DNA from: Paenibacillaceae bacterium
Lineage (GTDB): Bacteria; Bacillota; Bacilli; Paenibacillales; CANHGK01
NCBI GenBank assembly: GCA_947460235.1
Contig: CANHGK010000027.1
Span: 1-32,196 of the forward strand
DNA: 32,196 nt
Direction: 5' to 3'
Shown: positions 1 through 32,196 of the stretch, in pieces
How the letters are laid out: each line of letters opens with the position of its first letter
How positions within the stretch are numbered: the stretch's first letter is position 1
Translations under genes and position numbers: made by a program
Notes under the pieces: generated by a model
What the model saw: only the letters and a program-made list of their open reading frames with translations
Databases searched by the model: none
Told to the model about the DNA's origin: nothing

Positions 1-388
1 AGCCGATGTCAGCGAATTGAAAGATGACGTACGCTTGCTCAAATCCGATGTCAGCGAATTAAAAGATGACGTACGCTTGCTCAAATCCGATGTCAGCGAA
101 TTGAAAGATGATGTCGGCATATTCAAAGCGGATGTCAGCGAATTGAAAGATGACGTACGCGTTCTTAGAGCAGATGTTCAAAAATTAGGGTTAACCATGG
201 AAAAGCTACAAACTGAAGAAATTGAACATAAAAACGAAACAGCTCAACTGAAAGTAGCAATCTTTGAAGTCGCTGAAACGGAACGCAGAATTGAAAAAAA
301 ATTAGATCAACAGTTGTTGACGATGATGGAATTAGCCTACCGATCCTTGGAGCATGATGCGATGTTGAAACGATTGTATGCGAGTTAA
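1..388 (+). CDS. Coiled-coil repeat protein, 5' end outside window
   Basis: The reading frame is open to the left edge (the codons before the TTG at 17 continue the same repeat), so the start lies upstream and only the C-terminal ~129 residues are seen. The visible part is almost wholly a predicted coiled coil: a 14-residue unit (SELKDDVRLLKSDV and variants, two heptads with V/L at core positions) is repeated four times, followed by less regular heptads and a C-terminal helix ending ATG-like 'KRLYAS' before TAA. There is no membrane segment or enzyme motif. Short proteins of this kind, built from D-V-x-x-L-K heptads, are common in Paenibacillus and Bacillus and have no established function. 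A rho-independent terminator follows. Confidence 0.75.
   Translation, partial: ADVSELKDDVRLLKSDVSELKDDVRLLKSDVSELKDDVGIFKADVSELKDDVRVLRADVQKLGLTMEKLQTEEIEHKNETAQLKVAIFEVAETERRIEKKLDQQLLTMMELAYRSLEHDAMLKRLYAS
5..172 (+). repeat. Four tandem 42-bp units encoding coiled-coil heptads
   Basis: Units at 5-46, 47-88, 89-130 and 131-172 each begin GATGTCAGCGAATT(G/A)AAAG. The first two are nearly identical and the last two have diverged in their second half. Because 42 bp equals 14 codons (two heptads), copy-number change keeps both frame and heptad register. More copies may lie to the left of the window. Confidence 0.85.
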
Positions 389-426
389 TTGCAATTGAAA
401 AATCACTGTTAGACAAGTAATGTCAA

Positions 427-470
427 ACCGCCTAGGAAACCATGAAATCTGGTGTCCGCGGCGGTTTTTA
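427..470 (+). terminator. Rho-independent terminator of the coiled-coil gene
   Basis: The stem ACCGCC (427-432) pairs with GGCGGT (460-465), followed by TTTTTATTTT. The loop is long and holds weaker internal pairing (GGA...TCC). It lies about 40 bp after the stop codon. Confidence 0.6.
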
Positions 471-507
471 TTTTGCAATTCACCGCTAGAAATTAGAAAG
501 GGTCAAC

Positions 508-546
508 GAAAAAAAGCCTGCTAGGACCAAAAGGTCCCAGCAGGCT
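508..546 (-). terminator. Rho-independent terminator for the minus-strand SLH ORF
   Basis: AGCCTGCTAGGACC (515-528) pairs with GGTCCCAGCAGGCT (533-546) around an AAAA loop. The A-run at 508-515 becomes a U-run on the minus strand, directly downstream of the ORF ending at 590. Confidence 0.85.
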
Positions 547-589
547 AAAAGTCGTTCTCTCATCATGCCATTCTCACGAGCAATGTCTA

Positions 590-1201
590 TTAATCAATCA
601 ATTCAGCTTTCTTCAAGAAGCGCTCCACCATAACCGCGGTTTCGGCGCGAGTGATATTGGCCTTTGGATTGAGCTTGCCTTTGGATTGGCCTTTGATGAT
701 GCCATTCGTTGCTGCAGATGCTACCGCTTGCTTAGACCAGTTTCCGATCGCTGCTGCATCGCTGAAGCTGCTAATGTTGCTACCAATTGCCGCTACATCG
801 TTCACTTGTGTCAGCTTCGTCCATTTCATCGCCTTACTAAGCATTACCATTGCTTCTTCGCGCGTGATCGTTTGGTTGCCTTTAAATGTACCGTCATGGT
901 ACCCGCTAATCAAGCCATAATTCACTGCCGTTTGCACATCCGCGTTGAACCAGTCGTTTGCTTTACTATCTTTGAAGTTCAATGCATCATTTGCTTCCGA
1001 AGGTTTCAAACCCATCGCTCGTACGAGAATCGATGCGAATTCCGCACGCTTGATTTGATCGTTCGGTGCAAAAGTTGTTTCTGTTTTTCCCTTGATCACG
1101 AGGCGGGAAGCCATGTTGTTCACCGCTTCTTTTGACCAATGTTTCTCAACATCTGCAAAAGTTTTCGGTGAGTAAACAACGGAATACGTGCTGTTCGTCA
1201 A
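590..1201 (-). CDS. Three-SLH-domain C-terminal fragment of a surface protein (probable gene remnant)
   Basis: Three S-layer homology domains fill nearly all 203 residues: about 15-66 (FADVEKHW...IKRAEFA), 76-127 (FKDSKANDW...ITREEAM) and 146-202 (FSDAAAIGNW...ITRAETA). SLH triplets bind pyruvylated secondary cell-wall polymer and anchor exported proteins. This ORF has no signal peptide, so as it stands it could not reach the wall. In its own frame, coding-like sequence continues upstream of the TTG start (reading GGKYYARINSLTNSTYS, typical of the linker before SLH triplets) until a TGA at 1235-1237. It therefore looks like the severed 3' end of a larger SLH protein, fused out of frame to the fragment at 1198-1635. 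The TTG start overlaps the upstream stop (TTGA), so coupled translation is possible but would yield a cytoplasmic SLH polypeptide. Confidence 0.7.
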   Translation of the reverse strand: MTNSTYSVVYSPKTFADVEKHWSKEAVNNMASRLVIKGKTETTFAPNDQIKRAEFASILVRAMGLKPSEANDALNFKDSKANDWFNADVQTAVNYGLISGYHDGTFKGNQTITREEAMVMLSKAMKWTKLTQVNDVAAIGSNISSFSDAAAIGNWSKQAVASAATNGIIKGQSKGKLNPKANITRAETAVMVERFLKKAELID

Positions 1202-1635
1202 GCTATTGATTCGCGCATAGTACTTGCCGCCGCATCAACATAGCGAAAATAAACCGCCATCGGCTGATTGACCTGCTCCGGTTTCAATGTCTCCGTATAC
1301 CGATAGGTTGCATACCCGAATTGAGGCAACGCTAGTCCGCCATTCGTTTGTTCCCCCAGTATTTGCCCATGCCAGTTCGAAGGCACAGAGATATGGTCTG
1401 CTCGTGCAATTCGTTCTTTTCCCCGTTCGCCGCGAAAATCTTCCGGCGTCAACAGCTGGTTCCAATAAAATTGCCATTTTCCGTTTAAGGGTTTGATCGG
1501 TGAGTGCACCGTTCGTTCAATGGCGAATCCGCTATTCGTAAATAGAAATAAACCGATTACAATCCATATCAACTGTAGCAGTTGAATCCCGATTTTTGCG
1601 GATTTCTTATTCTGGTTCTGATGTCTCATTTTCAT
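1198..1635 (-). pseudogene. N-terminal fragment of a 7TM-DISM-type extracellular sensor domain protein
   Basis: The ORF begins MKMRHQNQ with a ribosome site (AGGGACAGGA) upstream. It has a membrane or signal segment at about residues 18-38 (LLQLIWIVIGLFLFTNSGFA), then a segment (LNGKWQFYWNQLLTPEDF, VPSNWHGQ, YATYRYTETLKPEQ) resembling the 7TMR-DISMED2 jelly-roll that opens many diverse intracellular-signalling membrane proteins (histidine kinases, cyclases). In those proteins the domain is followed by seven membrane helices and an output domain. Here the similarity stops at VYFRYVDAAA, and about ten unrelated codons lead to a TGA inside the SLH fragment. The 7TM and output parts are missing, so this is probably a truncated gene. 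Confidence 0.6.
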
Positions 1636-1750
1636 AGCTTATGCATCCTGTCCCTTCGAACAATTCATTCAATTTACCAAATTCAGTGTATCGTTAGATG
1701 ATTCTTTCGTCACGAGAAAAATAGGCACTCCAAACGAATATCACCAATCA

Positions 1751-1793
1751 AAAAAGACTATTTCATTGGTTTCCATTCACCAATGAAATAGTC
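1751..1793 (-). terminator. Rho-independent terminator of the ion-channel gene
   Basis: A perfect 15-bp stem, GACTATTTCATTGGT (1756-1770) with ACCAATGAAATAGTC (1779-1793), has the A-run on its left side, giving a U-run on the minus strand 30 bp past the stop at 1824. Confidence 0.9.
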
Positions 1794-1823
1794 TCGTCTA
1801 CTAAAACTAAATTGTGTTGCGTG

Positions 1824-2906
1824 CTATGCCAAAATCAAATAGGCCATAACCGCAACGAATACAACAACATGAATCGCCACACTGATTTTATCGAATCGCA
1901 CAATTCGATCAATCGAAGCCTGATCATCTTCGTTCAATTTCTGATTAAGCAAGATAATTTGCATGAACGTTGCGACAATCATCACATACACGAGCACATA
2001 AATTTTATCCATCAACACCATGTAAGACAGTTCCGGCAATTTATCCGAATACGCAAGTTGAAGGAAAATCGCTGTAAGCAAGGATGTTGCCGGCATTGCG
2101 GTCCGCACTTCAACGAAAGTTGGTTTCAATAACAAAGCGAACCAGTTCGTAAGTAACACAATGATCAGCGGAAGGAGCAATTTGAAATAGAAAAAGTTCG
2201 TATTCCGTTTGATTTCCATCGTGAATTTCAAACTCGAATATTTCGATGCATCAGGCCCAGCAGTCAAATCCCCAAAATTCGTGCCATAATCATGGACATA
2301 TTTTTGTGAAGTTAAACTTTTAATATCCCATCCTTGAATATTCAAACTCGCATCATATCCTGTATTCTTGTTATCCGCAATGTACACCACTTGATCGTAC
2401 GTACTTGAACTATCTTCAATGTAAAAATTCAAGTATTGCGTGTCTAACGGATAGTTTTTCAAATCAAACGGTTGATAAAAACGCGCATTGATGCGCATCG
2501 CTAGATATTTCGTGCCATCGGGTAATGTTTTCGGCGCTTCGAAAAGTGGCGTTTTGATCATTCCCCATTCTTCAACGGCATTGACGAATTCCATCGTTGT
2601 CGATGGATCGACGTCGCCTTTCCATGCAAACCAAACATATGCAGACATGTAGTATGTATTGGATTCAAACTTCAAGTCGTACACATTAATCGGATAAATC
2701 CCAATCGAAACTTGATTCGCATTTTTGGGTAATTGCTCGAGCGGAATGAATTTCCCATTAATCAATGAAGACTTGATCAGTTCTTCTGCATTCGTTTGAC
2801 TGTTTTCGGCAAATCCGACACAGGGTGTGAAAGGTAATATAAGGAAAATAGTTAACAAGAACAACGAGACCATCAATTTGAGTCGTTTTTTAGACATGAA
2901 CATCAT
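1824..2906 (-). CDS. Pentameric ligand-gated ion channel homologue (Cys-loop receptor superfamily)
   Basis: The 360-residue layout matches prokaryotic pLGICs. There is a signal peptide (about 1-33), an extracellular beta-sandwich ligand-binding domain (about 45-235) with the conserved loop FDLKNYPLDTQ (148-157, the GLIC/ELIC counterpart of the Cys-loop), then four helices: M1 about 239-260 with its proline (LLLPLIIV), M2 about 266-287 (EVRTAMPATSLLTAIFLQLA), M3 about 296-320 and M4 about 339-359. Outside the signal peptide there is no cysteine, as in other bacterial members. An acidic residue (Glu266) precedes M2 where cation-selective channels carry one, so cation selectivity is a guess. The ligand is unknown. 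AGGAGGG lies 5 nt before the first ATG; the second ATG is also possible. It appears monocistronic. Confidence 0.85.
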   Translation of the reverse strand: MMFMSKKRLKLMVSLFLLTIFLILPFTPCVGFAENSQTNAEELIKSSLINGKFIPLEQLPKNANQVSIGIYPINVYDLKFESNTYYMSAYVWFAWKGDVDPSTTMEFVNAVEEWGMIKTPLFEAPKTLPDGTKYLAMRINARFYQPFDLKNYPLDTQYLNFYIEDSSSTYDQVVYIADNKNTGYDASLNIQGWDIKSLTSQKYVHDYGTNFGDLTAGPDASKYSSLKFTMEIKRNTNFFYFKLLLPLIIVLLTNWFALLLKPTFVEVRTAMPATSLLTAIFLQLAYSDKLPELSYMVLMDKIYVLVYVMIVATFMQIILLNQKLNEDDQASIDRIVRFDKISVAIHVVVFVAVMAYLILA

Positions 2907-2930
2907 AGTTACCCTCCTGAAATTTTAATT

Positions 2931-3525
2931 AACCCGCAATAAACAATAGCCTAGCACGTAAAAAAAGTCCATTCTAAAATAATCACGACACTGACCAAGA
3001 AAAAGCGCCTGCCTACTTGGAACAATGAATTCACATTCATTGGCCAAATTCGACAAGCGCTTTTTGTGATGGAATACATCGTTGCTATGAATCATTGCTC
3101 ATATTGAATCAACGAACCATTTCTTAATTCATATGGATGTTTCAAAAGGAAGTTGGTAAGCTTCCATATGCATCTCAATGAAACAACCATCGCATCGTCT
3201 GCTACTGGTCTTATGACAAGATCTTATCGTTGATTGTGGTTCGCATATCCAAATTACGAACCACTATTCAGTTCTACCGAATAGATTGAGCTATCTTGGT
3301 AAATTTGCTAAACCTTTTGGGTTACACGTAAAAACATCATGTCAGAAAATGAATCGTACGTTCATTCTTTGTGTAGCTTGCAGTGGAGTACTCATTCGGT
3401 TAACAAATAGTTGCTATTAGCAACTATTTCCGCAAAATTATAGACATGGTCGGATACATGTCATTTTACATCGGTCGAATCATTTGCGACACCACGAGAT
3501 ACAAAAACCCCCATTGCCAACGACA
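2931..3525. other. Gene-free region dense in inverted repeats (possible structured RNA)
   Basis: I find no convincing ORF on either strand. I do see a run of inverted repeats. AAAAAGCGC (3000-3008) pairs with GCGCTTTTT (3057-3065). CATATGGA (3130-3137) pairs with TCCATATG (3163-3170). GTGGTTCG (3236-3243) pairs with CGAACCAC (3257-3264). There is an imperfect TACCGAATAG/CTATCTTGGTA stem near 3275-3301. AATGAA/TTCATT flank TCGTACG near 3349-3367. AAATAGTTGCT (3405-3415) pairs with AGCAACTATTT (3419-3429), and GACATG/CATGTC lie near 3443-3461. The first could be a bidirectional terminator, and the one at 3405-3429 may end the minus-strand two-component operon. The rest are unexplained. Confidence 0.5.
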
Positions 3526-4041
3526 TCATCTATGCTGATGCGATGAGTGTACTTCATCGGTTCCGGATGAACCATCCGATATACCATTCAAAAACAAATG
3601 TAATGGCGCAGCGATCAGTACAAAGGACAGTGCAACAATTGCCAGTTTTCGTTTTGGAAGTTTCATTTGATTTTTCACGATGAAACTAAACAATGAAATC
3701 CCCAAACCAATCGGAATCAAATAGGCCGCATACTCTTGTACATCTTCAAAATGCTGAATGCCACCACTCATCATCCCGATTCCAATCGACAATAAAAAAG
3801 ATGAAATCAGTAATTTCGCAATTTCAAGTCCACTCATCTCTTTTTTATGCAAAATAATCTCATTGACTAGCGTCGCGCTAATAAATAAAACCACACCGAA
3901 TACCATAATGATCGAATATCTACTTGGATCAATCGGCAGATGTACAATAGAACCTGAGATTAATCCAATCCCTAAAAACATCCCAACGTACCCAACGTAC
4001 ATTTTTACTAATTGACGAATTGAAGCGATGTGCGTATTCAT
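3526..4041 (-). CDS. Five-helix integral membrane protein of unknown function, third gene of a two-component operon
   Basis: The 171-residue protein has about five hydrophobic segments (MYVGYVGMFLGIGLISGSIV, IIMVFGVVLFISATLV, LLISSFLLSIGIGMMSGGI, YLIPIGLGISLFSFIV, IVALSFVLIAAPLHLFL) and a short hydrophilic tail ending HSSHQHR. I do not recognise the family. A start further upstream (4065) is possible, but GGAGGG lies inside that extension, 5 nt before the ATG at 4041, so 4041 is preferred. It follows the histidine kinase by about 70 bp on the same strand and is probably co-transcribed. It could be an accessory to the sensor or an output that protects or remodels the membrane. The His-rich tail might bind metal, but one short cluster is weak evidence. 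Confidence 0.65.
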   Translation of the reverse strand: MNTHIASIRQLVKMYVGYVGMFLGIGLISGSIVHLPIDPSRYSIIMVFGVVLFISATLVNEIILHKKEMSGLEIAKLLISSFLLSIGIGMMSGGIQHFEDVQEYAAYLIPIGLGISLFSFIVKNQMKLPKRKLAIVALSFVLIAAPLHLFLNGISDGSSGTDEVHSSHQHR

Positions 4042-4110
4042 CATTTCCCTCCATATCTCATTCATTCTTTTTAAAGAATATAGAACAGTTATGTAGAACT
4101 GATGAGGAAT

Positions 4111-5214
4111 TCATGGAAATTGAATGACGATTCTGGTTCCTTCTCCCTTTACACTTTTGGCTTCGATCGAGCCACCATGATTTTCGACCAATCGTTTGAC
4201 AATCGTTAACCCGAGGCCACTACCTCCTGAGGCTCTGGCTCTGGATTTTTCTGTTCGATAAAAGCGTTCAAAAATATACGGTAAATCTGCTTGATCGATA
4301 CCAATTCCTGTGTCTTGAATCATGAGCGTTGGTTTTCCGTTTCGAACGCAACTAACCACAGTTACCGTACCACCCGTTGGGGTGAATTTTAGCGCATTCA
4401 TAAACACATTCGTCAAGATTTGACCTATCCGATGTTTATCGACACGCGCCATGACTTGTCCCTCAGATTGCAAAATTAACGTCAACCCTTTTTGCTCAAC
4501 GAATGGTCGCAATGATTCAATGCTGATGTTCACCAATTCACTCATATCTTCCTCATCTACGTTCAGCTTAAAATTAGGGGATTCCACGGCGGCTAATTGC
4601 TCGAGATCTCCAACGATCACCCCCAACCGATTCACTTCTTCGTAACAGGAGATGAGCCGTTCATGACTCGGTTCCCAAACGCCATCGATCATCGCTTCGA
4701 TGTGACTTTTTAACGTTGCTAATGGTGTGCGTAATTCATGTGCAACATCGGCTGTCATATGTTTGCGAAGTGTTTCTTGCCGTTGCAGTTGTTCCGCCAA
4801 ATGATTTAATGAATGTCCTAAATCAGCAATTTCATCGTGTCCTTTCACTTCATTTCGAGTCGTGAGATCACCTTTTGACATGTGCTCTGCCGTTCTTCTC
4901 ATTTGAATGAGCGGGGCAGAAATTCGTCTTGCAACGACGGAACTAATGATGAAAATCAAAAGTAACCCCACGACCGACGTCCACAAAATCGTTTGATTCA
5001 ATGCCATTTCAAAATGATCATCTAACATGCCAGCATTCATCTTCACATCTTGAACCTGTGTTTGATATTCAAGAAAATGCATATGGGTCTGATAGACAAG
5101 CGTAATCGCTGCAGCGATGAGGACGCCTGATGCAATTAACGTACAAGCAAGCACAATACGAAAATAAAGACTTTTAATTTGAACCCCCACCTTTAAATTG
5201 ATAGCCCGCGCCAA
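4111..5214 (-). CDS. Membrane sensor histidine kinase (HAMP, HisKA, HATPase_c)
   Basis: The 367 residues show a first membrane helix (about 19-41), a very short external loop (about 42-75), a second helix (about 76-95) and a HAMP linker (RRISAPLIQMRRTAEHMSKG). The H-box DVAHELRTPLATLKSH carries the phospho-acceptor His near 159. The N-box is NVFMNALKF, then DTGIGI, FERFYR and GGSGLGLTIVKRL complete the ATP site. It resembles BaeS/PhoR-type kinases. The small sensing loop suggests a stimulus in or at the membrane, as in antimicrobial-peptide or envelope-stress sensors (inference). The start is uncertain: TTG at 5214 overlaps the regulator by 41 bp, and GTG at 5190 is another choice. Translation is probably coupled to the regulator gene. 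Confidence 0.9.
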   Translation of the reverse strand: MARAINLKVGVQIKSLYFRIVLACTLIASGVLIAAAITLVYQTHMHFLEYQTQVQDVKMNAGMLDDHFEMALNQTILWTSVVGLLLIFIISSVVARRISAPLIQMRRTAEHMSKGDLTTRNEVKGHDEIADLGHSLNHLAEQLQRQETLRKHMTADVAHELRTPLATLKSHIEAMIDGVWEPSHERLISCYEEVNRLGVIVGDLEQLAAVESPNFKLNVDEEDMSELVNISIESLRPFVEQKGLTLILQSEGQVMARVDKHRIGQILTNVFMNALKFTPTGGTVTVVSCVRNGKPTLMIQDTGIGIDQADLPYIFERFYRTEKSRARASGGSGLGLTIVKRLVENHGGSIEAKSVKGEGTRIVIQFP

Positions 5215-5872
5215 ACACCGTAATCAGATACACCGGCGTTTTCGGGTCATCTTCAATCTTCTGACGTAAATTTTTAACGTGTTGATCAATTGCCCTCGTG
5301 TCACCGGCATAATCAAATCCAAATACAAGTTCAATTAACTCTTCCCTGCTAAATGTACGCCCTGGATGTTTCGCCATTTTCAATAACAATTGAAACTCTT
5401 TCGGTGTAAGATTGATAGGATTTTGTTTTTTTGTCACCTGAACACGTTGTTCATGAATGACTAAGTCACCATCATCAAATCGCATTTCTGAATCCAGTGA
5501 GCGAGTTGTATTTACTCGGCGAAAAATCACCTTAATTCTAGCCATCAACTCTCTAGGACTAAATGGTTTCGTTACATAATCATCCGCACCAATCGTTAAG
5601 CCATTGATCCGAAACTCTTCCGCTACTTTCGCTGTCAGCATAATGATCGGAATATTCGACTCCAGTCGAATTTGTTGACATACCGATTCCCCAGAAACAT
5701 CTGGCAACATTAAGTCAAGAATGATCAAATCAAATGCTTGTTCCCGAAAAAGGACAAGTGCTTCACTTCCGCTTGTGGCTTCTTCGGTTAGAAAACCATC
5801 TCGTTCGAGGTACGATTTCATCACTTCGCGTATTTTCGCTTCATCATCAACAATTAAAATTCGTTTTTGCAT
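5174..5872 (-). CDS. OmpR/PhoB-family response regulator
   Basis: The 232-residue protein has an N-terminal receiver (MQKRILIVDDE, acidic pocket D9-D10, phospho-acceptor Asp53 in ILDLMLPD, Thr80 in MLTAK, Lys102 in VTKPFSPRE) and a C-terminal winged helix (NLTPKEFQLLLKMAKHPGR...DQHVKNLRQKIEDD...VFGAGYQF). It will be phosphorylated by the kinase encoded directly downstream and overlapping it. The ATG at 5872 is chosen over the longer in-frame extension because GAAAGGA sits 8 nt upstream of it and MQKRILIVDDE is the normal family N-terminus. Target sites cannot be read from this window, but the shared upstream region with the small ORF at 5986 and the gene at 6174 is a natural place to look. 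Confidence 0.93.
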   Translation of the reverse strand: MQKRILIVDDEAKIREVMKSYLERDGFLTEEATSGSEALVLFREQAFDLIILDLMLPDVSGESVCQQIRLESNIPIIMLTAKVAEEFRINGLTIGADDYVTKPFSPRELMARIKVIFRRVNTTRSLDSEMRFDDGDLVIHEQRVQVTKKQNPINLTPKEFQLLLKMAKHPGRTFSREELIELVFGFDYAGDTRAIDQHVKNLRQKIEDDPKTPVYLITVFGAGYQFKGGGSN

Positions 5873-5985
5873 TCTTAGTATCCTTTCACTAATACAACTA
5901 ATAGAAAACAACGTTCCTCATCAATTCTATACAATTTGTCGTTATTTTAAAGGTAAAAAAGTTATGTCATATGGAGATATTTGTA

Positions 5986-6054
5986 ATGAAACGTTATGTT
6001 CTTTGCTTTTTAAGCATAAGTTCAATATCGATCTTGAATGCATGTTCTTTTTGA
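5986..6054 (+). CDS. 22-codon ORF encoding a lipoprotein signal peptide (mini-lipopeptide or broken gene)
   Basis: ATG at 5986 is preceded by GGAG at 5973-5976 with a 9-nt spacer. The product starts MKRYVLCF, has a hydrophobic core (LSISSISILNA) and ends in ACSF, a lipobox-like LNAC with the cysteine at position 20, followed by TGA. The same frame stays open for another 28 codons beyond the TGA. This could be a lipoprotein gene broken by a nonsense codon, or a functional short lipopeptide; signal peptides of short lipoproteins serve as pheromones in some Firmicutes. It lies divergently from the two-component operon. No annotation tool with a length cut-off would report it. Confidence 0.35.
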   Translation: MKRYVLCFLSISSISILNACSF

Positions 6055-6105
6055 TCCAATCATCAAATAAATGGAATGTTGAGTCTAATTCAAGGAATCC
6101 TTGAT

Positions 6106-6134
6106 TTGATAAAAACACTATTTATCTGTAGTAT
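6106..6134 (+). promoter_or_regulatory. Candidate sigma-A promoter of the guanylate-kinase-like gene
   Basis: TTGATA (6106-6111), a 17-bp spacer and TAGTAT (6129-6134), 40 bp before the start codon. A second -10-like TATGAT at 6144-6149 lacks a good -35. Confidence 0.4.
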
Positions 6135-6173
6135 GAATTAATATATGATAGATTTCGGAAGAGGTGTTGAGAC

Positions 6174-6761
6174 ATGTACCAATTCAAAGATACGGATCGG
6201 ATTTTTATTTACACAGGCCCGGAGGGTGCTGGACGGAGAACGGTTGCGGACCGCGCCGGTGAAACATTTAGCATGAAGAAAGTCGTTGCCTACACAACGC
6301 GGACGCGACGTCCGAACGAAACGGAAGGCGTCGATTATTTTTACCTAAACCCTGCTCAATTCAAACGTGCAGAACTAAACAATGAATTTGTTGAGACGAT
6401 TTTCTCGACGACGAATTTATATGGGATCAAAGGCGCAGACATTGAAGAACATTTATCAACACACGGTGCGGTTTATTTGATCATGAATCGCGAAGGCGCT
6501 GAAATTCTGAAAGGGATTTATGGAGATAAAGTCGTGCGCATCTTCGTTTATTCCGACGTTGACACCGTGAAAAAACGTCAAGTGGAAAAAGGCCTCTCCG
6601 AAGAAAGTATCGCTCGCAATATCGTGAAATATAATGAAGACATGGCATATATGCCACTTTGCGAACACGCTTTTGAAAATTATGATTTGTCACACACGCT
6701 ATTTTCGCTCACAAAAATATTAGAAGGTTATTTGAAACGTGATTTATTAGATTTGGATTAA
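6174..6761 (+). CDS. Guanylate-kinase-like protein with altered P-loop
   Basis: The 195-residue protein has the guanylate kinase fold signature: a P-loop region FIYTGPEGAGRRTVADR, then the GMP-binding stretch VAYTTRTRRPNETEGVDYFY and the following EFVE and YGIKG segments, and the lid/R-x3-R region near KKRQVEKGLSEESIARN. True guanylate kinases (GMP + ATP to GDP + ADP) carry a lysine in GxxGxGK[GST]; here that position is arginine (GAGRRT). The same GRRT is found in MAGUK guanylate-kinase domains, which bind partners rather than catalyse. GMP-site residues look kept, so a nucleotide-binding or regulatory role is possible. AGAGGTG precedes the ATG. It is monocistronic, with a strong terminator, and not next to rpoZ, the usual partner of the housekeeping gmk gene. 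Confidence 0.8.
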   Translation: MYQFKDTDRIFIYTGPEGAGRRTVADRAGETFSMKKVVAYTTRTRRPNETEGVDYFYLNPAQFKRAELNNEFVETIFSTTNLYGIKGADIEEHLSTHGAVYLIMNREGAEILKGIYGDKVVRIFVYSDVDTVKKRQVEKGLSEESIARNIVKYNEDMAYMPLCEHAFENYDLSHTLFSLTKILEGYLKRDLLDLD

Positions 6762-6782
6762 TTAAGTGAATGATAGACATGT

Positions 6783-6822
6783 AAGGCATCATTGGTGTAT
6801 TCAGCGCCAATGATGCCTTTTT
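6783..6822 (+). terminator. Rho-independent terminator of the guanylate-kinase-like gene
   Basis: Perfect 13-bp stem AAGGCATCATTGG (6783-6795) with CCAATGATGCCTT (6807-6819), followed by TTTTT. Confidence 0.92.
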
Positions 6823-6839
6823 AAGTTGCGATAACTTGA

Positions 6840-6870
6840 ATCTTAAACAAGACTGTTTAAGATTGTTTTT
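6840..6870 (+). terminator. Second hairpin with T-run, overlapping the 3' end of the collagen-like gene
   Basis: ATCTTAAACA (6840-6849) and TGTTTAAGAT (6854-6863) form a perfect 10-bp stem around AGAC, followed on the plus strand by TGTTTTT. On the minus strand the same stem contains the last codons and stop of the collagen-like gene without a good U-run, so it probably acts as a back-up terminator for plus-strand transcription. Confidence 0.5.
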
Positions 6871-7889
6871 ACCCCGACCAAAACTGATGCACTTGTGACA
6901 AAGCTATAATTGCTTGATGCGTCTAGTGCCAAAGTCCCGTTCCAAGTAATCGTATCAAATTGAGAGTTATATATCCCGAGCGGCGGCAAATCTCCATTCA
7001 CCAAAAACGAACCTAATGACGCCGTAACATTTCCTTGAAAGAAACAATTGGTTACGTTGGCGTATACCGCAACATTGATGCTTCCACTTAAACGACTGTC
7101 AACCAAACGCTGAATTCTGATGGATGCTTTATTCATCACCCGAATTCGCGAATGATAAATATACGTATTTGTTATCCCAGTGTGCGCCGGCACTGCAAGC
7201 GGATCATTGATGATACTTCCCAATACACTCGCATTTAAAAGTTGAAATTCGATCGTTGTACTCCCATCAATCGGATCCGTATTTTGAAAAATGATATTTC
7301 CGCTGATGGTTGCGCCGTCTGTGTAATTGGTGTGTGTACTAGCTGATGTTCCATTGTCCAACGTGCCAATCACGGTAACTGATCTGGCTCTTACGAGATA
7401 TGCATTTTCAATTGATGGGTTGGTTTGAATCGTAATGTTTCTCGGAATGGTGGATACAAAATCCGAAAGTATTGCATTCCCTAATGTCCACGGACCTAAT
7501 CCAAGCAATTGAACGTTTCTTGCCGGCGGAATGATCACATCCTCATCAAATGCTGAATTCGCAGCAATGAGTATCACTAACCGGGCTTTTGTTCCCAGCG
7601 TATTCGCGAAAGCACTTGAGGTCGCTGCAGTGATCGCCGCTTGTAAGGATTGATACGGATCAGACGGCGAACCATCACCTGGTCCAGGTGCACTCGAATC
7701 CGCCCAAATGACCGTCTGATCTCCCCAAACAAAAGTACTCGACCCTGCCGGACCACGCGGACCCTCGGGACCAACTGGACCTTGAGGACCTTCTGGACCA
7801 CGCGGACCCTCGACATTCACTCGAGGATTCATGCTCGCACCACAAAAGCATCCATAACCCATCGAATTGCCACCACAACAGCAGTCCAT
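6843..7889 (-). CDS. Collagen-like (Gly-X-Y) protein with beta-rich C-terminal domain, probable spore-surface protein
   Basis: The 348-residue product opens with a cysteine-rich head (MDCCCGGNSMGYGCFCG), then seven Gly-Pro-X triplets (about residues 29-50: GPRGPEGPQGPVG and on), then a ~290-residue Ser/Thr/Asn-rich region full of short beta-strand patterns (NIIFQN, VTVIG, SRIRVMNKASIRI) that suggests a beta-helix or trimeric beta-domain. This resembles BclA-type exosporium and other collagen-like surface proteins, which trimerise. There is no classical signal peptide, consistent with assembly on a spore in the mother cell. The ATG at 7889 is preferred because AAGGGG lies 9 nt before it; the longer in-frame TTG start has no spacing. 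A sigma-K-like -10 (CATATTCTA, minus strand 7967-7959) lies upstream, but its -35 spacing is poor. Confidence 0.8.
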   Translation of the reverse strand: MDCCCGGNSMGYGCFCGASMNPRVNVEGPRGPEGPQGPVGPEGPRGPAGSSTFVWGDQTVIWADSSAPGPGDGSPSDPYQSLQAAITAATSSAFANTLGTKARLVILIAANSAFDEDVIIPPARNVQLLGLGPWTLGNAILSDFVSTIPRNITIQTNPSIENAYLVRARSVTVIGTLDNGTSASTHTNYTDGATISGNIIFQNTDPIDGSTTIEFQLLNASVLGSIINDPLAVPAHTGITNTYIYHSRIRVMNKASIRIQRLVDSRLSGSINVAVYANVTNCFFQGNVTASLGSFLVNGDLPPLGIYNSQFDTITWNGTLALDASSNYSFVTSASVLVGVKTILNSLV

Positions 7890-7936
7890 TTCACTCAACC
7901 CCTTTTTGAAAAGTTACATCCTACTCATTGAAATGC

Positions 7937-7964
7937 TTGCATTTATCTGCGACTATTATAGAAT
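7937..7964 (+). promoter_or_regulatory. Candidate sigma-A promoter of the alpha-glucosidase gene
   Basis: TTGCAT (7937-7942), a 16-bp spacer and TAGAAT (7959-7964), 38 bp before the ATG at 8002. It overlaps the upstream region of the divergent collagen-like gene. Confidence 0.45.
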
Positions 7965-8001
7965 ATGAACAATGTTAACTTGTGCCGTGGGAGGCTCTCG
8001 A

Positions 8002-9687
8002 ATGAATAAGGTATGGTGGAAAGAAGTCGTTGCCTATCAGATATATCCGCGTAGTTTTATGGATTCCAACGGTGATGGCATCGGCGATTTGCAAGGGATG
8101 ATCTCAAGATTGGATTATGTGAAGGACCTCGGCATCGACGTGATCTGGATTTGTCCGATGTACAAATCGCCGAACGATGATAATGGTTACGATATTAGCG
8201 ATTACCAAGACATTATGGATGAATTCGGTACAATGGAAGATTTCAATCAACTTTTGGAAGAAGTTCACCGCCGCGGCATGAAATTGATCATTGACCTCGT
8301 CGTGAATCACACGAGCGATGAGCATCCTTGGTTTGTCGAATCGCGTAGTTCCAAGGACAATCCGAAGCGCGACTGGTACATTTGGCGCGATGCGAAACCG
8401 ACGAACGCACTGAAAAGCACGAATGATCCGAACAACTGGGAAAGTATTTTTGGCGGTTCCGCGTGGGAATTCGACGAGGCAACTGGCCAATATTATATGC
8501 ATCTCTTTTCACGCAAACAGCCCGATTTGAACTGGGAGAACACCGAAGTTCGCGGCGCGATTTACGATATGATCAACTGGTGGCTAGGCCGTGGCATCGA
8601 TGGCTTCCGCGTTGACGCGATCACACACATTAAGAAAGAACCTGGATTGAAAGACATGCCGAATCCGAAGGGCTTAACGCATGTTCCTGCCTATCCTAAA
8701 ATCATGAACATTCCTGGAATTATGGATATGATCTCCGACATCGACAAGCATACGTTCTCCAACTATCCGATCATGACCGTTGGCGAAGCGAGCGGCGTCT
8801 ATGCACATAATTCACATGAATGGGTTGGCGATGAACTCGGCAAATTCGATATGATTTTCCAGTTCGAATTCAAGACATTGTGGACGCAAGATCTCGATCT
8901 GACGCTCGATGTGAAAGGATATAAACGCATTTTGTCCAAATGGCAAAAAGCGCTCGAAACCAAGGGTTGGATTGCACTTTTCATCGAGAATCATGATATG
9001 ACTCGCGTCGTTTCCTCATGGGGGAATGACAAAGAATATCGCCGCGAAAGCGCAACTGCATTTGGTGCAATGTATTTCTTAATGCGCGGCACGCCGTTTA
9101 TTTATCAAGGTCAAGAAATCGGGATGACCAACGTTCAATACCCGAACATTGAAGATTACAACTGTGTTGCCACGAAGAATATGTACAACAATCGCCGTGA
9201 CCAAGGCATGTCGCACGAAGAAATTATGCCGTATGTATGGACGAATTGCCGTGATAGTTCACGTACGCCAATGCAGTGGGATGCAACACATAACGCAGGT
9301 TTCTCCGCAGGGAACCCGTGGCTCGGTATGAACGCGAATTACACCGAAATCAACGTTGCTCAGCAAACAAACGATCCGAACTCCATTTTGAATTTCTATA
9401 AAAAATTGATCGCACTTCGCAAATCGAATGCGCTTTTCTCATACGGAATTTATGATTTGATCCTGAAGTCGCACGCTCAAATTTATGCATATACACGTAC
9501 CTTGGACAACCAAGTTGCCGTGATCATCAGCAATTTGTCCGCGACGGAAGCGGCGTATCGCTATCCGAAGTTGAAATTGTCTTCTGAACACCTTGTACTA
9601 AACAATTATGACGTCGAACCGCACCAAAACGTTTCAACGATCCGTCTCAAACCATACGAAACGCGTGTATATCTAATGAATATGTAA
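8002..9687 (+). CDS. GH13 alpha-glucosidase (oligo-1,6-glucosidase / MalL family)
   Basis: The 561-residue cytoplasmic enzyme (no signal peptide) has the family length and N-terminus (WWKEVVAYQIYPRSFMDSNG). Catalytic residues are visible: nucleophile Asp205 in GFRVDAI, acid/base Glu262 in TVGEAS and Asp332 in FIENHD, plus the QPDLNWEN motif and RTPMQWD near the C-terminal region. It hydrolyses non-reducing-end glucose from short alpha-glucosides inside the cell. In this subfamily the residue after the nucleophile influences linkage preference: Val in oligo-1,6-glucosidases, while Ala (as here) has been linked with alpha-1,4 activity. Maltose-type substrates may therefore be preferred. GGGAGG 7 nt before the ATG at 8002 decides the start over an upstream in-frame TTG. 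No transporter or regulator gene adjoins it. Confidence 0.93.
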   Translation: MNKVWWKEVVAYQIYPRSFMDSNGDGIGDLQGMISRLDYVKDLGIDVIWICPMYKSPNDDNGYDISDYQDIMDEFGTMEDFNQLLEEVHRRGMKLIIDLVVNHTSDEHPWFVESRSSKDNPKRDWYIWRDAKPTNALKSTNDPNNWESIFGGSAWEFDEATGQYYMHLFSRKQPDLNWENTEVRGAIYDMINWWLGRGIDGFRVDAITHIKKEPGLKDMPNPKGLTHVPAYPKIMNIPGIMDMISDIDKHTFSNYPIMTVGEASGVYAHNSHEWVGDELGKFDMIFQFEFKTLWTQDLDLTLDVKGYKRILSKWQKALETKGWIALFIENHDMTRVVSSWGNDKEYRRESATAFGAMYFLMRGTPFIYQGQEIGMTNVQYPNIEDYNCVATKNMYNNRRDQGMSHEEIMPYVWTNCRDSSRTPMQWDATHNAGFSAGNPWLGMNANYTEINVAQQTNDPNSILNFYKKLIALRKSNALFSYGIYDLILKSHAQIYAYTRTLDNQVAVIISNLSATEAAYRYPKLKLSSEHLVLNNYDVEPHQNVSTIRLKPYETRVYLMNM

Positions 9688-9690
9688 TAA

Positions 9691-9750
9691 AACAAGGCAT
9701 CTGTGTTTTCAATTCCTGTTGAGGGATTGAAAAATGACAGATGCCTTGTT
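9691..9750. terminator. Bidirectional terminator between alpha-glucosidase and DUF1801 gene
   Basis: AACAAGGCATCTGT (9691-9704) pairs with ACAGATGCCTTGTT (9737-9750), and the inner TTTTCAATTCC/GGGATTGAAAA extends the stem almost continuously. T-rich ends on both sides let it serve both convergent genes. Confidence 0.85.
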
Positions 9751-9752
9751 TG

Positions 9753-10124
9753 TTACGTTTGCTTTTTCTTTTTCATGTTCTTCTTTGCTTCTGCTTTCGC
9801 TGTCACCTCGATCACGCGAAATCTGACCATCTCGCGGATCAACTCCAGTGGCATCGGTTTATCCAGCGGAAATTGTACCGATCCCTTCGCCCATTTGAGA
9901 TGTGCAATTTGGTCATGAAATGCCCTAATCGCACTCGGTGACGGATAAAAACCAATATGTCTCGCATATGCCGCAAAATGCACCAAATTCTCGTGCAATG
10001 TAAACGTCGGCATCTGATAGCTCATCGTTTCTACTGCTTCAGGCGCTTCTGACCGGATGGTCATTCTGATTTCTTCCAAGATGATTTGAACGTCTGGTGG
10101 AAACTTCGCAATGTATTCATCCAT
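9753..10124 (-). CDS. DUF1801 / YdhG-like protein
   Basis: The 123-residue cytoplasmic protein has the DUF1801 pattern: MDEYIAKFPPDVQIILEEIR, then EAVETMSYQMPTF, a central HFAAYARHIGFYPSP, a stretch KGSVQFPLDKPMPLELI and a Lys-rich tail. The domain has a frataxin-like fold, and B. subtilis members have been proposed as iron chaperones, but the function of this one is not established. The start at 10124 lies 4 nt after the selO stop. A longer frame reaches into selO, but the family begins at MDEY. It is probably co-transcribed with selO, with weak ribosome-site sequence (CGGGA), suggesting translational coupling. A decayed second copy of part of this gene lies at 15906-15943. Confidence 0.8.
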   Translation of the reverse strand: MDEYIAKFPPDVQIILEEIRMTIRSEAPEAVETMSYQMPTFTLHENLVHFAAYARHIGFYPSPSAIRAFHDQIAHLKWAKGSVQFPLDKPMPLELIREMVRFRVIEVTAKAEAKKNMKKKKQT

Positions 10125-10128
10125 TGAA

Positions 10129-11595
10129 TCACGTCCCGCAATAAGTTTGATATGGCTGCTCACATGCAACAGGAACTACTGCGTATTCAGCCTGTTCCGG
10201 TGTATGCGCGTATGGATTTCCGAGCACCGCAAGTAGCTGCTCCAACACCGAGTAATCAGCATGTTTTACCGCTGCCTCAAGCGCCGCTTCCACCCGATGA
10301 TTCCGCGGAATAACCGCCGGATTACTCGAACACATGCATTCCCTTGAAGACTCCGCGCCTTCTGTTTGCCGTCCACGTCTCGCCTGCCATCGCTCGTGCC
10401 ACGCAACAAATGCTGCCGAAGAATACATTACCGAACCTTCGAATCGATCAAACGTCAGATCAAGAAATGTATTCGTAAAATCCGCATGGTGCGCCTGCAT
10501 GACGCTGAGCAGTTCTTCAAATAAGGCCCGATCTTCTTGTTCCTCATTAAAAATTCCTAGTTTTGAGCGCATCCCTGCGACCCACTGTTGGTAATATAAT
10601 TCGCTAAACTTCTCAATTTCTTCGCGTGCGATCGTGATCGACTGTTCTTCGTCCGAGTGGATCAGCGGCAATATACTTTCTGCCAAACGCGCCAAGTTCC
10701 ACGCGCCAATATACGGCTGATTGCAATACGCATAACGGCCTTTGGCATCAATCGAACTAAACACCGTTTCTGCATCATACGCATCCATAAATGCGCACGG
10801 GCCGTAATCAATCGTTTCTCCGCAAATCGACATATTGTCTGTATTCATTACGCCATGGATAAATCCAACCAACTGCCACTTTGCGATCAGCGACGCCTGC
10901 CTTTTCACAACTTCCCTGAGCAAAAGTAAATAGCGCTGTTCGTCCATGAGCGAGATCTCCGAAAAGTGTCTTTGAATGGTGTAATCTGCAAGCGCGCGAA
11001 CATCGTCCAACGCCCCAAATTGAGCGGCAAATTGAAACGTCCCGACGCGAAGATGACTACTTGCAATCCTTGTAAGGATCGCACCCGGTAATTCCGTTTC
11101 TCGGTACACTGGTTCTCCGGTCGTGACAACCGCCAAACTACGTGTGGTCGGAATGCCAAGTCCATGCATCGCTTCGCTGATGATGTATTCCCTCAGCATC
11201 GGACCGAGCGCAGCAAGTCCATCGCCGCGGCGCGAGTAAGGCGTTCTTCCAGATCCTTTGAACTGGATATCAAATCGCTCCCCTGTTGGTGTGATGTGTT
11301 CACCAAGCAGAAGCGCTCGTCCGTCACCTAACATATTAAAATGTCCGAATTGATGTCCTGCGTATGCTTGTGCAAGTGGCTGCGCACCATCAGGCACGAT
11401 ATTTCCGGAAAAAATAGCCGCACCTTCATCCGCGCCTAGCAGTTGCGGGTTTAACCCAAGTGATTTGGCAAGCACAGCATTAAAGACAACCTTCTTCGGC
11501 GCAATTACAGGTGATGGGTGCACAGCACTAAAGAACAAACTTGGTAACCTCGCGTAACTGTTATCGAATTGAAATTCAAGTGGTTGCTCTTGCAT
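10129..11595 (-). CDS. selO: Protein adenylyltransferase SelO (YdiU/UPF0061)
   Basis: The 488 residues match the full family length. SelO is a pseudokinase-fold enzyme that transfers AMP from ATP to protein Ser/Thr/Tyr and is linked to oxidative stress. Recognisable motifs are [20 protein letters not shown] (about 80-99), [14 protein letters not shown] (113-126, nucleotide site lysine and glycine loop), [13 protein letters not shown] (247-259) and [10 protein letters not shown] (262-271, DFG-like metal site). The C-terminus YQTYCGT keeps the cysteine that is selenocysteine in animal homologues. GTAGGAG lies 6 nt before the ATG. It is followed at 4 nt by the DUF1801 gene. A relic of a second selO copy (both gene ends) lies at 15953-16027. 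Confidence 0.93.
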
Positions 11596-11623
11596 GTTAA
11601 ACTCCTACGTTGTGTGTCATTGT

Positions 11624-11724
11624 TTTCGATAAAACAAGCGATACTCCCTTAGTTTCAGCTCATCGTTTTGTTCATATAGGATAGAATTCCCAGCTTTAAT
11701 TCGCGTCAAATGCTTTTCGTAAAA
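11624..11724 (-). pseudogene. Internally deleted relic of the GH13 lipoprotein gene
   Basis: 11626-11675 matches 16163-16212 (the extreme 3' end of the intact amylase gene) with 6 mismatches in 50 by eye. 11680-11722 matches 16771-16813 (the middle of that gene) with 3 mismatches in 43. The two pieces are adjacent here but ~555 bp apart in the intact gene, so an internal deletion has occurred. Orientation is the same as the intact copy. It sits in the spacer between the ABC exporter operon and selO. Confidence 0.85.
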
Positions 11725-11727
11725 ATT

Positions 11728-13632
11728 CTACGATGCCTGCATTTGTTCAAATTGACTGTTATAAAGCGTCGCATAAAATCCGCCATCCGCTAACAATTGT
11801 TCATGTTTGCCTTGTTCTACGATATCTCCATCTTTCATCACCAAAATGACATCCGCATCACGAATTGTGGACAAGCGATGTGCAATGATAAAACTTGTGC
11901 GACCATGCATCAATTGATCCATCGCTTTTTGGATGAGTACCTCTGTGCGTGTATCTACGGAACTAGTTGCTTCATCAAGAATAAGAATTTTCGGATCAGC
12001 TAACATCGCGCGCGCGATTGTTAGCAATTGTTTTTGACCTTGTGACACATTGGTCACCTCTTCGTTTAATACCATACCATAGCCGTCAGGTAATGTTTTG
12101 ATAAAATGGTGTGCATGCGCCGCTTTCGCTACCTCAATCACTTCCTCATCCGTTGCCATCAAGTTGCCATAACGAATATTTTCCATGATCGTACCGTTAA
12201 ATAGCCACGTATCCTGCAACACCATCCCGAACAAGCTACGCAATTCATTCCGCGAAAAGTCTTTGATATCATGTCCATCGATCGAAATCTTACCTTGTTG
12301 CACATCGTAAAAACGCATCAATAGCTTCACAATTGTCGTTTTCCCTGCACCAGTTGGTCCGACAATCGCAACACGTTGACCCGGTTTCACGGCAACTGAA
12401 AAATTACGAATGATCGTTTTGTCTGAATTGTAGCCAAAATCGACATGCTCAAACGTGACTTGACCGGAAACATCGTCCGTAGATACAGGCTCCGCAACTT
12501 CTTCCACTTCTTCCGATTCATCCAAAAATTCAAATACTCGTTCTGCGGCAGCAGCCGTCGATTGAAGAATATTTGAGATTTGTGCGATTTGTGCAATGGG
12601 TTGTGTGAATTGGCGTACATATTGGATAAACGCGAGAATATCCCCAACTTCAATCGTTTTGCGAATGGCTAACCAACCGCCCAAAATCGATACGAGCACG
12701 TAACCAATGTTCCCAACAAAAAGCATAATCGGCATCATCATCCCAGACAAAAACTGTGATTTCCACGCCGAGTCATATAATGTACGGTTTAATCGATCAA
12801 ATTCGTTGACCGCTTTTTCTTCCCCGTTAAATGCTTTCATAATCACATGTCCGCCGTACATCTCTTCGACGTGACCATTCACATGTCCTAAATATTCTTG
12901 TTGATCCTTAAAGTATTTCTGTGATTTTTTGAAAACGAGCATGATCAAAATCATCGACAATGGCAAAATTAACACCGTGCCGAGTGTCATCACCCAACTA
13001 ATCGACAACATCATTATGAAGACACCGACAATCGTGACGACCGATGAAATGATTTGCGATAAACTTTGGTTGAGCGATTGATTCACGGTGTCCACGTCGT
13101 TGGTGACGCGAGACAATACTTCACCGTGCGATTTGGTATCGAAGTATTTTAACGGCAACCGGTTAATTTTTTCGGCAATATCTCTACGCATCCGATAAGA
13201 AACCTTTTGCGCAACGTCAGCCACGACAAAACCCTGTACCATCCCAAACAGCGTACTAATTAGATACAAACCGAGCAATAGCAAAGCCGTTCGGCCAATT
13301 GATGCAAAATCGATTCCGGCACCAGCGGTTCCAGATACTTTTGCCACGAGTCCTTCAAATATTTTAGTTGTCGCATTACCAAGAATTTTTGGACCGATAA
13401 TCGCGAATGCCGCACTTCCTACTGCAAACACCATCACGATGAGCAATGATGTTCGATACGGCGATAAATATCCAATCAATTGTTTCATCGTACCCTTAAA
13501 ATCTTTGGATTTCTCAACGGTACGCATCCCGCCCATCGGGCCACCCATACCGCCGCCCATCGGACCTCTACCCATTGGACCACCCACGCCTGAACGATTG
13601 TTATTCATTTGACTACGATGATTTGCATTCAT
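11728..13632 (-). CDS. ABC exporter half-transporter, catalytically competent subunit (YfiC/LmrD-like)
   Basis: The 634-residue fusion has six membrane helices (about 60-340) and a nucleotide-binding domain: Walker A GPTGAGKTT (425-433), Q-loop VLQDTW, signature NVSQGQ (528-533), Walker B ILILDE with catalytic Glu554 and switch His585 in AHRLST. The signature departs from LSGGQ (Gln for Gly), which fits the degenerate ATP site of a heterodimeric exporter. The first ~36 residues are an unusual Gly/Met-rich tail (GPMGRGPMGGGMGGPMGG). The ATG overlaps the stop of the partner gene (ATGA), so the two are coupled. Substrate unknown; the family includes multidrug and peptide exporters. No terminator is visible downstream. 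Confidence 0.92.
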   Translation of the reverse strand: MNANHRSQMNNNRSGVGGPMGRGPMGGGMGGPMGGMRTVEKSKDFKGTMKQLIGYLSPYRTSLLIVMVFAVGSAAFAIIGPKILGNATTKIFEGLVAKVSGTAGAGIDFASIGRTALLLLGLYLISTLFGMVQGFVVADVAQKVSYRMRRDIAEKINRLPLKYFDTKSHGEVLSRVTNDVDTVNQSLNQSLSQIISSVVTIVGVFIMMLSISWVMTLGTVLILPLSMILIMLVFKKSQKYFKDQQEYLGHVNGHVEEMYGGHVIMKAFNGEEKAVNEFDRLNRTLYDSAWKSQFLSGMMMPIMLFVGNIGYVLVSILGGWLAIRKTIEVGDILAFIQYVRQFTQPIAQIAQISNILQSTAAAAERVFEFLDESEEVEEVAEPVSTDDVSGQVTFEHVDFGYNSDKTIIRNFSVAVKPGQRVAIVGPTGAGKTTIVKLLMRFYDVQQGKISIDGHDIKDFSRNELRSLFGMVLQDTWLFNGTIMENIRYGNLMATDEEVIEVAKAAHAHHFIKTLPDGYGMVLNEEVTNVSQGQKQLLTIARAMLADPKILILDEATSSVDTRTEVLIQKAMDQLMHGRTSFIIAHRLSTIRDADVILVMKDGDIVEQGKHEQLLADGGFYATLYNSQFEQMQAS

Positions 13633-15809
13633 CCGGCAAGTTCCTCCTTGGAGAGCTGGGAATAGGCGATTTCTTGATAAACTTCACACGATTCTAGCAA
13701 CTGTTGATGTGTTCCGACCCCGGCAATTTTGCCTTCCTCCAACACAATAATTTGATCTGCTTGCATGATCGTACTGATCCGCTGCGCGACGAGTAAAATC
13801 GTACGTTGACCCATTTGCTCTTTCAATGCTTTACGAAGCGACGCATCGGTTTTGTAATCAAGTGCAGAGAAACTATCATCAAAAATATAGATTTGCGGCT
13901 GTTTAGCCAACGCTCTCGCAATCGAAAGGCGCTGTTTTTGTCCACCTGAGACATTCGTTCCACCTTGCGCGATCCCAGTCAAATATCCTTCAGGCATCGT
14001 TTGAATAAATTCTGATGCTTGTGCTGTATCTGCAAACTGCTGAAGTTGTTCCGCACTGATTTGATCAACGCCATAACCGATGTTACTTTCAATACTTCCA
14101 GTAAACAGTACTGCTTTTTGAGGCACATAGCCGATTTGTTGGCGGAGTTCATGTTGCGTTACACTGCGTATATCAATACCATCAATCGTAATTTTCCCAG
14201 CAGAGACGTCATAAAACCTTGGAATCAAGTTAATAAGCGTTGATTTTCCGCTGCCTGTACTTCCAATAAACGCAGTCGTTTGACCAGGTTTCGCGGTGAA
14301 TGAAATATCAGATAACGCATCTTCTTCCGCCCCATGGTGACGGAAATGAACGTGTTCAAAGCGGACTTCACCTTCCAACGTACCTTGAAATGATTGCGCA
14401 TGCGCTGCATCGAGTATCGTGTTTTCAACTTGTAACACTTCATTGATTCGATTCGCCGATACTGTTGCACGCGGCAACATGACGGAAACCATCGAAATCA
14501 TCAAAAACGCCATAATAATTTGCATCGAGTATTGAATAAATGCCATCAAATCACCAACTTGCATCGCACCTTGATCGACCTGATGTCCCCCAACCCAGAT
14601 GACCAATAAGGTCGTACCGTTCATGATCAACATCATTAGTGGCATCATCGTGGTCATCATTTTAGTAACGAACAAAGTCGTTTTGGTCAAATCGACATTT
14701 GCTTGATCAAACTTTTGTTCCTCAAAGCGCTGCGTACTAAAGGCGCGGATGACCGGAATTCCCGTCAATATTTCTCTCGTCACCAAGTTTAACCGATCTA
14801 CCAACTGCTGAATCATCTTGAATTTTGGAATTGCTACGCCAAACATCACCAAAACAAGTGATAAGATCGCCATTACCGCCACTGCAATTACCCATGACAT
14901 TGACGAATCGCCGCTATACACTTTGATGATCCCTCCAACCCCAAGGATTGGCGCGTAAAACACAATACGCAATACCATAATCATTAACAATTGAACTTGT
15001 TGAATATCGTTTGTGCTGCGAGTGATCAGTGATGCCGTCGAAAACCGATCAAATTCAGCATTCGAAAATCCCGTCACCTTGCGAAACACATGATTCCGCA
15101 AATCCTTCCCTAATCCAGCGCCGACTTTTGCCGACAAAAAGCCAACCACAACCGACGCTGACATGCCAATAAGTGCAATGAGCAACATCAATCCGCCCAT
15201 CTTCAAAATATATTGCGTTTGCTTCTGACGCATATCAATGCCAATCGCTTCGTATTCTTGATGTACACTGGCGATTGCCGCTTGTGTCATCATAGAAGCA
15301 GACAATCCATTAAATTTCTTCTCGATCTTTATTTTCATCGCTTCAATCATTTTTGGTTGCATTGCTGCCAATTGAATAAGGTTGATGCCAGTGTTACCCG
15401 ATTTTTCAATACCAGACACGATCAGCATCGGCTTTTCCATCAAATCGATCAGATCACCAGTTGAATCAGAAGTCAATTGATAGATTGGTTCCTTCGCCAA
15501 GATCGGATAGGATGCTACCGCCGTATCATACTCCCCCTTTGACAACTTGCTGCGATCGAGCAATTGATACGCTGCCTTAACTTTTGATTGCTCCGCTAAA
15601 CTCATAAAAATAAATAGTTGTTCCAACTTACTTTTACGGATCGCTTCGGGAATCGCTTGTTCGATGCCACCTTGCTGAATCCCGACGTTAACGATTTTCG
15701 ATGTATAATCTGGAAGCGCTAAATCACTCATCGCCTGCACGAATAATAACGCAATAATCGTAACCACCGAAATCAAAAATGGTTTAACATATTTTATCAA
15801 CTTAAACAC
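13629..15809 (-). CDS. ABC exporter half-transporter, degenerate-site subunit with extracellular insertion
   Basis: The 726-residue fusion has its first helix at about 10-30, then a ~160-residue charged region (about 45-200) before the second helix, which should form an extracellular domain absent from standard half-transporters. The remaining helices reach to about 445, then the ATPase domain: Walker A GSTGSGKST (516-524), signature NVSGGQ (619-624), Walker B IYIFDD with Asp645 in place of the catalytic Glu, and AQRIST with Gln676 in place of the switch His. Two catalytic losses here and an intact partner at 11728-13632 are the pattern of asymmetric heterodimers such as BmrCD and LmrCD. A GTG start is supported by a perfect AAAGGAGGT 9 nt upstream. 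Confidence 0.92.
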   Translation of the reverse strand: MFKLIKYVKPFLISVVTIIALLFVQAMSDLALPDYTSKIVNVGIQQGGIEQAIPEAIRKSKLEQLFIFMSLAEQSKVKAAYQLLDRSKLSKGEYDTAVASYPILAKEPIYQLTSDSTGDLIDLMEKPMLIVSGIEKSGNTGINLIQLAAMQPKMIEAMKIKIEKKFNGLSASMMTQAAIASVHQEYEAIGIDMRQKQTQYILKMGGLMLLIALIGMSASVVVGFLSAKVGAGLGKDLRNHVFRKVTGFSNAEFDRFSTASLITRSTNDIQQVQLLMIMVLRIVFYAPILGVGGIIKVYSGDSSMSWVIAVAVMAILSLVLVMFGVAIPKFKMIQQLVDRLNLVTREILTGIPVIRAFSTQRFEEQKFDQANVDLTKTTLFVTKMMTTMMPLMMLIMNGTTLLVIWVGGHQVDQGAMQVGDLMAFIQYSMQIIMAFLMISMVSVMLPRATVSANRINEVLQVENTILDAAHAQSFQGTLEGEVRFEHVHFRHHGAEEDALSDISFTAKPGQTTAFIGSTGSGKSTLINLIPRFYDVSAGKITIDGIDIRSVTQHELRQQIGYVPQKAVLFTGSIESNIGYGVDQISAEQLQQFADTAQASEFIQTMPEGYLTGIAQGGTNVSGGQKQRLSIARALAKQPQIYIFDDSFSALDYKTDASLRKALKEQMGQRTILLVAQRISTIMQADQIIVLEEGKIAGVGTHQQLLESCEVYQEIAYSQLSKEELAG

Positions 15810-15841
15810 GAATACCTAACCTCCTTTGGTTAACTGGGTTA

Positions 15842-15870
15842 ATTATATGTGATAACGATAGATGCGTAAA
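15842..15870 (-). promoter_or_regulatory. Candidate sigma-A promoter of the ABC exporter operon
   Basis: On the minus strand, TTTACG (15870-15865), a 17-bp spacer and a perfect TATAAT (15847-15842), 32 bp before the GTG start. Confidence 0.55.
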
Positions 15871-15905
15871 TATCACGTTCCTTTTAAATTTCCGTGCAAT
15901 ATAAA

Positions 15906-16027
15906 CGTTTCTCACGCTTGAAGCACTTCTGAACGGATGGTCAGCATGTGCTGGTGTATGCCCAATGGATTCCCGAAGCATTATAAAATAACTTTGGCAA
16001 CCTCGCGTATCTGTTATCGAATTGAAA
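15906..16027 (-). pseudogene. Collapsed relic of a second DUF1801-selO pair
   Basis: Three short pieces are collinear with the intact pair. 15906-15943 matches 10026-10063 inside the DUF1801 gene (7 mismatches in 38). 15953-15980 matches 10199-10225 near the 3' end of selO, with small indels. 15993-16027 matches 11540-11574 at the 5' end of selO (3 mismatches in 35). Everything between has been lost. Strand and order are the same as in the intact copy. Confidence 0.85.
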
Positions 16028-16086
16028 ACATACTTATCATTTATCTCGTACATGCTACGACAAGTGAACATAATGACGAACGATGC

Positions 16087-16120
16087 AAAAAAATACCAGT
16101 GCTGAACACGCACTGGTATT
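16087..16120 (-). terminator. Rho-independent terminator of the GH13 lipoprotein gene
   Basis: Perfect 11-bp stem AATACCAGTGC (16092-16102) with GCACTGGTATT (16110-16120). The seven-base A-run on the left gives a U-run on the minus strand. Confidence 0.92.
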
Positions 16121-16153
16121 TCGTATGGACCTTCTATTTTTCAGATGATACCT

Positions 16154-17584
16154 CTATTGATTTCGATAAAACAAGCGATACTCCCACGGTTTCAGCTCGT
16201 AGTTTTGTTCGTCTTTCAAGGTGACTTCTTGAGGCTCCGGGAATGTGTGATATTTCCCTTGTTGGGAATGGTATTTGACCGTAACTTTGCTAGGCGCAGA
16301 CGACAAATTGAGCAATATGATCACTTGATTGCCATCTTTTTTGCGCGTATACGCAAGTACTTTCTCATCTGACGTATCGATTGTATCGATATCGCCGCCA
16401 TTTTTCCCGTTCCAAAGTGCAGCATTCTCATGTTTGAAACGAATTAAATCTTGATAAACATTCGTCAAAGACATATCGGTCCAATCAATCTCGTCTTTCT
16501 CAAAAAACTTCAAGCGCTTCGTGAGTGCAGCTTCCTGACCGGAATAGACAAGCGGAATACCTGGAACGGTAAAATATAATGCTGCCATCGCTGGCACGGC
16601 GCCTTCTTTGAAACGTTCAAATTCGCTTCCATTCCAAGAATTTTCATCATGGTTCGTAATAAACTGAAGTGGAATCGTTCCATCCGGATAATTTCGACTC
16701 ATTTTCGAGAAAAAGGAACTAAATGCCATTCCCAATGTTCGCTTTTCCTGTGCGACGTCATCCATCATATGATAGAATTCCCAGCTGTAATTCGCATCAA
16801 ACGCTTTTCGTAACATCTCCATATCGCTATTGTCTTCCGCAAGCATAAACACCGGTTTGATATTATCTAATTCAATTCGAACATCTTTCCAAAACTTAAC
16901 GGGAACGCCTGATGCATGATCTTCACGAAAACCATCCACATCCGCTTCTTTGACCCAAAAAGCCATTGCCTCAATCATCGCTTCAGACATGTCTTCATTT
17001 TTAAAGTTCAAATCCGCAACATCTGTCCAATCTGTGCCTGGTGGATGAATGATTTTACCCGCAGCAGTGCGCGTGTACCATTCTGGATGTTCTTTGATCC
17101 ATGGATTATCCCAGCCGGTATGATTCGCAACCCAGTCCATAATTACATGAAATCCCATATCATGACACTTTTTCACGAGCGCCTTGAACTCGTCCATCGT
17201 CCCAAACTCCGGATTTACTCCTTTGTAATCAGCAACTGAATAATAGGAACCGAGTACACCCTTTCGATTCTCCTTTGAGATCGGATGAATTGGCATGAAC
17301 CAAATAACATCCACACCAAGATCTTTCAATCGTTGCAAATGCGGTTCGAATGCTGCGAACGTGCCCTCATGCGTGTACTGTCTAATATTCACTTCATACA
17401 TAACCGCATTTTTCATCCATTCTGGCAACTGCTTTTCACGTGTCGCTACCCGTTCCTTCTTCGGCGTTGCCGTCGCTTTCGGTTGCACAGAAGGTTGCGC
17501 AGCATCTTGTTTTGGTTGGCAACCAATCAATACCAAACTAAGGAGTAAGATCAAACTTAAATTAAAGACGATTAATTTTTTCAT
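16154..17584 (-). CDS. GH13 alpha-amylase-family lipoprotein
   Basis: The 476-residue product has a lipoprotein signal (MKKLIVFN...LSLVLIGC, lipidated Cys22), then a Gln/Pro/Thr-rich linker to about residue 50 and a GH13 barrel starting EWMKNAVMYEVNIRQYT. Catalytic residues: nucleophile Asp222 in DGFREDHA, acid/base Glu250 in MLAEDN, and Asp313 in FITNHDENSW. A short C-terminal beta-domain ends in the family's PWEYRLF pattern. It should sit on the outer face of the membrane and cut alpha-1,4-glucans or maltodextrins, supplying oligosaccharides that the cytoplasmic alpha-glucosidase could finish. The ribosome site TTAGGAGGTTACA precedes the ATG. A fragment of a second copy lies at 11624-11724. 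Confidence 0.93.
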   Translation of the reverse strand: MKKLIVFNLSLILLLSLVLIGCQPKQDAAQPSVQPKATATPKKERVATREKQLPEWMKNAVMYEVNIRQYTHEGTFAAFEPHLQRLKDLGVDVIWFMPIHPISKENRKGVLGSYYSVADYKGVNPEFGTMDEFKALVKKCHDMGFHVIMDWVANHTGWDNPWIKEHPEWYTRTAAGKIIHPPGTDWTDVADLNFKNEDMSEAMIEAMAFWVKEADVDGFREDHASGVPVKFWKDVRIELDNIKPVFMLAEDNSDMEMLRKAFDANYSWEFYHMMDDVAQEKRTLGMAFSSFFSKMSRNYPDGTIPLQFITNHDENSWNGSEFERFKEGAVPAMAALYFTVPGIPLVYSGQEAALTKRLKFFEKDEIDWTDMSLTNVYQDLIRFKHENAALWNGKNGGDIDTIDTSDEKVLAYTRKKDGNQVIILLNLSSAPSKVTVKYHSQQGKYHTFPEPQEVTLKDEQNYELKPWEYRLFYRNQ

Positions 17585-17708
17585 TGTAACCTCCTAAAGA
17601 TTCCTGTGTATTTAATGGACGAACAACAAATTATGTTTTCTAACTATTTATTTTTGAGTTAACTGTCAAAAATCCTTTAATCCCATTAAAGAAATTCAGC
17701 AATAACAT

Positions 17709-17754
17709 AAAAATCGGTAAACCGTTCCTCATGGAAGGTTTACCGATCATTTTT
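17709..17754. terminator. Terminator of the kinase-alarmone synthetase-MprF-like operon
   Basis: ATCGGTAAACC (17713-17723) pairs with GGTTTACCGAT (17738-17748). There is an A-run on the left and T-run on the right, so it can act in both directions. It lies just beyond the operon's last stop at 17765. Apart from it, 17585-17708 holds only the upstream region of the GH13 lipoprotein gene. Confidence 0.85.
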
Positions 17755-17764
17755 CATACTACTC

Positions 17765-18907
17765 TCAAATTAATTCACAGGATGAAAGCAATACATTGAT
17801 CAATTCCAAATTCAACACAGCTGGAACGGATTGTTTGCCCATTTTCTTCATATTGCGAAGCAACTCCCAAACCCCCTTGGCAAATTGTTGCAGGGCGCCT
17901 TTCACTCTTCTGGCCTTAATCATCACCAACCATACTTGATATAGAGGGATTGATTTTTCGTAAGCAACATAACGTGTCTTCCATTCCGTTGGAGCAAATT
18001 TCTTTTTATAGTGATAAAGCGATTCAAAACAATAATCACTTTTTACATGCTTAAATACAAACTTCATAATTTTTTTCGTCAAATCTCCGTTGTCGTCGCA
18101 AATTCCTGCAAGCGGGACAACCCCAAGACTAAGAAGAGAGACGCCTTCATCTTTCATTTTCATCGCAGCAGTGATGATTGCATGTTCCATCACACCGGGC
18201 ACGGTTTCGCTTTTTTTGCGGCGCATCACATCTAAAAAATAACCACACCGATTCATGAATGGCGAAAACATCAACACCGCATGCACATTTCCAACCTCAT
18301 CAATTGAAACAAAATATCTTCTTTGCAAAGGAGTATCCAAATGTAAATCGCCAAGCGAAAATGTTAATTTCGCTTTTTTATCAGCAAACCATTCTGCGGA
18401 AACGTGATCGATCTTGTCCTCTAAATCATGGTCACGATGCTTACTTGGGTAATATTCAAAAACGGTTAGACCAGCCTTTTCTGACGCACGAATTTTGTTG
18501 CGAAGCTTCAACGTCGCTTTCCCGGTTAGTTCATAATTCCGCAAATCGATAATCGCTTCTTCTCCATATTTAAACATTAATAAACCCGCGTCAGTCATTG
18601 CCTGCGCGGCGTGTTCACTGGTAGAACTAAAACACATTTTCCAACGATTCATTTTGCAAAAACGCTGAAATTCCAGAAGCACACTACTCATTTGTTCTTG
18701 CGAACAAATGGGATCGCCAAGACTAAGTGCAACACGATCAATGACCACATAAGGTATTAGTCCTTGTCCATCTTTACTATAAAACATCAATTTTTCACCA
18801 GACAAAGCCAAATAACATAATGAATCATTCCCATAATGATGTACAAATTTCGCTGCCAAATCTTCATGCAAACCATGCGGAATCTCTTTTCGATTACGCG
18901 TTATCAC
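17765..18907 (-). CDS. DUF2156 / MprF C-terminal-type aminoacyl-lipid synthase domain protein
   Basis: The 380-residue soluble protein corresponds to the catalytic C-terminal half of MprF-type phosphatidylglycerol aminoacyltransferases (tandem GNAT fold). Motifs seen are LSLGDPICS (about 62-70), LRNKIRASEKAG, GYFLDVMRRK, GVMEHAIITAA, LSLGVVPLAG and LYHYKKKFAPTEWKTRYVAY. MprF moves an amino acid from its tRNA to phosphatidylglycerol, lowering surface charge and giving peptide resistance. No membrane flippase half is present, so any modified lipid would stay on the inner leaflet unless another protein flips it. The GTG start overlaps the alarmone synthetase stop (GTGA), so translation is coupled. 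The acceptor and amino acid cannot be told from sequence. Confidence 0.85.
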   Translation of the reverse strand: MITRNRKEIPHGLHEDLAAKFVHHYGNDSLCYLALSGEKLMFYSKDGQGLIPYVVIDRVALSLGDPICSQEQMSSVLLEFQRFCKMNRWKMCFSSTSEHAAQAMTDAGLLMFKYGEEAIIDLRNYELTGKATLKLRNKIRASEKAGLTVFEYYPSKHRDHDLEDKIDHVSAEWFADKKAKLTFSLGDLHLDTPLQRRYFVSIDEVGNVHAVLMFSPFMNRCGYFLDVMRRKKSETVPGVMEHAIITAAMKMKDEGVSLLSLGVVPLAGICDDNGDLTKKIMKFVFKHVKSDYCFESLYHYKKKFAPTEWKTRYVAYEKSIPLYQVWLVMIKARRVKGALQQFAKGVWELLRNMKKMGKQSVPAVLNLELINVLLSSCELI

Positions 18908-19554
18908 GTACGATCCACCTCGTCATTACGAATTTTATTGACTGCTTCATTTAATGAAAGCATGCGTTCATCCAAAATCGATGTAATCTCCGCCGCTTCT
19001 TTAAGTTGTTCTTTTATTTGAAGAGGTACATTTTCATTAAATTTATAGAAAATTTTATGTTCAAGGCTTGCCCAAAAATCCATCGCAATGGTACGGATCT
19101 GAATCTCAACTGGTACATGTTCAACCCGATTCGTCAAAAATACAGGGATCTCAATTAGCATATGCAAACTTCGATAGCCATTTGCTTTCGGATGATTTAC
19201 ATAATCTTTCACTTCAAGGACTGTCACATCATCTTGTGCCGCAAGCATTTGATAAATATTAAAAATATCCGTTGCAAATGAACAAATGACCCGTACGCCT
19301 GCAATATCACGAATGTGTTCATAAGCAGATTGGATGGTCACAGGAACGCCTTTTCGTTTCAATTTATCAAAAATGCTATCCGGGGATTTAATCCGCGACT
19401 TAATATGTTCAATTGGATTGCTGTCATGCATAAATTGAAACTCTTCGTTAATGATCGTTAACTTTGTTTCGACTTCTTTAAGCGCAAAACGATAGGATAG
19501 AAGAAATGCTGCCCAATCACGCATCCACTGCGCTTCAGATTCTGCCTCATACAT
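18904..19554 (-). CDS. Small alarmone synthetase ((p)ppGpp synthetase, RelA/SpoT domain)
   Basis: At about 216 residues it matches single-domain synthetases such as B. subtilis YjbM and YwaC and lacks the hydrolase and TGS domains of long Rel. Motifs are intact: HIKSRIKSPDSIFDKLKRKG, DIAGVRVICSF, VKDYVNHPKANGYRSLHM and VEIQIRTIAMDFWASLEH, including the Tyr that stacks on the guanine and the catalytic Asp and Glu. It should transfer pyrophosphate from ATP to GDP or GTP. The ATG at 19554 is preferred, with GAGGG 6 nt upstream; it overlaps the upstream kinase gene by 8 nt, and the ATG at 19560 is the alternative. It overlaps the downstream DUF2156 gene by 4 nt. Confidence 0.92.
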   Translation of the reverse strand: MYEAESEAQWMRDWAAFLLSYRFALKEVETKLTIINEEFQFMHDSNPIEHIKSRIKSPDSIFDKLKRKGVPVTIQSAYEHIRDIAGVRVICSFATDIFNIYQMLAAQDDVTVLEVKDYVNHPKANGYRSLHMLIEIPVFLTNRVEHVPVEIQIRTIAMDFWASLEHKIFYKFNENVPLQIKEQLKEAAEITSILDERMLSLNEAVNKIRNDEVDRT

Positions 19555-20200
19555 AAACATCCCTCGATCCCTTAAACAATTCACCCAAACTTAGAAAATC
19601 AAGCGCCTTTTCCACATTCTCTTCAATCGATTGTTTCGAATTGTCGAGATGGAGAATTGAACATTCCTGTTCATTCCAGTTGCATTTGAATTCTTGTAAT
19701 CCTTTAATCCGTTTGGAGAACTCATCCCAATTCGCTATTTTCCATGCATCCCGCGGATGATTACGTTGGATGATTCGCTGTTTTTGCAACTCCAAATCGG
19801 ACAGATAGACGTGAATCAACGACACGCTAACTTCTTCTAGCGTTTTACCTGCACGCGCAAGTTGACCAACGATCCAAGTCGGATCAAGCAATTCTTTGCC
19901 GAACGGACCGATCAACATAATATGTTTACCTAGTGCTAGATTTTCAACCGCCACATCCATGGTCGCCACATACTCCATATCGCGACAATGCTGCTGATAA
20001 AATGCAGAATCCCGATCATTAATATCTTGTCCATTCATTTGCAAAATTAGATCGCTATACCGACCTCCAACAGTATCTTTATCCAAAAAAACACAGTCAA
20101 ATTGCTTGACCATTTCCTTGGCAATGGTTGTCTTCCCTGTCCCGCCAGAACCGACAATAAAAATAATTTGCTGTCTTGATTGATGTAAAACTTCTTTCAT
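19547..20200 (-). CDS. P-loop kinase / AAA-family ATP-binding protein of unknown substrate
   Basis: The 217-residue protein starts with a Walker A loop (IIFIVGSGGTGKTTIAKEM, about 12-30), followed by FLDKDTVGGRYSD, a kinase-like second strand, an ML IGPFG segment near residue 95 and a C-terminal arginine-rich lid (QKQRIIQRNHPRDAWKIANW). This resembles the AAA_33 / small-molecule kinase group that also includes zeta-toxin-like and adenylylsulfate-kinase-like enzymes. The substrate is not recognisable. It is the first gene of a three-gene operon with overlapping frames, so its product may act on the same stress signal as the alarmone synthetase. A GGGG ribosome site lies 7 nt before the ATG. 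Confidence 0.8.
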   Translation of the reverse strand: MKEVLHQSRQQIIFIVGSGGTGKTTIAKEMVKQFDCVFLDKDTVGGRYSDLILQMNGQDINDRDSAFYQQHCRDMEYVATMDVAVENLALGKHIMLIGPFGKELLDPTWIVGQLARAGKTLEEVSVSLIHVYLSDLELQKQRIIQRNHPRDAWKIANWDEFSKRIKGLQEFKCNWNEQECSILHLDNSKQSIEENVEKALDFLSLGELFKGSRDVYV

Positions 20201-20375
20201 AAAAACACCCCATTAATTAGCATCGATGCATCTAGATTACCACGTCTCAAAATGGTGTGGCAGATGATTCCGCGTTGTCATTTAAAATGCATTTTAATTG
20301 TGACGACAATTTGACGAGTGCTAAAATGGACGTCTGTTCCTCTTGATATTTTATTACAAAGGTGATAATCTTGGA

Positions 20376-20522
20376 ATGTGTGATTTGGAAAGCGTAATTC
20401 ATGATATCTCTGAGTCTTTCCAAGCAGATAATTTTGACCACTTCCATGCGTTATGGGAGTTGAGGCCATACGGACAGCCGGGTCAAATGCCGATTGGCAA
20501 CTGTAGTTGCCTTATTGATTGA
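20376..20522 (+). CDS. Possible 48-residue small protein
   Basis: ATG at 20376 is preceded by AAAGGTGA with about 10 nt spacing. The product starts MCDLESVIHDISESF, contains an aromatic/acidic middle (DNFDHFHALWELRPYG) and ends in MPIGNCSCLID. A small hairpin TTGAGC-GTAAT-GCTCAA (20519-20535) followed by ATTTT overlaps the stop codon and could end the transcript. A dyad GGCAACT/AGTTGCC (20496-20511) lies inside the 3' end. I do not recognise the sequence. It may be a genuine small protein, a leader peptide or a gene fragment; the minus-strand frames over the same stretch look less protein-like. Confidence 0.3.
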   Translation: MCDLESVIHDISESFQADNFDHFHALWELRPYGQPGQMPIGNCSCLID

Positions 20523-20866
20523 GCGTAATGCTCAAATTTTATAAGTTGGTTACTTTACAACCAGTGCGAACAAAGCACACAACTTGTGAAACAGTCAATA
20601 AGAGTGCTAAAAGTGATTATTTGCTATATAGACTCTGATGCTACCGAGATATCTTGAATAGTTATAAGCTTTCTGCCCGTATGTCTATTGACATGCCCGT
20701 GGAATCATTCACATGACCGTTCCCTAGGAATCGTGTGCTTATTTCATATTGAAGATGACCTCATAACAAGTGTTGTGCGCGGCGATGCGCTAACCCTTGT
20801 TTTTTTGTTTTATAAATCGTTTCTTGGGATTTTTTACAAAATTTGACTTCGTCAGGAGAGTTGATC
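20523..20866 (+). other. Long leader/intergenic region before the polyamine operon
   Basis: The 344 bp hold no convincing ORF. The clear element is a hairpin with T-run at 20765-20806 (listed separately), about 60 bp before the start codon of the dehydrogenase gene. -35-like TTGACA occurs at 20688-20693 but has no good -10 at normal spacing, so I cannot place the promoter. Confidence 0.45.
20765..20806 (+). terminator. Terminator-like hairpin in the leader of the carboxynorspermidine operon
   Basis: AACAAG (20765-20770) pairs with CTTGTT (20796-20801), and an inner GCGC-GGCGAT-GCGC stem (20777-20790) strengthens it; a run of about eight T residues follows. No confident plus-strand gene ends just upstream, so it could be a transcription attenuator for the downstream operon or the end of an unrecognised small RNA. 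Confidence 0.5.
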
Positions 20867-22066
20867 ATGGGTAAAGCACTAATTATCGGTTGTGGCGCCG
20901 TGGCATCTGTTGCCATCCACAAATGCGTCCAAAACCATGAAGTATTTGAAGAAATTTGTATTGCAAGTCGCACGAAATCGAAATGCGATGAATTAAAAGC
21001 CAAATTGGATGGCGGTAAAACAATAATTACGACAGCTCAAATCGATGCAATGGACGTTCCTGCCTTGATCGCTTTGATTAACGAATATAAACCGGACATC
21101 GTTATGAACTTGGCATTGCCATATCAAGACTTGGCAATAATGGATGCATGTCTCGCGACAAAAACAAATTATATGGATACTGCCAACTATGAGCCAGAAG
21201 ATACGGCGAAGTTCGAGTATTCCTGGCAATGGGCATACAAAGAACGTTTCGAAGAAGCAGGCATCACTGCACTTCTCGGCAGCGGCTTTGATCCAGGTGT
21301 AACTGGCGTATTCTCCGCACACGCATTAAAGCACCATTTTGACGAAATTGAATACCTTGATATTCTTGACTGCAACGGCGGCGACCATGGCTATCCATTC
21401 GCAACGAACTTCAATCCAGAAATTAACATTCGTGAAGTTTCCGCAAACGGTCGTTATTTTGAGAATGGTCAATGGATTGAAACGAAACCGATGGAAATTA
21501 AACGCGGGTACAACTTCGAAGACGTTGGTCCGAAAGATATGTACTTGTTATATCATGAAGAACTTGAGTCCTTAGCGAAGAACATTCCTGGCATTAAACG
21601 CATTCGTTTCTTTATGACATTCGGTCAAAGCTATTTGATGCACTTGAAATGCCTTGAGAATGTCGGGATGACGTCGATCGAACCAATTGAATTCGAAGGC
21701 AAAAAAATCATTCCACTTCAATTCTTGAAAGCTGTTTTGCCGGACCCTGCATCTCTCGGACCGCGCACAAAAGGCAAAACGAACATCGGTTGTATTTTCC
21801 GCGGCAAAAAAGACGGCAAAGACAAAACGTATTACGTTTACAATATTTGTGACCACCAAGAGTGCTATCAAGAAGTCGGTTCGCAAGGCGTAGCCTATAC
21901 AACAGGCGTGCCTGCAATGATCGGTGCGATGATGCTGATGACTGGCGAGTGGGACAAAAAAGGCGTATACAATATTGAAGAGTTTAACCCTGACCCATAC
22001 ATGGATGCATTAAACAAATGGGGACTTCCTTGGAAGGAAAGCTTCTCACCGGAGCTTGTGGACTAA
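20867..22066 (+). CDS. Carboxynorspermidine/carboxyspermidine dehydrogenase (saccharopine dehydrogenase family)
   Basis: The 399-residue protein begins with a Rossmann motif (GKALIIGCGAVASVAIHKC) and has family landmarks MNLALPYQDLAIMDACL, YMDTANYE, GSGFDPGVTGVFSAH, DCNGGDHGYPF and a C-terminal GVPAMIGAMMLMTGEW. It makes a carboxylated triamine by NADPH-dependent condensation of aspartate semialdehyde with diaminopropane or putrescine. The next gene removes the carboxyl group, giving norspermidine or spermidine without S-adenosylmethionine decarboxylase. Which diamine is used cannot be read off. The ATG at 20867 is set by AGGAGA 7 nt upstream; an in-frame TTG at 20843 lacks a site. It is followed by nspC after 4 nt. 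Confidence 0.9.
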   Translation: MGKALIIGCGAVASVAIHKCVQNHEVFEEICIASRTKSKCDELKAKLDGGKTIITTAQIDAMDVPALIALINEYKPDIVMNLALPYQDLAIMDACLATKTNYMDTANYEPEDTAKFEYSWQWAYKERFEEAGITALLGSGFDPGVTGVFSAHALKHHFDEIEYLDILDCNGGDHGYPFATNFNPEINIREVSANGRYFENGQWIETKPMEIKRGYNFEDVGPKDMYLLYHEELESLAKNIPGIKRIRFFMTFGQSYLMHLKCLENVGMTSIEPIEFEGKKIIPLQFLKAVLPDPASLGPRTKGKTNIGCIFRGKKDGKDKTYYVYNICDHQECYQEVGSQGVAYTTGVPAMIGAMMLMTGEWDKKGVYNIEEFNPDPYMDALNKWGLPWKESFSPELVD

Positions 22067-22070
22067 CGAG

Positions 22071-23252
22071 ATGAAATTCGAACAACTCCCTACACCTTGT
22101 TATGTTGTCGACGAAGGTTTGGTCGAAAAAAACTTAAAAATCCTGAACGGCTTGATGAAGCGCACCGGATGCAAGATTGTGTTGGCCCAAAAAGCGTTCT
22201 CCATGTTTACGTTGTATCCGCTGATCGCTCAATATTTGGACGGCACGACGGCGAGCGGTTTATACGAAGCACGACTTGCACATGAAGAAATGAGTGGAAA
22301 AGAAAACCATGTATTTTCTCCTGCATATCGTGAAGACGAAATCGATGAAATCGTAAGCATGTGTGATCATATTATTTTCAACTCCTTCTCTCAATTAGAG
22401 AAGTACAAAAATAAAGTGCTCAGAGCCAGTAAGCATATTGGTTTGCGCATCAATCCTGAGTGTTCTACGCAAGAAGGTCATGCGATTTACGATCCTTGCG
22501 CACCAGGCTCACGTTTTGGTGTTACAATGGCGAATTTCCGTCCGGAATTAATGGATGGCGTGTCCGGGTTGCATTTCCACACACATTGCCAACAAAACTC
22601 AGATGCACTTGAAACCACTTTATATGCAGTCATTGAAAAATTCGGTCCATGGCTCTCGCAAATGGAATGGATTAACTTCGGCGGTGGTCACCACATTACA
22701 CGCGAAGATTATGACATTGCTCGCTTAGAGAAATGCATTAATTTGATGCAGGACAAATACGGTTTGCAAGTGTACTTGGAACCTGGAGAAGCTGTTGCAT
22801 TGAATGCTGGTTATCTTGTAACAAGCGTATTGGATACCGTTCAAAATGGCATCGATATTGCCATCCTTGATACATCCGCTACGTGCCATATGCCAGATGT
22901 TCTTGAAATGCCTTACCGACCACCATTATTCGGTTCCGGTGAAGTTGGAGAAAAGCCTTATTTATACCGTTTAGGCGGACAAACCTGCCTAGCTGGTGAT
23001 GTGATCGGCGATTACTCATTTGATCATCCACTGACATGTGGTGACCGTCTCGTATTCGGAGACATGGCCATCTATTCGATGGTCAAAAATACAACATTCA
23101 ACGGCATGGCACTCCCTGCAATTGCAATCAAAGAAAAAAACGGCGACTGCCGTGTTGTGCGTGAATTTGGTTACGAAGATTTCAAAATGCGTTTGGCACA
23201 TCAAACGATCCCTACTCAAAAACGCGTATTGGCCACATCAATTCAAAACTAA
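22071..23252 (+). CDS. nspC: Carboxynorspermidine decarboxylase (PLP-dependent, alanine-racemase fold)
   Basis: The 393-residue enzyme has the PLP lysine in VLAQKAFSMF (Lys41), the HFHTHCQQ segment, a phosphate-binding glycine loop INFGGGHHIT, EPGEAV, DTSATCHMPDVLEMPYRP and the active-site cysteine motif QTCLAGDVIGDYSF, all typical of NspC. It decarboxylates carboxynorspermidine and/or carboxyspermidine made by the dehydrogenase encoded just upstream. The ATG at 22071 begins 4 nt after the preceding stop; only a distant GGAG (22051-22054) and CGAG are available, so translation is probably coupled. A frame extension to 22056 exists but the family begins near KFEQLPTPCYV. Confidence 0.93.
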   Translation: MKFEQLPTPCYVVDEGLVEKNLKILNGLMKRTGCKIVLAQKAFSMFTLYPLIAQYLDGTTASGLYEARLAHEEMSGKENHVFSPAYREDEIDEIVSMCDHIIFNSFSQLEKYKNKVLRASKHIGLRINPECSTQEGHAIYDPCAPGSRFGVTMANFRPELMDGVSGLHFHTHCQQNSDALETTLYAVIEKFGPWLSQMEWINFGGGHHITREDYDIARLEKCINLMQDKYGLQVYLEPGEAVALNAGYLVTSVLDTVQNGIDIAILDTSATCHMPDVLEMPYRPPLFGSGEVGEKPYLYRLGGQTCLAGDVIGDYSFDHPLTCGDRLVFGDMAIYSMVKNTTFNGMALPAIAIKEKNGDCRVVREFGYEDFKMRLAHQTIPTQKRVLATSIQN

Positions 23253-23258
23253 CGCTCA

Positions 23259-23310
23259 TAAAAAAGACCATGATTTCGCATCGACTGCGAAATCATGGTC
23301 TTTGTTTTGT
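23259..23310. terminator. Bidirectional terminator after nspC
   Basis: Perfect 18-bp stem AAAGACCATGATTTCGCA (23263-23280) with TGCGAAATCATGGTCTTT (23286-23303), followed by GTTTTG. An A-run on the left also gives a minus-strand U-run, so it may end the gene at 23399 as well. Confidence 0.93.
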
Positions 23311-23398
23311 AAACAATACGTTGCATCGTCGATCGGTTGCCACTAGATCACAATGCGAGTTAGTTGTTCGACTAGACTAGCCTTTACGATCGATACGA

Positions 23399-24205
23399 TT
23401 AATTACTAGGATTAGAAAATTGATTCATTAAAGATATGCCATCGCTAGTAAAACCTTTTTCATATTTCTTCACTTTCAATAGAGCCTTTTCCATCTGTGA
23501 GAAAAACTTACTAGGATTCTCCTTAATCACATTCAATGAACCGCGAATCGAAACTAATGTATCGATGGAATCATTCAAAAAGTTACCAAAAAAGAAACGT
23601 TCCATTCCTTTTTCTTTGATCCCTTTCACGAATAATGCTGCTAAATCAAACATCTTTTTCCCTTCCACATTTGAACTATTCAACTTTTTCCATGCAGTCA
23701 CAAGTGTAGCCACATCTTTTACTTCTTTCGATGTTTCCAACGATTTTATTTTGACGCGCAACTGCTTAAACATTTTGATCGCATCAGAAATCTCTTTATT
23801 GCTTTGTGAAATATATACTGAACGTTGTTTTTTCTTCATCGCTTTCACACGTTTCGTATCTTTTCCTGAAAATAAATTATCAATTCCTTTGGATTGAAGC
23901 GAATCCACACCTTGGAAGACATTTCCGACATTTGTACCAAATCCATTGAAATCATCCGCAAGTTTAAGCAACAAGGTAACGATTTCCTGAGTGTTTGGAT
24001 CTGGTGTTACGGAAGGACTAATCACATCAACTGATGGGATCGGTGAAACGGTTGGTTCTGGAGTTGATGTAGCAACGACTTCGATCGTTGGTGTTGGTGT
24101 TGCATTGATTGGATCTCCTTCAGCAAATGCGAATGATGCAACTCCGCTAGAAATCATAGAAAAACTCAACATCATAATGACTAATTTCTTCTTTAAATTT
24201 CGCAT
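23399..24205 (-). CDS. Secreted protein of unknown function with Pro/Thr-rich linker
   Basis: The 268-residue product has a classical signal peptide (MRNLKKKLVIMMLSFSMISS, cleavage near AFAEG), then a Pro/Thr/Val-rich stretch to about residue 70 (TPTPTIEVVATSTPEPTVSP and similar) and a helical, lysine-rich remainder (LLLKLADDFNGFG, KKKQRSVYISQSNKEISDAI, KGIKEKGMERFFFGNF). I recognise no domain, and there are no cysteines or wall-anchor motif after the signal. AAAGGAGCA 5 nt before the ATG supports the start. It appears monocistronic with its own promoter. It is likely released or loosely held at the cell wall, with the linker spanning the wall. Confidence 0.75.
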   Translation of the reverse strand: MRNLKKKLVIMMLSFSMISSGVASFAFAEGDPINATPTPTIEVVATSTPEPTVSPIPSVDVISPSVTPDPNTQEIVTLLLKLADDFNGFGTNVGNVFQGVDSLQSKGIDNLFSGKDTKRVKAMKKKQRSVYISQSNKEISDAIKMFKQLRVKIKSLETSKEVKDVATLVTAWKKLNSSNVEGKKMFDLAALFVKGIKEKGMERFFFGNFLNDSIDTLVSIRGSLNVIKENPSKFFSQMEKALLKVKKYEKGFTSDGISLMNQFSNPSN

Positions 24206-24248
24206 GATTCTGCTCCTTTAATCTGATTTTTTATCTATACGTAACCTA

Positions 24249-24277
24249 ATTAAAAATATACCTTACCTATCTATCAA
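24249..24277 (-). promoter_or_regulatory. Candidate sigma-A promoter of the secreted-protein gene
   Basis: On the minus strand, TTGATA (24277-24272), a 17-bp spacer and TTTAAT (24254-24249), 44 bp upstream of the ATG. Confidence 0.55.
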
Positions 24278-24286
24278 TAACAAATC

Positions 24287-24324
24287 AAAAAAAGATCATC
24301 CGCAGTTCAAACTGCGCAATGACC
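24287..24324 (-). terminator. Rho-independent terminator of the HxlR gene
   Basis: CGCAGT (24301-24306) with ACTGCG (24311-24316) forms the core, extended by GATCAT/ATGACC. A seven-base A-run (24287-24293) gives the minus-strand U-run 23 bp past the stop at 24347. Confidence 0.75.
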
Positions 24325-24346
24325 TTCGCGTTCATTCCATCGTCAA

Positions 24347-24685
24347 TTACACTTGATGCAACTCTATTTCCTCATTCATCTCAATCCATTTAAATGCCCA
24401 TGTTCCGATCTCATTCAATACCGGTGCCAAAGCGTAACCTTTTTCCGTTAAATTATATTCCACACGCACCGGAACTTCGGCATAAACCGTCCGAGTCACA
24501 ATTTCCTCTCGCTCCAACACTTTTAGGCGGTCTGAAAGCAATCTTCCACTGATTTCACACGCATGTTCTAATTCCGCGAATCGCATCGGTCCGTTCAATA
24601 ATTGATATACAATGAGCAAAATCCATTTCATCCCTAGCAATTCAGATGCACGTTCAATCTGATCACATGTTTTTCCGTGGGCCAT
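24347..24685 (-). CDS. HxlR-family winged-helix regulator
   Basis: The 112 residues are the standard size for HxlR/YodB-type regulators. Visible features are an N-terminal cysteine (MAHGKTCDQIERASELLGMKW, Cys7), the recognition-helix region MRFAELEHACEISGRLLSDRLKVLEREEIV and the wing RVEYNLTEKGYAL. In YodB, CatR and HypR a conserved N-terminal cysteine senses quinones, aldehydes or disulfide stress; the Cys7 position fits that group. GGAGGTG lies 6 nt before the ATG. It is divergent from the DoxX-like and CDGSH-like genes, which it probably represses through dyads in the shared 150-bp intergenic region. Confidence 0.92.
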   Translation of the reverse strand: MAHGKTCDQIERASELLGMKWILLIVYQLLNGPMRFAELEHACEISGRLLSDRLKVLEREEIVTRTVYAEVPVRVEYNLTEKGYALAPVLNEIGTWAFKWIEMNEEIELHQV

Positions 24686-24720
24686 TCATCTCACCTCCAA
24701 AAAATAACCCTTATATGACT

Positions 24721-24749
24721 ATTATAATTCCGATTTCCATTCACGGAAA
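24721..24749 (-). promoter_or_regulatory. Candidate HxlR promoter overlapping a dyad
   Basis: On the minus strand, TTTCCG (24749-24744), a 17-bp spacer and perfect TATAAT (24726-24721). The dyad TTTCC-ATTCAC-GGAAA (24734-24749) covers the -35 element and is a possible autoregulatory site. Confidence 0.5.
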
Positions 24750-24755
24750 GAGGGA

Positions 24756-24785
24756 TTGACAACATTTACGGAAGTAATGTATGAT
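24756..24785 (+). promoter_or_regulatory. Sigma-A promoter of the DoxX-CDGSH transcript
   Basis: Consensus TTGACA (24756-24761), an 18-bp spacer and TATGAT (24780-24785), 53 bp before the DoxX start codon. Confidence 0.7.
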
Positions 24786-24787
24786 TT

Positions 24788-24810
24788 GTTACGAGGTTAC
24801 ATTTAGTAAC
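24788..24810 (+). promoter_or_regulatory. Candidate HxlR operator
   Basis: GTTAC-ATTTA-GTAAC (24796-24810) is a perfect interrupted dyad, with another GTTAC half-site at 24788-24792. It lies at the expected transcription start just after the -10 element, where a bound repressor would block initiation. Confidence 0.45.
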
Positions 24811-24837
24811 TTAATAATGATTCGGAGGCGTCCAAAG

Positions 24838-25194
24838 ATGATGATCACACAATGGATTTTATCTGGCTTGCTCTCATTCGCTTTTCTATTTAGTGCTTTT
24901 GGTAAATTGAGCAGTCAACAAATGCAGGTGGATACGTTCAATCATCTGCGTTTACCGCAATGGTTTCGATTTGTTACTGGAATCATTCAATTAGCTGGTG
25001 TAGCGATGCTCATTATTGGTTTTACAAGTCAGTTTTACGCACATGCGGGTGGTTTATTACTTGGAGTTGTCATGCTTGGCGGCGCGTTTTTCCACATTCG
25101 TGTTTCTGATCCATTTGCCAAATATGCGCCTGCAGTTGTGCTTGCATTATTAAATTTTGCACTCGCATACATTGCGTATTTGAACGTAAATTAA
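24838..25194 (+). CDS. DoxX-like small membrane protein
   Basis: The 118-residue protein has four hydrophobic segments (ILSGLLSFAFLFSAFGKL; FVTGIIQLAGVAMLIIGF; GGLLLGVVMLGGAFFHI; AVVLALLNFALAYIAYL), with the family's early FGK-L pattern and the mid-protein F-H-I. DoxX-like proteins are inner-membrane proteins, often controlled by redox- or electrophile-sensing regulators; their biochemical role is not settled. GGAGG about 9 nt before ATG ATG at 24838 fixes the start; a longer frame reaches into the promoter and is rejected. It lies divergent from the HxlR gene and 37 bp before the CDGSH mini-gene, probably in one transcript. Confidence 0.85.
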   Translation: MMITQWILSGLLSFAFLFSAFGKLSSQQMQVDTFNHLRLPQWFRFVTGIIQLAGVAMLIIGFTSQFYAHAGGLLLGVVMLGGAFFHIRVSDPFAKYAPAVVLALLNFALAYIAYLNVN

Positions 25195-25231
25195 TTAAGA
25201 TTGATAAATCCCTTTAAAGGAGGTGAACAAC

Positions 25232-25315
25232 ATGGCGAAATGTCAATGCGGTCAAACGAAAAATACTGAAGGCAATTGCGACGGTTCACACAACAACATT
25301 AAATCCGCGAAGTAA
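25232..25315 (+). CDS. 27-residue CDGSH-type iron-sulfur mini-protein
   Basis: A perfect ribosome site (AAAGGAGGTGAACAAC) precedes the ATG at 25232. The product starts MAKCQCGQTKN, then CDGSHNN, and ends SAK before TAA. The spacing C-x-C-x2-T-x6-CDGSH is close to the CDGSH motif (C-x-C-x2-[ST]-x3-P-x-C-D-G-[ST]-H), which binds a redox-active 2Fe-2S cluster with three Cys and one His, but it has one extra residue and lacks the proline. At 27 residues it is little more than the cluster loop and would have to dimerise or bind a partner to be stable. It follows the DoxX-like gene and is closed by a strong terminator, so it is probably part of the HxlR-controlled unit. Confidence 0.8.
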   Translation: MAKCQCGQTKNTEGNCDGSHNNIKSAK

Positions 25316-25326
25316 TCCGAAAGCTC

Positions 25327-25364
25327 CTGCCGAGTCATATTTCATGTGATTCGGCAGTTTTTTT
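25327..25364 (+). terminator. Rho-independent terminator of the DoxX-CDGSH transcript
   Basis: CTGCCGAGTCA (25327-25337) pairs with TGATTCGGCAG (25347-25357) with a wobble pair, followed by TTTTTTT. Confidence 0.9.
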
Positions 25365-25383
25365 ATATGTTTCAATTGCGCCA

Positions 25384-26097
25384 TTATTTGCGTTCACCAC
25401 TTCCGATGAATCCTAAAAATTGTTGTAGAAACTCCATCCCTTGTTCGGTTCCACTAAATAACGTAAACACATCTCCCAAATCATCCGCATTAAATTGTCC
25501 AATCACTTTCTGCGTCACAAGTAACTCCCATGCTCCCTTCCGATAAAAATTCACCGGAGAGACTCCGTTGATGCCGCCCACACTCCCTTGAAATGGCTGA
25601 ATTAACATGCCATCCTTTTGATAAACCTTTGCAAGCAACGCCGGATCCTGCGTATGAATGTCCAACCAGTACGTTCGAATTGGATGTTCAGAACGTACTT
25701 CCACACGATAGTGGTCTCGATAATCAACGCGAAACGTAGAAATTGCATTAAACGATTCACTATCAAACAATACCTTCGGCTCCAATTTCAAAAAAGAATA
25801 CATCACGACATTTATGTAACCGCCAGAACCACCACTATCAGAAGTCACCAATACATCTGAAACACCATTTCCAGAAAAATCCCCGATGAACATGATTGGC
25901 TCATATCCATCCATGCGATCCAAATTGATCGTTTTTGTTTTGCCGGTTTTACCATCGGAAACCATTAACTGCAATTGCTCATAAAATAACGAATCGTAAT
26001 TCATTGGTTTTTGACCAATCAATTGCACCTGATCAGGTACATGATCTCCGGTAACATCCGCCAATTGTTGCTGAATAACTACCCTTGATTTCACCAA
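25384..26097 (-). CDS. FG-GAP/VCBS-like calcium-loop protein of unknown function
   Basis: The ~237-residue protein has two FG-GAP-type loops with Asp/Asn spacing like calcium sites: LADVTGDHVPDQVQLIG near the N-terminus and IGDFSGNGVSDVLVTSDSGG near residues 70-90. The following GGYINVVMYSF and the C-terminal DDLGDVFTLF match a conserved hypothetical group often seen in Paenibacillus and Brevibacillus. No signal peptide is present although FG-GAP domains are usually outside, so either export is non-classical or it is mother-cell or spore-associated. The start is uncertain: AGGGAG lies 8 nt before the TTG at 26097; GTG at 26106 is too close to it and GTG at 26094 is another option. Confidence 0.75.
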   Translation of the reverse strand: MVKSRVVIQQQLADVTGDHVPDQVQLIGQKPMNYDSLFYEQLQLMVSDGKTGKTKTINLDRMDGYEPIMFIGDFSGNGVSDVLVTSDSGGSGGYINVVMYSFLKLEPKVLFDSESFNAISTFRVDYRDHYRVEVRSEHPIRTYWLDIHTQDPALLAKVYQKDGMLIQPFQGSVGGINGVSPVNFYRKGAWELLVTQKVIGQFNADDLGDVFTLFSGTEQGMEFLQQFLGFIGSGERK

Positions 26098-26172
26098 ACT
26101 GCTCACTCCCTAAAATATAATCATCTTAGTTTATGCAACGACACGCCTACAGTTCCGGCATATTAAATAAAT

Positions 26173-26201
26173 TTGAATCATGATAAGATTTCTTATACGA
26201 T
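26173..26201 (+). promoter_or_regulatory. Candidate sigma-A promoter of the IF-3 paralogue
   Basis: TTGAAT (26173-26178), a 17-bp spacer and TACGAT (26196-26201), 38 bp before the ATG at 26239. Confidence 0.5.
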
Positions 26202-26238
26202 CAATTCATCAGAAATTGTATTAGGAGGCTACCACATC

Positions 26239-26721
26239 ATGGCGACATTGATAAACGAACAAATCAAAGCATACGAAGTATTATTAACCGGATTAAACGG
26301 TGAAAAACTTGGTATCTTCACCCGAGAGGAAGCTATTAAATTGGCTCGCGCTCAAGGTGTTGACCTCGTCTGTATGTCATTGATGAGCAGTCCACCACCG
26401 TGTTGTTTTGTCGCAAAAGGCAAAGGGAAAGAAATCTTGCAAAAACAAACGATTAGCAACAAAGAACTTGAAATAAAGGAGTTGCGTTTCACTGCTCAAA
26501 TCGAAGATCATGACTATGAAACGAAACTTCGCCAAGCAGACAAATTACTGAGGTCAGGCAAAGCTGTTTTATTGGTTGTCAAAGCTTCCGGCTCAAAAGA
26601 AGCATCCATTGCCAAAACACTACTTGAACAACTTGTCACCGACCTTAAAGAAGTCGGATCAAAAAATAGTGGAATTCAATCAGGTGGCAAAGGTTCGCAA
26701 GTCCAGTTAAATCCAAAATAA
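26239..26721 (+). CDS. Stand-alone, divergent translation initiation factor IF-3 paralogue
   Basis: The 160-residue protein aligns along the IF-3 pattern: N-terminal domain start LINEQIKAYEVLLTGLNGEKLGI (family: NExIRxxEVRLIGxDGxQLGI), REEAIKLARAQGVDLVCMS, then the linker-to-C-domain KELEIKELRFTAQIEDHDYETKLRQADKLLRSGKAVLLVV. It departs in key places: the usual PPVCRIMDYGKFKY is replaced by PPCCFVAKGKGKEIL, and the C-domain end is short and Gly/Ser-rich. True infC sits upstream of rpmI and rplT; here neither is present, so this is a second, specialised copy. It might modulate initiation on particular mRNAs or in stationary phase or sporulation (inference). AGGAGG lies 10 nt before the ATG at 26239. 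Confidence 0.85.
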   Translation: MATLINEQIKAYEVLLTGLNGEKLGIFTREEAIKLARAQGVDLVCMSLMSSPPPCCFVAKGKGKEILQKQTISNKELEIKELRFTAQIEDHDYETKLRQADKLLRSGKAVLLVVKASGSKEASIAKTLLEQLVTDLKEVGSKNSGIQSGGKGSQVQLNPK

Positions 26722-26733
26722 AGATGTCACGCA

Positions 26734-27891
26734 TTAAGCCTTCACCTTACGCTGTAATACAAAGATCAGCATAGCCAAAAATAGACCGATCGCCATCATC
26801 CGGAGATGAATGGAAACACCCGCCCATGCGAGCAGTTGAAATCCGACAAGCCCACTCACCATAATGATATTTTCTACCATATTCTGGATGGCGATCGTTC
26901 GACCCACACCAATAAATCGCTTACCTTCCGCCTGCAAAAATGTATTCATTGGAATTACAAATAAACCACCAAAAAATCCGATTAAGAACAGCCAACCGAC
27001 CGTCAACCATACATTTATCAACCATGGACTAATGATGACAAACCCCGCAACGGCATAACCAAATGGAATTGTCTTTTTCACTTGTCCAAATTGTACCAAA
27101 CGCGAAGACAGCAATGCGCCGATCACAACGCCAATTGCTGATCCAACAAAAATCAAAGATTGTTCACTCTTGCTCGTCATCCCCAATACCAATGGCAACC
27201 AACTTAAATAAGCAATTCGCAGTACAGATCCAGTCATCCAAAACGCACCGTTCCCAATCAGTGCAAATCGAGTTCGCGCATCGCGAAACATCGTCCGCAA
27301 ATCTGCTACGAACTGCGGGAATGCATCCTGATAACGCAACGTATGTTTTCCCGCTTGATACGGAATCCATAAACTGCTAACAATCGATAATAACAACAAC
27401 ACGATTGTTCCGATTAACGCAGTACTCGCTGAAAAATCAGTCAACCAACCTCCGACCACAGTACCTACCATTACCGAAACGATACTAATTCCCTCAAGCA
27501 TTCCATTGCCCTTCATGAGTTGTTGACCAACAGGAATTAACTCACCCAAAATCCCATACTTTGCTGGCGAATAGATTACCTCACCAATCCCAAACAGAAA
27601 ATAACAAACAATCGGTTCAAATCCAATTGACATCAAAATGACACCCGACAGTTTAATCAAACTCCCAAGTTGCATCACACGAATTTTGGCTTGCCGATCC
27701 GCGATGGTGCCGACAAAAGGTGCAAGCACGATGTACGCCGTTAAAAATGCAGTGCTAAGCATCGACACAAATTGATCAGGTTCTTGATTCCCTTGTTCAT
27801 ATGCCAAACCAACCAGTGCAAAAAATATTGTATTTTCTGCAAATGTACTAAAAAATTGTGTCGCTAACAAAAATCGAAACCCTTGTCCCAT
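26734..27891 (-). CDS. MFS permease of the lysophospholipid transporter (LplT) type
   Basis: The 385-residue protein has about 12 membrane helices. Landmarks are the N-terminal FLLATQFFSTFAENTIFFALVG, the cytoplasmic loop GTIADRQAKIRVM, the characteristic SPAKYGILGELIPV...MKGNGMLEGISI and GGLFVIPMNTFLQAEG, as in LplT-related permeases that move lysophospholipids across the membrane for re-acylation. The acyltransferase partner that is fused or adjacent in other bacteria is absent, so the substrate is not certain. AGAGGA lies 7 nt before the ATG. An extended -10 (TGCTATGAT, minus strand, -10 at 27936-27931) is visible upstream. It converges on the IF-3 paralogue with only 12 bp between stops and no terminator. 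Confidence 0.85.
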   Translation of the reverse strand: MGQGFRFLLATQFFSTFAENTIFFALVGLAYEQGNQEPDQFVSMLSTAFLTAYIVLAPFVGTIADRQAKIRVMQLGSLIKLSGVILMSIGFEPIVCYFLFGIGEVIYSPAKYGILGELIPVGQQLMKGNGMLEGISIVSVMVGTVVGGWLTDFSASTALIGTIVLLLLSIVSSLWIPYQAGKHTLRYQDAFPQFVADLRTMFRDARTRFALIGNGAFWMTGSVLRIAYLSWLPLVLGMTSKSEQSLIFVGSAIGVVIGALLSSRLVQFGQVKKTIPFGYAVAGFVIISPWLINVWLTVGWLFLIGFFGGLFVIPMNTFLQAEGKRFIGVGRTIAIQNMVENIIMVSGLVGFQLLAWAGVSIHLRMMAIGLFLAMLIFVLQRKVKA

Positions 27892-27976
27892 CTATTATTC
27901 CTCTCAATGCTCCTTTTTTACTACAACAGAATCATAGCATTGTTCACGCTAGTCAATCCATTACTGTAACAAATCT

Positions 27977-28009
27977 AAAAAAAATCCGCCCCTGTTCACA
28001 AGGGACGGA
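27977..28009 (-). terminator. Rho-independent terminator of the large SLH protein gene
   Basis: TCCGCCCCT (27985-27993) pairs with AGGGACGGA (28001-28009) with one mismatch. An eight-base A-run (27977-27984) gives the minus-strand U-run just past the stop at 28020. Confidence 0.88.
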
Positions 28010-28019
28010 CGTTACTTGT

Positions 28020-31000
28020 TTATTTCACTGCTTTCACCAATTTCTCGTGATCATCCGCTTGTCGGACGAACTGATGATCTTGCGATGCCTCTTCAATCTC
28101 TGCATATGCCCAATTCGATTTTGGCACATCCGTCCAAGTTTGCTTCGTCACATTCGTAATGGGTCCTCGTTGAAATAATCGGTTCAAAATTACAACGGTT
28201 TGTGCGCGGTTCAAAAACTTCGACGTAAATACATGCGGTGTTCCGGCCATTTTTTGACCACTAAGATATTTATTCAATTCGTTCAGATGGTAATTGTTCT
28301 TGATTTGCTTTTTCAATACCGTAAGCACGTTATGAATGATTTCTTTCATTTGCTTATTCGTGATGAATTTATTCGGTCCAAATTTTCCTTTTTTGTAATG
28401 GGTCATAAAGCCATATTTCGTGACGGATTCAATCGCAACTTTCACGAGTTGATCATGCCCAAGATCCCTATACTTTTCAGTTGGTTTTGACTGATTGATC
28501 GGATAACCGGATTGTTTGACCCATCGCGATAACAACACCGCCAGTTCTGCACGGGTAATCCATTTGTTCGGTTTGAATTTCGCACCCGGATATCCAGAAA
28601 TGTATTTCGTGTGTTTTTCAACCTTGGTTTCCGTGGGCATTGGAACCTTAATCGGAACGCTTACTGAATCCAATTCTAAATCATAATTCACGATCGTTTG
28701 ACCCACATGAATGATACCGTCTTTGATGTAACTATCTTCGCCAGGTAACTGCGCTACATTTCGCTTTTCATTACGAGAGTCGTAAGTAATGTACCCATCC
28801 TTTTCAGCGGTGATGTAATAATCGGCATCTGGGAATACCATCCAAGCATATTCACCATGAACATCGGTGAATTGTGGCATTTTGTTATCATTCGGTTTGA
28901 AGCCAGCTAAGATCGGAAGGATTACTGGTGACCCACCGGTACGACCATGTGTGCGATTCGTTTCTGTGTCCGCAAACCATAATTTCATGTGTACTCCCGA
29001 AATTACTTTTCCTGTCGCTGCATCTTTTACAATCCCGTATGGGTCAATTAACGTCGTGCTAAATGCGATTTCGCCTTCCTGACCGACCGTCAATTTTACC
29101 TTTGTACCCGCTAACTCTTCACCTGTAGAGGCAACAACGGTTAATAACACTTCATACGTCTTTCCTTTTTCGACACCCGTAACTCGGTATGAACCATCGG
29201 GATTAACCTCAACATTCGCTGAACTTCCATCGGAATTTACTAGACTAGCACTTAATTTCGGCGCTTCGTCGGTATGGCTATACTGATTCATTTTTACGGT
29301 TTCACCGCTCGTTGAATCTACAAAGAGCAATTGTCCACCAATTGTGTTTTCGGATAGGAAAGACTTCCCTTGTTCGCCGACATCGCCAGCTTGCGCATTT
29401 TGTTCAAAAGATAGCTTTATCTCTTTTCCGTTCATTTTTTTGGAGAATTCAATGACTGGATGGTATTCGTAATTACCTTTTGGAACAGTAATGGTGTAGT
29501 AACCATCCGAACTCGTGTAACGAACCGCTTCAAAATCAATCGTACCATCGTGATTGAAATCTTCGCTAATTGTTACTTTAGCACCTTCAACAAGCTGACC
29601 ATTTTCTGCATCACGTACATATCCTTCGATTGCTGCAGGTAAGAGCAGAATACTGACGTTGTCCTCTACGATGTTGTCCTTCGTAGAGATCGTTGCTTTT
29701 GCGACGATCTGTTCTGGTTCTAATGCTTCGATGACTGGCGAAGTCAATAGTGCACTTGCCACACCTTGCTCGTCCGTTGTTACATCATTCGTCGAAAGTG
29801 TTCCTTGTCCTACGGTAAAGTGAATTGTCACGCCAGCGAGTGGTTTTCCTTTCGGATCAACTGCATACGCCGACAACATGGACTGCGATTTCCCATCCGC
29901 AAACATTTCTTTCGGACTTGCTGACAATGTTAATTTGTAATCGACCTTCGTCTCAATTGAGAGTTTCAGCTGATCCGTAATGACTTGTTTCCAGGTTGGT
30001 TCCGTTGCTGAGACTCGAACGGTGTATGTGCCATCTGCCAAATCATTGGCAGGCTTAATGGACCATTGACCACTTAACGTAGATGTTTTTTGACTTGAAA
30101 CAATTGATTCAGAAGCATTTATGACTTCCACGATAATTGGTACAAAATCTTGTAAATTCGTCGTACCGTACAATTGAGGTCGGGGGTCAGATTTCAATGC
30201 ACTGACTTCCTCCGCAATCTTCAATTCCGCTTTTGATGTGTTGATCGTAAGTTGAATCGGTACCGCGCTGCCTTTTTTACCATTCAAGTCGATCACATAT
30301 GCATTCACAACATATGAACCGTCAGCAAGCGGCGTCGTTATGGTAACTTCCCATTTTCCATTTGCGACTGTGGTAGCATATTTTGCTCCATTTACCTCAA
30401 TGGTCATCGCACTTCCATTCGATGCATCGGTAAATCCATTAATATTAGGCGTTGGATCGTTCGTCAAAATGGTTGGTGCATTATAAATCGCAATCGATGG
30501 AAGTTTCACATCTACACTCAGCAATTGTGTCGCAATTGCTTGATTTCCCGAACTGTCCGTGATCGATGCATATACTGTATACGTGCCATTCGGTAATGAA
30601 TCTGTGACTTTGATACTCCAGTTGCCACCTGCAACCGTTGCTTCATAGGACTTCCCATCAACTTTCACCGAAACGATACTTCCATTCGGTGCATCAGTCG
30701 TTCCTGTCAGAATCGGTTTGTCCGTCGTAACACGATTTAAAACCATCGAATCGATCGTCAATCGATATGCCGTCGCATCCATTTGAATTGATTGTTGATC
30801 GGTTGATTCTAAACCTTGTGTATTCGATACTTTGGCAGTTGCAATATAATCGCCATCTGCAATGCCCGATAACACGTTCCAACTCCATTTTCCATTTGAC
30901 ACACTTGCCGAACCCGTTTGTCCAGCTACCGTAATACTTACTAGGGTACCATTCGGTGCATTCGTTGTTCCTGAAATGGTAGGCGTTATGTTGTTGGTAA

Positions 31001-32196
31001 CAACCTGCTCACCGCCAGAAATTGCAATTTCATACGCCGGAAACGACACTACGATTGGTGCTTGGACCAACGTCCAGTTTGCATAAACCGTTGTCGCTTG
31101 TGTGATCTGAACAGTACCAAAATCAAAAGGAAGTGTTCCATTTTGATCTTTGTACCACCCTTTGAAGGTGTATCCTGATTTTGATGGATCTAAAGGTTTT
31201 GAAGCTTTCTTTTTGAAAGCAATCGACTGACTCGTAACTGCGCTTCCACCGCCATTATTAAAATCCACAAGGTAATTTGACAAAGCGATCGTAACACTTA
31301 TCACACCTAAGCCGGAATCAAGTCCGCCTTGATCCGTTACCTTAAATGTAAATTGATCTGATCCCTCTGAACCGGCGTTTGGTGTGTATGTGTAAGCGCC
31401 AGTTGACGCATCTGTGATCGTAACGTTCCCCTTGCTACCTTGCGTCACAATGGCGTACGTCACCGTTTGTTGTTCGATGTCTTGTCCAGATAATGTACCC
31501 GAAGTGACCGTTTCATCGCTGACATTCAACGATCCATTGTTGGCAATTGGAGCTTCATTCACATCTGTAACTGTAATCATGAACTGCTTCTCGTAGTTGT
31601 TTGATCCATCGTTCACATTCACACGGATGCTGTAACTAGATTTCGTTTCATAATCAAAACTCGTAGCGGTTTGTAGCGTCGTTCCGCTGATCGTGAAACT
31701 CGCGTTATCCGTGTCGCCAGTTCCACTAACAAATGTGTACGTGTAGGTGTTGCCTGAATCCACGTCCGTGTTGCTAAATGTTCCGACCGATGTGATGCTT
31801 AGTGAATTTTCGGAAACACTCGAATTGCTTAATGAAAGATTCGTTGGCGCTTCATTAACGTCAGTCACCGTGATTGTGATCTGCTTCTCGTAATCATTCG
31901 ATCCGTCGTTCACATTCACGCGAATGCTGTAACTCGGTTTCGTTTCGTAATCAAAACTTGCCGACGTCACTAACGAAGTCCCACTTATCGTGAAACTCGC
32001 GTTATCCGTGTCGCCAGTTCCACTCACAAATGTGTACGTGTAGGTGTTGCCTGAATCTACGTCCGAATTGCTAAGTGTTCCGATCGATGTGATGCTTGGT
32101 GAATTTTCAGAAACATTCGAATTGCTTAATGAAAGATTCGTTGGCGCTTCGTTGACGTCAAGCACAGTGATCGTGAACTGCTTTTCGTAATCATTC
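28020..32196 (-). CDS. Very large SLH-anchored adhesin-like protein, 5' end outside window
   Basis: The frame is open through the right edge; 1391 C-terminal residues are seen. From the N-terminal side (numbered from 32165): two near-identical 99-residue cadherin-like repeats (2-199), a third related/VCBS-type domain (200-297), a Listeria-Bacteroides (Flg_new/InlB B-repeat type) domain (298-365, GYTFKGWYKD...TTVYANW), four bacterial Ig-like domains (about 395-740, PxISGTT...GxW...LxDGxY), an invasin-type Big_1 domain (745-843), two carboxypeptidase-regulatory-like folds (846-905 with a DFNHDGTIDFE calcium-like loop, 1044-1130) and degenerate SLH segments to the end (about 1187-1381, FKPNKWITRAE, FGPNKFITNKQ, TWTDVPKSNWAYAEIEEAS). 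It is a rod-like surface protein held by the SLH region; the binding target is unknown. Confidence 0.92.
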   Translation of the reverse strand, partial: NDYEKQFTITVLDVNEAPTNLSLSNSNVSENSPSITSIGTLSNSDVDSGNTYTYTFVSGTGDTDNASFTISGTSLVTSASFDYETKPSYSIRVNVNDGSNDYEKQITITVTDVNEAPTNLSLSNSSVSENSLSITSVGTFSNTDVDSGNTYTYTFVSGTGDTDNASFTISGTTLQTATSFDYETKSSYSIRVNVNDGSNNYEKQFMITVTDVNEAPIANNGSLNVSDETVTSGTLSGQDIEQQTVTYAIVTQGSKGNVTITDASTGAYTYTPNAGSEGSDQFTFKVTDQGGLDSGLGVISVTIALSNYLVDFNNGGGSAVTSQSIAFKKKASKPLDPSKSGYTFKGWYKDQNGTLPFDFGTVQITQATTVYANWTLVQAPIVVSFPAYEIAISGGEQVVTNNITPTISGTTNAPNGTLVSITVAGQTGSASVSNGKWSWNVLSGIADGDYIATAKVSNTQGLESTDQQSIQMDATAYRLTIDSMVLNRVTTDKPILTGTTDAPNGSIVSVKVDGKSYEATVAGGNWSIKVTDSLPNGTYTVYASITDSSGNQAIATQLLSVDVKLPSIAIYNAPTILTNDPTPNINGFTDASNGSAMTIEVNGAKYATTVANGKWEVTITTPLADGSYVVNAYVIDLNGKKGSAVPIQLTINTSKAELKIAEEVSALKSDPRPQLYGTTNLQDFVPIIVEVINASESIVSSQKTSTLSGQWSIKPANDLADGTYTVRVSATEPTWKQVITDQLKLSIETKVDYKLTLSASPKEMFADGKSQSMLSAYAVDPKGKPLAGVTIHFTVGQGTLSTNDVTTDEQGVASALLTSPVIEALEPEQIVAKATISTKDNIVEDNVSILLLPAAIEGYVRDAENGQLVEGAKVTISEDFNHDGTIDFEAVRYTSSDGYYTITVPKGNYEYHPVIEFSKKMNGKEIKLSFEQNAQAGDVGEQGKSFLSENTIGGQLLFVDSTSGETVKMNQYSHTDEAPKLSASLVNSDGSSANVEVNPDGSYRVTGVEKGKTYEVLLTVVASTGEELAGTKVKLTVGQEGEIAFSTTLIDPYGIVKDAATGKVISGVHMKLWFADTETNRTHGRTGGSPVILPILAGFKPNDNKMPQFTDVHGEYAWMVFPDADYYITAEKDGYITYDSRNEKRNVAQLPGEDSYIKDGIIHVGQTIVNYDLELDSVSVPIKVPMPTETKVEKHTKYISGYPGAKFKPNKWITRAELAVLLSRWVKQSGYPINQSKPTEKYRDLGHDQLVKVAIESVTKYGFMTHYKKGKFGPNKFITNKQMKEIIHNVLTVLKKQIKNNYHLNELNKYLSGQKMAGTPHVFTSKFLNRAQTVVILNRLFQRGPITNVTKQTWTDVPKSNWAYAEIEEASQDHQFVRQADDHEKLVKAVK
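31569..32162 (-). repeat. Tandem 297-bp cadherin-like repeats
   Basis: Two complete copies (32162-31866 and 31865-31569) encode 99 residues each with 14 differences by eye (86% identity). The 11 codons at 32163-32195 match the end of another copy, so the array continues outside the window. Confidence 0.9.

Follow-up and report, generated by a model that had tools for sequence, protein, structure and literature searches.

Mirrored gene remnants beside selO and an amylase gene in a Paenibacillaceae genome suggest segment duplication followed by reciprocal loss

Introduction

How do two neighbouring bacterial genes come to be parted, each with broken pieces of the other at its side? This question is raised by selO and an amylase gene in a 32,196-nucleotide stretch of a Paenibacillaceae genome (contig CANHGK010000027.1; hereafter the window, with positions counted on its forward strand). 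An original prediction held that a DUF1801-selO-amylase block had been duplicated in tandem, that each copy had then lost what the other kept, and that the event was fairly recent.

Related histories have been modelled before. In SNAP, as presented by Brandis and Hughes (2020, PMC7055797), a duplication is followed by losses that affect different genes in the two copies, which yields a new gene order. Passages of that paper suggest that pseudogenes whose active counterparts persist may be left over from old duplications, state that direct empirical evidence for such an origin of rearrangements in modern bacteria has so far been lacking, and say that a finished SNAP case leaves no unique mark. 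Brandis (2021, PMC8046335) applied SNAP to operon clusters, in the form of segmental duplication with asymmetrical loss; the word “pseudogene” is absent from the main text of that article. In the duplication-random-loss model for mitochondria, as outlined by Chong and Mueller (2017, PMC5745709), a tandem copy arises, one paralogue of each pair is broken, and the broken one is later deleted.

Results/Discussion

Intact genes and mirrored scraps

All the intact genes of the block lie on the minus strand. On the left are DUF1801 (9753-10124; PF08818, E 3.7e-13, 50.1 bits against a cut-off of 27.2) and selO (10129-11595; protein AMPylase SelO family, PF02696, E 2.2e-112). The SelO domain spans the protein (376.7 bits against a cut-off of 22.8, residues 6-456 of 488), which is full length compared with relatives at 66-70% identity; it passed the YdiU subfamily cut-off of NCBIfam (550.8 against 431) and missed two NCBIfam SelO equivalog cut-offs (388.7 against 900 and 414.7 against 850). 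There follow the second gene (11728-13632; 57-62% identity to its best full-length relatives) and the first gene (13629-15809) of an ABC exporter pair, each with PF00664 and PF00005, and finally an intact GH13 amylase gene (16154-17584; PF00128, E 1.4e-37) whose best orthologues reach 51-53% identity. The distance from selO to the amylase gene is 4558 bp, somewhat under the 5 kb or so that had been predicted.

Two strong hairpins were found in the block. One, a self inverted repeat 3′ of DUF1801 (9690-9751; z −9.8, 0 of 200 shuffles as good), is likely the terminator that closes the selO-DUF1801 end. The other, with a U run on the minus strand (16088-16122; fold of 16080-16130 at z −5.35, 0 of 200 shuffles as good), is likely the amylase terminator. 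Elsewhere in the window, an inverted repeat of 53 bases that is 89% self-complementary (23257-23309) is a possible terminator.

When the two halves of the block were compared by blastn, we found six matches in all, every one plus/plus, in a single collinear order and at mirrored positions, which bears out the predicted agreement of order and strand between the two places. Beside intact selO lie two minus-strand scraps of the amylase gene: its C-terminal end (residues 459-476) at 11619-11673, with 49 of 55 bases identical to 16156-16210, and a piece covering about residues 258-272 at 11676-11722, identical at 43 of 47 bases to 16767-16813. Beside the intact amylase gene, also on the minus strand, lie two scraps of DUF1801 (15886-15908, 20/23 to 9985-10007; 15906-15943, 31/38 to 10026-10063), the 3′ part of a selO scrap (15941-15976, 30 of 37 columns with one gap, to 10187-10223) and its 5′ part, residues 8-24 (15977-16027, 43/51 to 11524-11574). 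Identities to the partners range from 81 to 91%. The predicted identity of about 90% holds for the amylase scraps taken together (92 of 102 bases), which begin a few bases earlier than had been stated, at 11619 rather than 11624. The DUF1801 and selO scraps reach about 83% (124/149, with the few bases in segment overlaps entering twice); collinear as predicted, they number four rather than three and start about 20 bp earlier, at 15886.

Significance was judged from 200 dinucleotide shuffles of each place, and the alignment exceeded chance in this preset test: the best local score was 80 on the left (shuffle maximum 33) and 62 on the right (shuffle maximum 31), and none of the shuffles reached it at either place. 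It is thus extremely improbable that the scraps reflect chance similarity, and the same holds for regulatory elements common to both places or an error of assembly. Taken alone, the shortest scrap (15886-15908) gives a weak match (E 0.03), a point in favour of chance, and its collinearity with the others backs it. The matches fall inside coding regions with their codons kept, which argues against regulatory elements, and a faulty assembly would not give scraps that are 10-17% diverged and carry internal deletions.

Decay of the scraps

Stop codons interrupt the original reading frame at residue 31 of DUF1801 (V31, in the scrap at 15906-15943) and at residue 266 of the amylase (Y266, in the scrap at 11676-11722), and the DUF1801 and amylase scraps are therefore pieces of dead genes. 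The C-terminal amylase scrap carries the changes Y462D, P466L, W467R and N475K. Over 69 codons, 16 have a changed amino acid and 7 a silent change only; scrap and intact gene differ by 18 nonsynonymous and 10 synonymous substitutions, with 81% nonsynonymous expected if there were no constraint. Such a ratio is what free decay of one copy and continued constraint on the other would give.

Comparison with relatives indicates on which side the changes fell. The three distinct orthologues all share the intact residue at amylase sites 266, 466 and 467, where the scrap has changed, and at residue 475 the intact gene agrees with both orthologues that cover it; at residue 462 the intact gene agrees with no orthologue, and at residue 272 with one of three. 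At selO site 13, S occurs in 96 of 109 relatives and the R of the scrap in none. Site 19 points the other way, with more relatives carrying the residue of the scrap than that of the intact gene (K in 14, S in 4), and site 22 (F in 60, Y in 42) favours neither side, so part of the change does not lie on the scrap side. Most of the change, not all of it, fits decay of the scraps.

The scraps also record deletions. On the left, 556 bp of the intact amylase gene are missing between the two scraps; on the right, about 21, 126 and 1300 bp of intact sequence are gone between successive pieces. By eye, the bases shared at the joints number 3, 3 and 0-1 for the 21, 126 and 1300 bp gaps and about 2 for the 556 bp gap, and the joints look like small-homology deletions. 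Short patches with a few shared bases at their joints could also arise if the scraps had never been whole genes and had been copied by template switching during repair. We regard this as very unlikely: on either side, the position, order and frame of the patches are those expected of a complete second gene, and patchwork copying does not predict a mirrored order.

The amylase scraps differ from their partners at 10 of 102 bases and the DUF1801 and selO scraps at 25 of 149; the two divergences are not significantly different (Fisher p 0.14), as a single event would give. With no clock at hand, a divergence of 10-17% does not look like that of a very recent event, and the suggestion that the event was fairly recent was not upheld.

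A duplicated segment with reciprocal loss

We consider it quite probable that duplication of a DUF1801-selO-amylase segment, in direct orientation, was followed by reciprocal loss, with the ABC exporter pair between the copies. Two copies with reciprocal loss are favoured because the scraps are collinear, on the same strand, mirrored, and interrupted by in-frame stops. The ancestral segment would have read DUF1801-selO-amylase on the forward map, with all genes on the minus strand and transcription running from the amylase through selO to DUF1801. Doubling of this segment in direct orientation would have given a second, paralogous copy. The left copy would then have retained selO-DUF1801 and lost most of the amylase gene, and the right copy would have retained the amylase gene and lost most of DUF1801-selO, through a small number of deletions whose joints show hardly any homology or none. 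The exporter pair would have been left whole, either as part of the repeated unit or as a later insertion.

How the second copy arose bears on the tandem origin that had been predicted. The exporter pair lies between the copies. No scrap of an ABC gene scored above shuffles at the outer edges of the block (9688-9752 and 17585-17764; 134 and 87 of 200 shuffles as good), and a tandem unit that included the exporter pair therefore needs one clean extra loss. The absence of such a scrap is in keeping with an allelic segment from a related strain that was inserted beside the resident copy, with reciprocal loss afterwards. The 84-91% identity of the clearer scraps fits a diverged donor too, and transformation with conspecific DNA is described as a frequent source of duplications by Brandis (2021, PMC8046335). 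A diverged functional donor would nevertheless bring an excess of synonymous differences, and none is seen in the 18:10 ratio, a weak test with 28 differences. We judge a foreign copy to be an improbable source. The predicted reciprocal loss from a two-copy block stands as the best explanation; a tandem origin of the second copy is a candidate only, as a foreign copy would leave a similar picture.

The duplication with reciprocal loss that we favour also leaves a difference between the copies to be accounted for. The spacers between amylase and selO sequences are unlike, with 21 bp and no terminator on the left against 126 bp and a terminator on the right, and their alignment was matched by 118 of 200 shuffles; at least one further event must therefore have occurred there. 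The hairpin with its U run (16088-16122) is present in the right copy only, and the sequence 16020-16160 occurs once in the genome.

The locus among relatives

The comparison covered 40 relatives and 198 genomes of the order, none of which was listed in the same family as the window. Neither the undivided block nor two full copies were seen in a sister genome, which weighs against the favoured history. SelO is widespread, with matches at E 1e-40 or better in 170 of the 198 order genomes and a best identity of 70%. The amylase was found at E 1e-70 in 3 of 398 genomes of the class, its own included, the others at 51-53% identity; the best amylase in a plasmid search reached 46.7%, and viral contigs gave no match. 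Among 109 other selO loci, none of them from a close relative, no amylase gene was found near selO and likewise no DUF1801 at E 1e-5, a gene so short that tblastn may miss copies; 29 of these loci had flanks of only about 1.5 kb, and 26 of the other 80 were under 21 kb, cut by contig ends. Conversely, selO, DUF1801 and the ABC pair were absent from three amylase-orthologue loci of 20 kb, none of which came from a close relative. A similar ABC pair (53% and 50% identity) was present in one of the 109 selO loci, that of Heliorestis (L099), in the orientation opposite to selO, and another pair at 39% and 35% in a further selO locus (L115).

Possible change of transcription unit

A gap of 5 bp parts the amylase scrap from the stop codon of the second exporter gene, and the fold of the 132 bp from the exporter to selO did not stand out from shuffles (z −0.61). 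Because of this close spacing and the lack of a strong hairpin before selO, the sequence suggests that transcripts of selO-DUF1801 may now come from the exporter genes rather than the amylase gene. A promoter-like site of the exporter pair was picked up at 15870-15842 by a scan that performed at chance level, and the first DUF1801 scrap starts 16 bp upstream of it. The operon reading is a weak one, because the pattern scans for promoters and terminators gave no more hits than chance (17 against 18.9 and 8 against 7.9) and detected neither of the strong hairpins.

Relation to known models

The locus works like the outcome of the SNAP and duplication-random-loss models, a likeness that stops short of SNAP membership in the strict sense. 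As in duplication-random loss, a multi-gene segment occurs twice with order and strand alike, as seen from the DUF1801, selO and amylase scraps, and each gene is whole in one copy with broken remains in the other. As in SNAP, the copies differ in which genes are inactivated: the left one has lost the amylase, the right one DUF1801 and selO.

The comparison has limits on both sides. The locus shares with SNAP a duplication followed by different losses per copy; however, SNAP duplications as described (PMC7055797) extend over tens of kilobases or more, are kept by selection and are locked by essential genes, whereas the recognisable repeat here is roughly 2-3.5 kb per place and is known from sequence alone. 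With the mitochondrial model (PMC5745709) it shares pseudogene remains beside retained genes, but it lies on a bacterial chromosome, has another gene pair between the copies, and its tandem origin is unproven. The route of bacterial gene-order change proposed by Brandis (2021, PMC8046335) is the same; there it was drawn from gene orders in 204 genomes, whereas here it is drawn from physical scraps in one genome. Among the open-licence papers listed, we saw no report of reciprocal gene scraps from one duplication in a bacterial chromosome.

The short broken scraps seem to show the route by which neighbouring genes were reordered, duplication and then loss, and a finished case can for a while be recognised by such reciprocal scraps. 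The pattern, in which two different genes have left same-strand scraps in a collinear and mirrored arrangement, could be searched for in all genomes, which would make the question countable. We put forward only tentatively, and with more doubt than confidence, that the locus is a late-stage fossil of the SNAP type in which loss moved selO-DUF1801 from the amylase to the ABC exporter transcription unit. If that were true, duplication and loss would also have created a new operon and, taken with a second decayed block on contig C1, would suggest a lineage that repeatedly reorders its genes in this way.

Decayed copies elsewhere in the genome

In a self-comparison control of 73 loci (1.48 Mb, with the window and L007 included), two were flagged, the window and L043; the latter flag is due to one element in three copies, not to two genes. 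Within a 444,197 bp sample of the genome we found 12 gene-to-noncoding matches: 5 in a repeat array at the start of C1, 3 at this locus, 1 between the ABC pair and C6, 2 elsewhere on C1, and 1 from a 41-bp repeat common to C1 and C27. No second reciprocal case was seen in this sample.

The second directly repeated block lies on C1 (83086-88387 and 102141-106845), with pieces 71-80% identical, and is older than the selO-amylase one. One of its genes is whole in both copies (87444-88382 and 106058-106840); in the left copy a putative NUDIX-like gene, named for its sequence motif, has been truncated, and only scraps are left of a 219-residue gene. We saw no reciprocal loss in this block, its decay being one-sided, in the left copy. 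That a second repeated and partly decayed block occurs in this genome speaks for the favoured history of the selO-amylase locus.

An unlinked ABC scrap on C6 (51671-51971; L007 5672-5972) fuses the ends of the two ABC genes, about 1.75 kb of the sequence between them having been lost. It is 78.5% identical over 200 bp to the window's ABC pair, and its divergence is significantly higher than that of the amylase scrap (43/200 against 10/102, Fisher p 0.011). At the amino-acid level it is 87% identical to the window's second ABC gene, against 75% for the best of the other relatives fetched. C6 is at most a possible former home of the ABC pair: the VOC-like gene that neighbours the C6 scrap did not appear next to the pair in other relatives, most of whose loci had flanks of only about 1.5 kb.

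Other repeats were observed in passing. Both contig ends carry direct repeats (window 31547-32196 and 1-177; a 297-bp period at 85.6% and units of about 84 bp), with further copies on C38, C28 and C18; the contig probably breaks at repeats. A short stretch of the window (7757-7799) has several 85-90% copies in the array at the start of C1. By eye, the C6 scrap abuts a shortened gene resembling secreted 380-residue proteins on C1, and inspection of translations at L007 4098-9542 and C1 82226-105691 revealed lineage-typical genes that recur at several places, a set made up of solute-binding-like lipoproteins, 380-residue secreted proteins and partners of 215-236 residues.

Follow-up and report, generated by a model that had tools for sequence, protein, structure and literature searches.

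Does a small alarmone synthetase (SAS) set between a P-loop kinase and a soluble relative of the MprF lipid synthase represent an undescribed bacterial system, or a familiar stress enzyme in unusual company? The question is raised by a three-gene unit on the minus strand of a 32,196-nucleotide stretch of DNA from a Paenibacillaceae bacterium (hereafter, the window), which lies on contig 27 of a 2.72-Mb genome that is 99.2% complete and whose order includes Paenibacillus and Saccharibacillus-type genomes. A sequence-only reading of this unit had singled it out as a candidate undescribed system, which might couple alarmone production to membrane charge or act as a toxin–antitoxin or defence module. 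Our analysis makes it somewhat probable that the unit is a lineage-specific operon that is built around an ordinary chromosomal RelP/SasA and also expresses a peripheral aminoacyl-lipid synthase along with a small-molecule kinase. What we describe is one lineage's unusual arrangement of genes, not a proven new system.

All three reading frames of the unit are intact and none is interrupted. The kinase and SAS genes overlap by 8 bp if the SAS starts at the ATG at 19554, or by 14 bp if it starts at the one at 19560, and AAGGGA/GAGGG Shine–Dalgarno sequences stand upstream of these ATGs; the stop of the SAS in turn overlaps the start of the synthase by 4 bp (GTGA, 18904–18907), with a Shine–Dalgarno GAGGTGG located 7 nt upstream of the synthase GTG. 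The terminator that follows the third gene is absent from the list of a simple scan and is supported by its folding energy relative to shuffled sequences, none of which was equally stable. The overlapping arrangement, the gene identities (profile matches to AAA_33, PF04607, and PF09924, all well above chance level) and the common terminator announced by the sequence-only reading are thus all borne out. Since a search for promoters of the unit returned none above chance, and no SigM- or SigW-like site was seen for it either, it is from the overlaps of the genes that we infer a single transcript.

Table 1. Coordinates and main properties of the three-gene unit and of neighbouring features in the window.
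Feature	Position	Strand	Remarks
Three-gene unit	17765..20200	-	
P-loop kinase gene, first of the unit	19547..20200	-	ATG start, 217 aa; AAA_33 / gluconokinase–APS kinase–NMP kinase superfamily
RelP/SasA (YwaC)-type SAS gene	18904..19560	-	Start ATG 19560 or ATG 19554; ORF open to GTG 19584
PF09924 (MprF synthase-domain) gene	17765..18907	-	GTG start, 380 aa
Intrinsic terminator, 3' of the third gene	17712..17748	-	Stem-loop then U-tract; -22.1 kcal/mol, z -5.3
RF02440 (SpF59 sRNA / ldcC RNA)	20435..20493	+	Strong Rfam match, 70.5 bits
Saccharopine-dehydrogenase-like (carboxynorspermidine synthase type) and decarboxylase genes	20843..23252		Divergent from the unit
Large surface protein	28020..32165	-	Cadherin-like, Big-type, and SLH domains

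Besides a large surface protein, the surroundings of the unit comprise an RF02440 element, lying between the trio and the divergent saccharopine-dehydrogenase-like and decarboxylase genes. This element is present in 31 of 399 genomes of the class, and a saccharopine-dehydrogenase-like gene is found within about 400 bp downstream of it in 19 of the 20 loci fetched (L166–L185), that of the window included, the remaining locus having a gene resembling an Orn/Lys/Arg decarboxylase in this position. Because the same enzyme gene recurs just downstream in 19 of these 20 loci, we suggest that RF02440 is a cis-regulatory leader of polyamine genes, perhaps a polyamine riboswitch, and not a free sRNA.

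The central gene of the unit encodes a protein whose domain content, according to a profile search, is PF04607 alone (4e-35). Its best solved relative is Bacillus subtilis YwaC (6fgk; 7.8e-74, 251 bits), against 194 bits for the Staphylococcus aureus RelP entries 6ewz/6fgj and 156 bits for YjbM/RelQ. In alignment with the solved YwaC, RelP, and YjbM, the RDIAG motif, the tyrosine of the G-loop (NHPKANGYRSLH) and the EIQIRT motif are intact, as previously read from the sequence. Three RSH proteins are encoded in the genome: contig 12 carries a long Rel and contig 16 a RelQ-like protein, and the third is the window SAS, which is 41% identical to this RelQ-like protein and 61–65% identical to its nearest relatives in the order. 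Given that YwaC is its best match, that these nearest relatives belong to the order and that the long Rel and the RelQ-like protein lie elsewhere, the SAS is, as judged from these matches, the only RelP/SasA (YwaC) type of the genome and native to the order; it is predicted to synthesise (p)ppGpp. A proline in the G-loop has been described as RelP-specific at that position (PMC5794853); the window SAS carries it, but we dropped it as a marker because it also occurs in the RelQ-like synthetase of this genome (NSPKESGY; L109, 4138–4992, plus strand) and is hence non-discriminating here.

The third protein matches PF09924 over the full-length domain (8.7e-62) and can be aligned over this whole domain with the LysPG synthase 4v36 (1.9e-33) and the AlaPG synthase 4v34, all the main conserved blocks being present. 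No transmembrane (TM) helix was seen in it, and its tail consists of a basic amphipathic C-terminal helix followed by a short hydrophobic end. The absence of a flippase, another element of the earlier interpretation, is confirmed at a larger scale, as PF03706 has no match in this protein or anywhere in the 99.2% complete genome, in which neither a second PF09924 protein nor the PF16995 TM domain was detected. Lipid export is therefore unsupported, and on its domain content we class the protein as a synthase-domain protein, not as an MprF, for which we infer peripheral membrane binding and aminoacyl-lipid synthesis. With regard to this activity, it has been reported in S. aureus that the hydrophilic domain of MprF gave no Lys-PG in Escherichia coli unless at least six TM segments accompanied it, and that, when MprF is deprived of its N-terminal part, most Lys-PG remains in the inner leaflet (PMC2774229). 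On the basis of this TM requirement, the TM-less synthase of the window might be inactive on phosphatidylglycerol or use another acceptor, and our prediction is one of inner-leaflet aminoacylation at most, or of the modification of such another acceptor.

In a tree of the synthase domain, the window protein groups with members from other classes of the phylum (34–37% identity, support 100/99), apart from the MprF of Bacilli, on a long branch that makes its origin and exact position uncertain. A synthase of this type, as seen in other classes of the phylum, was probably added in the host lineage. Its nearest relatives are frames of about 570–580 aa from other classes, with a short TM part; a fusion of these relatives to a SAS was ruled out, as it is a hydrophobic TM domain that accounts for their additional length. 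An N-terminal TM helix is also present in the standalone synthase relatives of four other genomes (L010, L071, L073, and L074), the first of which lies directly downstream of a membrane protein resembling, by eye, a separate flippase half. A relative without TM helix was nevertheless identified in another class (G1088 contig 64, 9260–10334; L163/L165), with 49% identity over residues 18–269, so the TM-less form also exists outside the host genome. The reading frame of this relative is disrupted from about residue 269 onwards; its neighbours, as named by eye, are flavoprotein, CoA-transferase-like, and Old-Yellow-Enzyme-type genes, with no SAS among them. Finally, a search of GTDB r220 contigs with peptide patterns returned no near relatives of the window synthase.

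The kinase matches AAA_33 (7e-9), as do all 30 of its aligned relatives, in which the invariant motifs particular to this family are kept. Its AlphaFold2 model (pLDDT 88) has its best fold match in 2rhm (Z 17.3), a putative kinase that is itself uncharacterised and behind which many small-molecule kinases score nearly equal, such that the fold search allows no substrate to be named. Homologues were found in about two thirds of the sampled genomes of the order (199/298), including Paenibacillus turpanensis and Saccharibacillus alkalitolerans, as well as in halophilic Bacillaceae and Paraburkholderia, their neighbours being unrelated. In three Paenibacillus genomes (L144, L145, and L147), a homologue directly abuts a protein of about 1,110–1,130 aa that begins with a SWIM-like zinc finger; this pair recurs and is unrelated to the trio of the window.

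If the trio were a conserved system, its genes would be expected to recur together. The kinase, the SAS, and the synthase were searched in the order, the class, the phylum, and two further classes, and all three were compared by tblastn with every fetched locus, that is, about 50 kinase, 29 RelP, and 50 synthase loci (about 130 in total, approximate counts since some loci repeat one genome). These tests of linkage cover the order level and beyond, the sample being without same-family genomes, and within this scope no two of the three genes were linked in any of the relatives' loci, only those of the host genome having more than one; a by-eye comparison of coordinates agrees with tblastn that the trio is unlinked elsewhere. 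The kinase and RelP genes do lie some 34–56 kb apart, by eye, in numerous members of a single genus (g16), a distance on which we rejected the idea of an operon and a proximity that probably reflects shared ancestry. The search for conservation suggested by the sequence-only reading therefore returned, at the level of the order and beyond, the trio in the host genome only, which is the outcome that this reading had itself named as refuting, and the proposal of an undescribed conserved system is left unsupported, with no second example of even one pair.

How, then, could these three genes have come to share a unit? Two rivals to our preferred reading are live, neutral assembly and a dedicated coupling module, the toxin–antitoxin reading being unlikely. 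Under neutral assembly, unrelated genes would simply have come to lie tightly together on a single transcript, the genome being small, with overlaps that reflect compactness and not a functional relation. The modest size of the genome (2.72 Mb), the unrelated neighbourhoods in which the relatives of each gene are found and the apparent derivation of the synthase from outside the Bacilli group all point in this direction; however, two successive overlaps, good ribosome-binding sites, and intact frames suggest that the arrangement is tolerated or selected, and we regard a purely neutral origin as rather unlikely. The same tight overlaps, suggestive of translational coupling, and the integrity of all three proteins speak instead for a module in which the making of alarmone and that of aminoacyl-lipid would be functionally linked: both might respond to cationic peptides, for instance, or charged tRNA might become available to the lipid synthase when translation slows, and the kinase would serve as sensor or regulator. 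In other Firmicutes, RelP and MprF do act in envelope stress or in the tolerance of cationic peptides (PMC6853874, PMC7533549, PMC2774229), yet the lack of linkage among the relatives' loci and the flippase-less genome count against such a module, and no paper was found in which an MprF operon is connected with a small alarmone synthetase, so that we consider it unlikely. As for the coupling to membrane charge put forward from the sequence alone, it can still be entertained, but it is weakened by the absence of PF03706 from the genome and of a TM segment from the synthase.

Could the SAS be a toxic effector that the kinase or the PF09924 protein keeps in check, within a toxin–antitoxin or anti-phage module? 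The overlap of the genes would be in line with this, as would a match of the SAS domain to the PADLOC candidate model PDC-S33 (2.5e-22) and a weak match of the kinase P-loop to the Zeta_toxin model, below the cut-off. In this regard, over-expression of YwaC halts growth and lowers GTP (PMC3426417), an observation that fits a toxic effector but which also means that toxicity of the SAS on over-expression alone would not make a toxin–antitoxin pair. The antitoxins described for toxSAS are pZFD, Tis1-like, PanA-type, or SAH proteins (PMC11782079); none of these adjoins the window SAS, both neighbours being enzymes of other families, and the kinase homologues occur alone or in unrelated contexts. 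The SAS itself falls outside the toxSAS subfamilies, with YjbM/YwaC as its nearest families and YwaC far closer than the defence model, and the genome has no other RelP, while PADLOC gave a shared-domain match for it only and nothing strong for its neighbours. A viral origin was likewise rejected, since no relative of the SAS was found in viral contigs and the kinase has two weak phage matches only. On this basis, a toxin–antitoxin or defensive function, as raised in the sequence-only reading, finds no support and appears very improbable.

We therefore return to the reading of a lineage-specific operon around an ordinary RelP, and propose how it might operate. In B. subtilis, sasA/ywaC is SigM-dependent and responsive to bacitracin, that is, induced by envelope stress (PMC6853874), and the RelP of S. 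aureus is induced by envelope stress within the VraRS regulon (PMC7533549). As for RelP in these other Firmicutes, the three genes of the window would be made together on induction, most likely by cell-envelope stress. RelP would then convert ATP and GDP or GTP into (p)ppGpp, so that growth slows and GTP falls, while the soluble PF09924 protein would bind the inner face of the membrane through its basic C-terminal helix, at about residues 333–380, and use aminoacyl-tRNA to charge phosphatidylglycerol, or an acceptor similar to it, with an amino acid, the product not being flipped; the kinase, for its part, would phosphorylate a small molecule. The three proteins would probably act in parallel and not as a dedicated complex. 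A more speculative extension, which we find doubtful and quite unlikely, is that the alarmone and the flippase-free synthase serve one envelope-stress operon in which charged tRNA is directed to inner-leaflet lipid as translation slows, the kinase making or removing a signal or a substrate. Such direct coupling of alarmone and aminoacyl-lipid synthesis is not described in the papers found, and, if true, would link the stringent response to the aminoacylation of membrane lipids. Independently of this idea, the locus provides a TM-less member of the MprF-synthase family with which one could ask whether cells need TM segments to make aminoacyl-PG, a requirement reported for the MprF of S. aureus (PMC2774229).

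Compared with known systems, the unit resembles toxSAS systems in that a SAS domain lies within an overlapping gene set, but differs from them by its RelP-type SAS, with no known antitoxin fold adjoining and no viral relative found. With MprF and LysPG synthases, the window shares a full-length synthase domain and its conserved blocks, but neither the flippase domain, lacking in the whole genome, nor a TM helix, its synthase being most similar to the short-TM proteins of about 570 aa from other classes and to the TM-less G1088 protein. Like RelP/SasA/YwaC (SAS2) enzymes, the window SAS has a single PF04607 domain with intact ATP- and GTP-site motifs and exists in one copy beside a long Rel and a RelQ-like protein; unlike them, it is flanked by a kinase gene on one side and a PF09924 gene on the other, and neither neighbour is found at any of the 29 RelP loci of its relatives. 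The kinase, finally, has the P-loop, the fold, and the size of the small AAA_33 / gluconokinase-like kinases, but belongs to a family marked by invariant motifs of its own.
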